Shown: positions 1 to 46,610 of the stretch, one piece after another | Position numbering within the stretch: the first letter of the stretch is position 1 | Layout: every line of letters starts with the position of its first letter | From: Deltaproteobacteria bacterium | GTDB taxonomy: Bacteria > Desulfobacterota > Deferrimicrobia > Deferrimicrobiales > Deferrimicrobiaceae | DNA: 46,610 nt | NCBI GenBank assembly: GCA_016234845.1 | Contig: JACRNP010000056.1 | Coordinates: 1 to 46,610, forward strand | Reading direction: 5' to 3' | Notes under the pieces: generated by a model | Told to the model about the DNA's origin: nothing | Database searches by the model: none | What the model saw: the letters and a program-made list of their open reading frames with translations, nothing else | Program-made: the position numbers and the translations under genes

Positions 1-1
1 G

Positions 2-493
2 GTCAACTACTCCCTCGGGATGCAGGCGCAGGCCGTCTCCGGGGGGTGGTCCGCCGCCCGGAAGGCGGGGAGGATGTTCCGGTTCGGCGGGGGCGCGGAG
101 TGGACGCCCGGCGCCCGGCACGCGGCGGCCGCGGCGGGACTCGCCGCGGCCGCTCTTTTCCTGCTGCGGAGCGCCTTGCGGCGCCGGAGGACGATGGGAG
201 ACGGTGCACCGGGAAGACGCGCCCGCTTGCCGGCCCCGTACGCCCGTCTCGCCGCCCGCCTGGAACGCGCCGGATTCCGCCCATCCCCCGGAGCCCCCAT
301 GGAGGAGATGGTCGGGGCTGCGGTAGCGTCGCGGCCGGAACTGGCGGAGAACGCGGCCCGGTTCCTTCCCCTGTACCACCGGGACCGCTTCGGTCCCGTC
401 CCGCTCGCGCCGCCGCTACGGGAGGAGGCGTTCCGTCGGGCGGAGTCGCTTCGAAGGGGGCTCCCGACCCGCGCGGCGCGGGTGGTAGAATGA
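2..493 (+). CDS. TgpA-like transglutaminase, C-terminal part (5' truncated)
   Basis: The reading frame is open from the window edge, so only the last 163 residues of a larger protein are present. The fragment begins with VNYSLG, which resembles the sequence just after the transglutaminase domain in TgpA/DUF3488 proteins. A hydrophobic, alanine- and leucine-rich segment (about residues 40-58 of the fragment) followed by an Arg cluster looks like the last membrane helix. The tail, with ELAENAARFLPLYHRDRFGP, resembles the DUF4129 domain that closes TgpA proteins. TgpA proteins are inner-membrane enzymes with a periplasmic transglutaminase domain, often beside MoxR and DUF58 genes; those would lie upstream, outside the window. 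The family call rests on a short fragment and should be confirmed with the full gene. Confidence 0.62.
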   Translation, partial: VNYSLGMQAQAVSGGWSAARKAGRMFRFGGGAEWTPGARHAAAAAGLAAAALFLLRSALRRRRTMGDGAPGRRARLPAPYARLAARLERAGFRPSPGAPMEEMVGAAVASRPELAENAARFLPLYHRDRFGPVPLAPPLREEAFRRAESLRRGLPTRAARVVE

Positions 494-528
494 TTTCCTT
501 GCGCGATCCATCGCCGACAAGGGGTTCG

Positions 529-2001
529 ATGCGTTTCCGTTCGACCGTCCGCCGCTGCCTGGTTCCCGTCTCCGTCCTGGCCGTCGCGCTTGCCGCGGCG
601 CCGGGGCGGGCCGCGAGGGTTCCGGTCGCCTCCTTCCCCCCGGGGTTCACCCTTCCCCGGGGCGATATCGTGTTCCAGTCGCGCATGCCGCTGGCGGACA
701 TCGCTCCCGGAGAGTGGACGGAGCGCCAGAGGGGAGAGGTCGCGTACTTCCGGGAGCAGATGCGCAAGCGCGACGAGATCTTCCTGCTCGTGCAGGTGAC
801 GCTCGACGCCATCGGGCGGACGGACGAGAACGAGGGGCTGGCCAACGAGGTGGCGCAGGCGGTCGCGGTGAGGCTCCGGGACGCCGGCATCCCGCCGGAC
901 CGGATGCTCATCCTTCCCGGACGGGAGGATCGCGCGTCCCTCGACGGGCCGCGGCTTTCGGGCTTCGCGCGGCACCAGGTCGTGGAAATCACCGGCTTCC
1001 TCGGAAGCGAATGGCTTCGGAGAAAACCGCCGCAGGAGGTGCGCCGCGCCGTCGATCTCCCGCCGCCGGCCGGGATCTCCCTCCTCGAGCCCGCGGACGC
1101 GGGAACCGACCGGGCGAACCACATGCTCCGGGGGACCACGGACCCGTCGGTGGCAAGCCTCGCCGTGACGATCGGCCAGGACGCACGGACCGTCGCCGTC
1201 CGGGACGGGCGGTTCGAGACGCCGATTTCCCTGCGGTCCGGCGAAAACCCGATCGTGGTCACCGGCCTGGACCCGTTCGGCCGCGTCCTCAGGGCGTCGA
1301 GGACCGTCCGCTACACGCCGCCCCATCCCACGATCGAGATCCTCTCCCCCGCGGAGGGGACGGTGACCGACGTCTCCCGGTCGCCGGTGATCTCGGTGCG
1401 CGGGGCGATCCGGAGCAGGACTCCGCTCCGGGAGGCGTTTCTCATCCAGAACGACATCCCGAGGAACATCCCCGTCCGGGAGGACGGCACGTTCCTCCAG
1501 CAGGCGATTCTCATGACCGAGGCGGACACGTTCCAGGTGGAGGCGATCGACACGGCGGGAGAGACGGGCACCAGCGGGATCCGGCGGGCGCCCTCGAGGG
1601 GGATCGCGGATCGCCCGTTGATGGCGATCCTCCATTGGGACGAGGACGACGTCGATCTCGATCTCCACGTCGACGACGGATCGGATCACCACACCTGGTT
1701 CGACGCCGCGGACGCGCTGGAGAACCCGTCCGCGATCCCGGAAGGGAAACTGTGGATCGACAACCGCCGGGGTTTCGGCCCGGAGGTCTTCACGATGGAG
1801 AGGACCGTCCCGGGCGAGTACGCCTTCTCCGTCCGCCGGTATCGCGGAAAGAAGCGGTGCCGCGCGTTTCTCACCCTCGTGCTGTTCGCCGGAGCGCCGT
1901 CCCGGAAGCTCGTCCGGGTCTACGGGCCGGTGGAACTCTCGGAGGAATCCCCGGCCGCGGAAATCGTCCGCGTCTCGCTCCCCTCGGGGATCGTGCGGTA
2001 G
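529..2001 (+). CDS. Exported protein with OmpA-like segment and C-terminal DUF2135 (YfaP-like) domain
   Basis: 490 residues. The start at 529 has AGGGG just upstream and gives a clean Sec signal (MRFRST then a hydrophobic stretch ending near residue 28). An in-frame ATG at 490 overlaps the preceding stop, but would put 13 polar residues before the signal. Residues about 85-135 (TDENEGLANEVAQAVAVRL, then GIPPDRM) look like the peptidoglycan-binding half of an OmpA-type domain. The middle contains Ig-like beta strands with a repeated IEILSPAEG-type motif. Residues about 365-460 match the DUF2135/YfaP pattern (ILHWDEDDVDLDLHV, then WIDNRRGFGPE), a periplasmic beta domain of unknown role. It is probably cotranscribed with the following secreted genes. 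I infer a structural or adaptor role in the periplasm; no catalytic motif is visible. Confidence 0.75.
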   Translation: MRFRSTVRRCLVPVSVLAVALAAAPGRAARVPVASFPPGFTLPRGDIVFQSRMPLADIAPGEWTERQRGEVAYFREQMRKRDEIFLLVQVTLDAIGRTDENEGLANEVAQAVAVRLRDAGIPPDRMLILPGREDRASLDGPRLSGFARHQVVEITGFLGSEWLRRKPPQEVRRAVDLPPPAGISLLEPADAGTDRANHMLRGTTDPSVASLAVTIGQDARTVAVRDGRFETPISLRSGENPIVVTGLDPFGRVLRASRTVRYTPPHPTIEILSPAEGTVTDVSRSPVISVRGAIRSRTPLREAFLIQNDIPRNIPVREDGTFLQQAILMTEADTFQVEAIDTAGETGTSGIRRAPSRGIADRPLMAILHWDEDDVDLDLHVDDGSDHHTWFDAADALENPSAIPEGKLWIDNRRGFGPEVFTMERTVPGEYAFSVRRYRGKKRCRAFLTLVLFAGAPSRKLVRVYGPVELSEESPAAEIVRVSLPSGIVR

Positions 2002-2031
2002 CCGGCCCCAAACGACGAAAGGACGAAACCG

Positions 2032-2556
2032 ATGAACACGACCCAACGGATCGCCGGGATCTGCGTCCTCCTGGTCTTTTCCTGCCTCCCGCAGCCGTCG
2101 CGCGGGGCCGACGACGCCGTCGATCCGATCGAGCGGGAACTCGCCGCCACCTTGAAGGAGATGGACGCCCTCTCGGCGGAGCTGGACCGGATCGAGGAGA
2201 TCGCGGCGACGCCGAAGGCGACGTCCGTCCGTTTCGAGATCCGCCGGTCGGGGAACGTCCCGGCGCCGGCGGCCCTCCGGCTGTATCTGTCCGGAAAGCC
2301 GGAGCCGGAGCGGGAGTGGACGAAAGCGGACCGCGACCGGTTCCTCTCCGGGACGGAACCGGTCGTGTTCGTCGCGCCGATCCTCCCCGGGACGCAGGAG
2401 GCGCGCGTAGTTCTGACCCACCCGACCTGGAAGGTCTCCCCCTCCCGCGATTTCCGCCCGGCGGTTTCTCCCGGCGGGACGTTCCTCCTGCGGCTTACGC
2501 TCGCGGCGCAGCCGGACGGAAACGAACCGTCGCTCGTCCCGTCGCCGGAGAAGTAG
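2032..2556 (+). CDS. Small secreted protein of unknown function
   Basis: 174 residues. The ATG is preceded by GAAAGGAC at good spacing. Residues 1-25 form a Sec signal (hydrophobic GICVLLVFSCL, cut near SRGA). A short amphipathic helix follows (IERELAATLKEMDALSAELDRIEE, about 33-58) and could form a coiled coil. After it comes a beta-rich domain with VRFEIRRSGNVPAPAALRLYLSG and a repeated VxLTHPTW/LRLTL pattern. I do not recognise a named family. It sits 30 bp after the DUF2135 gene and 5 bp before the giant TPR gene, so it is almost certainly translated with them and is probably a periplasmic or outer-membrane-associated subunit of the same system. Confidence 0.72.
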   Translation: MNTTQRIAGICVLLVFSCLPQPSRGADDAVDPIERELAATLKEMDALSAELDRIEEIAATPKATSVRFEIRRSGNVPAPAALRLYLSGKPEPEREWTKADRDRFLSGTEPVVFVAPILPGTQEARVVLTHPTWKVSPSRDFRPAVSPGGTFLLRLTLAAQPDGNEPSLVPSPEK

Positions 2557-2561
2557 GGTCG

Positions 2562-5500
2562 GTGTTCCTCCGGCGTCTGCCCTCCGGGGCCTTGCTCCTG
2601 CTCGCGCTGTGCGTCGAGGCGCACGGAGGATCCGTCGTCCGCGCCGACTCTCCCGAGGAGTGGCTCCGCCTCGGCCTTCCGAGGGAGGCGGTGCGGAGCT
2701 ACGTCGCGCTCCCGCCTGCCGCCCGCCACGGGAGCCCCGCGCTCCCCCGGCTCCTGCGCGACCTGGCCGGGGCCGGGAAGGAGGATGAGGCGCTTCGCCT
2801 GTTCCACGAGGAGCTCCCCCGTCTCGCGGAACCGGTCCGCTCCGCCGCGATCCTCGAGGCGGGGAAGATCCGATGGCGCAGGAAGGAGCACGACGAGGCC
2901 GCGGACCTTTTCCGGCGGATCCGTCCCGGCTCCCCCGAAGCGCAGGATGCCGCCGCGTACGTCGCGCGCCACCTCGCCGCCCGGGGCGATCCGGGAGGGG
3001 CGATCCGGACGCTCGGCGCCGCGCCCGACGGGCCGGTGAAATCCCGATTGGCCGCGGAGATCGGGCGGATGCGGGGCGGCCCGGAAAGCGCGCCTCCGGA
3101 ACGGGCACGGGAGTCCCCCGGGGCGGACGTCGAGCGGGCGTCGGGAATCCCGGGGAAGGTGGAGTTCCTTTCGGCCCTGGCGCGGGCCCGACTTTCGTCC
3201 GGCGACCGGGCGGGCGCGCTCGAGGCGGCCCGGGAAGGGCTCGCGGACATCGGCCGGTGGCGTTCCGCCGTCGCGGCGCAGACCCTGTGGGACGGCACGC
3301 ATCCGGGGGCGGAAGCTTCGCTTGCGGGGGCGGTCTCCCTGTTCCCCTTCGGCGAGGACGTATCGGCGCTCGAGGCGCCGGGGCGGCGGTTTCTCTCCCT
3401 TTCCGCCCTTCACCGCACCCTGGTCGAATCCCGGGAGCGGGCCGCGTCGTTGGCCCGGGATGCGCGGCGCCGGGCGGATGCGGTCCGGGCCCGGATCGCG
3501 CTGCATTCCGGGAAACGGGCGAGGCTCGAGCAGGTCGAGGGCCGTTTCCGGGACGACGCCCGGCGGTCCGGCGGCGTCCCGCGCCGCCTGCTCCTCGCGG
3601 CGGACGAACTCTCCGTGACCGGGTGGGGGGAGCGGTCCGACCGCCATACGGCGGCCCTGCTCGACGAGACCGCGGAGAGGCTCTCGCGGATTTCCGCCGC
3701 CGCGAGGAAGCTCGGATCGACGATGCGGGCGAGAGTCGCCTGGGAGGACACGCGGGGGCTCCCCCCGGAGGACCAGAGGATGATCATCTTCGCCCGGGAC
3801 CGCCTCGCGAAGGCGGGCGGGACGCTCGAGGCGCTGGAGGCGAAGGTGACGCTGCTGCGGGCGAAGGTATGGGCACGGTGGAAGGAATCGTACGCGGAAC
3901 GCCTCTCCCGGGATTTCGACGCCGCGGAGAGCGCGAGGGCGCGGGGGGAGGAAGGAGCGGCGCGCGCGCGGCGGATCGGGAGCCGTCTGCGCGGGGAGTC
4001 CGCGGAGCTCGCGGCGTGGGAGACCTTTCTGGGAAGGATGGAGGAGCGGATGACGGTCGACGCGGCGGCCCTCGGAAAAGCCCGCGCCGACGTCCACCGG
4101 TTCGCGGCGGAGGCGCTCGCGGCCGCCCGGAACGCCGCCGGGCCGGCGATCGCGCGGAAGGAGCGCGGGCTTCACCGCCTCGCCGGGCGCGCGGCGGCGG
4201 AGTGGTTCCTCGAGGGGAAACCCGCGGCGGCCGACAACGGCGCGGGGACGCCGCCGCCCGCGATGCTCCCGGAGGCGATCCGCCACCTCGAGGCGTCCAT
4301 CCCGCCCGCGGGGGAACGCGCCCCGCACATGGACGAAACGCTGTACACGCTGGCGGCCCTCCGCTTCGAGGAGGCGGAGCGCGGTTATTACGGGGGGCGG
4401 GACGGGGAACGGAAGGATGCGCCGGACCTGGCGGTCCCCGCCCGCCTGTTCCGCAAGGTGGCCGACGACTTCCCCGGGAGCCCCTACGGCGAGGCCGCCT
4501 TCTACGGCCTCTCCCTCTGCCTGCAGGAGTCGGGGGCTCCCGACAACGCGGCCGCCGTCCTGGAGACGCTCCTCTCGCGATACCCCGCCACGCGGTACGC
4601 GGACGAGGCGAACCTGCGCCTCGGGGAGCACCGGTTCGACCGGTACGATTTCCCCGGTGCCGAGACGGCGTACCGGAAGGTGCGGGACGGGGCGGCGCCG
4701 GAAGTCGCGATCACCGCCCGCTTCAAGCTCGGCTGGGCGCTGTTCCTCCAGGGACGACCGGCGGAGGCGGCGGAGAAGTTCACGGAGGCGTCGCTCCTGT
4801 CGGCCGGCGCCTCCAGGACCGGCGGCCTTCGGGAAGAGGCCCGGCGGATGACGGCCCGCTCCCTGATCGAGGCCGGCGCGGAACGGGAGGCGGAGACGTT
4901 CCTTTCCCGCCGCGCCGCCGCCGCCGAAGGGGGCGCGGTCCTCCTGGAGATCGAGCGGCTGCTGGAGGCGCAGAACCGGTACGACGAGGCGGCGGCGGTC
5001 GCGACCCGCCTGGGGGCGGCCTACCCGCTCGCCCCCGAGCGGGTATCCGCCGAGGAGGAGGCGGCCGCGGCGCTCCGGAAGGGCGGGAGGATCGACGAGA
5101 GCATGTCGCGCCGGGGAGCGTTTCACGCCGCCTTCGGTCCCGGCACGCCGTGGCGGAAATCCCCCGGACGGACCGCCGCCGAGATATCCCGCGCGGACTC
5201 CCTCTCCATGGAAGGTCTCACCGCGGCCGGCTTCCATTTCCACGCCGCCGCACGGGAGAAGCCTCCGGGTGACCGTTCCCGCGTCCTCGCCCTGTACGAC
5301 GCGTTCCTTTCCCGTTTCCCCGCGGCGGAGAAGTCCGGAGAGGTGGCGTACCAGCGGGCGTGGCTCCTGTTCGAGGACGGGAGGAAGCGGGACGCCTTGC
5401 CGGCGTTCGAGGCGGTGGCCCGGCGCCCATCGGGGGCCCGCGGCGAGGCGGCGCGGTACATGGCGGTCCCGTGCGCCAAGGACCTCTCGTCTCCCGCCGA

Positions 5501-6884
5501 CGCGGCGTCGCAGGGGGAAATCGTGCGCCTGGCGGGAGAGTACGAGCGGGCGTACCCCCGGGGCGAGCGCATCCGGCCGGTTCTTCTGGACCGCGCGCGC
5601 GCGCACTACAACCGGAAGGAGTGGGACGCGGCGGCGAAGGCGGCGGGGGAGTCGGGGCGGCGGACCGAAGATCCCGGCGACCGCAGGACGGCGTTCCGGT
5701 TGGCGGGCGAGGCGCTCTTCGAGGCGGGTCGATACCCGGACGCGGAAGGCGCGTTCCGCGAGATCCTCGCCGCGTCGCCCCCCGACGGGGAACGCGCGGA
5801 GGCGCAGAAGTGGGTCGGCTTCTCGATGTTCCGCTCGGCGGAACGGTTCCCCGCTTCGCGCGGCGCGGACGCGGGCGCCCTGTTCCTCCGGATCGCCCGG
5901 GAGTTTCCGGCGCTCCCGATCGTTCCCGAGGCCCGTTTCCGCGCCGGCGCCGCGTTCGCGGACGCGGGGAGGAGCGCGGAGGCGATCGACGCGTACCGGT
6001 CCGTCGAAACGGCGCACGCGGATTCCCCGCTGGCGGAAACCGCCACCCGGCGCCTCGCGGCGCTGTACGAGAAGACCGGACAGCCGCTGCCGGCGGCGGA
6101 GCGGCTGGAGCGCCTGTCGGCGGGAGAGAAAGGCGGCGAAGCGAGGGCCGGCATGCTCTTCCGGTCGGCGGAGCTGTACTCTCGCGGGAAGGAGGAGGCC
6201 CGATCGAGGAAGGCGTACGGAGCGGCCGCCGCGGTCGCCGACGCGCCGGCGCCGCTGAAGATCCTTTCCCTCTTCCGGGCCGGCGAGAGCGCCCGGGCGG
6301 ATGGGCTTGCGATCGAGGCGGACAGCCGGTACGACGAGGCGGTGAAAATCCACCGGGAATCGGGAGGGGCGGCGCCGGAGATCGCGGGGCGCGCGCTCCA
6401 CCGGCGCGCCGAGGCGAAATTGAGCGCATACCTGCCGATCCGCATCGCGCCGCCGCTCGAGCGGACGTACGCGGAGAAGCAGCAGGCGCTCGAGGCGTGC
6501 GTCGCCCTGTACGCGGACGCGGTCCGGATCGGTGACGCCGGAACCGTGTCCGCCTCCCTTCATCGGATCGGGGAGGCGCTCGAGGATTTCCGCGCGGCCG
6601 TCCTGGCCTCCCCTCCCCCGCCGGAGCTTTCTTCCGCGGAGAAGGAGGAGTATCTCTTCCTGCTGGAGGAGCGGGCCGCCCCGATCGAGGAGCGCGCCGT
6701 CCTGAGCTTCCGGAACAACGTGCGCCAGGCGGCCGCCGCGGACCATTTCGACGACTGGGTGGCGAAGAGCCGGGAACGCCTTCGGTCGTTGCGGCCCGCC
6801 GTATTCGGAAAGCGGGCCGAGTTCGCCTTCCCGACCGTTCCGGTCCCCGACTTCGTCGGGATCACGGAGAGGGCGATCCCGTGA
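2562..6884 (+). CDS. Giant periplasmic TPR-repeat protein
   Basis: 1440 residues from a GTG at 2562, which follows GGAG at 2547-2550 and gives a signal peptide (RRLPSGALLLLALCVEAHGG). No start further upstream makes sense because the frame then runs through the preceding genes. The protein is almost wholly helical. About 285-335 is a charged coiled coil (ESRERAASLARDARRR). Tetratricopeptide-like pairs run from about 620 to 760 (LFRKVADDFPGSPYGEAAFYGL, YPATRYADEANLRLG) and again from about 1055 to 1190, in the style of the BamD/CpoB tol-pal repeats. No enzymatic motif is seen. Very large periplasmic TPR proteins are known in the Myxococcus gliding (Glt) apparatus, where they scaffold the envelope-spanning complex; a similar role is inferred here from the AgmX/PglI-domain partner downstream. 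The gene overlaps the next by 4 bp (GTGA). Confidence 0.82.
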   Translation: MFLRRLPSGALLLLALCVEAHGGSVVRADSPEEWLRLGLPREAVRSYVALPPAARHGSPALPRLLRDLAGAGKEDEALRLFHEELPRLAEPVRSAAILEAGKIRWRRKEHDEAADLFRRIRPGSPEAQDAAAYVARHLAARGDPGGAIRTLGAAPDGPVKSRLAAEIGRMRGGPESAPPERARESPGADVERASGIPGKVEFLSALARARLSSGDRAGALEAAREGLADIGRWRSAVAAQTLWDGTHPGAEASLAGAVSLFPFGEDVSALEAPGRRFLSLSALHRTLVESRERAASLARDARRRADAVRARIALHSGKRARLEQVEGRFRDDARRSGGVPRRLLLAADELSVTGWGERSDRHTAALLDETAERLSRISAAARKLGSTMRARVAWEDTRGLPPEDQRMIIFARDRLAKAGGTLEALEAKVTLLRAKVWARWKESYAERLSRDFDAAESARARGEEGAARARRIGSRLRGESAELAAWETFLGRMEERMTVDAAALGKARADVHRFAAEALAAARNAAGPAIARKERGLHRLAGRAAAEWFLEGKPAAADNGAGTPPPAMLPEAIRHLEASIPPAGERAPHMDETLYTLAALRFEEAERGYYGGRDGERKDAPDLAVPARLFRKVADDFPGSPYGEAAFYGLSLCLQESGAPDNAAAVLETLLSRYPATRYADEANLRLGEHRFDRYDFPGAETAYRKVRDGAAPEVAITARFKLGWALFLQGRPAEAAEKFTEASLLSAGASRTGGLREEARRMTARSLIEAGAEREAETFLSRRAAAAEGGAVLLEIERLLEAQNRYDEAAAVATRLGAAYPLAPERVSAEEEAAAALRKGGRIDESMSRRGAFHAAFGPGTPWRKSPGRTAAEISRADSLSMEGLTAAGFHFHAAAREKPPGDRSRVLALYDAFLSRFPAAEKSGEVAYQRAWLLFEDGRKRDALPAFEAVARRPSGARGEAARYMAVPCAKDLSSPADAASQGEIVRLAGEYERAYPRGERIRPVLLDRARAHYNRKEWDAAAKAAGESGRRTEDPGDRRTAFRLAGEALFEAGRYPDAEGAFREILAASPPDGERAEAQKWVGFSMFRSAERFPASRGADAGALFLRIAREFPALPIVPEARFRAGAAFADAGRSAEAIDAYRSVETAHADSPLAETATRRLAALYEKTGQPLPAAERLERLSAGEKGGEARAGMLFRSAELYSRGKEEARSRKAYGAAAAVADAPAPLKILSLFRAGESARADGLAIEADSRYDEAVKIHRESGGAAPEIAGRALHRRAEAKLSAYLPIRIAPPLERTYAEKQQALEACVALYADAVRIGDAGTVSASLHRIGEALEDFRAAVLASPPPPELSSAEKEEYLFLLEERAAPIEERAVLSFRNNVRQAAAADHFDDWVAKSRERLRSLRPAVFGKRAEFAFPTVPVPDFVGITERAIP

Positions 6885-8041
6885 CGCGAAAACCGATATC
6901 CATCGCGGTCGCCGCCCTGTTCGCCGTCCTGCACGCGGGATGCGCCCCGCAGCGGGCCGCGCTCCTGCCCGCTCCTCCGTCCGAGGTCCGGAGGACGGCG
7001 CCCGGAACCGCCTCCGTCCCCTCCGGCGCCTCCCCCGCGCCCGGGCCGGATTACGGATCGTTGTACCGGGAATCGTTGACCCGGACCCGCGACCTGCTGC
7101 GGGCGGGGGAGGCGCGGAAGGCGGTGCCGCTGTGGGACGCGCTGGAGAAGACCCCGTTCGCCGCCGAAGCCTTTTTCAACCGCGGAGTGCTCCTCCAGCT
7201 CTCCGGAGATCGAGACGGGGCGGAATCGCAGTATCGACGCGCCGCGTCCCCCCCGCTCCTGTCGGAGCCCGCGGCCGCGAACCTTCTCGGCATCGCGCTG
7301 CTCCGGGGCGATCGGGAGAAGCTGCGCGAGTTCGTCGACAACGCCGTGAAGCCGGTCACGGCGCTCCCGGGCGACCGCCTCCCCGAACTCTCCTCCAACC
7401 TTTTCGCTGCGCTGATCGACCTGGCGCGCGTCGAGGAGGCGGAAACGGCTTACGGGAGATTGTCGGCAAGGGGGACGGCCACCCCTTCCCTGCCCTGGAA
7501 CCGGGCCGTGCTGGCGTATCGAAAGGGAGATCCGGTGGACGCGCGGAGGTACGCCGCGGCCGTTCCGCCCTCGGTGGCGGCGCTGTGGCCGGTGGCGGCC
7601 TCCCGCGTGGCGTGGGAGCGGGACCCGTCGAATGTCCCGCCGCTTTCCGACGACGGTTCCGCCGAACCGCGGATCCGGTCGCTCTCCGCCAATCTCGAGG
7701 CGCACCGCGCATGGACAAAGGGCGAATACGCCGCCGCCCGGGACCTGCTCCGGTCGGCCGCCGGGGAACGGCCATCCGGCGAATCCCTGACGAATTTGGG
7801 AGTCGTCCTTGCCGAAATGGGAAAATGGAAGGAAGCGCTGGGGGCGCTGGAACGGTCGGCGAAAGAGGCGCCGAACCTGCCGGAGGCGTGGCTGAACCTC
7901 GGGCTGTTCCGGGAGATGTACCTCGGTGACGCTCCGGGAGCCATCCTGTGCTACGAACGGTACGTGCGGCTGAACGGTCCGAGAAAGGAGGAGGCGTCGA
8001 GGTGGTCCGAGGGACTGAAAAAATCGCAACCGTCGCGCTGA
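6881..8041 (+). CDS. TPR-repeat lipoprotein
   Basis: 386 residues. The GTG start overlaps the previous stop as GTGA. The N-terminus is a lipoprotein signal: MTRKPIS, a hydrophobic run, then LHAGC, with Cys21 as the predicted lipidated residue. TPR units are visible at about residues 70-125 (GEARKAVPLWDALEKTPFAAEAFFNRGVLLQLSGDRDGAESQYRRA) and at the C-terminus (SLTNLGVVLAEMGKWKEALGALERS, LPEAWLNLGLFREMY). It resembles in layout, not in proven homology, the TPR lipoprotein AglT/GltE of Myxococcus. With the giant TPR protein it probably forms the scaffold between inner and outer membrane. Confidence 0.8.
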   Translation: MTRKPISIAVAALFAVLHAGCAPQRAALLPAPPSEVRRTAPGTASVPSGASPAPGPDYGSLYRESLTRTRDLLRAGEARKAVPLWDALEKTPFAAEAFFNRGVLLQLSGDRDGAESQYRRAASPPLLSEPAAANLLGIALLRGDREKLREFVDNAVKPVTALPGDRLPELSSNLFAALIDLARVEEAETAYGRLSARGTATPSLPWNRAVLAYRKGDPVDARRYAAAVPPSVAALWPVAASRVAWERDPSNVPPLSDDGSAEPRIRSLSANLEAHRAWTKGEYAAARDLLRSAAGERPSGESLTNLGVVLAEMGKWKEALGALERSAKEAPNLPEAWLNLGLFREMYLGDAPGAILCYERYVRLNGPRKEEASRWSEGLKKSQPSR

Positions 8042-8286
8042 TCGCGCTGCTGTGGGTCGTTGCGCCTTCCCCCGCGGAGGCGGCGGGGCCGGTTGGCGCG
8101 GCCGGAAGGGATCCCGGGGGCGCGGTGCGGCTCGACGAGGTGCGGATCACGGGGAGCCCGGAGCACCCGGGGATCCTCTTCTTCCTCCCGCGAACCCGTT
8201 TCCGCCTCCTCCCCCTGCGGACGGAACGGGATGACGCCGGCGACATGCTGCGGGACGATCGGGAGAAGGGAGCGCCGGCCCCTTGA
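8002..8286 (+). CDS. Small exported protein beside the TonB-like gene
   Basis: 94 residues from a GTG at 8002, preceded by AAGGAGG at 7985-7991, inside the end of the TPR lipoprotein gene (40-bp overlap). A signal peptide is clear (KIATVALIALLWVVAPSPAEA). The mature part has a VRLDEVRITGSPEHPGILF core followed by FLPRTRFRLLPL. Similar short proteins carrying an EI.G.V..P-type core lie beside AgmX/PglI-domain genes in deltaproteobacteria; this comparison is from memory and not tested. The stop overlaps the next start (TTGA), implying coupled translation and a shared complex. Function unknown. Confidence 0.7.
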   Translation: MVRGTEKIATVALIALLWVVAPSPAEAAGPVGAAGRDPGGAVRLDEVRITGSPEHPGILFFLPRTRFRLLPLRTERDDAGDMLRDDREKGAPAP

Positions 8287-9188
8287 ATTTCGACGTCCGC
8301 CCCGACGGCATCGTCGTCCTCCCCGGCGACCGGGTTCCGCCGTTTTTCCGCATCGCGGTCGCGCTGTCGGTCGCGTTGCACTTCGCCGTCCTGATGACCA
8401 GTCCCTACTGGCAGAGCCGGCCGGATGCGGGGGAGCGGATCGTCGAGATCGACATCGCCGAGATGCCGAAGGAGGAGGTCCCCGCCATCCCCGAGGTGCG
8501 GGTCCGCGCGCCGGAAGCGGTCCCCCCGCCCCCGCCGAGGCCGTCCGCCGCGGCGATGGAACCGCCCTCCCCGGCCGAGACCGCGCCGCCCAGCCGGGAG
8601 GCGATCCGCGAAAAGGTGGCTTCCCGGGGGATCCTGAAGATGCTCGGGGAAAAAGGGGCCGCGGATCCGCTTCCGTCCATCCGGCTTCCCGGCGATCTGC
8701 GCCCGTCCCCCCCCCGCGCGAATCCGTCCCCCGGCGACTACGTTCCCCGCCCGGTCGAGGAAGGGGGGAAGGCGAGGAACCCGGGGATCGAGCGGCAGAT
8801 CGCGGCCGCGCCTCGGGCGCAGAAGACCATGGTCTCGCAGACGTTCCGCACCGACTCCGGGCTGGAGGCGGAGATCTCCGGGGCATCCGACGAGCCGTCG
8901 CGGTCGTTCCAGGCGATCGCGGCGACCGTGAAGCAGTACCAGGGCGGAATCCGGTACGTGTACAATCGGGAGCTGCTCGTGAACCCGAACCTCGCGGGGA
9001 AGATGATGGTCGCGTTCGTCATCCTCCCGGACGGGACCGTCGACTCGGTGGAGGTGCGCCAGAGCACCCTCGGCTGGCCCGCCCTGGACGACGCGGTGAA
9101 GGGGCGGATGCGCCACTGGAAATTCCCCCGCGGGGCCGGAGGACCGGTCCGAGTGGTGTTCCCCTTCGTCTTCCACCCAGAGATGTGA
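8283..9188 (+). CDS. TonB-like energy transducer with AgmX/PglI C-terminal domain
   Basis: 301 residues from a TTG at 8283 that overlaps the previous stop. Order of parts: a cytoplasmic N-terminal tail of about 20 residues, one membrane helix (about 22-41, FFRIAVALSVALHFAVLM), a proline-rich periplasmic span (about 60-180, with EAVPPPPPRPS) and a C-terminal domain (about 215-301: YQGGIRYVYNRELLVNPNLAG, then MMVAFVILPDGTVDSVEV and FPFVFHPEM). The C-terminal pattern IRYxYxRELxxNPNLxGKxxVxFxIxPxGxV matches the AgmX/PglI C-terminal (TonB-like) domain of Myxococcus gliding and spore-coat machines. Such proteins receive energy from ExbB/ExbD-type motors and reach across the periplasm. No motor genes are in view; they may lie upstream of the window or elsewhere. 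Confidence 0.85.
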   Translation: MNFDVRPDGIVVLPGDRVPPFFRIAVALSVALHFAVLMTSPYWQSRPDAGERIVEIDIAEMPKEEVPAIPEVRVRAPEAVPPPPPRPSAAAMEPPSPAETAPPSREAIREKVASRGILKMLGEKGAADPLPSIRLPGDLRPSPPRANPSPGDYVPRPVEEGGKARNPGIERQIAAAPRAQKTMVSQTFRTDSGLEAEISGASDEPSRSFQAIAATVKQYQGGIRYVYNRELLVNPNLAGKMMVAFVILPDGTVDSVEVRQSTLGWPALDDAVKGRMRHWKFPRGAGGPVRVVFPFVFHPEM

Positions 9189-9198
9189 GCGCCGCGCC

Positions 9199-10188
9199 GT
9201 GCGATCCATCCTCCCCCTCATCCCGATCCTTGCCTCCCTCCTCCTTCCCGCGTCCGCCTTCCCCGGACCGGCGACGCCTGCCGCTCCCGCCTCCCGTGGG
9301 GACGCGGCGGACCGGTTGGCGAGGATCGAGCGCGCGATGTGGGAGAGGGACGACGGCGAGATCCCGTCGCTCCGGGAATGGGCCGCGGGGGACGGAAACG
9401 AAAGGGTGCGGGAGCGGGCGGTCGGCGCCCTGACCCTGCTTCGGGACATGGGATCCCGTATGCTGTTTTTCGATCGCCTGTCGGCCGACGCGTCGCCCGC
9501 GGTCCGCAGGGCCGCCGCGGATGCGATCGGCACGCTGGGAATCCCCGTCGACCGGATCGACCGCCTGACCGGCCCGCTCCAGAAGGATCCCGACGTCATG
9601 GTCCGCGCCGAGTGCGCCCGCGCCATCGGCCGGATCGGCGCCCGGCAGGCGGCGGGAATCCTCATCTACGCGCTGGCCGGCGACCCGTCCCCGGAAGTTC
9701 GGGCGCTCAGCGCGGATGCGCTTGCGCGGCTGGGCGCGAAGGAGGGCGGGGAGATTCTCCGTTCCGCCGCGCTCGCGGACGGGAACACGGTCGTCCGGCT
9801 CGCGGCGGTCCGCGCCCTGCGGCACCTTTCGCCGCAGGAGTCCATCGAGACGTTCCGCGCCGTATGGCGGGAGGGTCCGGACACGGATCTCCGCCTCGAG
9901 GCGTACCAGGGGCTGCTCGCGACCCGCGAGAGATCGGAGTGGATCCGGCAGGGGCTCGAGGAGAAGGACCCGGTCGTGCGCGCGGTGGCCGTCCGGGAGT
10001 GGCTGCTGATGCTCGACCTCCCCAGGAGAAAGGATCGCCTCGTGCGGCGTTCCGGCGAGATCCTGATGCTCGAAGGGCTGCTCAAGGATCCGGCCGGGAA
10101 CATCCGGGAAATGTCCCGGGGCGTCCTCGAAAGCCTGGGGTTCAAGGTGCGCGCCACGGGATTCTCCTACGCCATCGTGGAGGAATGA
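9199..10188 (+). CDS. Exported HEAT-repeat protein
   Basis: 329 residues from a GTG at 9199, 10 bp after the TonB-like gene; the ribosome site is weak, so translation is probably coupled. Signal peptide at 1-23 (LIPILASLLLPASAFPG). From about residue 40 onward the protein is built of HEAT/PBS-lyase-type helical pairs, for example ASPAVRRAAADAIGTLG, DVMVRAECARAIGRIG, PSPEVRALSADALARLG and NTVVRLAAVRALRHLS. These repeats bind proteins or peptides and have no catalysis of their own. Its place at the end of the secreted gene run suggests it is the last member of the envelope system. Confidence 0.82.
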   Translation: MRSILPLIPILASLLLPASAFPGPATPAAPASRGDAADRLARIERAMWERDDGEIPSLREWAAGDGNERVRERAVGALTLLRDMGSRMLFFDRLSADASPAVRRAAADAIGTLGIPVDRIDRLTGPLQKDPDVMVRAECARAIGRIGARQAAGILIYALAGDPSPEVRALSADALARLGAKEGGEILRSAALADGNTVVRLAAVRALRHLSPQESIETFRAVWREGPDTDLRLEAYQGLLATRERSEWIRQGLEEKDPVVRAVAVREWLLMLDLPRRKDRLVRRSGEILMLEGLLKDPAGNIREMSRGVLESLGFKVRATGFSYAIVEE

Positions 10189-10327
10189 CCCCCCTTCCGT
10201 CCGTTCACGATCCCATCGTCCCCGACATCGATCCGCGGCACGGCGGTTGCTGAAACCCCGACCGGCGCCGCTTCCCGTCGAGCCGCACGGACCGGACCCG
10301 GCGATCCCCGTTCGCCAAGGAGAACCC

Positions 10328-11917
10328 GTGCTCGTCCGCGCCCGGTCCTTCGCCGTCCTCGGCGTCGACGCCCTCCCCGTCGAGGTCGAAACCGACATCT
10401 CCCACGGCCTGCCGTCCTACACGGTGGTCGGCCTCCCCGGCAGCTCGGTCCGGGAAAGCGACGACCGGATCCGGGCCGCCATCCGGAATTCGGGGCTCCT
10501 GTTCCCCGGGAGGAAGTTGACCGTCAACCTCGCCCCGGCGGACCTCCGGAAGGACGGGGCGCTCCTCGATCTTCCGATCGCCCTCTCGGTGCTGTGCGCG
10601 GCGGGCATTCTTCCCGGGGAGGCTCTGGGAAAGTGGATCATCGCGGGGGAACTCTCCCTCGACGGCTCGGTCCGGCCGGTCCGCGGCGCGCTCTCCCAGG
10701 CGCTGCTCGCGCGGGATCTCGCGGTGCCGGGGGTCGTCGTCCCGGAAGGGAACGAGGAGGAGGCCCGGCTGGTCCCCGGAGTCCGCGTGGCGGCCGTCCG
10801 GTCGCTCCGGGAGGCGGCGGCGCTCCTCGCGGGAGAGACGCCCTGCCCCGCGGCCGCGGGGATTCCCGGCGCCCGCGGGAGCGAACCGGTGGGGACGCCG
10901 GACATGTCGGACGTGGTCGGCCAGCCGATGGCGCGCAGGGTCCTCGAGATCGGGGCGGCCGGCGGCCATGCGATGCTCCTGCTGGGACCCCCGGGATGCG
11001 GGAAGACGATGCTGGCCGAGCGGATGCCCGGGATCCTGCCCGACCTCACCCCTTCCGAGTCGCTCGAAACCACGCGGATCTACAGCGCGGCCGGGGAACC
11101 GCCATGGCCCCGTCCCCTGCTTCGGCGCCCGTTCCGCGCGCCCCACTCGTCGATCACGGCCGCCGCTCTCCTGGGCGGCGGGAATCCGCCGCGCGCCGGG
11201 GAGGTTTCGTTCGCGCACGGGGGTGTCCTGTTCCTCGACGAGTTCTCCGAATTCCGGCCGGAGGCGAGGGAGGCGCTGCGGCAGCCGATCGAGTCGGGGG
11301 AGATCCGGATATCCCGTGCGGGGCACCGGTACCGGTTCCCCTGCCGGTTCCTGCTGCTGGCGGCGTCCAACGCGTGCCCTTGCGGGAACGCCGGGCACCC
11401 CCGGAAGGTCTGCCGATGCTCCCCCGGGGGCCTGGAGCGGTTCCATCGGAAATTCTCCGGCCCCCTGCTCGACCGGATCGACCTCGCGGTTTCCGTCCTC
11501 CCGGTCGCCGTGGAGGAGTGGTCCGGCGAATCGATCGGGGAGAGTTCGGAGGCGGTCCGCCGAAGGGTCGTCGCGTGCCGGGCGATCCAGGAGGCGCGGT
11601 ACGCCGGGCGGGCATGCCGGACGAACGGGACGGTCCGCGCCTCCACCGCGGAGCTGCTGCGGGAGCTGTCCCCCGAGGCGCGGACATTCCTCACCCGGGC
11701 CGCGGAGCGGCTGTCCCTTTCGGGAAGGGCCATCGGGAAGGCGTGCCGGGTCGCCCGCACGATCGCCGATCTTTCGGGCGAGCCCCGCGTCCTGCTTCCC
11801 CACGCCGGAGAAAGCCTTCAGTACCGCCTCGCGGGGTTCGAGATCGCGGGAGGAGAACGACGGGAGGGGGACGGTTACAGCCGGTCGGCGATGTCCCAGA
11901 ACACCTTCTCGACGTAG
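10328..11917 (+). CDS. YifB/ComM-family Mg chelatase-like AAA+ ATPase
   Basis: 529 residues. The GTG at 10328 follows AAGGAG at 10317-10322 and yields the family's usual N-terminus (LVRARSFAVLGVDALPVEVE, then SHGLPSYTVVGLPGSSVRES). Upstream in-frame codons from 10247 look like random coding. The N-terminal Lon-like domain (about 1-180) is followed by the AAA+ module with Walker A GPPGCGKT (Lys near 226), a Walker B of LFLDEFSEF, and a C-terminal Mg-chelatase domain with a Cys-rich CPCGNAGHP..VCRC insertion typical of YifB. The homologue ComM is a branch-migration helicase in natural transformation, so a role in DNA recombination is likely. The 3' end overlaps the convergent monooxygenase-like gene by 43 bp; the conserved family end is near ESLQYR, so the last 25 or so residues are a tail. 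Confidence 0.92.
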   Translation: MLVRARSFAVLGVDALPVEVETDISHGLPSYTVVGLPGSSVRESDDRIRAAIRNSGLLFPGRKLTVNLAPADLRKDGALLDLPIALSVLCAAGILPGEALGKWIIAGELSLDGSVRPVRGALSQALLARDLAVPGVVVPEGNEEEARLVPGVRVAAVRSLREAAALLAGETPCPAAAGIPGARGSEPVGTPDMSDVVGQPMARRVLEIGAAGGHAMLLLGPPGCGKTMLAERMPGILPDLTPSESLETTRIYSAAGEPPWPRPLLRRPFRAPHSSITAAALLGGGNPPRAGEVSFAHGGVLFLDEFSEFRPEAREALRQPIESGEIRISRAGHRYRFPCRFLLLAASNACPCGNAGHPRKVCRCSPGGLERFHRKFSGPLLDRIDLAVSVLPVAVEEWSGESIGESSEAVRRRVVACRAIQEARYAGRACRTNGTVRASTAELLRELSPEARTFLTRAAERLSLSGRAIGKACRVARTIADLSGEPRVLLPHAGESLQYRLAGFEIAGGERREGDGYSRSAMSQNTFST

Positions 11918-12870
11918 TTGCGGAAACCGTGGATGAACGCGCAACGGCGGTGGAACCTCGCCAGCGACCCGCAGAAGTACAGCCCCGGCACGGTCGACTC
12001 GCCGACCGGCGAGATCCTAGGATATCCCTTCTCGCCGATCCCGACGACTCCTCCCTCGATCGGGATCCATCGGGGGCTGTACCCGGTGGCGCAGACGATC
12101 CAGTCGAACTCCTCGACCTCCCCGCCGAGGAACCGGACGGTCCGGTCCGCGACCGAGACGACCGGGTCCGCCTCGCGCAGCGACAGGATCCGGAATCGGA
12201 AGAGTTCCTTGAGGACGCTCTCGGACGATCCGCGGATGTGCTCCAGGTCCCCCGACTCGCTGAAGTACCGCAACGGGTTCCGGGTGCACAGGGTGACCCG
12301 CGCGGTTCCCGCGAGCTGGATGCACAGCTCCGCCGCCGAATTCCCGCCGCCGATCACGAGCACCTTCTTCCGGTCGTACCCCATGCAGTCCACGAAATCG
12401 CAGGAGTGGACGACGAACGGATTGCCGGCGATCCCCGGGACTTCCGGAAAACAGGGGACCGACGACGCACCCGTCGCGATCACCAGGAAGCGGCACCGGG
12501 ATTCCTCCCCGTCGACGGTCGAGACGGCGAACCCTCCATCCACCGCCCTCGCGGCGGTCGCCCCCTTGCGCTCCTCGACCGACAGCCGGTTCTCCCTGGC
12601 GAACGAATCCACGTAGCAGAGGAAATCCTCGCGGGAGGGAAAGGGGCGACGCGTCCCCGGGAGTCCCCAGAGCGGGCGGGTGAGGGTGAGCGAGGTCCAG
12701 TCGGTCCCCGGAACGGACGGGGAGAGAAGGACCATGCCGGGACGCATGTCGCGCCACGCCTGCGCGATCTTCCCCCGCTCCAGGACCCTGTGCGGGATCC
12801 CGTGCTCCCGGAAGAAATGGGAAAGGAGCAGCCCCGCCGGCCCTCCCCCGACGATCAGCACGTCCGCCAT
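11875..12870 (-). CDS. FAD-dependent NAD(P)-binding oxidoreductase (flavin monooxygenase-like)
   Basis: 331 residues. The ATG at 12870 has GGGGAGGG just upstream and opens directly on the FAD-binding strand (ADVLIVGGGPAG). A second dinucleotide fold begins near residue 165 with VLVIGGGNSA, and the motif VCATGYSPRW is the ATG(Y) signature of flavin-containing monooxygenases and related transporters' oxidoreductases. The C-terminus GLYFCGSLARFHRRCAFIHGF closes the FAD site. The complete hydroxylation signature (FxGxxxHxxx[YF]) is not clear, so it may instead be a YpdA/thioredoxin-reductase-like enzyme; the substrate is unknown. It is divergent from rplU. A possible -10 (TATACT, 12908-12903) lies upstream but has no convincing -35. 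Confidence 0.78.
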   Translation of the reverse strand: MADVLIVGGGPAGLLLSHFFREHGIPHRVLERGKIAQAWRDMRPGMVLLSPSVPGTDWTSLTLTRPLWGLPGTRRPFPSREDFLCYVDSFARENRLSVEERKGATAARAVDGGFAVSTVDGEESRCRFLVIATGASSVPCFPEVPGIAGNPFVVHSCDFVDCMGYDRKKVLVIGGGNSAAELCIQLAGTARVTLCTRNPLRYFSESGDLEHIRGSSESVLKELFRFRILSLREADPVVSVADRTVRFLGGEVEEFDWIVCATGYSPRWIPIEGGVVGIGEKGYPRISPVGESTVPGLYFCGSLARFHRRCAFIHGFRNYVEKVFWDIADRL

Positions 12871-12947
12871 CCGCAATGCCCTCCCCGGCGACTTCGTGTA
12901 GTAGTATATATCGGCGGAGGGGGTGGTTATCCCTTGGGTTTTCGCTG

Positions 12948-12976
12948 TTGACACGCCGGTCCTCCTTACCTATAGT
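12948..12976 (+). promoter_or_regulatory. Sigma-70 promoter of the rplU operon
   Basis: TTGACA at 12948-12953, a 17-bp spacer and TATAGT at 12971-12976: a near-perfect housekeeping promoter. Transcription would start near 12983, leaving a leader of about 30 nt with GGAGGA at 13000-13005. That leader is too short for an L21-binding autoregulatory structure, so ribosomal feedback on this leader is unlikely. Confidence 0.87.
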
Positions 12977-13012
12977 GATTTGTTCTTATCGAACGGTACG
13001 GAGGAAGATGCC

Positions 13013-13327
13013 ATGTACGCCGTCATCCGCACGGGAGGGAAGCAGCTTCGCGTCTCCCCGGGCGACGTGATCAACGTGGAGAAACTCGAGGTGGAACCGG
13101 GATCCGTCGTGGAACTGACGGAAGTCCTCATGGTCGCCACCGACGCCGGTACGACCGTCGGCACCCCCACCGTGGGCGGGGCCGCCGTGTTGTGCAAGGC
13201 GGTGCGCAACGGGAAGGGCAGGAAGATCCACATATACAAGTACAAGCGGCGGAAAGGATTCGCCCGCCGGCAGGGGCACCGCCAGCCGTTCACAACGCTT
13301 TCCGTGACCGAGATCCGGGTCGCCTGA
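13013..13327 (+). CDS. rplU: 50S ribosomal protein L21
   Basis: 104 residues, full length. Starts [18 protein letters not shown], the standard L21 N-terminus, with GGAGGA eight bases upstream of the ATG. The C-terminal [14 protein letters not shown] segment is the rRNA-contacting loop. First gene of rplU-rpmA-obgE, a widely conserved bacterial operon that couples 50S components with the 50S-assembly GTPase. Confidence 0.97.
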
Positions 13328-13352
13328 TCCGGGTACAGGGGGCAATAGGGCC

Positions 13353-13610
13353 ATGGCGCACAAAAAGGGCGTTGGCAGTTCGAGAAACGGACGGGACAGC
13401 CAGAGCAAGCGGCTCGGCGTGAAGCGGTTCGGGGGACAGTCGGTCACCGCCGGGTGCATCATCGTCCGGCAGCGTGGAACGGCGGTCCACCCCGGGGACA
13501 ACGTCGGGATGGGGAAGGACCACACCCTGTTCGCGCTGGTCGACGGAGTCGTTCAGTTCGACCGCATGGGAAAAGACCGCAAGAGGGTTTCCGTCCTCTC
13601 CGCTCCGTAG
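13353..13610 (+). CDS. rpmA: 50S ribosomal protein L27
   Basis: 85 residues, starting [20 protein letters not shown]. The mature-type N-terminus (MAHKKG) is present directly, so there is no Firmicute-like cleavable leader. L27's N-terminal tail reaches the peptidyl-transferase centre. It lies 25 bp after rplU and 10 bp before obgE. Confidence 0.97.
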
Positions 13611-13620
13611 TCCCCCGTTC

Positions 13621-14628
13621 ATGCACTTCATCGACGAGGCCACGATCACCGTCCGTTCCGGGGACGGCGGACGCGGCTGCGTCAGCTTCCGGCGGGAGAA
13701 GTTCGTGCCCCGCGGGGGACCCGACGGGGGAAACGGAGGGAACGGCGGCGATGTCGTCCTCGTCGTGAGCCCGCACCTCTCCACCCTTCTCGACTTCCGG
13801 TACCGCAATCTGCACAAGGCGAAGCGGGGGCAGCACGGCATGGGGAAGAACATGCACGGCAGGAACGCCCCCGGCCTGCGGATTTCGGTCCCGCCGGGAA
13901 CCATCGTCCACGACGACGACACCGGGGAGATCCTGGCGGATCTCACCCGCCCGGGCGAGGAGTTCGTCGCCGCCGCGGGCGGGCGCGGAGGGCGGGGGAA
14001 CACGTCGTTCACGACCTCGGTCCGCCAGGCGCCCGACCATGCGGAACCGGGTCAGCCGGGCCGGGAACGGCGACTTCGACTGGAACTGAAGCTCATCGCG
14101 CAGATCGGGCTGGTCGGCCTTCCCAATGCGGGGAAATCGACCCTCCTCTCGCGCATCTCCCGCGCGAAACCGAAGATCGCGGACTACCCCTTCACGACCC
14201 TCTCGCCGGTCCTGGGCGTGGTATCGCACCGGGACGAGGAGTTCGTCGTGGCCGACCTTCCCGGCCTGATCGAGGGGGCGCACCTCGGGGCGGGGCTGGG
14301 CCACCGCTTCCTGAGGCACGCGGAGCGCACGGAAGGACTGGTACACGTGATCGACGCGGGACAGGAACCGGGGAACATCGTCGCGGCGTACCGGACCGTC
14401 CGGGACGAGATGGGGAAGTTCCAGCCGGTGCTCCTCACGCGTCCGACGCTCCTCGCCTTCAACAAGACCGATCTCCCCGGGGCGAGGGAAAACGCGGAGC
14501 TCGCCCTTCGGAAGATCGGGCACCCGAAGGGGGACGTCCATTACATCTCCGCGGCCACCGGGGAGGGGATCGGCCGCCTCCTCGACGGAATGCTTTCCCT
14601 GCGAAGGAGACAACCGTATGCGGTCTGA
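13621..14628 (+). CDS. obgE: Obg-family GTPase ObgE/CgtA
   Basis: 335 residues, starting MHFIDEATITVRSGDGGRGC. The glycine-rich Obg fold (about 1-158) contains the GGPDGGNGGNGGD loop. The G domain follows with G1 LPNAGKST (about 168-175), G3 DLPGLIEGA and G4 NKTD. The protein ends just after the G domain (LLDGMLSLRRRQ), so it lacks the optional C-terminal OCT domain. ObgE is a late 50S assembly factor and (p)ppGpp sensor, which fits its place after rplU-rpmA. It overlaps proB by 11 bp. Confidence 0.96.
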   Translation: MHFIDEATITVRSGDGGRGCVSFRREKFVPRGGPDGGNGGNGGDVVLVVSPHLSTLLDFRYRNLHKAKRGQHGMGKNMHGRNAPGLRISVPPGTIVHDDDTGEILADLTRPGEEFVAAAGGRGGRGNTSFTTSVRQAPDHAEPGQPGRERRLRLELKLIAQIGLVGLPNAGKSTLLSRISRAKPKIADYPFTTLSPVLGVVSHRDEEFVVADLPGLIEGAHLGAGLGHRFLRHAERTEGLVHVIDAGQEPGNIVAAYRTVRDEMGKFQPVLLTRPTLLAFNKTDLPGARENAELALRKIGHPKGDVHYISAATGEGIGRLLDGMLSLRRRQPYAV

Positions 14629-15841
14629 CGGGGGCACTGCGAAACGCGGGAGGGCCGGTTCCCGGTTCCCCGGGATCCGGCGGGTCGTGGTCAAGCTGGG
14701 CAGCGGCACGGTCACCGACCCCGAGAAGGGGTTGCGGGAACCCACCATCCGCGCCCTGGCCGCGCAGCTTTCCTCCGCCTGGACCGACTCGGGCGTTTCC
14801 TTCGTCGTCGTGACCTCCGGCGCGATCGCCGCGGGGAGGAAGAAGCTGGGGATGGCGGAGCGCCCCCGGACGGTGGCGCTCAAGCAGGCCGCCGCCGCCG
14901 TCGGCCAGACCTCCCTGATGCGGGCGTACGAACGGGCGTTCGAAAAACGCGGCCGCCACGTGGCGCAGCTGCTCCTCACCCACGAGGATTTCGAGGACCG
15001 GGAGCGGTACGTGAACGCCAGGAACACGCTCCTCACCCTGCTCTCCCGGGGAATCGTCCCGATCGTCAACGAGAACGACACGGTGGCCACCGAGGAGATC
15101 CGCCTCGAGGGAGGGGGCGGTGGGGCCAACGACCACCTGGCGACTCTGGTGACCCAGATGATCGGGGCGGACCTGCTGATCCTCCTCACCGACAGCGAGG
15201 GGCTCTTCACGAAGGATCCCCACCGGCACCCCGACGCCCGTCGGATTCCGATCGTGCGGAACCTGGAGGACGAATCGATCCGGGCCGCCGTCGGCCGGTA
15301 CACCTCCGCGGAAGGGACGGGAGGGATGGCTTCGAAGATCCGCGCCGCCCGGGTCCTGTCGGCCTCCGGGGTGCCGGTCGTGATCGCCTCGGGGCTCTCC
15401 CGGCGGTCGGTCCTGGACGCGCTCGCGGGAAAGGACACGGGTACGCTCATCCTCCCCCGGGCCGCGGGGAGGATTTCGAGCCGCAAGATGTGGATCGCGT
15501 ACGCCCGCCGATCCCACGGGACCGTCGTCGTGGACGACGGCGCGCGGAAGGTGCTGATGGAGGGAGGGAAGAGCCTCCTCCCCGCGGGGGTGATCGGGGC
15601 GCAGGGGGGATTCCTTCGCGGCGACGCGGTGTCCATCGCGGACCGGCGGGGGCGCGTCTTCGCCCGCGGGATCTCGCGGTGGAGCAGCGACCAGGTGGAG
15701 CGCGGGAAAGGGAGGCGCAGCGACGAGGTCCGGGCGATCCTGGGCGCCGAAATGCCGGCGGAAGTCGTCCACCGCGACGACCTGACGATCCTTCCGTCCG
15801 CCAGGAGCCCGGAATCCCCCAAAGGAGGTGCCGCGCGGTGA
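14618..15841 (+). CDS. proB: Glutamate 5-kinase
   Basis: 407 residues. The ATG at 14618 lies inside the obgE end and has GAAGGAG upstream. The kinase domain shows [23 protein letters not shown] and [11 protein letters not shown], followed by a gap and then a C-terminal PUA domain (about 290-385, [19 protein letters not shown], then [11 protein letters not shown]). It phosphorylates glutamate in the first step of proline synthesis. Coupled to proA by a GTGA overlap, as expected for enzymes passing the labile gamma-glutamyl phosphate. Confidence 0.96.
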
Positions 15842-17106
15842 GCCCGAACGAATCGACCGCGGCGATGGTCGAGAGGATCTGCCGCGCCGCGAAGGAAGCG
15901 GCGGGGCCGCTGTCCTGCGCGGGCGCCGCGGCGAAGAACGCCGCCCTCCTCGCGATGGCGCGGGGACTCCGCTCGGGGGCGGACTCCCTCAAGGCGGAGA
16001 ACGCGAAGGACGTCGAGGCGGGGAAGTCCCGCGGGCTCTCCGCGGCGATGCTCGACCGGCTGCTCCTGACCGACGAGCGGATCCGCCAGATGGCCGAGGG
16101 GATCCTGGAGGTCCTCGCCCTTCCCGACCCGGTGGGAGGGATCGAGCGGATGGAGCGCCGCCCGAACGGGCTGCTCGTCGGGCGGATGCGGATCCCCCTG
16201 GGGGTGATCGGGATCATCTACGAATCGCGCCCGAACGTGACCGCCGACGCCGCCGCCCTGTGCGTGAAATCCGGCAACGCGGTCGTCCTGCGCGGCGGCT
16301 CCGAGGCGATCCGCTCCAACTCCGCCATCGCCTCGATCCTGCGCGAGGCGCTCGCGGCCGCCGGGCTCCCGGTGGACGCCGTCTCCCTGATCCCGAAGAC
16401 CGACCGCGCCGCGATCGACCTGATGCTGACGAAGGAGGAGTACATCGACCTCGTCATCCCGCGGGGAGGCGAGGGGCTGATCCGAAGCGTCGCCGAGAAG
16501 TCCCGCATCCCGGTGATCAAGCATTACAAGGGAGTGTGCCACGCCTACGTGGACGATGGCGCGGACATCCCGCAGGCGGTGCGGGTCTGCGTCAACGCGA
16601 AGGCGCAGCGGCCCGGCGTCTGCAACGCGATGGAGACGATGCTCGTGCACCGCGCGATCGCTCCCGCGTTCCTCCCGGAGGCGGCGGAGGCGCTCTTCCG
16701 GGAGGGGGTGGAGCTGCGCGGCTGCCCGGAGACGGTGCGGCTGGTCCCGAAGGCCTCTCCCGCCGCCGAAGCGGACTGGGGCACGGAGTTCCTCGACCGG
16801 ATCCTCGCCGTGCGGGTGGTCCCGTCGATGGACGCCGCGATGGAGCACATCCGGAGGCACGGCTCCCTCCACACCGAGACGATCCTCACCCGCGACCACG
16901 GCCGCGCGATGCGGTTTCTCCGCGAGGTGGACTCCTCGCTCGTGCTGGTGAACGCCTCCACGCGCTTCAACGACGGTTTCCAGCTCGGCCTCGGAGCGGA
17001 GATCGGAATCAGCACGACCAAGATCCACGCCTTCGGCCCGATGGGGCTTACGGAGCTCACGACGACCAAGTTCGTCGCCTTCGGGGACGGCCAGGTGCGG
17101 CAGTAG
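15838..17106 (+). CDS. proA: Gamma-glutamyl phosphate reductase
   Basis: 422 residues from a GTG at 15838, preceded by an ideal ribosome site AAAGGAGGT (15821-15829). The aldehyde-dehydrogenase-type fold shows [32 protein letters not shown] and the catalytic-cysteine motif [10 protein letters not shown] (Cys262). The C-terminal segment [19 protein letters not shown] is standard. Reduces gamma-glutamyl phosphate to glutamate semialdehyde with NADPH. It overlaps nadD by 1 bp. Confidence 0.97.
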
Positions 17107-17780
17107 TGGCGACCGAGACCCCCCGCGTAGCCCTGTTCGGCGGCACGTTCGACCCGGTCCACAACGGACACCTCCGGATGGCGCTCGAGGTGCTCGAGGG
17201 GCTTGCGCTCCCCCGCCTCCTCCTGGTCCCGGCGGCGCAGCCGCCGCACAAGCCGCTGCTGCCCCTCACGCCCGCCGTCCACCGGTACGCGATGGCGCAG
17301 TCCGCCGTGTCGGGGATCGACGGGATGTCGGTGACCGACGTCGAGCTGCGGCGGCAGGGCCCGTCGTACTCCCTCCTCACGGTCCGGGAGATCCAGGACG
17401 CCGATCCCGCATCCGGCCTGCTCTTCATCGTCGGCGCCGACGCGTTCTCCGAGATCGCCACGTGGCACCGGTACGAGGAGCTGCTCGGGGCGTGCGACTT
17501 CCTGCTGCTCCCCCGCCCCGGAACCCCGCCGGAGGCGTCGTTTCCCCCGGGCGTCCGTATTGTAAAGGAGGGTGACGGTTGCTATAGTTTACGGGGGCGT
17601 TCCTTCCGGCTTCCCGGCGGGCGCAGGTTGCTGTGTCCCGACCTTCCGGTGCTGGACATCTCGTCGCGTTCCATCCGGGACAAGGTTCGGAAGGGGAGAT
17701 CCATCCGTGGCCTGGTGCCCCCGGAAGTGGAGCGGTACATCCACGACCACGGACTGTACCGGGGAGAAGAGAGAGGGTAG
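17106..17780 (+). CDS. nadD: Nicotinate-nucleotide adenylyltransferase
   Basis: 224 residues from a GTG at 17106 that shares a base with the proA stop. The nucleotidyl-transferase signature GGTFDPVHNGH is at about residues 10-20, with the second motif ISSRSIR near 185-191 (ISSTxIR in the family). Adenylates nicotinate mononucleotide in NAD synthesis. The stretch at 17560-17590, encoding VKEGDGCYSL, is AT-rich for the region and holds a promoter. The stop is a lone TAG at 17778, and the frame stays open from there into rsfS. Confidence 0.95.
   Translation: MATETPRVALFGGTFDPVHNGHLRMALEVLEGLALPRLLLVPAAQPPHKPLLPLTPAVHRYAMAQSAVSGIDGMSVTDVELRRQGPSYSLLTVREIQDADPASGLLFIVGADAFSEIATWHRYEELLGACDFLLLPRPGTPPEASFPPGVRIVKEGDGCYSLRGRSFRLPGGRRLLCPDLPVLDISSRSIRDKVRKGRSIRGLVPPEVERYIHDHGLYRGEERG
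17560..17588 (+). promoter_or_regulatory. Internal sigma-70 promoter within nadD
   Basis: TTGTAA (17560-17565), a 17-bp spacer and TATAGT (17583-17588). The -10 is the same as that of the rplU promoter and the sequence is unusually AT-rich for this gene. It would start transcription near 17595 and supply rsfS and the LapA-LapB gene independently of the ribosomal operon. Confidence 0.55.
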
Positions 17781-17849
17781 CCGGCCATCGCAACGCGGGA
17801 AACAGTCATCCGATGCGCCCTCCTGGCGCGGGAAAAGAAGGGACAGGAC

Positions 17850-18137
17850 GTGCGCGCGCTCGATGTGCGCGAGCTGGCCGGGTTCACGGACTATTTCCTC
17901 CTGTGTTCCGGCGCCTCCGACCGCCAGGTGGCGGCCCTCGCCGAACACATCGAGGTCACGCTCAAGAAGGAGCTCGGCGTCCGGCCGATCGGGTTCGAGG
18001 GGCTCCGCGACGGGCGGTGGGCGCTGATCGATTACGGGGACTTCGTGGTCCACGTCTTCCTGTCCAGCGTCCGCGAGTTCTACAACTTCGATCGACTGTG
18101 GGGCGCGGCGTCCGAGGTGCCCCTCCCCGCGGAGTGA
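17850..18137 (+). CDS. rsfS: Ribosome silencing factor RsfS
   Basis: 95 residues from the first standard start codon (GTG 17850). Conserved features are DYFLLCSGASDRQVAALAEH, the glycine-rich linker and DFVVHVFLSSVREFYNFDRLW. RsfS binds L14 and blocks subunit joining in starvation; linkage to nadD and obgE is common. The family has an N-terminal helix that this start omits. The same frame is open upstream to the nadD stop and encodes a matching helix (ATRETVIRCALLAREKKGQD). From the ATC at 17787, 21 residues precede the ALDV strand, exactly as in E. coli RsfS, and GAGAGG lies 10 bases upstream. The true start is therefore probably the non-standard ATC, making a 116-residue protein. Confidence 0.92.
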   Translation: MRALDVRELAGFTDYFLLCSGASDRQVAALAEHIEVTLKKELGVRPIGFEGLRDGRWALIDYGDFVVHVFLSSVREFYNFDRLWGAASEVPLPAE

Positions 18138-18187
18138 ACGGCTAATACCGCCAGGAAAGCGTCGTCCCCCGGAGGGATGCACGGATC

Positions 18188-19516
18188 ATGGCCGTCCGAC
18201 TTCTCTTCCTGCTGTTCGTCGCCATCCTGGTGGCGTTCTCCTACATCTCCCTTCTGAACGGGCAGCACATCCCCTTCTACTACTCCGCCACGCGGCAGAT
18301 GGAGGTGACGGTCAGCGAGCTGGCGATCCTCGCGTTCTCCCTGGGGGCGGCGATGGTCATCCTCGGGACGCTGGTCAAGGACGTGACCTCCGCGTCGCGC
18401 AACTGGCGGGAGCGCCGGGAGAAGCAGCGCCGGGACGCCGCGCGGGCGAGGGCGGCGAAGGCGGCGGAGCTGGTCCAGCGGGGGATGCTCACCGAGGCGA
18501 CGAAGGAGCTCACCCGCAGCCTGTCCGTCAACGCGGAGGACCGCGAGGCGCTCCTGCTCCTCGCCTCCGCGCAGGAGGAGCTGGGGAACCACCTCGAGGC
18601 GGTCAAGGCCCTGACCCGCGTGAAGCAGATCGACCCGTCCGACCTTTCGGTCTACTTCCGGCTCGCCTCCCTCTACCGGAGGATGAACGATCCCGAGGCG
18701 GCGCTTTCGGCGCTCCGGTCGGTCGAGGCCACGGAGGGGGAGAACCCGCGCGCGTGGGAGGGGATCCGCGACATCCACCTGTCCCGCGGGGAGATGATCC
18801 CCGCCTACAACGAGCAGAAGAAGCTGATCCGGCTGCGCGGAAAGGAGGCCTCGCGCGCCGACCAGGCGCTCTTCCTCGCGCTCCGGTACGAGAAGGCCCA
18901 GGTGCGGATGGCGCAGGGGAAGACCGACGACGCCGAGCGGCGGCTGCGGGACGTCATGAAGGACGACCCGGCGTTCTGCGCCTCCTACATCGCCCTGTCC
19001 GATCATCTCCGCGCCCGCAGCGTGGACGAAGCGGTGGAAACGCTGCTGCAGGGGTTCCGCGCCGCGCGCAACCCGGTGTTCCTCATCAAGCTCGAGGACC
19101 TGTGCGTGGAGACCGAACGTCCGCAGGCGATGATCCGGATCTACTCCCGCCTGCAGCAGGAGTTCCCGGCCGACTACGACGTCAACCTCTTCGCGGGGAA
19201 ATTCTTCCTCCGCCTGGAAATGATCGACGAAGGGCTGGAACAGTTGTTGAAGGCCGAGACGCTGGACCCCGAGCGGGAATCGGTGCACATCCTGCTCGCG
19301 GAGGCATTCCGGCGGAGGGGCAGGTATGAATCGGCCAGCCAGCACTACCAGCGCGCCATCGGGTACAAGCGGAGGTATCTCATCCCGTTCCGGTGCTCCG
19401 CCTGCGGCTCGTCCACCATCAAGTGGACCGCCCGCTGCCCTTCCTGCGGGGCATGGAACGGGTACGCCATCGACCACGGATCCCGCGAGTTCGCCCAGAA
19501 CGCCACTTCGAAGTGA
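18188..19516 (+). CDS. lapB: LapA-LapB fusion: LPS assembly TPR protein with zinc ribbon
   Basis: 442 residues; ATG preceded by GGAGGG. The first 65 residues have two membrane helices separated by a short loop (FLLFVAILVAFSYISLLNGQ, then VSELAILAFSLGAAMVILGTL), the pattern of LapA/DUF1049. A charged stretch (RERREKQRRDAARARAAKAA) leads into TPR units from about 95 to 395, and the protein ends in a rubredoxin-like ribbon with Cys403-x2-Cys406 and Cys417-x2-Cys420, the LapB hallmark. In E. coli LapA and LapB are separate and control LpxC turnover by FtsH and thereby LPS synthesis. The fusion reading is my inference from the domain order. Confidence 0.85.
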   Translation: MAVRLLFLLFVAILVAFSYISLLNGQHIPFYYSATRQMEVTVSELAILAFSLGAAMVILGTLVKDVTSASRNWRERREKQRRDAARARAAKAAELVQRGMLTEATKELTRSLSVNAEDREALLLLASAQEELGNHLEAVKALTRVKQIDPSDLSVYFRLASLYRRMNDPEAALSALRSVEATEGENPRAWEGIRDIHLSRGEMIPAYNEQKKLIRLRGKEASRADQALFLALRYEKAQVRMAQGKTDDAERRLRDVMKDDPAFCASYIALSDHLRARSVDEAVETLLQGFRAARNPVFLIKLEDLCVETERPQAMIRIYSRLQQEFPADYDVNLFAGKFFLRLEMIDEGLEQLLKAETLDPERESVHILLAEAFRRRGRYESASQHYQRAIGYKRRYLIPFRCSACGSSTIKWTARCPSCGAWNGYAIDHGSREFAQNATSK

Positions 19517-19574
19517 ACTCTCGCTCCTGAAGGAGCTGCTGCCGACGGTCGCGCCCGACCTCTCCCCGCGAGCC

Positions 19575-20207
19575 GTGGAGCGCTGGCCGCTCCACGACGG
19601 CCCCGTATGCCCGCGGTGCGGCGCCTTCCTCGGATCCTCCCCCGCCCCGGCGTCCCCGGTTCCGTGCGCACCCTGCGCGTCGGATCCCCCGGTATTCGAC
19701 TCCGCCCGTTCCCTCTTCCCCCACGCCGGAGACGTCCGCGCCGCCATACTGGCGGCGAAGTACGCCGGCAGGCCGTTCCCGGCGTGCGCGGTGGCGAACC
19801 GGATCCGATCCGCCCTCGCGGGAGCGTGGGCCGGCCTGATCCCGGACGGTGAACGTCCCGCGGTGGTTCCGGTTCCGGTCCACCCGTGGAAATATTTCCG
19901 CCGCGGGTTCAACCTTCCCGCGCTGGTCGGGGAACGGCTGGCGAGGGACCTGGGGTGGCCGTTCGCCCCCCTGCTCCTTTCGCGCGGCCTCGGGCGCGCT
20001 CCCCAGGCCGGACTCCCCCTTTCCGGCCGGCGCTCCAACGTGGAGGGCGCCTTCCGCGTACCGCGGGGAAGGCGTCCGCCGCCGCGGGTACTCCTGCTGG
20101 ACGACGTGTACACCTCGGGAGCGACGGCCCGGGAGTGCGCCCGCGCCTTGAAAACCGGAGGCGCGGACCATATAGTGGTCGTGACGGTCGTCCGCGCCGT
20201 CCCGTAA
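19575..20207 (+). CDS. comF: ComF-family phosphoribosyltransferase-like protein
   Basis: 210 residues from GTG 19575. The N-terminal zinc motif is present (PVCPRCGAF, then PVPCAPCAS), followed by DSARSLFPHAGDVRAAILAAKYAG, VPVPVHPWKYFRRGFN (the ComF core) and the PRPP-binding loop VLLLDDVYTSGAT (about 172-184). ComF proteins act with ComM-type helicases in DNA uptake; YifB is at 10328 in this window. The start is uncertain. The frame is open back to 19326, and residues before GTG 19575 (LLKELLPTVAPD) resemble the usual ComF leader, yet no ATG, GTG or TTG lies between 19326 and 19575. AAGGAG occurs at 19530-19535. A CTG start near 19527 coupled to the lapB stop is possible. Confidence 0.85.
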   Translation: MERWPLHDGPVCPRCGAFLGSSPAPASPVPCAPCASDPPVFDSARSLFPHAGDVRAAILAAKYAGRPFPACAVANRIRSALAGAWAGLIPDGERPAVVPVPVHPWKYFRRGFNLPALVGERLARDLGWPFAPLLLSRGLGRAPQAGLPLSGRRSNVEGAFRVPRGRRPPPRVLLLDDVYTSGATARECARALKTGGADHIVVVTVVRAVP

Positions 20208-20233
20208 CGACCCTCGCGCGCCACGGAGCCCCG

Positions 20234-21040
20234 ATGCCGCCTGCCGCCTACCTTGCCGCCGCCCTGCAATTCCGCGTGGACGTCGGCGACGTGCCCGCGA
20301 ACCGCGGGCGGGCCGTCCGGTGGATCACGGAAGCCGCGAAACGGGGCGCGCGCCTGCTGGTCCTGCCGGAGATGTGGAGCACCGGGTTCGCGGAGGGAGC
20401 CCTGCTCCCGCTCTCGCGGACCACCCCCGACATCCTGGTCGAGCTTCGGACCCTGGCGGTCCGCCACCGGCTGGTGATCGCCGGTTCGCTCCCGGAGCGG
20501 GTCGGGCGCGGCGTCTTCAACACCCTGTACGTCGTGAACGCCACCGGGGTCGTGACCGGCGAGTACCGGAAGGCCCACCTGTTCACGCCTTCGGGCGAGG
20601 ACCGGTGGTTCCGCCGCGGGACGTCGGCCGGGACCGTCCCGTCGGACGCGGGCTTGCTCGGGCCGCTCATCTGCTACGACCTTCGCTTCCCGGAGCTGTC
20701 CCGGAAATACTTCCTCGAGGGGTCGGGCGTGCTCTGCGTGTCGTCCCAGTGGCCGGCCGTCCGCAGCGCCCACTGGGGAATCCTGACCGTCGCGAGGGCG
20801 GTGGAGAACCAGGCGTACCTCGTCGCCGCGAACGCGGTCGGCCCGTCGGGGCCGTTCCGCTACTCGGGCGGCTCCGTGATCGTTTCCCCGGCGGGGGAGC
20901 GGATGGCGGAGGCCGGCGAGAAGGAAGGAATCGCGATGGCGACGATCGATCCGGCGGTCGTCGATGAAATCCGTAGGAGGATCCCGTGCCTCGCGGACCG
21001 AAACCCGAAGGCGTACCGGGCGACCCGTCGGCCCGGGTGA
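20234..21040 (+). CDS. Nitrilase-superfamily carbon-nitrogen hydrolase
   Basis: 268 residues; ATG with GGAG upstream. The Glu-Lys-Cys triad is complete: Glu46 in LLVLPEMW, Lys113 in GEYRKAHLF and Cys147 in GPLICYDLRFPEL. The end (AYRATRRPG) is near the family's usual length. The closest functional class by these motifs is the omega-amidase/YafV type, which hydrolyses alpha-ketoglutaramate or similar amides, but substrate cannot be read from sequence. The 3' end overlaps rfaE2 by 55 bp. Confidence 0.9.
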   Translation: MPPAAYLAAALQFRVDVGDVPANRGRAVRWITEAAKRGARLLVLPEMWSTGFAEGALLPLSRTTPDILVELRTLAVRHRLVIAGSLPERVGRGVFNTLYVVNATGVVTGEYRKAHLFTPSGEDRWFRRGTSAGTVPSDAGLLGPLICYDLRFPELSRKYFLEGSGVLCVSSQWPAVRSAHWGILTVARAVENQAYLVAANAVGPSGPFRYSGGSVIVSPAGERMAEAGEKEGIAMATIDPAVVDEIRRRIPCLADRNPKAYRATRRPG

Positions 21041-21561
21041 TCCCGCGGCGGGGCGTCCGGGAACTCTGCGCCCGCCTGCGGCGCGAGGGGAAACGGATCG
21101 TCTTCACGAACGGCTGCTTCGACATCCTGCACGCCGGTCACGCCCAGTACCTGCGGAGGGCGGCGGCCCTCGGGGATGTCCTCTTCGTGGGACTGAACGG
21201 CGACGCCTCGGTGCGGCGGCTGAAGGGCGAAGGCCGGCCGGTCCAGAGCAGCCGCGACCGGGCGTACCTGCTCGCCTCCCTCTCCTGCGTCTCCTACGTG
21301 TCGGTGTTCTCCGGCGATACTCCCCTGCGGCTCATCCGCGACGTCCTGCCGCACGTGCTGGTGAAGGGGGGGGACTGGAAGGGGAAGGCGATCGTGGGGT
21401 CGGACGTGGTGCTCGCGCACGGGGGAACGGTCACGACGATCCGGTTCCTCCCCGGCCGCTCGACCACGGCGATCCTGTCGCGCGCGAAACGATCCGGGAA
21501 GGAGATCGCCGGATCCTCCGGAGCGCGGACAGGAGCCGCGCGATCTCCGCGCGCGTCGTGA
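20986..21561 (+). CDS. rfaE2: D-glycero-beta-D-manno-heptose 1-phosphate adenylyltransferase
   Basis: 191 residues from GTG 20986, with AGGAGG five bases upstream. The cytidylyltransferase-like fold begins at KRIVFTNGCFDILHAGHAQY, with the HxGH motif at His49-His52, and contains GLNGDASVRRLKG and LVKGGDW. It corresponds to the C-terminal half of HldE and makes ADP-heptose for the LPS core. The kinase half (RfaE1) is not in the window. The family's conserved end (STTAILSR) is at about residue 165; the remaining residues are a tail encoded antisense to the cysteine desulfurase end. Confidence 0.93.
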   Translation: MPRGPKPEGVPGDPSARVIPRRGVRELCARLRREGKRIVFTNGCFDILHAGHAQYLRRAAALGDVLFVGLNGDASVRRLKGEGRPVQSSRDRAYLLASLSCVSYVSVFSGDTPLRLIRDVLPHVLVKGGDWKGKAIVGSDVVLAHGGTVTTIRFLPGRSTTAILSRAKRSGKEIAGSSGARTGAARSPRAS

Positions 21562-22660
21562 ACGGTCCGGGGCTCACCCGGACGGTGCCGGCTGGAAAGG
21601 TGCGAAGCGTGCGGTGGCCGTTCGGGGAGCAGTGCAGCCCCGCCCGCACCAGCACGCCGTGCCCGCTCTCCAGCCTCCGCCCCACATCCGCGGGATCCAT
21701 CCCCTCCACCACGAACGACACCACCGACACGCGCCGGGACGGGTCGCGGGGGCCGAGGAGATGCACCCCGGGGATCTTCTCCAGCCCGTCGAGCAGCGCC
21801 TCGACGAGTTCGACCTCCTTCCGCCGGATCGCAGCGACCCCTTTCCGCAGGATCCAGGCGAGCGACACGGCGAGCCCCGCGATCCCGACGCTGTTCTGCG
21901 TCCCCGATTCGAGCGCATCGGGGAGGAATTCCGGCTGGTGGTCCGATTCGGATCGGCTCCCGGTGCCGCCCTCGACCAGCGGCGTGACCCGCACCCCTTC
22001 ACGGACGTAGAGGAAACCGGTCCCCTGCGGCCCGAGCAGTCCCTTGTGGCCGGAGGCGGCCAGCAGGTCGACGGGAAGGGCCGACAGGTCGATCGGAACG
22101 GAGCCCGCCGTCTGCGCGGCGTCCACGAGCGTCAGGATCCCGCGCTTGCGCGCTTCCGCGAGCACCTTCCCGACCGGCTGCAGGGCGCCGGAGACGTTGG
22201 AGGCGTGGACCATCGCGACCATCCGGGTCCCCTTCCGGAACGCCGCGGAAATCGAAGCCGGGTCCGCGACGCCGTCGCGGCCGGCGGGAACCACCGTCAC
22301 CCGGACGCCGGCCTCCTCCATCCTTCGCAGCGGCCGCATCACGGAGTTGTGCTCGAGCGACGTGGTGACGACGTGGTCCCCCGGCCGCAGAACCCCCTTG
22401 ATCGCCTGGTTGAGCGCGGCGGTGGCGTTCCCGGTGAAGACGAACCGGGAGCTGTCGGAACTCCCGAACAGCTCGGCCAGCCGTTCCCTCGCCGTGAAGA
22501 GGTCCCGCGCCGAACGGATCGACAGGATGTGGCCGGAACGGCCGGGGTTCCCCGCCCGGCGGATGGCCGACGCGACCGCCTCCGCCACGCCCGGCGGCTT
22601 CGGAAGGGAGGTGGCGGCGTTGTCGAGGTATGCGTACGGCGGATTTTTCGCCAGGATCAC
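21431..22660 (-). CDS. Cysteine desulfurase-family aminotransferase (class V)
   Basis: 409 residues from GTG 22660, which overlaps the stop of the upstream LysM gene (GTGA). The N-terminus YAYLDNAATSLPKP, the PLP lysine in AASGHKGLLGPQG (Lys206), the SLEHNSVMRP motif and the catalytic cysteine in RAGLHCSPNG (Cys344) identify a SufS/CsdA-like enzyme, most like the cysteine desulfurase family modelled by TIGR01977. It removes sulfur from cysteine, or selenium from selenocysteine, to form a persulfide. The last 26 or so residues are a tail beyond the family end and overlap rfaE2 by 131 bp. A DUF3343 carrier-like gene 2 kb upstream could be its partner. Confidence 0.9.
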   Translation of the reverse strand: MILAKNPPYAYLDNAATSLPKPPGVAEAVASAIRRAGNPGRSGHILSIRSARDLFTARERLAELFGSSDSSRFVFTGNATAALNQAIKGVLRPGDHVVTTSLEHNSVMRPLRRMEEAGVRVTVVPAGRDGVADPASISAAFRKGTRMVAMVHASNVSGALQPVGKVLAEARKRGILTLVDAAQTAGSVPIDLSALPVDLLAASGHKGLLGPQGTGFLYVREGVRVTPLVEGGTGSRSESDHQPEFLPDALESGTQNSVGIAGLAVSLAWILRKGVAAIRRKEVELVEALLDGLEKIPGVHLLGPRDPSRRVSVVSFVVEGMDPADVGRRLESGHGVLVRAGLHCSPNGHRTLRTFPAGTVRVSPGPFTTRAEIARLLSALRRIRRSPSRIVSRATGSPWSSGRGGTGSS

Positions 22661-24543
22661 GACTCCAGGGGGATGACGAGGACGGCTCCCAGGCGCAGCG
22701 GGTCGCCCTGCTTCAGGCGGTTCCTCACCGCCAGGGCGTCGGTCGTCACGCCGTAGACGCGGGCGATCTTCTCCAGCGTGTCGCCCTTGTGGACCTTGTA
22801 CCGGACCGTCTTCTTCTTCGGGGCCTGCTCGACCTTGTCGGCGGTCCGTTTCACGGCCGGGGGCTCCTTCCCCGCCGCGTCCGAGTCGGGCAGGGTCAGC
22901 CTCTGGCCGGCCATGAGCTTCGCTCCCGACGACAGGTCGTTCGCTCGCGCCAGCGCTTTCGCGGAGACGCCGTGCGCCTTCGCGATCCGCGACAGCGTGT
23001 CCCCCTTCCGCACCGTGACCGTATCCCCCGATTCCGACGCCCGCTGCTTCCCGCGCCCCACCCCGAGGCGGGCCCGGCGCGACCCTTCCTCGACCCGCAT
23101 GTGCGCCATCGTCAGCTGGTCGGGGGAAACCTCCTTCCCCGGCACCGCCTCCTCCTCCAGAAGCCCCACCACCGGGATGACCAGGCGGGACGTGCGCTTC
23201 AGGGAATCCTTCTTGAGTCCGTTCAGCTCCCGCAGGTTGTCGATCGAGGCTCCGTATTTCGCCGCCAGCCCCTGGAGCGTCTCGCCCTTGCGGACATCGT
23301 GGCGGAGGAAGGTGATCTTCGCCTGGGTTCGAATCTCCTCCATCCGCTCCTCGGCGAGCCGGGCGACGTCCGCGGAGAGCCGCAGGACGTAATCTTCCCG
23401 GTTCGGGGGCGTGCAGAACCTGCGCAGCTCCGGGTTCCACTCGCGGAGGGTTTCGTACGGGACGTCGAGGATCCGCGCCACCGCGGCCAGATCGGTTCCC
23501 CCGGGGACGACCGCCGTCCGGAGATCGATCGGCGCTTCGTACTCGACGTGGCCGAAGCCGTACTTGTCCGGCTCCTTGGCGATCGTGAGCGCCGCGAGCA
23601 TCTTCGGAACGTAATCCTTCGTCTCCTGCTTCAGGTACCGGTACCGGATGAGCTCGACGTAATCCTCGGACTTGTACCGGCTGACCGCCTTCATGATCTT
23701 CCCTTCCCCCGCGTTGTACGCGGCGGCGGCCAGCGGCCACGACTCGAACATCCCGTAGAGGTCGCGCAGGTAGGAGGCGGCGGCATGGGTCGATTTCTCC
23801 GCGTCGCGCCGCTCGTCGGCCCACCAGTCGATCCGGAGCCCGTAGCGCCGCCCCGTCCCGACGATGAACTGCCAGGGGCCCGCCGCCTTCGCCACGGAGT
23901 ACGCCTTCGGAGAGAAGCCGCTCTCGATCAGGGCGAGGTAGACCAGGTCGTCCGGCAGACCGTACCGTGCGAGGATCTTCTGCATCATCCCCGTGTATTT
24001 CCCCGAACGGGACAGGTACAGCTCCATCTTCTTTCGGCCCGTGGTCTGGAAGTAGCGGATGAACTTGTCGATGGGCCGCGTGAGCCCCGCGAACACGCCC
24101 TCCTTCCCCTTCCCCACCTCTTCCGACGCGTTGTCGAAGAAGTCGTCCCCGATCCGCTCGTCCTCGTCTTCCGCGACGAGGATGCGGGTCACCTCGACGT
24201 CGAGCTCTCCGGGGGAGAGCACGCGGTCCTTTGCGGTTTCGGATGGAGGGGCGATGAGGGAAGGGACGGCGGCTGGGGCGGGAGCGGCTGGGGCGGGAAC
24301 GACCGCTGCGGCGGCCGGGGTCGGCGGTTTCGCCGTGGCGGCGGGGTCGGCCGCCTTGCCGGGCGCGGGATCGGGAGAAAGCGACGTCGACGGGACGGAT
24401 ACCGGAGCGGAGGACTGGGACGGCCGTGAATCGGGAGCTCCCGCCGCCGAGGCTTCGCCCGCCGGGCAGGAGGCCGGGGAAAGGATGCCCAACGCCAGAA
24501 ACAGCGCGGCGGCGACGATCCCGGTGGCGATCCGCCTCTTCAA
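22657..24543 (-). CDS. MltD-like membrane-bound lytic transglycosylase with LysM domains
   Basis: 628 residues from a TTG with GGAGGGA just upstream. Signal peptide at 1-26, ending PASC; the Cys could be lipidated but Pro at -3 is atypical. A Pro/Ala-rich linker covers about 30-100. The SLT domain (about 185-320) shows catalytic Glu207 in LALIESGFSP, then AAGPWQFIVGTG and AAAAYNAGEGKI. After it come a weak LysM-like unit (about 345-376) and three clear LysM domains (about 412-455, 505-550, 583-628; each with KGDTL/KGETL). It cleaves glycan strands of murein to anhydromuropeptides and binds the wall through LysM. E. coli MltD has fewer LysM units than the three here. Confidence 0.95.
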   Translation of the reverse strand: MKRRIATGIVAAALFLALGILSPASCPAGEASAAGAPDSRPSQSSAPVSVPSTSLSPDPAPGKAADPAATAKPPTPAAAAVVPAPAAPAPAAVPSLIAPPSETAKDRVLSPGELDVEVTRILVAEDEDERIGDDFFDNASEEVGKGKEGVFAGLTRPIDKFIRYFQTTGRKKMELYLSRSGKYTGMMQKILARYGLPDDLVYLALIESGFSPKAYSVAKAAGPWQFIVGTGRRYGLRIDWWADERRDAEKSTHAAASYLRDLYGMFESWPLAAAAYNAGEGKIMKAVSRYKSEDYVELIRYRYLKQETKDYVPKMLAALTIAKEPDKYGFGHVEYEAPIDLRTAVVPGGTDLAAVARILDVPYETLREWNPELRRFCTPPNREDYVLRLSADVARLAEERMEEIRTQAKITFLRHDVRKGETLQGLAAKYGASIDNLRELNGLKKDSLKRTSRLVIPVVGLLEEEAVPGKEVSPDQLTMAHMRVEEGSRRARLGVGRGKQRASESGDTVTVRKGDTLSRIAKAHGVSAKALARANDLSSGAKLMAGQRLTLPDSDAAGKEPPAVKRTADKVEQAPKKKTVRYKVHKGDTLEKIARVYGVTTDALAVRNRLKQGDPLRLGAVLVIPLES

Positions 24544-24712
24544 ATTCCCTCCGGAAGAACCATTATAAACCTTTATTTTACTTGGTTATTCCGCCATCGT
24601 CAAGGATTTCTCCGAGCAAGCGGAACACCGTCCCCGGGCGGTCTTTTCGGCGGAATCCCGAAAAAAATTCGCACACGGGAAACGGTCGGCCGCTCCGGGG
24701 CGGGCCTCCTGT
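24544..24712. other. Intergenic region with no gene
   Basis: 169 bp, locally AT-rich next to the transglycosylase start (promoter described separately). An A-rich stretch near 24660 (T-rich on the minus strand) flanked by CCCG/CGGG could be a remnant of an intrinsic terminator for the DUF3343 gene, but the T run is in the loop rather than after the stem, so I do not call one. Confidence 0.5.
24575..24603 (-). promoter_or_regulatory. Probable promoter of the LysM transglycosylase-cysteine desulfurase operon
   Basis: On the minus strand, TTGACG (24603-24598), 17 bp, then TAAAAT (24580-24575). A second -10-like TATAAT lies at 24567-24562. The TTG start of the transglycosylase is about 30 bases downstream with a good ribosome site. 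The presence of a promoter here separates this operon from the upstream DUF3343 gene. Confidence 0.6.
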
Positions 24713-24955
24713 TCAGAGGGGTACGGGATCGTACCCCCCGTCCTCCCGCGGAACGTGGGCCGACACGGGGAGAAGGCGGGACGCGGATAGGACCTCCCGG
24801 GCCCGGGCCCGCTCCCTCAACGGGATCCGGATCGCCAACCCGCAGTCCGAGGTCAGTCTCCGGGGAACGGGGATGAGCCGCATGGGGACCCCGCCTTTTT
24901 TGAGCCGCTTCTCGGCCGACATGACCTGATGGGTGCCCCGGAAGATGAGAACCAT
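24713..24955 (-). CDS. DUF3343 protein, putative Se/S carrier-like
   Basis: 80 residues. MVLIFRGTHQVMSAEKRLKKGG, then LIPVPRRLTSDCGLAIRI, is the pattern of DUF3343, described in Pfam/InterPro as a putative Se/S carrier-like family; Cys38 in SDCG is the conserved cysteine. The ribosome site is poor: GGAG abuts the ATG, and the GGGAGGAG further up is better spaced for a CTG codon eight codons upstream, but the family starts here. Lies upstream of the transglycosylase and cysteine desulfurase genes on the same strand. I infer that it accepts persulfide sulfur or selenium from a desulfurase. Confidence 0.82.
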   Translation of the reverse strand: MVLIFRGTHQVMSAEKRLKKGGVPMRLIPVPRRLTSDCGLAIRIPLRERARAREVLSASRLLPVSAHVPREDGGYDPVPL

Positions 24956-25059
24956 CTCCGGCGACGTCGCGTGAGCCAGGGACCGCTCCTCCCGGGGGGA
25001 CGTCCCCGACGGCGAGGCGTTCGGACCGCCGCGCGGGTGGGAATGCGTCCGCGATCCAT

Positions 25060-25065
25060 TATAAT
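25060..25065 (+). promoter_or_regulatory. -10 element, TATAAT exactly 6 bp before a start codon (leaderless candidate)
   Basis: Consensus TATAAT at 25060-25065, then GGACCG, then ATG 25072. A transcript starting the usual 6-7 bases after the -10 would begin at the ATG. The -35 region (TGGGAA, 16-bp spacing) is poor. No Shine-Dalgarno sequence precedes the ATG, which fits leaderless translation. Confidence 0.5.
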
Positions 25066-25071
25066 GGACCG

Positions 25072-25359
25072 ATGCCGGTTTCCGCTCCTCCCCCGTTCCC
25101 CGCTGCTTCGTGGCCCCTGTTGCTCCTCATCGGGGCCGTCGCGCTCGTCGTGAACCTCCCCCTGGGATACGCCCGAGAAGGGTGCAGGAAATTCTCCCTG
25201 GGCTGGTTCGCCTGCGTGCACCTCTCCGTGCCGCTGATCGCGTACCTCCGACTGGACAACCATGTGAGCGCGTGGGCGATCCCGGCGTTCCTCGCGTGCG
25301 CCGTCCTGGGCCAGTTCGCGGGCGGGCGGATCCGCCGGATCCGGCAGGCGCGCCCGTGA
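25072..25359 (+). CDS. Small conserved inner-membrane protein
   Basis: 95 residues with two or three membrane helices (WPLLLLIGAVALVVNLPLGY, FACVHLSVPLIAYL, AWAIPAFLACAVLGQFAGG). The motif LPLGYAREGCRKFSLGWF between the first helices resembles a short family of unknown function in deltaproteobacteria (LPxGYxRxxxxKFSxxWF); that resemblance is from memory. The gene appears leaderless and its stop overlaps the next start as GTGA, so it is coupled to the DUF721 gene. Function unknown. Confidence 0.75.
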   Translation: MPVSAPPPFPAASWPLLLLIGAVALVVNLPLGYAREGCRKFSLGWFACVHLSVPLIAYLRLDNHVSAWAIPAFLACAVLGQFAGGRIRRIRQARP

Positions 25360-25802
25360 GCAGGAAGGGAGCGGTCCCCCTCTCCGCGGACATCGAGCGG
25401 TACCTCGCGTCCCTGGGCCTCCCCCAGGTGACGCTCCTCGTGGCCCTGCACAGGACGTGGGAACGGATCGTCGGGCCGCTCCTGTCGGCCAAGGCGGCCC
25501 CGGCGAGGTTCCGCAACGGGGTGCTCACGGTCGCCGTCGCGAACCACGCATGGGCGCAGGAGCTGCAGCTTTCGAAGCCGGCCCTCCTGGCGAAGATCGT
25601 CGAGGCGACCGGTCCGAAGAGCCCGGTGACCGACCTCCGGTTCGTGGTGGGGCCCTTGCCGTCCCGGGAGGAGGATGCGGCCGGGAAACCCGATCCGCCC
25701 GACCGCGCCGCGCGCGACCCGGAAGGTCTCTCCTCGGTCGCCGACCCGGAGACGCGGGAGTCCCTGCGCGCCATCGGCCGCCGCCTTCGCCCGAAGCGTT
25801 AG
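25356..25802 (+). CDS. DUF721 (DciA-like) protein
   Basis: 148 residues from GTG 25356, overlapping the upstream stop. The core ALHRTWERIVGPLLSAKAAPARFRNGVLTVAVANHAWAQELQ matches the DUF721 pattern (WxxIVG...A.P..(F/L)..G.L.V.v.sxxWaqEL). DUF721 proteins include DciA, the ancestral loader of the replicative helicase DnaB in bacteria lacking DnaC; whether this one loads the helicase is inference. The C-terminal 50 residues are polar and probably disordered. Its 3' end overlaps the convergent methyltransferase by 4 bp. Confidence 0.85.
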   Translation: MSRKGAVPLSADIERYLASLGLPQVTLLVALHRTWERIVGPLLSAKAAPARFRNGVLTVAVANHAWAQELQLSKPALLAKIVEATGPKSPVTDLRFVVGPLPSREEDAAGKPDPPDRAARDPEGLSSVADPETRESLRAIGRRLRPKR

Positions 25803-26524
25803 GAGCCCCGGAAAAGCGCGCAGATCCGGTCTACCTCGGGGAGGTATTTCCGGCGGTCGCCGTGCAGGTACAGGGGGGGAAGTTCGCGAGGTTCGCGGGC
25901 CGCGCCGCTGGAGGCGCAGTAGAGGACCCGGGACGGGGGGCTCCCCTCCCGGGGGTGGACGGCCCGGACGATTTCCCCGGCCATCCCTTCGCGATGGGCG
26001 CACGCTTCGATTTCCGGAAGCCGTTCATGCGGGAGGACGACCGCAAACCTCCCCGCCGGGGCCATGTGCCGCGCGGCGGCGGCGAACAGCTCCGGGAGGG
26101 AGCACGAGACCTCGTGCCGCGCCGCCTCCTTCCCCGGATCGGGGTTGCGACGGCCCGTGCCGGCTCGCCGGTACGGCGGATTCGAAACCACGAGATCGAA
26201 GGAGCCCGGCACGATTCCCGCCGCTTCCCCGCGGAAATCCCCCGCCACCGCCCGCATCGAACCGTCCAGGCCGTTTTCCCGGAAATTCTCCCGCGCGAAG
26301 GAGAGCAGCTCCTCCTGGATCTCCACGCCGAGGCCCGAGGCAATGCCGCCGGACAGGCGCGAGAGGAGGAGAAGGAGGACGCCGCATCCGGTCCCCAGGT
26401 CGAGAACGCGCCCCCGGGCGAACGGTGCTGCGAACCCGGCCAGGATCACCGAGTCGATCGAGAACCGGTACCCGCGCTCCGGCTGGCGGATGATCAGACC
26501 CCCGGGGGATGTATCCCGGTTCAT
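25799..26524 (-). CDS. TrmN6-like tRNA1(Val) adenine-N6 methyltransferase
   Basis: 241 residues; ATG 26524 with GGGGAG nine bases upstream. The SAM-binding motif I is VLDLGTGCGVLLLLLS and the catalytic motif IV is VVSNPPYRR (NPPY, used by adenine-N6 and glutamine-N5 methyltransferases). The N-terminal QPERGYRFSIDSVILAGFA is the typical TrmN6 (YfiC) start (QxxxGYRFsiDaxLLa). E. coli TrmN6 methylates A37 of tRNA1(Val). The target here is inferred from the N-terminal signature. The last 70 residues contain RPLPPLYLHG, a common end in this family. Confidence 0.87.
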   Translation of the reverse strand: MNRDTSPGGLIIRQPERGYRFSIDSVILAGFAAPFARGRVLDLGTGCGVLLLLLSRLSGGIASGLGVEIQEELLSFARENFRENGLDGSMRAVAGDFRGEAAGIVPGSFDLVVSNPPYRRAGTGRRNPDPGKEAARHEVSCSLPELFAAAARHMAPAGRFAVVLPHERLPEIEACAHREGMAGEIVRAVHPREGSPPSRVLYCASSGAAREPRELPPLYLHGDRRKYLPEVDRICALFRGS

Positions 26525-26542
26525 AACTGCGTGCTCCCCATC

Positions 26543-27000
26543 AATACGGCAAAGTATCGGGAAGACCGCACGGAAGGCGCACGCAAATCGAGGCGCCGGC
26601 GGAGTCGCCGCAGGAGGGGGGCGCCCCACTCCCGTACGAAATACGCTCCCTGGGGTACCCCGATGTAGGAAGAACGGGGGCACAGTGAGGCCGGCCTCCA
26701 GGGTTCCGTTCCCGAAGAGGCCGTGCACCGAGAGGGTCGATGCGCCGCCTCCGGCGAGGCGCCCGACCGAGGCGTACCCACGGTGGTACGGTGAGGGAGG
26801 GGAACGATGCCGGGGCGGATGCAGCGGGCCTCGAATGCCGGGATCTGAGGGAATGGAGCCCTGGAGGCCGGTGCGCAGCCGTGCAGGTTCACCGCACGGC
26901 GAGCCACGAACGGAGCCCCCCTCCGAGGCGGCGCAGCCGAAGGGCGAGTTTCGGAAACGCAGCGACTTCCGGAATCGCAGTTTGGATACGTTGCCGTATT
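26543..27000. repeat. 458-bp noncoding element bounded by 16-bp inverted repeats, internally palindromic
   Basis: The ends are AATACGGCAAAGTATC (26543-26558) and GATACGTTGCCGTATT (26985-27000), which are inverted copies with 15 of 16 bases matching. The arms also match further in: CCGGCCTCCAGGGTTCCGTTCCC (written in part: CCGGCCTCCAGGG, 26691-26703) recurs inverted as CCCTGGAGGCCGG at 26850-26862, and GCCGCAGGAGGGGGG near 26607 recurs inverted near 26918. No transposase or convincing reading frame is present and no flanking target duplication is obvious. It fills the space between the methyltransferase gene and the DUF1015 gene. It could be a MITE-like element, a fold-back element or a structured RNA. 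Confidence 0.6.
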
Positions 27001-27015
27001 TGTGAACTGGGGCAA

Positions 27016-28344
27016 TTACCCCGGAACTCTGTCATCTCCCGACACGGGGAAGATGAGGAGCCCCGTGCCGATCTTCGGGTAGAAGAAGGTCGACTTCTGC
27101 GGCAGCACGTGCCCGGAGAGCGAGACGTCGCGGAACTCCGGGATCGTGACCGCGTTCATGAAGAAGGCGGCCTGGATCGCGCCGGAGGCGAGCTCCTTCG
27201 CGCACTTGGCCGGCTCCTTGTAATACTTCACGAACTGCCCCGCCGTCACCGCCTCGGCGGAGATCCCGAGAAGCTGCTCCAGGATGAACCCGTGGAGAAG
27301 CACGACGTCGAGCGGGCGGAGCTGCGGAGGGAACTTCGGGAGGAACCGGTCGCAGAACGCCGGAAGGTCCGGGAAGGTGGCGATGTGATACCGGTTCCCG
27401 CCCGCGCTCCATCCGATCGCCTTCCCCGATCCGCCGGCGGCCTCCACCGCGCGCATCGCGTCCTCCGCCGAGCCTTCCCGGCTCTCCACCGGAAGGTGGG
27501 CGCGCATCTTCGCGAGGAGCGCGTCCTCCGAGAAACCGGCCACGGAGTGGATCCCGCGGTGCGTGGGGAGGATGACGATCCCCTCGTCGTCCATGTTGCA
27601 CAGGAACATCAGGACGTGCTCGTACGCGGCGGCGGGGTTCGCGCCGTGCTTCTTCCGCATCTCGTCGCGGAACGCCAGCGCCGTCTCGTACCGGTGGTGC
27701 CCGTCGGCGATGAAGACTCCCTTCCCCTTCATCCCGTCCACCGCGCCCAGGATCGCCTTCGGGGCCGACACCGTCCAGACCCGGTGCTTCACTCCCAGGT
27801 CGTCGACGGCGGCCATATCGGGCGCCGCGGCCATCGCGGAGCGCAGGCTCTTCAGCACCCCGTCCGCCGGATCGGAGTAGAGCGCGAAGATCGGGCTCAT
27901 GTGGACGTCGGTCGCGCGCATCAGGGCGAGCCGGTCCTCCTTCGGCTTGGACAGCGTCCGCTCGTGGGGGTAGACCTCCCCCTCCCCGAACGCCGACAGC
28001 CTCAGCGCTCCGAGGAACCCCTTCCGCACGTAGGTCCGCTTCCCGGGGATCGTGAACTCCTGCTCGTAATAGTAGAGGGACGGGACGTCGTCGCGGACCA
28101 GCGTCCCCTCCAGGAGCCACTCGCGGAACCATGCGGCGGCGCGGGTGTACTTGTTGGCGCCCGGGCCGTCGCCCACCTTCGCCATCCCGAAGTCGACCCA
28201 GGTGATGTTCTTCGGATGGCGCCGGTGCAGCGCCTCCTGTTCCTCCGGGGAGATGACGTCGTACGGCGGGGCCACCACGCGGGTCAGGTCCCCCACCCGC
28301 GCTACGTCGTAATGGATCCCCCGGAACGGTTTCACGTCGGCCAT
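27016..28344 (-). CDS. DUF1015 family protein
   Basis: 442 residues; starts MADVKPFRGIHYDVARVGDLTRVVAPPYDVISPEEQ, the DUF1015 N-terminus, with AAAAGGAG about 12 bases upstream. Further family motifs: VYPHERTLSKPKEDRLALMRAT, IADGHHRYETALAF and VLPTHRGIHSV. The DGHHRYETAL motif is the most conserved and may bind a metal or phosphate. The biochemical function is not established; members are often near serA or amino-acid genes and have been proposed to act like kinases. Last gene of the alr-mla-pur operon; 8 bp after the Sua5/YciO gene. Confidence 0.9.
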   Translation of the reverse strand: MADVKPFRGIHYDVARVGDLTRVVAPPYDVISPEEQEALHRRHPKNITWVDFGMAKVGDGPGANKYTRAAAWFREWLLEGTLVRDDVPSLYYYEQEFTIPGKRTYVRKGFLGALRLSAFGEGEVYPHERTLSKPKEDRLALMRATDVHMSPIFALYSDPADGVLKSLRSAMAAAPDMAAVDDLGVKHRVWTVSAPKAILGAVDGMKGKGVFIADGHHRYETALAFRDEMRKKHGANPAAAYEHVLMFLCNMDDEGIVILPTHRGIHSVAGFSEDALLAKMRAHLPVESREGSAEDAMRAVEAAGGSGKAIGWSAGGNRYHIATFPDLPAFCDRFLPKFPPQLRPLDVVLLHGFILEQLLGISAEAVTAGQFVKYYKEPAKCAKELASGAIQAAFFMNAVTIPEFRDVSLSGHVLPQKSTFFYPKIGTGLLIFPVSGDDRVPG

Positions 28345-28352
28345 TGTTTAGG

Positions 28353-29021
28353 TCACTCCTTTTCCAGGAATTCCGTGATGGCGCGGAACGGGACGACCCC
28401 CTCCCGCAGCAGTACCGGACGGTCGTCGGTCATCCGGACCACGGTGGAGCCGGGAGATCCCGCGGCGCCCCCTTCCGCGCCCGCCGCCCGGGACGTCCTC
28501 CCGTCCCACAGTACCCAATCCACTTCCCCGGTGAACTCCCGGACGATCTCTTCGGCCGATTCCCAGGCGCCGGGGTTCCCGGACCGGTTCGCCGAGGTCC
28601 CCGTGACGGCGCCGGACATCCCGCGCGCCAGCGCCCTCGGGACCGGGTGGTCCGGTACGCGCAGCCCCACGGTGTCGCCGCCGCCCGTGATCGCCGGGTG
28701 GATCCCCGGTTCGGAGGGAAGCACCAGCGTCAAAGCGCCCGGCCAGAAACGGTCCATGAGCCGGGCCGCCTCCGCCGGGACGTGCCGCGCCCACCGTTCG
28801 ACCTCCTCCGGGCCCGACAGCAGCAACGGGATCGGCTTCCCGCGGTCGCGGCTCTTGGCGGCAAGGAGTCGCGACAGCCCGGCGTCGGAGAGCGGGTTCA
28901 CTCCCAGTCCGTACAGCGTGTCGGTCGGGTAGATCACCATCCCCCCTTCCCGCAGGGAGGCGAACACCTCCGGCGGGAGGAACGTCAGCCGCTCCGAGTC
29001 GAGGCGGACCAGCCGGGTCAC
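28353..29021 (-). CDS. Sua5/YciO/YrdC-family threonylcarbamoyl-AMP synthase
   Basis: 222 residues from GTG 29021, overlapping the DUF89 stop (GTGA). The YrdC fold is shown by GGMVIYPTDTLYGLGVNPLSD, AKSRDRGKPIPLLL, FWPGALTLVLPSE, GLRVPDHPVPRAL and TGTSANRSGNP. This enzyme class condenses threonine, bicarbonate and ATP to threonylcarbamoyl-AMP for the t6A37 modification of ANN-decoding tRNAs. It lacks the C-terminal Sua5 domain, so it is of the TsaC/YciO length. TsaC and YciO are not separable here by sequence alone. Confidence 0.9.
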   Translation of the reverse strand: MTRLVRLDSERLTFLPPEVFASLREGGMVIYPTDTLYGLGVNPLSDAGLSRLLAAKSRDRGKPIPLLLSGPEEVERWARHVPAEAARLMDRFWPGALTLVLPSEPGIHPAITGGGDTVGLRVPDHPVPRALARGMSGAVTGTSANRSGNPGAWESAEEIVREFTGEVDWVLWDGRTSRAAGAEGGAAGSPGSTVVRMTDDRPVLLREGVVPFRAITEFLEKE

Positions 29022-29890
29022 GCCGCGTGTCTCCCGTCCGCGTCGAGGAGAAGCAGCTCCCCCTCCGGCCGCCCGACCGCCCGGGACACCACGGGGCATT
29101 TGCACCGCAGCAGGAACCAGGAGTTCCGATACTTTCCGACGAGCGTCTCGAAATTCCCCTGCCCCTTGGACAGCACCAGGTCCGACGAGGCGAGGCGCTC
29201 GCGGAACGGCCCGGCGCACATCTCCGGCACGGTGCCCACCGCCCGGTTCCCGTTCGAAACCAGCTCCCCGAAGGTCGAAAGCCCGAGCTCCGAAGCCTCG
29301 GGAAACGTCAGGTCGTCGATGACCGCTCCGCCCTTCACCCCCATCCACAGCGCCTTTCCCCCGGACGCGAGGAGCGACAGGAGCGGGACGTCGAATGCGA
29401 CCTCCCCCGCGTTGTCGAGCAACACCCCGACGCGGTGCGCCGAAAGGAGCCGATCCCGGAAGCGGGCCGGGAGGCGGTACTCCAGGATCCCCCGGGCGAT
29501 CGAACCGACCTCCCGGTCCATCGCGTCCTGCTCGATGATCCCCGAATCCATGATGTTGCCGAAGCCCGACATCCAGACGGCGGCCGCCCACCGGTCGGGG
29601 GAGGCGTCCACGAGCCCCTTCGCCCACCGGGACATCTCGTCGAAGCGCGCGAGGTGCCGCTCCTTCACCGGCCGGAACGGGTCGTCGGCCGCCAGAACCT
29701 CGCGGATGACCTCCTGGATCCGGGTCGCGGTGTCCGCCGGGATCTCGGCCCGGGACGGCAGATCCGGCAGCATCCCGCCGATCCGGGCGGCCAGTGTGAC
29801 CCTCTCCTCTTCCGAAGCCCCGTGGGCCCGCGCCGCGAGGTCCGCCTGGAGAAGGAAGCAGGGGAAGCACTCGGGGGCGAGGAAGATCAT
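29018..29890 (-). CDS. DUF89 (ARMT1-like/AF1104-like) damage-control phosphatase family protein
   Basis: 290 residues from ATG 29890, which overlaps the purE stop as ATGA. The N-terminus has a Cys pair (PECFPCFLLQADLAAR), as in the AF1104 subfamily. The metal-binding signature VLLDNAGEVAFDVPLL is present, followed by KGGAVIDDLTFPEASELGL and SDLVLSKGQGNFETL. DUF89 proteins are metal-dependent phosphatases proposed to remove phosphates from damaged or misplaced phosphometabolites. Placement after purD and purE suggests a housekeeping role on nucleotide or sugar-phosphate by-products; this is inference. Confidence 0.87.
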   Translation of the reverse strand: MIFLAPECFPCFLLQADLAARAHGASEEERVTLAARIGGMLPDLPSRAEIPADTATRIQEVIREVLAADDPFRPVKERHLARFDEMSRWAKGLVDASPDRWAAAVWMSGFGNIMDSGIIEQDAMDREVGSIARGILEYRLPARFRDRLLSAHRVGVLLDNAGEVAFDVPLLSLLASGGKALWMGVKGGAVIDDLTFPEASELGLSTFGELVSNGNRAVGTVPEMCAGPFRERLASSDLVLSKGQGNFETLVGKYRNSWFLLRCKCPVVSRAVGRPEGELLLLDADGRHAA

Positions 29891-30375
29891 GAATCCCCTT
29901 TCGCGGCCTCCTCCACGGCGTCGGCCATCGCCTTGCGGCGGGCGTGGATCTTCCCGCGGAGGACCGGGGAGGACAGCGAGAGGATCTGCGCGGCCAGGTG
30001 CCCCGCGTTCTGCGCGCCCGCCTTCCCCACGGCCATCGTGGCCACGGGAACCCCCCCGGGCATCTGGACCGTGGACAGGAGGGCGTCGAAGCCCGCGAGC
30101 GGTGAACCGGCCAGCGGCACGCCGATCACGGGCAGCACCGTCACCGCCGCGACGCATCCCGCGAGGTGGGCCGCACAGCCCGCTCCGGCGATGATCACGG
30201 AGAATCCTTCCTTCTCCGCGTTCCGGGCGAGCGCGTGGGTCCGCTCCGGGGTTCGGTGGGCCGACGCGACCGTGGTCTCGCTCGGGATCCCGTACGCGTC
30301 GAGGACCTTTTTCGCCTCCCGCATCGTCTCCGCGTCGGAGGCGCTCCCCATCAGGATCAGCACCTTCCCCGCCAT
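29887..30375 (-). CDS. purE: N5-carboxyaminoimidazole ribonucleotide mutase
   Basis: 162 residues; ATG 30375 lies in TGATG with the purD stop. Starts AGKVLILMGSASDAETMREA; the active-site SAHRTPERT and GAGCAAHLAG motifs and the VGVPLAGSPL-type loop (VIGVPLAGSPLAGFDALLSTVQMPGGVPV) are complete. Class I PurE interconverts N5-CAIR and CAIR and normally needs PurK, which is not in the window. Part of purH-purD-purE. Confidence 0.96.
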   Translation of the reverse strand: MAGKVLILMGSASDAETMREAKKVLDAYGIPSETTVASAHRTPERTHALARNAEKEGFSVIIAGAGCAAHLAGCVAAVTVLPVIGVPLAGSPLAGFDALLSTVQMPGGVPVATMAVGKAGAQNAGHLAAQILSLSSPVLRGKIHARRKAMADAVEEAAKGDS

Positions 30376-31661
30376 CACGCGCTCCCCCGCGACAGCGCCT
30401 TCCGGCCGATGTCGGTCCGGTGATAGGCGCCTTCCCAGTGGATCTTCCCCGTGGCCCGGTACGCCTTCCCGATCGCGCCCGGAAGGGTGTCGCCGATCGC
30501 CGTGACGCCCAGCACGCGGCCTCCGTTGTTGACCAGGCGCCCGTCCTTCAGGGCGGTTCCGGCGTGGAACACGACCACTCCGTCCTCTTTCTCCGCCTCC
30601 CCGATCCCGTCGATCGGGAACCCCTTCGCGTAGCTCCCGGGATAGCCGCCGGACGCCATGACGACGCACACCGTGGGCCGCGGGTCGATCTCCATCGTCG
30701 CGTCGGTGATCTTCCCCTGCGCGCACTGCAGGAGCAGCGGAACGAGGTCGCTCTTGAGGCGCAGGAAGAGCGGCTGAGCCTCCGGGTCCCCGAACCGGAC
30801 GTTGAACTCCAGGATCCGCGGGACGCCGTTCTCGATCATGAGGCCGGCGTAGAGGATGCCGCGGAACACGATCCCCTCCGCGCGCAGGCCGGCCAGCAGC
30901 GGGTCGAACACCTCCCGGTGCACCCGCTCCTCGACCTGCGCCGACACGACCGGCGCGGGGGAGTACGCCCCCATCCCGCCCGTGTTGGGGCCCGCGTCGT
31001 CGTCGCCGATCCGCTTGTGGTCCTGGGACGACGGCAGCGGGACGATCTTGTACCCGTCCGTGAAGACGATGTACGACGCCTCCTCGCCCGACAGGCAATC
31101 CTCGACCACCACCCGGTTCCCCGCGTCGCCGAAGACGCGCTTCTCCATGACGTCCTTTAGGAACCCCACGGCCTCCTCGTACGTCTGCGCGACCGCGACG
31201 CCTTTCCCCGCCGCAAGGCCGTCGGCCTTGATCACCAGCGGCAATTTGCGGGTCAGGACGTGCTGCTCGGCGTCGTCGTATTCGTCGAAGACGCGGAAGT
31301 CGGCGGTGGGGATCCCGTACTTCCGGAGGATCGATTTCATGAAGACCTTCGACCCCTCCATCTGCGCACCCGCGCGGTCCGGGCCGCACACCAGGAGCCC
31401 CTCCTTCGTCAGGAGGTCGGTCAATCCCGCCGCCAGCGGCGCCTCCGGGCCGACGACCGTCAGGTCGATCCGCTTCGACACCGCCAGATCGCGGAGCTTC
31501 GGCAGGTCGTCCGCGGCGACGGGCACGCACTCCGCGTGCCGCGCGATCCCGGGATTCCCGGGCGCGGCGTAGATCCTCGTCACGAGGGGGCTCTGCGCGA
31601 TCTTCCACGCCAGGGCGTGCTCGCGGCCGCCGCCGCCGACGATCAGGACCGAAAGACCCAT
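30375..31661 (-). CDS. purD: Phosphoribosylamine-glycine ligase
   Basis: 428 residues; ATG 31661 with a GGAGGT-like site upstream, 32 bp after purH. Starts MGLSVLIVGGGGREHALAWK, the PurD N-terminus. The ATP-grasp fold shows LVIKADGLAAGKGVAVA, SQDHKRIGDDDAGPNTGGMG and LEFNVRFGDPE. Makes glycinamide ribonucleotide. An extended frame upstream runs antisense through nothing but purH shadow sequence and is not part of the gene. Confidence 0.97.
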   Translation of the reverse strand: MGLSVLIVGGGGREHALAWKIAQSPLVTRIYAAPGNPGIARHAECVPVAADDLPKLRDLAVSKRIDLTVVGPEAPLAAGLTDLLTKEGLLVCGPDRAGAQMEGSKVFMKSILRKYGIPTADFRVFDEYDDAEQHVLTRKLPLVIKADGLAAGKGVAVAQTYEEAVGFLKDVMEKRVFGDAGNRVVVEDCLSGEEASYIVFTDGYKIVPLPSSQDHKRIGDDDAGPNTGGMGAYSPAPVVSAQVEERVHREVFDPLLAGLRAEGIVFRGILYAGLMIENGVPRILEFNVRFGDPEAQPLFLRLKSDLVPLLLQCAQGKITDATMEIDPRPTVCVVMASGGYPGSYAKGFPIDGIGEAEKEDGVVVFHAGTALKDGRLVNNGGRVLGVTAIGDTLPGAIGKAYRATGKIHWEGAYHRTDIGRKALSRGSA

Positions 31662-31693
31662 TGCGCTACCTCCGTGCCGGTGGAATTCCTGCT

Positions 31694-33256
31694 CTAATGC
31701 CGGAAATGCCGTACGCCGGTGAACACCATCGCCATCCCGTGCTCGTCCGCGGCGGCGATCACCTCCGCGTCGCGCACCGATCCGCCCGGCTGGATGGCGG
31801 CCGTGGCGCCCGCCCCGGCGGCCACGTCGAGGCCGTCCCGGAACGGGAAGAAGGCGTCGGACGCGACCACCGTCCCCTGCGTGGGGTACTGCGCCTTCAT
31901 GACGGCGATCCGGGCGGAATCCACCCGGCTCATCTGGCCCGCGCCCACGCCCACCGTGCGGTCCTTCATCGCGTAGACGATGGCGTTCGACTTCACGTGC
32001 TTGCAGACCCTCCAGGCGAACAGGAGCGCTTCGAGCTCGTCCTCGGTCGGCTTGCGCTTCGTCACCACCTTGAGCGTTCCGGGGTCGAGCACGTGCCGGT
32101 CGGAGGTCTGCAGCAGGAGGCCGCCGCTCACCTTCTTCATCTCGTACGACCGTCCCTCGGACCAGCGGAACTCCCCGCCGGTCGACAGCACCCGCAGGTT
32201 CGCCTTGGCGGAGAGGATCTTCCGCGCCTCCTTGTCGAAGGAGGGGGCGATGACCGCCTCGAAGAACGTTCCGGCCACCTCGCGCGCCGTCTCGGCGTTC
32301 ACCGGGCGGTTGAAACCGAGAACCCCGCCGTACGCGGATACCGGGTCGCACTCCCTCGCCTTCTTGAACGCGTCGACCAGGCGCCGCTTCGAGGTCCCCA
32401 CCCCGGACGGGTTGGTGTGCTTGATGACGACCGCCGCGGGCGTGGCGAATTCGAGGGCCAGCTGCAGCGCCGCGTCGATGTCGACGATGTTGTTGTAGGA
32501 GAGCTCCTTTCCCTGGAGCTGGACCGCCCCGCCGAGGGTGGGCTCGTCGGGAAGGGACGAATCGGCGTAGAACGCCGCCGCCTGGTGCGGGTTCTCGCCG
32601 TACCGGAGCGCCTGGAGACGGCGCCACTGCGCGCCGAAGGTGGCGGGAAACGGATCCCGTCCTCCCTCCCCGCCGCCGAGGTAGTTCGAGATCGCCGCGT
32701 CGTACCGGGCCGTGAGCGCGAACGCCTTGCGCCCCAGCTCGGCCATCGTCGCCTCGTCGAGGTTCCCGGCGTTCTTCTTGAGCTTGCCGAGGATGTCGGC
32801 GTAGTCGGCCGGGTCGCACACCACCGCGACCGACTGGCAGTTCTTCGCCGCGGAGCGAAGCATCGACGGACCCCCGATGTCGATGTTCTCGATCGCCTCC
32901 TCCCGGGTGCACCCCGGTCGCGCGATCGCCGCCTCGAACGGGTAGAGGTTGACGACCACCATGTCGAACGGGACGATCCCGTGGCTTCCGATCGTCTTCA
33001 TGTGCTCCGGGCTCCCCCGCAGCGCGAGCAGTCCGCCGTGGATCCTCGGGTTCAGCGTCTTCACCCTGCCGTCCAGCATCTCCGGGAACCCCGTGTACTC
33101 CTCGATGAGCCGGACGGGGACCTTCTTCCCGCGCAGGAGCTTCGCGGTCCCGCCGGAGGCGTACAGCTCGACCCCCAGGCGCGATAACGCGCGGCAGAAA
33201 TCGGCCACGCCGGCCTTGTCGGAAACGCTGACGATCGCCCGATGGATTCTCGCCAT
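31694..33256 (-). CDS. purH: Bifunctional AICAR formyltransferase/IMP cyclohydrolase
   Basis: 520 residues; ATG 33256 with AAGGAAGG about ten bases upstream. The N-terminal cyclohydrolase half (about 1-195) shows [21 protein letters not shown] and [13 protein letters not shown]. The formyltransferase half has [20 protein letters not shown] and the C-terminal [22 protein letters not shown] end. It performs the last two steps of IMP synthesis. Head of the purine segment, 54 bp after mlaD. Confidence 0.97.
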
Positions 33257-33310
33257 GGTCTTTGGACCTTCCTTCGTATGTGTATGGTTGCGTTTAGCCG
33301 GCCGGCCGCG

Positions 33311-34840
33311 TCACGGCTTGATGGGGACGGCTCCGAGGATGGTCTTCAGATCCTCGTCGGCGAACTTGATCCCGAATCCGAGGAACAGGGTCCGGAGGTT
33401 CCGCTCGTTCGTCAGGGCGTCGTCCACTCCGCCGGTAACGAAAAGGTTTTTGACGATATCATAGTTGCCGTACAGTTTCAAATGCGGCGGCAGGTCCTTC
33501 CGCGCGAAGTCGAAGGCGTCGGCGCCCACCGTCAGGCGGTCCTTCAGGATCTCGTAGTCCAGCCCCACCCCGCCGGTGGACTCCATCACCCCTCCCTTCG
33601 CTGTCAGGCCGTGGAACCGCTTGGCGACCAGCGCGGTGAGCTTCAGCTTGTTTTCGAACGTTTCCACCGTGGACAGCGTCGTCGAGGGGGGAGCCGGAGG
33701 CGTCGTCGTGACCACCGTCGACGTGCTCGAGTTGAACTTCCCGCGCGGATCGTCGACCACCCCGATCAGGTAGTACTTGTCGGCCGATGGCTGCAACCGG
33801 AGGTTCACGTAATGCTTGTATTCGGAGGGGCCGGACTGCCATTCCAGCCGGTAGTCGATGAAGGTCTTGAGCGCCTCCGTCTTCCGGACGTACCGGTTGA
33901 TCCCCTCGAGCGTGTCGGTGAGGGAGGTGTGCGCCGTGTTGTCGTTCACCAGCTTCCCGAGGGTCCCCTCCCCCCGGTCGATCTTCGCCATCACCTTCCC
34001 GGCGGATTCCAGGGTGTTGTCGAGCTTCGCGGAGGCGTTCTTCAGGTTGGCGATCGACTCCTTCAGGTTCTCCCGGTTGTCCCCCACGACGCCGCTCACC
34101 CGCTCGCTCATCTCCTCGAGCTTCCGGACAAGCCCCGGGGTCTCGGTCTTCAGGGTCTCCGAGAACGCCCGGAGGTTGGCGATGGCGGTGCGGACGTCCT
34201 CCTTGTTGGCGGAGGAGATGTCGGACAGGTCGGCGGTGAGCTTGTCGATGTTCACCAGGATCCGGTCGAACCGCTGTTCGTTCCCCTGGACGACCGCGCG
34301 GAGGGTGGCCGTGGTGGCCCGGACGTCCCGGAGGATGTCGCCGAGCGCCTTCTTCCCCTCGTCCGAGCCGAAGGTCGAGGAGAGCGATTCGGTGAATTTC
34401 TTCACGTCGTCGCCGATCGTGTCCAGCTTCCGGACGAGGGCGTCGAGGTTGGTGGGGCTGAGCGTGTTGGAGACCTGCCCCCCGGCCGGGAGGTTCCTCT
34501 GCGTTTCCTTCCCCGGGATGAGCTCGACATACTTCTCCCCCAGGAGACCCTGCGTCTGGATGGAGGCGACGGAGTCGACGGGGATGCGGATCTCCGGCCG
34601 GATCCGCAGGACGAGACGCGCGCGGGTTCCGGCCAGCTGGATCTCCTCGACCTTCCCGATGGGAACCCCCGCCATCTTCACGTCCGACTTGGGCTCCAGC
34701 CCCGCCGCGGAGTCGAAGTCGACGGTGAGACGGTACCCCTTCTCCGCGATCAGCCCCCATTTGCTGACGCGGAACGTGAAGTACGTGAGGACGATGATCC
34801 CCAGCAGGACGAAGATTCCGACCCGCGCTTCCCTGGACAT
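33311..34840 (-). CDS. mlaD: MCE-domain protein MlaD-like with coiled-coil and beta-rich C-terminus
   Basis: 509 residues. One N-terminal membrane helix (VGIFVLLGIIVLTYFTF), then the MCE domain (about 36-115: LTVDFDSAAGLEPKSDVKMAGVPIGKVEEI, then GLLGEKYVELIPG). Residues about 125-300 are long helices with heptad character (DTIGDDVKKFTESL, SIANLKNASAKLD), and about 320-509 are beta-rich with aromatic strands (DYRLEWQSGPSEYKHYVNLRL, LFVTGGVDDALTNERNL), like the wall of an outer-membrane barrel. E. coli MlaD is only 183 residues, so this is a long form that could bridge the periplasm. A 100-bp gap before it holds a possible -10 (TATAGT, 34874-34869) without a good -35. Confidence 0.9.
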   Translation of the reverse strand: MSREARVGIFVLLGIIVLTYFTFRVSKWGLIAEKGYRLTVDFDSAAGLEPKSDVKMAGVPIGKVEEIQLAGTRARLVLRIRPEIRIPVDSVASIQTQGLLGEKYVELIPGKETQRNLPAGGQVSNTLSPTNLDALVRKLDTIGDDVKKFTESLSSTFGSDEGKKALGDILRDVRATTATLRAVVQGNEQRFDRILVNIDKLTADLSDISSANKEDVRTAIANLRAFSETLKTETPGLVRKLEEMSERVSGVVGDNRENLKESIANLKNASAKLDNTLESAGKVMAKIDRGEGTLGKLVNDNTAHTSLTDTLEGINRYVRKTEALKTFIDYRLEWQSGPSEYKHYVNLRLQPSADKYYLIGVVDDPRGKFNSSTSTVVTTTPPAPPSTTLSTVETFENKLKLTALVAKRFHGLTAKGGVMESTGGVGLDYEILKDRLTVGADAFDFARKDLPPHLKLYGNYDIVKNLFVTGGVDDALTNERNLRTLFLGFGIKFADEDLKTILGAVPIKP

Positions 34841-34940
34841 CTGCGCGTTGCCCTCCCTTTGGAGGATTACTATATACCAGCGGCGGCGAACCGTGCCCCC
34901 GAATCGCCCCGGGGGCGTCGAAACGCCTCCGGCCCGCGCC

Positions 34941-35753
34941 TCACCCCTCCTCGCGGCTCCCCGCCGCGGCCGCTCCCCCGCCGCGCACGAACCGGACGAA
35001 CTCCTCGTTCTCGTCGGTGATGGGCCCCCGGGCCTTCCCCTGCACGAACTGGGCGACCACGGGGTTCGACGTGTCGCGGATCTCGTCCGGCGTCCCCACC
35101 GCGATGATCTTCCCCTTGTACAGCATCGCGATGTGGTCCGCGATCTTGTACGCGGACGCCATGTCGTGCGTGATCGTGATCGACGTGACGCCCAGCGTCT
35201 CCCGGAGCGAGATGATCAGGTCGTTGATGACGTCCGCCATGATCGGGTCCAGCCCCGTCGTCGGCTCGTCGTACAGCATGATGTCGGGCTCCGAGGCGAT
35301 CGCGCGGGCGAGCCCCACGCGTTTCTTCATCCCGCCCGACAGCTCCGCCGGCATCAGCCGCTGGATCTCCCGCAGCCCCACCATCGACAGCTTCTCCTCC
35401 ACCACGTCCCGGATCTGCCGCTCCGGGACCTTTCTCAGGCGCCGGAGCGCGAACGCGACGTTCTCTCCCACGTCCAGCGAATCGAACAGCGCCGCCCCCT
35501 GGAAGAGCATGCCGAATTTCCGCCGCACGCGGACGAGCTCGGCCTCCCGCATCCGCGTGATGTCCTCCCCGTCGATCAGGATCTCGCCGGCGTCCGGCCG
35601 GAGCAGACCGACCGCGCACTTGATGAGGACCGATTTCCCGGTCCCGCTGCCGCCGATGACGACCGTGTTCTTTCCCCGCGGAACGGCCAGGTCGAGCCCG
35701 TCCAGCACCACCTTTTTCCCGAACCGCTTCGACAGCCCGCGGATCTCGATCAA
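34941..35753 (-). CDS. mlaF: ABC transporter ATPase MlaF-like
   Basis: 270 residues from a TTG at 35753. Starts IEIRGLSKRFGKKVVLDGLDL; Walker A is GGSGTGKS (34-41), signature LSGGMKKR (about 143), Walker B IMLYDEPTTGLDP, and switch His in ITHDM. The GLDPIMADVIN and DMASAYKIADHIAMLYKGKI motifs are specific to the Mla/Mkl branch. It powers phospholipid movement between the membranes with MlaE and MlaD. The tail (GGGAAAAGSREEG) is low complexity. Confidence 0.95.
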   Translation of the reverse strand: MIEIRGLSKRFGKKVVLDGLDLAVPRGKNTVVIGGSGTGKSVLIKCAVGLLRPDAGEILIDGEDITRMREAELVRVRRKFGMLFQGAALFDSLDVGENVAFALRRLRKVPERQIRDVVEEKLSMVGLREIQRLMPAELSGGMKKRVGLARAIASEPDIMLYDEPTTGLDPIMADVINDLIISLRETLGVTSITITHDMASAYKIADHIAMLYKGKIIAVGTPDEIRDTSNPVVAQFVQGKARGPITDENEEFVRFVRGGGAAAAGSREEG

Positions 35754-35776
35754 TCGGCTCGCCTCGCCCCTCCCCG

Positions 35777-36574
35777 TCAGAACATGAACGAGGTCATGAA
35801 GTAGTCGGACACGAGCACCATCATCGAGGACGCGACCACCGCCCGGGTCGTCGCCCGGCCGACCCCTTCCGCCCCCCCCTCCGCCACGAAGCCGTGGTGG
35901 CAGGAGATGAGCGCGATCAGGGTCCCGAACACGGAGGCCTTGACCAGCCCGGTGTAGATGTCCTTGAACTCCAGGTACTGGTAGGTCTTGGCGATGTACA
36001 CGTACGGGTTGGATCCGAGGAGGTAGACCGACACGAAGTATCCGCCGAGGATCCCGACCAGGTCCGCGAAGACGACCAGGATCGGCAGGACGATCGTCGC
36101 CGCGAGCACCCGCGGCACGACCAGGTACTTCACCGGGTTGGTCGCCAGCGTGACGAGGGCGTCGATCTGCTCCGTGACCTTCATGGTCCCGAGCTCCGCC
36201 GCCATCGATGCGCCGACGCGACCCGAGACCATGAGCCCGGCGAACACGGGACCCAGCTCCCGGGTGATGGAGAGGGCGACCACGGAGCCGACGAAGCTGG
36301 TCGCGCCGAACCGCTGGAATCCCGAGTAGCTCTGGAGGGCGAGCACCATCCCGGTGAACGTGGCGGTCACGAGGACGACCGGCATCGACCGCACGCCGAC
36401 CTCCTCCATCTGCTTCACGATGTTGCGGATCTCCGACGGGGGGCGGAGCGTCCAGGAGAGCACCTGGAGGAAGAGGGAGAAGATGGCCCCGAGGTCCTGC
36501 ACCATCGCGTAGACGCGGTTGCCGAGCATCTCGGCGGCGCGCGACGCCCCGTTGCCGACCCGACCCTCAGTCAA
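35777..36574 (-). CDS. mlaE: MlaE-like ABC permease
   Basis: 265 residues from a TTG that overlaps the alr stop by 8 bp. About five hydrophobic helices; family motifs SMPVVLVTATFTGMVLALQSY, RELGPVFAGLMVSGRVGASMAAELGTMKVTEQIDAL and the C-terminal VGRATTRAVVASSMMVLVSDYFMT. MlaE is the inner-membrane channel of the Mla lipid transporter. The order mlaE-mlaF-mlaD matches the E. coli and Geobacter type, but mlaA, mlaB and mlaC are absent here. Confidence 0.95.
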   Translation of the reverse strand: MTEGRVGNGASRAAEMLGNRVYAMVQDLGAIFSLFLQVLSWTLRPPSEIRNIVKQMEEVGVRSMPVVLVTATFTGMVLALQSYSGFQRFGATSFVGSVVALSITRELGPVFAGLMVSGRVGASMAAELGTMKVTEQIDALVTLATNPVKYLVVPRVLAATIVLPILVVFADLVGILGGYFVSVYLLGSNPYVYIAKTYQYLEFKDIYTGLVKASVFGTLIALISCHHGFVAEGGAEGVGRATTRAVVASSMMVLVSDYFMTSFMF

Positions 36575-37682
36575 CGGTCCTCCTCGGGATCCTGGCCCCC
36601 ACCTGGGTCAGGACCTCGTACGGGATCGTGCCGCAGACGCGGGCGATCTCCTCCGCCGTCATCGACGCCTCCCCCATCACCTCGACCTCGGCCCCGATCT
36701 CCGCGCCGGGGATACCGGTCACGTCGAGCATCGTGTGGTCCATGCAGACCGTCCCCGCGACCGGGGCCGGGCGGCCCGACACCGACATCCGTCCGTGCCC
36801 CGTCAATCCCCGGCGATATCCGTCCGCGTATCCGATCGGCACCACGGCGATCCGCCGGACGCCGCCGCACCGGTACCGGCGGTTGTAGCTCACCGGGTGG
36901 CCGTCGGGAAGCTCCTTGAGGGATACGATCCGCGTCACGACCCGCATCACGGGACGGAGGGGGATCGACGTCTCTCCGGGCGGCAGGGGGGAGTAGCCGT
37001 ACAACGTGATCCCGGGACGGACGGAGTCGAACGGAGTCCCGGCGAACCGGAGGATGCCGGCGCTGTTCAGCGCGTGGACCGTCACGTCCGCTCCGAACCC
37101 CGCGCGCACCGCGGGGATCCCCCCGGCGAAGGAGGAAAGCTGCCGTTCCGTGAATTCCCTGTCGTCGGCGGAAGGACCGTCCGCCGAAGACAGGTGCGTC
37201 ATCCACCCTTCGAGCGCAACCCCCCCGACCGACGGGAGCTCCGCGAGCAGTTCGAGCGCGCGGGCCGGAAGCACGCCGAGCCGCCCCATCCCGGTGTCCA
37301 CCTTCACGTGCACCGGGAACGCGCGCCCTCCCTTCGACGCGACCCGCGAGAGGACCCTCAGCTGCCTCCGGTCGAAGACCACCGCCGACAGCCGGTGGGC
37401 GAACGCCTCCTCCGCCTGCGGCGGGTCGGCCCCCCCCAGCACCACGACCGGCAGGCGGACTCCGCCCTGGCGCAGCTCCACCCCCTCCTCGACGGTGGCG
37501 ACCCCGAGCATCCGGGCGCCTTCGGCCTCCAGTGCGAGCGCGACGGGAACCGCGCCATGCCCGTAGGCGTTCGCCTTCACGACGGCGAGCACGCCCGTCC
37601 CGGCCGGGAGCAGGGAGCGCAACGCCTTGAAGTTGTGCCGGAGGGCCGGGAGGCGGATCTCCGCCACCGTGGGTCGGGCCAA
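36567..37682 (-). CDS. alr: Alanine racemase
   Basis: 371 residues from TTG 37682, preceded by CGCGAGGTT; the in-frame extension to 37934 runs through the thiamine leader and is not coding. The N-terminal RPTVAEIRLPALRHNFKALRSLL and the PLP lysine in VVKANAYGHGAV (Lys36) are standard, as are VHVKVDTGMGRLG, HALNSAGIL, VRPGITLYGYSP, SYNRRYRC and DHTMLDV. Supplies D-alanine for peptidoglycan. A weak promoter is possible at TTTACT (37752-37747) / TAGACT (37729-37724). It is divergent from the thiamine operon and heads the long minus-strand operon. Confidence 0.93.
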   Translation of the reverse strand: MARPTVAEIRLPALRHNFKALRSLLPAGTGVLAVVKANAYGHGAVPVALALEAEGARMLGVATVEEGVELRQGGVRLPVVVLGGADPPQAEEAFAHRLSAVVFDRRQLRVLSRVASKGGRAFPVHVKVDTGMGRLGVLPARALELLAELPSVGGVALEGWMTHLSSADGPSADDREFTERQLSSFAGGIPAVRAGFGADVTVHALNSAGILRFAGTPFDSVRPGITLYGYSPLPPGETSIPLRPVMRVVTRIVSLKELPDGHPVSYNRRYRCGGVRRIAVVPIGYADGYRRGLTGHGRMSVSGRPAPVAGTVCMDHTMLDVTGIPGAEIGAEVEVMGEASMTAEEIARVCGTIPYEVLTQVGARIPRRTVD

Positions 37683-37765
37683 GCGAAAACCTCGCGGGAG
37701 AGCGGCATCTCGTGATGGAAAAAGTCTAACCCGTCCCCACGGGCAAGTAAAGAACGCGGAGGCGT

Positions 37766-37795
37766 TTGACAGTCCGTCGCCCGAGGCCGTATCAT
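37766..37795 (+). promoter_or_regulatory. Sigma-70 promoter of the thiamine operon
   Basis: TTGACA at 37766-37771, an 18-bp spacer and TATCAT at 37790-37795. The start of transcription would be near 37802, immediately before the TPP aptamer, as expected for a riboswitch-controlled gene. Confidence 0.8.
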
Positions 37796-37802
37796 GATCC
37801 GT

Positions 37803-37890
37803 ACCGCCAGGGGTGCTTTTCGCTGAGAGCCCGCAGCCGCACCGCGGGCAACCCGTCGAACCTGACCCGGGTAATGCCGGCGCAGGGAGC
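37803..37890 (+). ncRNA. TPP (thi-box) riboswitch aptamer
   Basis: All thi-box landmarks occur in order: GGGGTGC (37810-37816), CTGAGA (37823-37828), the GC-rich variable P3-type arm (CCCGC...GCGGG), ACCC (37851-37854), GAACCTGA (37858-37865), GGGTAATGCCGGCG (37869-37882) and AGGGA (37884-37888). The aptamer starts at the predicted transcription start and lies in front of thi genes. It would sense thiamine pyrophosphate and shut the operon off when TPP is abundant. Confidence 0.95.
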
Positions 37891-37903
37891 GTGGTGCTCT
37901 TCG

Positions 37904-37938
37904 AACCGTGCCGTTCCCTGGCGCGGTTTTTCATTTTT
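37904..37938 (+). terminator. Intrinsic terminator of the TPP riboswitch expression platform
   Basis: AACCGTGCC (37904-37912) and GGCGCGGTT (37920-37928) form a 9-bp stem with one G-U pair and a 7-base loop, followed by TTTTT-CA-TTTTT. CAGGGA at 37883-37888, in the 3' part of the aptamer, can pair with TCCCTG at 37915-37920 and would break the terminator stem. This gives a TPP-on/terminate, TPP-off/read-through switch. Confidence 0.8.
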
Positions 37939-37968
37939 CACGTTCTCTTTAAGGAAAGGGCGTACAAG

Positions 37969-39381
37969 GTGCCTGCCAGGCTCCCCATGGATTTCCCCAA
38001 TTCCCGGCCGACCCTTCCGGTGGACGCCGGGGAGATCTTCCGGCTTCGCCGCGACGCGAAACCGTTCCCGCGCCGGGAGGCGGTTTCCCTTCTCCACTCG
38101 CTGTCCCCCCGGCGGCGGCTCGTCCTCCACGAGGCGGCGAGACTCCTCGCCACAGCCGACCCGATGGTGTGGGAGACGGCGGCGGTCATGGCGCGCGCGG
38201 TCCGGGAAGAGGTGTTCGGCCGCCGGGTCGTCCTCTTCGCGCCGCTCTATCTCTCCAACGACTGCGGCAACAACTGCCTCTACTGCGGCTTCCGGCGGGG
38301 AAACCGCGATGCGGTGCGGATCACGCTCTCTCCGGAGCAGGCGGTCGCGGAGGCGCGGCACCTGGAGAAGAAGGGGTTCCGCCGGATTCTTCTGGTCGCC
38401 GGGGAGCATCCGGGAAAGACGAGCGTGGAGTACATCGTCGAAGTCCTTCGGGCGATCTACCGCGGGACCGGGATGCGGATCCTCCACGTCAATGCGGCGC
38501 CGATGCCGGTCGAATCGTTCCGGGCATTGAAGGAGGCGGGCGCCGGCGTCTACCAGTGCTTCCAGGAGACGTACCACCCGGAGACGTACGCCCGGATGCA
38601 CCCGTCGGGCGCCAAGGCCGACTACGCGTGGCGCGTCACCGCGATGGACCGGGCGATCTCCGCCGGGTTCGGGGACGTCGGGATCGGGGCGCTCCTCGGG
38701 CTGTTCGACTACCGGTTCGAGGCGCTGTCCGTCCTTCGGCACGCGGAACACCTGCACGAGACGTACGGCGCCTATCCGCACACGATCTCCGTCCCGCGGT
38801 TCAAGCGCGCCTTCGGCGCGCCCGTTTCCGCCGCGCCGGTGCCGGTTTCGGACGCCGAGTTCGAGCGGATCGTCGTGCTCTACCGCCTCGCGGTCCCCTC
38901 GGCGGGGGTCGTGGTCTCCACGAGGGAGCCCGCCGCGCTTCGGGAGCGGTGCCTCGACATCGGCGCGTCCCAGATCAGCGCCGGCTCCAAGACCGACCCG
39001 GGAGGGTACGGGGACGGCTTCCGCAGGCGGGAGTCCGAGCAGTTCGAGGTGGACGACACGCGGTCGATCGGCGAGATGGTCGACGTCCTCCTGCGGCGCG
39101 GCCACCTGCCGTCGCTCTGCACCAGCTGCTACCGCCTGCACCGGACGGGCGACACGTTCACGGAAATGGCCCTGGACGGCCACATCCGCGACTTCTGCCT
39201 CCCCAACGCGCTGCTGTCGCTGGCGGAGTACGCCGTGGAAAACGCGGACGCCGGGCTGCGCGACCGGTGCCTCGCGGCGGTCGAGGAGGGGCGCCGGGAG
39301 CTCGCGTCGTCGCCGCTGCGGGGGGAGTTCGAGAGCAAGCTCGCGGAGGTGCTCTCGGGCGGAAAGGACCGCCGCTTCTGA
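37969..39381 (+). CDS. thiH: Radical SAM tyrosine lyase (ThiH/HydG family) with HydG-type C-terminal cluster motif
   Basis: 470 residues. GTG 37969 follows AAGGAAAGGG; ATG 37987 is an alternative. The radical-SAM cluster site is Cys99-x3-Cys103-x2-Cys106 in LSNDCGNNCLYCGFRRGN. ThiH and HydG both cleave tyrosine to dehydroglycine (2-iminoacetate) and p-cresol. ThiH is about 370-380 residues, while HydG has a C-terminal extension binding a second iron-sulfur cluster that converts dehydroglycine to CO and cyanide. This protein has that extension: Cys384-x2-Cys387-x22-Cys410 in SLCTSCYRLHRTGDTF and RDFCLPNALLSLAEY, exactly the HydG spacing. However, it sits in a TPP-controlled thiS-thiG operon with no hydE, hydF or hydrogenase gene. 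I infer it supplies dehydroglycine to ThiG; the role of the second cluster is open. Confidence 0.87.
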   Translation: MPARLPMDFPNSRPTLPVDAGEIFRLRRDAKPFPRREAVSLLHSLSPRRRLVLHEAARLLATADPMVWETAAVMARAVREEVFGRRVVLFAPLYLSNDCGNNCLYCGFRRGNRDAVRITLSPEQAVAEARHLEKKGFRRILLVAGEHPGKTSVEYIVEVLRAIYRGTGMRILHVNAAPMPVESFRALKEAGAGVYQCFQETYHPETYARMHPSGAKADYAWRVTAMDRAISAGFGDVGIGALLGLFDYRFEALSVLRHAEHLHETYGAYPHTISVPRFKRAFGAPVSAAPVPVSDAEFERIVVLYRLAVPSAGVVVSTREPAALRERCLDIGASQISAGSKTDPGGYGDGFRRRESEQFEVDDTRSIGEMVDVLLRRGHLPSLCTSCYRLHRTGDTFTEMALDGHIRDFCLPNALLSLAEYAVENADAGLRDRCLAAVEEGRRELASSPLRGEFESKLAEVLSGGKDRRF

Positions 39382-39596
39382 TGGCCGGCGCCACGTTCGC
39401 GATCGTCCTCAACGGGGAGAACCGGGAGGTGCTTCCGGGAACGACGGTGGCGGGGCTGCTCCGCGACCTCTCCCTCCCGCTTGCGCGCGTCGCGGTGGAG
39501 CGGAACCGGGAGATCGTCCGGAAGCCGGATTACGAATCGGTGCCGCTCGCCCCGGGGGACCGGCTGGAGATCGTCACATTCGTGGGAGGAGGATGA
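39381..39596 (+). CDS. thiS: Thiazole sulfur carrier protein ThiS
   Basis: 71 residues; ATG overlaps the previous stop as TGATG. A ubiquitin-like small protein with [21 protein letters not shown] and a C-terminal EIVTFVGGG, the Gly-Gly end that is adenylated and thiocarboxylated. The usual adenylating enzyme ThiF is not in the window, so it must be encoded elsewhere or replaced. It lies 4 bp before thiG. Confidence 0.94.
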
Positions 39597-39600
39597 GGAG

Positions 39601-40371
39601 ATGGCGGACACGCTGACCATCGGGGAAAGGTCGTTCCGCTCGCGGCTTCTGGTGGGAACCGGGAAATATCCGGACTACCCGACGATGGTCCGCGCGCTGG
39701 AGGCGTCCGGCGCGGAGATCGTCACCGTGGCCGTCCGTCGGGTCAATCTCGACCGGTCGAAGGAGTCGCTCCTGGACCATGTCGACCCGAAGAAGTACAC
39801 CCTCCTGCCCAACACCGCGGCGTGCTACACCGAGGACGACGCCGTCCGGACATGCCACCTGGCGCGCGAGGCCGGGATGTCGAACCTGGTCAAGCTCGAG
39901 GTGATCGGCGACGAGAAGACCCTTTTTCCCGACACCGAAGCGCTCCTCGCCGCGGCGAGGCGGCTGGTGAAGGACGGTTTCATCGTGCTCCCCTACACCA
40001 ACGACGATCCGATCATGGCGAGAAAGCTCGAGGACGCCGGGTGCGCCGCGGTGATGCCGCTGGCCGCTCCGATCGGATCCGGGTTGGGGATCCGCAACCC
40101 GTTCAACATCCGGATCATCCTCGAAACCGTGAAGGTGCCGGTCATCGTGGACGCGGGCGTGGGGAGCGCATCCGACGCGGCGGTCGCCATGGAGCTCGGG
40201 TGCGACGGCGTGCTGATGAACACGGCCATCGCAGGGGCGAAGAGCCCCGTCCTCATGGCCGAGGCGATGCGGGAGGCGGTTTCCGCCGGCCGCAAATCGT
40301 TTCTCGCGGGGCGGATCCCGAAAAAGCTCTATGCCACCGCGTCGTCCCCGCTGGACGGCGCGTTCTTCTGA
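39601..40371 (+). CDS. thiG: Thiazole synthase ThiG
   Basis: 256 residues; ATG 39601 with GGAGGATGAGGAG upstream. Standard motifs: [28 protein letters not shown], Lys98 in [10 protein letters not shown] (the Schiff-base lysine), [25 protein letters not shown] and [11 protein letters not shown]. It condenses deoxyxylulose 5-phosphate, ThiS thiocarboxylate and dehydroglycine to the thiazole moiety. Dehydroglycine would come from the upstream radical SAM enzyme rather than from an oxidase (ThiO), consistent with anaerobic metabolism. Confidence 0.96.
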
Positions 40372-40387
40372 CCGGCGGCCGGGACCG

Positions 40388-41050
40388 TTGGCGGTCGATT
40401 TCCGCCTGTACCTGATCACGGACCGCCGCCAGGCGCCGGGCGGCGGCATCGCGGGGGCCGTTGCACGGGCGCTGGACGCGGGAGTCCGGGCGGTCCAGCT
40501 GCGGGAGAAGGACCTCGGGGGCCGCGAGCTCCATCGTCTGGCCGGGCGGATGCGCGAGCTGACCGCCCGGTACGGCGCGAAGCTGCTGGTCAACGACCGG
40601 GTGGACGTGGCCCTCGCCGTCGGGGCCGACGGGGTGCACCTGGGGGTCGCGTCGATGGCGGCGCGGGATGCACGGACGCTCCTTGGCCCATCCGCGCTGA
40701 TCGGCTGCTCCACGCACTCGCTCGTGGAGCTCGCGGAGGCGGAAGCCGGAGGAGCCGACTTCGTCACCTTCGGGCCCGTCTTCGCCACCCCGTCGAAGGC
40801 GCGGTACGGGCCCCCGGTCGGGGTCGACGCCCTCCGGGATGCGTGCGGGGCCGCACGCATCCCGGTCTTCGCCCTCGGGGGCGTCGGGGCGCAAAACGCG
40901 GGGGAAGTCGTCGCGGCGGGGGCGGCGGGCGTGGCGGCGATCTCCGCAATCGTCGCCGCGGCGGACCCGGAGTCGGCCGTTGCGGAGCTCGAAGGCCGGG
41001 TGAACGCGGCGATCGCCGCACGGAACCAGGGAAAGGCGGGTGCTCCATGA
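40388..41050 (+). CDS. thiE: Thiamine phosphate synthase
   Basis: 220 residues from TTG 40388 (weak ribosome site). Starts VDFRLYLITDRRQ, then AGVRAVQLREKDL, KLLVNDRVDVALAVGADGVHLG, GCSTHSLVELAEAEAGGADFVTFGPVFATPSK, and GVGAQNAGEVVAAGAAGVAAISAI. Joins HMP-pyrophosphate and thiazole phosphate to thiamine phosphate. The stop overlaps thiC (ATGA). Confidence 0.94.
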   Translation: MAVDFRLYLITDRRQAPGGGIAGAVARALDAGVRAVQLREKDLGGRELHRLAGRMRELTARYGAKLLVNDRVDVALAVGADGVHLGVASMAARDARTLLGPSALIGCSTHSLVELAEAEAGGADFVTFGPVFATPSKARYGPPVGVDALRDACGAARIPVFALGGVGAQNAGEVVAAGAAGVAAISAIVAAADPESAVAELEGRVNAAIAARNQGKAGAP

Positions 41051-42336
41051 CGCTCATGCACCGAGCACGGAAGGGAGATGCCGCCCCGGAGATCGATCGG
41101 GCGGCCCGGGCGGAAGGGATGGCTCCGGAGAGGCTCCGGTCGCTCGTCGCCGGGGGGAAGGCGGTGATCCCCCGGAACCGGAGGCGGAAGACGGTGCGCC
41201 CCGTCGCCATCGGCGAGGGACTCTCCGTGAAGGTGAACGCGAACGTGGGCTCCTCCCGCGACCGCGCCGACCTCGCGCTCGAGATGGAGAAGATGCGGGT
41301 CGCGGTCGCCGCCGGCGCCGACGCGGTGATGGACCTGTCCACGGGCGGGCCGATCGACGAGATCCGGCGGGCGATCCTCGACGAATGCCCGGTTCCCGTC
41401 GGGACCGTCCCCGTGTACCAGGCGGCGGCCGACGGAAACCTGCGGGGGAAGTCGTGGCTCGACCTCACGGCGGACGACTTCTTCGCCGGGATCGAGAAGC
41501 AGGCGCGGGACGGCGTCGACTTCATGACCGTCCACTGCGGGGTGACCCGCGAAGCGCTGGAGCGGCTGGTCCGGGAGGGGCGGCGTCTCGACATCGTCAG
41601 CCGCGGCGGTTCCCTGCTCGCCGAATGGATGGACCACCACGGCCGCGAAAACCCGTTCTACGACCAGTACGACCGCCTCCTCGACATCTGCCGGGAGTAC
41701 GACATCACGATCTCGCTGGGGGACGGCCTGCGCCCCGGATGTCTCGCGGACGCGACCGACCGCGCCCAGGTGCACGAACTGATGACGTTGGGGGAGCTCG
41801 CCGACCGCGCCTGGGCCAGGGACGTGCAGGTGATGATCGAGGGGCCCGGCCACGTTCCGATGCACCAGATCGCGGCCAACATGGTGCTGCAGAAGCGGCT
41901 GTGCCACGGGGCGCCGTTCTACGTGCTGGGGCCCCTGGTCACCGACATCGCCCCCGGGTACGACCACATCACGTCCGCCATCGGCGGGGCGATCGCCGCG
42001 TGGAACGGCGCGGACTTCCTCTGCTACGTCACCCCGTCCGAGCATCTGCGCCTGCCGCCGGTGGAGGACGTGCGGGAAGGGGTGATCGCGACCCGGATCG
42101 CCGCCCATGCCGCGGACATCGCCCGCGGGATCCCCGGGGCGATGGACCGCGACAACCGGATGGCCGACGCCCGGCGCCTCCTCGACTGGAAGTCGCAGAT
42201 CGAGCTCTCCATCGATCCGGAGCGCGCCCGCGCATGGCGGGGCGGGAGCATGCCGACCGTGGACGAGGCGGCGTGCACGATGTGCGCGGACCTGTGCGCC
42301 ATCAAGACGTCGGGGAAGGCGATCCGGAAGAGGTAA
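41047..42336 (+). CDS. thiC: Phosphomethylpyrimidine synthase ThiC
   Basis: 429 residues, the short form typical of anaerobes and archaea. Motifs: SVKVNANVGSS, MDLSTGGPIDEIRRAI, DFMTVHCGVT, SLGDGLRPGCLADATDRAQ, MIEGPGHVPM, GAPFYVLGPLVTDIAPGYDHI and CYVTPSEHL. The C-terminal iron-sulfur motif reads Cys410-x2-Cys413-x3-Cys417 (CTMCADLCAIK), one residue tighter than the CX2CX4C of E. coli ThiC. It rearranges AIR to HMP phosphate by radical SAM chemistry. Last gene of the operon; no thiD is present nearby. Confidence 0.96.
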   Translation: MTLMHRARKGDAAPEIDRAARAEGMAPERLRSLVAGGKAVIPRNRRRKTVRPVAIGEGLSVKVNANVGSSRDRADLALEMEKMRVAVAAGADAVMDLSTGGPIDEIRRAILDECPVPVGTVPVYQAAADGNLRGKSWLDLTADDFFAGIEKQARDGVDFMTVHCGVTREALERLVREGRRLDIVSRGGSLLAEWMDHHGRENPFYDQYDRLLDICREYDITISLGDGLRPGCLADATDRAQVHELMTLGELADRAWARDVQVMIEGPGHVPMHQIAANMVLQKRLCHGAPFYVLGPLVTDIAPGYDHITSAIGGAIAAWNGADFLCYVTPSEHLRLPPVEDVREGVIATRIAAHAADIARGIPGAMDRDNRMADARRLLDWKSQIELSIDPERARAWRGGSMPTVDEAACTMCADLCAIKTSGKAIRKR

Positions 42337-42348
42337 CGGGAATCCGCG

Positions 42349-42918
42349 CTACCGCCGCGGCTTATCCTTTCCCGGCGGGCGCGATCCGTCCGGGAGGGGG
42401 GGAGACGGTTGACGCGGGGGGAGGAAGGCCCCCGGAGCCTTTTCCCGGAAGGAGTCCGCGATCCGCTCGGGGAAGACCGCCGCCAGCCACCGGCCGGCGG
42501 ATATCGCGTAGGGCGCCGCCTTCGACTCCCGAAGCGCCCGGGTCCCGGACGGCAGCAGGATCACCAGAAGGAACACGAGAAGGACCGACAGGAGCGCCCC
42601 CTTGACGAATCCGGCCGCCGCCCCGGCGAGCCGGTCCATCCCCGACAGCTTCGACGCCCGCACCCTCCCCTCGATCAGCCCGCCGACGAGCCGGAACAGG
42701 AGGTAGACGGCGAGGAACACGGCGAGGTAGCCGGCCGCTTCCGAGTACGGGAAGGTGAGCGTAAGGATCGAGACGGCCTCGGCGTAATACCGGATCCCCG
42801 CGAGGTGTCCCGCGACCAGGCCGCCGAGAGAGAAGAGCTGACGCACGAGTCCGCGGGCGATCCCGGCGACGACGAACCAGGCGCAGAGCACCGCGAGAAC
42901 GACGTCCACGACGTTCAT
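42349..42918 (-). CDS. CvpA family membrane protein
   Basis: 189 residues; ATG 42918. Four hydrophobic helices with VDVVLAVLCAWFVVAGIARGLVRQLFSLGGLVAG at the start (CvpA pattern D..vl.i.....i.G..rG...q.fsl.g...G) and GMDRLAGAAAGFVKGALLSVLLVFLLVI later. CvpA was named for colicin V export in E. coli and is now tied to envelope stress; its mechanism is unsettled. The C-terminal tail is Pro/Arg-rich and ends 12 bp from thiC. The gene starts 21 bp after the kinase stop. A TATAAT 6 bp before the ATG suggests a separate leaderless transcript. Confidence 0.85.
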   Translation of the reverse strand: MNVVDVVLAVLCAWFVVAGIARGLVRQLFSLGGLVAGHLAGIRYYAEAVSILTLTFPYSEAAGYLAVFLAVYLLFRLVGGLIEGRVRASKLSGMDRLAGAAAGFVKGALLSVLLVFLLVILLPSGTRALRESKAAPYAISAGRWLAAVFPERIADSFREKAPGAFLPPRQPSPPLPDGSRPPGKDKPRR

Positions 42919-42924
42919 CGTCGC

Positions 42925-42930
42925 ATTATA
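42925..42930 (-). promoter_or_regulatory. -10 element, TATAAT exactly 6 bp before the cvpA start (leaderless candidate)
   Basis: On the minus strand, TATAAT (42930-42925), then GCGACG, then ATG (42918). The spacing equals that before the membrane-protein gene at 25072. The -35 region within the kinase end (GGGTGT) is poor, and there is no clear Shine-Dalgarno sequence for this ATG. Confidence 0.45.
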
Positions 42931-42939
42931 CCGCAAGCC

Positions 42940-45900
42940 CTAATGGTACACCCCGAGAGCCTTCCCGACGACGCGGGAGAGCTCCTCCAGCCGGTACGGC
43001 TTCTGGATGAAGTCGAGGATCCCCTCCTTCATCACCTCCTGGATCGTTCCCTCCATCGTGTACCCCGACGACAGCACGACCCGCGCGTGCGGATTGATCT
43101 CCTTGATCCTCCGGAAGCAGTCCCCCCCGGACAGGTGCGGCATGATCATGTCGACGACCACCAGGTCGATCTCCCGCCACAGTTCGCGGTACCGGGTCAC
43201 CCCGTCGAGGCCGTCCACCGCCGTGATGACCTCGTACCCCAGCGCACGCAGCATGTCCTGGGCCACCTCGCGGACCGTCTCCTGGTCGTCGATCAGGAGG
43301 ATCTTTCCCCGGCCGTGAGGGAGGGCGGAGTCGTCCGCGCCCTCGGCCTCCTTCGCCTTGAGGCTGAAATTCTCGGGAAGGTAGACCCGGAAGGTCGTTC
43401 CGACGCCGACCTCGCTCTGAACGTCCAGGAGCCCCCCGTGGTTCTTCACGATCCCGAACACCATCGAGAGCCCGAGGCCGGTGCCCTTCCCCTGCTCCTT
43501 CGTCGTGAAGAACGGATCGAAGATCCTCTCGAGGTTCTCCCGCGGGATCCCTACGCCCGTGTCGCCGACGGAGAGGAGCAGGTAGTCTCCGGGAATCATC
43601 CCCCCGTGCTCGCAGCAGAACGTGTCGTCCAGGGAAACGCGTTCCGTGGTGATCCTCAGCCGGCCGCCCTCCGGCATCGCGTCGCACGCGTTGACCGCCA
43701 GGTTCATCACGACCTGATCGAGCTGGGACGGATCCCCGAGGACGAGCGCGTCGCCCGGGCAGAAGGAGGTGACGATCCGGATGCGCCGGTCGAGCGTCCC
43801 TTCCAGGAGGGCGGTCACCCCGGTGACGGTCCTCGTCAGATCCACCGGGACGTTCAGGTTTTTCCCCTTCCGCGCGAAGCCGAGCAACTGGGCGGTGAGG
43901 TGGGACGCCCGTTCCGCCGCGCGCTGGATGATCTCGGCGGCCTTCGAGACGTCGGCGCCGGATTCGGGCTTCTGGCGCAGCAGCGTCGCGTACCCGAGGA
44001 TCCCCGTGAGCAGGTTGTTGAAATCGTGCGCGATCCCTCCGGCCAGCAGGCCCAGGGCCTCCATCTTCTGCGCCTGGATCAGCTGGGACTGCAGGCGCAC
44101 GCTTTCCTCCTCGGCCCGTTTCCGCTCCGTGATGTCGCGGGCGGAGGCGCAGTTGTACTCCTTCCCGTCGAATTCGATGTAGTTCGCGGTGATCTCCACG
44201 GGGATCGTGCGGCCGTCCTTCGTGCGGTGAATGGACTCCCACGTCCGCGTGCGGCACCGGCGAAGGTCGTCCCAGTGGGCGGGCCAGCGCTCCGGGGGGA
44301 AGTCCGGGTTGATGTCCTGGATCCTCATCGCGAGCAGCTCCTCGCGCGTGTACCCCAGCGCCTCGCACGTCCGGTCGTTCACGTAGAGGAGGCGGCCGTC
44401 GGAGGCCATCCAGTACGTGGCGTCGCTTCCGCGGTCCACGGTGAACTGGGTGAGGCGAAGGGCGATCTCCGCCTTCTTCCGGTCGGTGATGTCGAGGACC
44501 AGGCCGTCGACCCAGAGCAGCTTGCCGTCGTCGCCGTAGATCATCTGCCGGCGGTCCCCCACCCACCGAACCCCGCCGTCCCGGTGCACCAGCCGGTACT
44601 CCAGCCGGAGCACCCGCTCCTTCGCGAGCACCGCCTCGCGGATTCTCTTCCGGAGCGGGTCGATGTCGTCGGGGTGGACGACGCCGAGCCACCGCAACCT
44701 CCTCGACGTGAAGTCCTCCACGGAGCGGCCGGTGAACCGCTCGATGTCCGCGCCGACGAACGGAAGCGTCCAGTCCGGCAGTCCCCGGTAGACCATCCCC
44801 GGGACGTTGTTCATCAGGGAGACGAGACGGCGGGAAAGGTCCTGCTGCTCCGCGAACATCCGGGCCTGGCGCGCGGCGAGGGCGATCTGGCGCGCCACGG
44901 TTTCCGCCGTCCCGATCTCCTCGCCGGTCCAGCAGTGCCGCTCCGCCCGGTCCAGGAACAGCGCGCCGACCACCTCGTCGTTCCGAAGAAGCGGAACGAC
45001 GAGGCAGGCGGCGGCAGTCCCCGCTCCCGCCGAGCTTCCGAAAATCTTTTCGGCGTCGTCCACCACGACCGTCTTCCCCGAGGCCATCGCCTCCAGGTTC
45101 ACTCCGGGCCGGTTCTGGTACGAACCCGGAAGATCGGCGAGCGGGGAGCCGACCATCCGGTGCTCGATCACCTTCGCCGGGGGCCCTTCCAGGACGACGG
45201 CGCACCGGTGGATGCCGAGCAGCCCCGAGAGCTCCTGCAGCGCCTCCGACACGATCCCCTCGAGGTCCGCCTCGGTCATCGCCGAAGTGCCGATCTGCCG
45301 GAGCATCCGTGCCTGCTGCGCGCGGATCTTCTCCCGCGACTCCCGGAGCTGCGAGTCGCCTCTCGCGATCCGCCGGTTCCCCTGGAGGGCGACGACGAAG
45401 AGGAGGGTGTAGAGCACCGCGAATCCGCCGAGGAGGATCGCCCAGATCTGCGCCTTGGTGCGGAGCACGGCGGAGAGGACCTGGTCCATCTCGAGGTAGA
45501 TCTTGACCACGGCCCGCATCCGGTCGGTGTCGCCCTCGAACAGGGGAACGTAGAGCTCCATCAGCTCCCGCACTTCCCCGGGGAAGCGGGGATCGTCGCG
45601 GTACGGGCGCGTCCGGCGCGCGACGGGAACCCCCCGGAGCGCTTCCCAATGGTAGGGCTTGTCCTGCAGGCGCGTTCCGACCAGGGAGCGCATCCGGGAC
45701 CAGACGACCGTTCCGTCGCCGGAGAAGACCACCACGTCGAGCACGCCGGGGATCGCGAAGATGTCGGAGAGCCGCACCCTCAGCGCCTCGTACTCGCGGG
45801 TATCGGCCGGGACGGAGAGGGAAACGTCGGCCAGGTGCCGCTTCGCGCTCGCCTTGACGTCGGCCGCGACATACCGGTTCGCCTCCTCGACCGCGTTCGA

Positions 45901-45993
45901 TTCGAAGGCGCGCGTGATCAGCACGCCCAGAATCGCCGCGAGGAGGACGAACGCGGCGCCGCAGAGCATCGAGAACCGTCGCAGAAGATCCAT
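42940..45993 (-). CDS. Hybrid sensor histidine kinase (GAF-PAS-PAS-HisKA-HATPase-REC)
   Basis: 1017 residues; ATG 45993 with GGGGAGGT upstream. Two membrane helices (about 10-28 and 181-203) enclose a periplasmic sensor domain of about 150 residues. A GAF domain (about 240-380) and two PAS domains (about 388-505, 510-630, the first ending [16 protein letters not shown]) follow. The H-box [12 protein letters not shown] places the phospho-accepting His at 656, the ATPase has [14 protein letters not shown] and GDTGVGIP, and a receiver domain ends the chain with phospho-acceptor Asp948 in VVDMIMP. The HDFNNLL type of H-box belongs to HPK4-like kinases. No separate response regulator is adjacent, so output is probably through phosphotransfer elsewhere. 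Signal unknown. Confidence 0.93.
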
Positions 45994-46067
45994 CGGGTCC
46001 GGGCACCTCCCCTTGCCACCTATCGGCCGGACTACGGAAAAAATTCAGAAGGAATTCCTGTAACCTG

Positions 46068-46097
46068 TTGGAATCGGAACTGGAAACGGGGTATAAA
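46068..46097 (+). promoter_or_regulatory. Probable promoter of tRNA-Leu
   Basis: TTGGAA (46068-46073), 18-bp spacer, TATAAA (46092-46097). Transcription would start near 46104, about 40 nt before the mature tRNA. The surrounding 45994-46146 contains nothing else that looks like a gene. Confidence 0.55.
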
Positions 46098-46146
46098 GGA
46101 GGACCGGGACGGCGGATTCCACCGCCCCGGGCGCTTGCTTCCCGAT

Positions 46147-46233
46147 GCCGGAGTGGTGGAACTGGCAGACGCGCGGGACTCAAAATCCCGTGAGGGCAAC
46201 CTCGTGGGGGTTCGAAGCCCCCCTCCGGCACCA
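46147..46233 (+). tRNA. tRNA-Leu(CAA)
   Basis: Acceptor stem GCCGGAG (46147-46153) pairs with CTCCGGC (46223-46229), followed by discriminator A and an encoded CCA (46231-46233). The anticodon stem is CGGGA/TCCCG with loop CTCAAAA, giving anticodon CAA (46181-46183), which reads UUG. The long variable arm (TGAGGGCAACCTCG) is the class II hallmark of tRNA-Leu, and the T-arm GGGGG-TTCGAA-GCCCCC is complete. Confidence 0.95.
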
Positions 46234-46284
46234 CCCCCTTTCCCGTTGCGTGGTGCGCAACGGGGGGGTTCGAACGGGCGAGGA
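46212..46284 (+). repeat. tRNA-Leu 3'-end repeat, copy 1 (73 bp)
   Basis: Begins in the T-loop of tRNA-Leu and runs through CTCCGGCACCA into the downstream flank. It contains a perfect 9-bp hairpin CCCGTTGCG / CGCAACGGG with a 5-base loop (46242-46264), not followed by a T run, and then GGTTCGAAC, a T-loop-like sequence. It recurs at 46386-46458 with a single mismatch (G for A in GGTTC/GATTC). Confidence 0.9.
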
Positions 46285-46385
46285 TCGCCGAGCGATTTGC
46301 GAGGAAGAGCGCGACGCACGGGAGCGCGGAAGATCCGAGCCCCGCCGCCAAAGCCGGAGCCTTGGCTGGGCGGAGGCTCAGGCGG
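46285..46385. other. 101-bp spacer between the two tRNA-tail repeat copies
   Basis: A unique stretch between the copies. It contains GCCGGAG (46353-46359), the 5' acceptor sequence of the tRNA, and GAGCCT/AGGCTC, a short hairpin. No gene is seen. Confidence 0.5.
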
Positions 46386-46458
46386 TCGAAGCCCCCCTCC
46401 GGCACCACCCCCTTTCCCGTTGCGTGGTGCGCAACGGGGGGATTCGAACGGGCGAGGA
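46386..46458 (+). repeat. tRNA-Leu 3'-end repeat, copy 2 (73 bp)
   Basis: Second copy, 174 bp downstream of the first, again containing TCGAAGCCCCCCTCCGGCACCA of the tRNA 3' end, the 9-bp hairpin and the T-loop-like flank. Together with GCCGGAG at 46353-46359 it could fold into a mini acceptor/T-arm (46353-46407), but the D and anticodon arms are missing. It is not a functional tRNA. Confidence 0.9.
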
Positions 46459-46480
46459 ACGACGACGAACGTCCAGGCCA

Positions 46481-46509
46481 TTGATTCCCGTCGATTCATG
46501 TGGTACCGT
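46481..46509 (+). promoter_or_regulatory. Possible promoter of the cold-shock gene
   Basis: TTGATT (46481-46486), 17-bp spacer, TACCGT (46504-46509); the -10 is weak. The following 60 bases are AT-richer than the rest of the window and would form the leader of the cold-shock mRNA. Low confidence. Confidence 0.3.
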
Positions 46510-46575
46510 ATGGGTTCTGGTCGATTTGGGCCTTGTTGCCTGGGTTGAGCAAGAACATTCTTTTTGGGGGTTGTT

Positions 46576-46610
46576 TTGGAAACAGGTACCGTGAAGTGGT
46601 TCAACGATGC
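46576..46610 (+). CDS. Cold-shock protein (CspA family), 5' part only
   Basis: Runs off the window. The TTG at 46576 opens (M)ETGTVKWFND, the canonical CspA-family N-terminus (xxxGTVKWFN). GGGGG lies five bases upstream. Only 11 complete codons are visible. Cold-shock proteins bind single-stranded RNA and DNA and aid translation at low temperature. Confidence 0.85.
   Translation, partial: METGTVKWFND

Follow-up and report, generated by a model that had tools for sequence, protein, structure and literature searches.

How can an envelope machine of the Glt/Nfs type be driven when its gene cluster carries no motor? The question is raised by a run of seven genes in the window, meaning the whole stretch of 46,610 nucleotides analyzed here, which forms contig C55 of a draft genome of 2.5 Mb, 95.8% complete. 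A preliminary description had interpreted the run as an uncharacterised, possibly reduced relative of the Glt and Nfs machines, in which outer-membrane (OM) barrels and an ExbB/ExbD-type motor were not seen. The features of the locus, with the genes lettered A to G in reading order, are as follows.

2..493, + strand: C-terminal end of a TgpA-type transglutaminase (DUF4129), truncated by the contig start (family match; intact relative G008)
529..2001, + strand: gene A, 490 aa, exported, with an Ig-like (Glucodextran_B) domain (family search)
2032..2556, + strand: gene B, 174 aa, exported, predicted helix followed by a beta domain
2562..6884, + strand: gene C, 1440 aa TPR protein, GltD-like from residue ~520 to the end (family and profile searches)
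6881..8041, + strand: gene D, 386 aa TPR protein, probable lipoprotein, GltE-like (family and profile searches)
8002..8286, + strand: gene E, 94 aa, exported, in the GltF/CglF position (position in relatives)
8283..9188, + strand: gene F, 301 aa GltG-like transducer with membrane helix, Pro-rich linker and AgmX/PglI domain
8283..8286, + strand: E/F overlap of 4 bp, the site of ExbB-ExbD-ExbD in motor-bearing relatives
8367..8381, + strand: Ser29-x3-His33 (SVALH) in the membrane helix of F, a motor-contact motif of the TonB/TolA type
8910..9173, + strand: AgmX/PglI C-terminal domain of F (NF033768)
9199..10188, + strand: gene G, 329 aa, exported, HEAT-repeat protein (family search)

The seven successive + strand genes were confirmed, with coordinates and gaps (30, 5, -4, -40, -4 and 10 bp from A to G) that bear out the overlapping or near-overlapping ends described earlier. 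The arrangement is operon-like, GC3 is 0.81-0.91 in every gene, and no ExbB/ExbD gene was found within the seven-gene run. Because the window begins at a contig end, the genes upstream are known from relatives only. Frame 2-493 matched DUF4129 at 24.5 bits in the family search, slightly below the cutoff, and the intact transglutaminase preceding the run in G008 carries TgpA_N, Transglut_core and DUF4129 domains, in agreement with the TgpA-like protein first proposed here. Upstream of the TgpA-type gene G008 encodes a MoxR-type ATPase and a protein with a weak DUF58 match; the three neighbors together hint at envelope maintenance.

The identity of the machine depends first on protein F. Its C-terminal domain scored 86.7 bits with the AgmX/PglI model NF033768 (cutoff 40), compared with 35.9 bits for the TonB model TIGR01352 and 29.1 bits for Pfam TonB_C. 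F combines a membrane helix with an AgmX/PglI C-terminal domain, as GltG does, and it groups with the GltG-like proteins of motor-bearing clusters, although its score is below the GltG equivalog cutoff (650 bits). Since the TonB_C and TonB-family models pass their cutoffs on F, and its only sequence relatives of solved structure are C-terminal domains of TonB, F could also be read as an ordinary TonB serving outer-membrane receptors, with the TPR and HEAT genes as unrelated neighbors. The lead of the AgmX/PglI model and the preservation of gene order with Glt-core parts across families make that hardly credible, and the assignment was rejected on profile scores and synteny. The window's genome holds a single AgmX/PglI domain, so it has no further protein of this type that could be GltJ; a search of viral contigs found no AgmX domain. 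Homology to Glt was judged from NCBIfam models and from metagenome-assembled genomes (MAGs) of Myxococcales and Bdellovibrionales.

A Glt core complex of gltD, gltE, gltG and gltC with the motor genes aglR, aglQ and aglS has been described as clustered in non-gliding bacteria (Luciano et al. 2011, PMC3169522). The run matches this complex, and versions with the motor are present in the sister family, so that it can no longer be called uncharacterised in kind. The family searches placed TPR repeats in C and D and HEAT repeats in G. C is a large periplasmic TPR protein, as is GltD, and a profile of the C family scored 240-305 bits on the GltD-position proteins of motor-bearing clusters, 116 bits on a Myxococcales one and about 40-45 bits on Bdellovibrionales ones, the TPR similarity in all these scores being partly generic. 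The N-terminal part of C may correspond to GltC: the best profile match had 53.5% probability over 117 columns. A frame upstream in L061, which has no usable start, gave no match. A GltC-GltD fusion is a suggestive reading of C. Protein D has the position and TPR profile of GltE, and its score with the GltE equivalog model was 27.8 bits, short of the cutoff of 225. Its lipobox is imperfect in the window (LHAGC, with His at -3) and better in G008 (LCAC).

E lies directly upstream of ExbB in the motor-bearing relatives and has the right place and size for GltF/CglF, which is a positional argument: its profile match to Bdellovibrio proteins was 79.5%, and only 33.6% once signal peptides were removed. 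In L098 and L107 (two MAGs, one labelled Myxococcales) an E-like protein adjoins ExbB-ExbD-ExbD, apart from the GltG-like locus first found there. For gene A, Glucodextran_B was the sole significant domain in Pfam and NCBIfam, and its AlphaFold model was poor (pLDDT 49.9, below use for a fold search); a fold search with gene B returned no match under E 0.001. The TPR, AgmX/PglI and HEAT assignments of the preliminary description thus stood, its lipoprotein call for D needs the qualification just given, and its DUF2135/OmpA-like label for A was rejected, as no Pfam or NCBIfam model of that kind matched.

We have compared the locus across a collection of 26 genomes of the class, with gene layouts taken from profile searches of all frames. 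The cluster is present in ten genomes, from five genera, of the window's family. The order A-B-C-D-E-F-G is identical wherever contigs are long enough, and YifB comes next where it could be read. It had been proposed beforehand that the machine interpretation would fail if the genes were not kept together in relatives or if the domain of F fitted ordinary TonB better; neither holds, because the gene order is conserved and AgmX/PglI outscores the TonB models. Two of the loci showed peculiarities of the records. L047 (JAENIX010000004.1) is titled Actinomycetota, falls inside the window's family and has coordinates matching the cluster of G025, so its title is probably wrong. L029 (G011:C52, 3918-4946) has its AgmX gene in two frames, a likely sequencing or assembly error because close relatives are intact.

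All ten genomes (10/10) lack motor genes in the cluster. The sister-family genome G014 (RFHC01000001.1), on the other hand, reads C-D-E-ExbB-ExbD-ExbD-F-G, and the same three genes lie between E and F in L054-L058, L060, L061, L064 and L076, which include Deferrisomatales MAGs. The parent form is thus ordered GltD - GltE - small protein - ExbB - ExbD - ExbD - GltG - HEAT. At the position of the missing genes the 4-bp E/F overlap of the window recurs in G003 (JAKALO010000001.1) and G010 (JACRIV010000124.1), both labelled Deltaproteobacteria. In a tree of AgmX domains the ten motorless rows form one clade (100/96) among motor-bearing lineages, with motor-bearing G014 as its sister (99/98). This is explained most simply by loss of the motor, exactly these three genes being missing between E and F; judged from these sequences, a clean loss across the clade is well supported. 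An effect of contig edges was rejected, the junction being internal to contigs and repeated across genomes. F has changed as well: it has 301 aa, compared with 444 aa in G014, and about 125 residues before the helix are gone.

The lack of an ExbB/ExbD-type motor that was noted at the outset is accordingly a real clade-wide loss rather than the result of a truncated contig, and the proposal of a reduced Glt/Nfs-related machine is upheld by the contrast between the motor-bearing clusters of G014 and other MAGs and the motorless family. The lack of OM barrels, also taken earlier as a sign of reduction, does not by itself show it, because barrels are not part of the described core complex. As AglR, AglQ and AglS are absent from the cluster and, as far as searched, from the genomes, we regard the cluster as a derived variant and not as a full member of the Glt/Nfs core.

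In E. coli structures the Ser-x3-His of TonB and TolA contacts a Ser and a Trp that are conserved in ExbB or TolQ (PMC12215075). The helix of F carries a motif of this type (SVALH), which was found in 9/9 motorless clusters with a readable helix and in 1/18 motor-bearing clusters (L068), or 1/19 with G023 added. The corresponding site reads SVAVY in G014 and SVALL in G023, a motor-bearing member of the window's own family. Counted as loci, 9/9 versus 1/18 gives a Fisher p of about 2e-6; these counts are not independent, as the loci share ancestry and the motif probably changed a single time. The motif also occurs in AgmX-type genes without an adjacent motor (L065, L069, L073, G002, G006 and G015b), which fits a rule, read from these sequences, that Ser-x3-His may accompany a motor acting in trans.

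L068 (4168-10282), with SALSH, belongs to a Bdellovibrionales MAG in which a second cluster, L062, is without the motif. L078 (G023:C88, 6222-8540) is an ExbD-ExbD-AgmX cluster that has kept its motor within the window's family. L027 (G002, 3465-12746) and L028 (G006, 552-8635), of the same family, are arranged differently: Tad-pilus-like genes come first, followed by genes for a giant TPR protein, a small protein and an AgmX-type one whose helix has Ser-x3-His, and no ExbB/ExbD lies nearby. In G015, whose motor-bearing core is L025, a further run (L026, G015:C169, 3-7358) encodes two TPR proteins, one of them giant, together with an AgmX-type protein and what may be an outer-membrane barrel.

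Which motor, if any, could then act on F? Two ExbB and two ExbD genes are present in the window's genome, all of them outside the run: TolQ-TolR in the Tol-Pal operon (contig C22), and ExbB-ExbD followed by a TonB-like gene (contig C33). Profile searches of the ten cluster genomes revealed no two-ExbD motor elsewhere. As most of the ten assemblies are drafts split over many contigs, a divergent dedicated motor encoded at a distance might have been missed in them; we consider this very unlikely, for our searches do pick up the two-ExbD motors of G014, G015 and G023, divergent as these are, and G001, rated 100% complete in 10 contigs, has two ExbD genes only.

TolR was found in 8/10 cluster genomes. 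The exceptions are G025 (75% complete), where TolB is present and TolR was not found, and G024 (97% complete), which has the cluster and no ExbB, TolR or TolB in its assembly, probably because a contig is missing. Taken at face value, G024 would suit a different explanation, namely that F is unpowered and has become a passive tether or scaffold by which the TPR and HEAT proteins are anchored to the inner membrane, and the loss of the dedicated motor is in keeping with it too. Such a tether would have no need of the Ser and the His, which are constant in 9/9 readable members while the remaining helix is variable. We therefore find a passive role unlikely, though it is the least improbable of the alternatives.

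For a powered F, TolQR is the best candidate, because in G008 and G010 the profile searches found no ExbD other than TolR, and because the partner motif Ser-x3-Trp is present on the window's TolQ (SVVSW) and not on its ExbB (SVVTV). One further ExbB-family protein of G008 proved to be of the MotA type. The other candidate is the Ton-type ExbB-ExbD pair. Besides its presence with a TonB-like gene in the window's genome, non-Tol ExbB-ExbD pairs occur in G001, G003, G011 and G027; the two carriers whose only ExbD is TolR, and the absence from the window's ExbB of the Trp that opposes the Ser-His pair in E. coli, nevertheless render it distinctly improbable that this pair powers F in place of TolQR. 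AglR-like proteins of motor-bearing clusters have no Trp at the partner site. A Myxococcales genome, however, has Ser-x3-His on its GltG-like protein and yet no Trp on its AglR-like protein. Because of this control the motif alone does not single out TolQ, and the value of the TolQ Trp as proof of TolQR use is weakened.

Taking these results together, we propose that the seven genes encode a Glt/Nfs-type core without a motor of its own, and that a motor acting in trans, most probably TolQR, powers its transducer; we put the probability of this reading at roughly 0.6. The ancestor would have had its own AglRQS-type proton motor, of one ExbB and two ExbD, between E and F. In the window's lineage the three motor genes were lost and F shed its N-terminal cytoplasmic part. 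The helix with Ser-x3-His might then be the means by which F contacts ExbB or TolQ, as in TonB and TolA, a physical coupling that is suggested here by the motif. F would be energized by a general motor of the cell, presumably TolQR, and the Pro-rich linker and AgmX domain of F could relay force to the TPR and HEAT proteins of the periplasm and to the TPR lipoprotein at the outer membrane. By analogy with Nfs and Glt, the work done may be to move or arrange an envelope or surface polymer. A trans-acting motor is plausible because Glt and Nfs of M. xanthus, which move surface polymers, share a motor whose genes lie elsewhere (PMC3858216). That the lineage has captured a motor in full, with the AglRQS-type motor lost, a TolA-like helix on the GltG protein and TolQR powering both Tol-Pal and the Glt/Nfs-type machine, is advanced more tentatively, at a little short of even odds.

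A clade that has the transducer parts but no motor, with a matching difference at the contact site, separates the job of the transducer from the identity of the motor and offers a compact system open to experiment. Should TolQR indeed power it, two envelope machines would share one ion motor, and a motif of two residues might be of use in predicting which AgmX-type proteins work with a motor encoded elsewhere. The Glt core has been known since 2011 from bacteria in which gliding has not been recorded, and no function has been assigned to it; the motorless version with its matching motif difference appears to be new.

In comparison with the Glt/Nfs core complex, the window's cluster likewise groups a GltG-like transducer of the AgmX/PglI type with TPR proteins resembling GltD and GltE, in bacteria with no gliding known. 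It differs in having no aglR, aglQ or aglS nearby or, within the reach of the searches, anywhere in the genome, in a shorter GltG-like protein with Ser-x3-His, and in genes A and B and the TgpA-type gene upstream. The M. xanthus Nfs and Glt machines have related transducer parts and, there too, a motor encoded away from the transducer cluster (PMC3858216), but that motor is a dedicated AglRQS; moreover, the OM barrel and Group A components GltA, B, H, I, J and K, or their Nfs equivalents, were not seen in the window's cluster. No Pal, TolB or receptor gene is present in it either, unlike in the Tol-Pal and Ton systems. With TolA and TonB, F shares an inner-membrane helix with Ser-x3-His, a long linker and a TonB-type C-terminal domain, whereas this domain is of the AgmX/PglI type in F and the partners are TPR and HEAT proteins.
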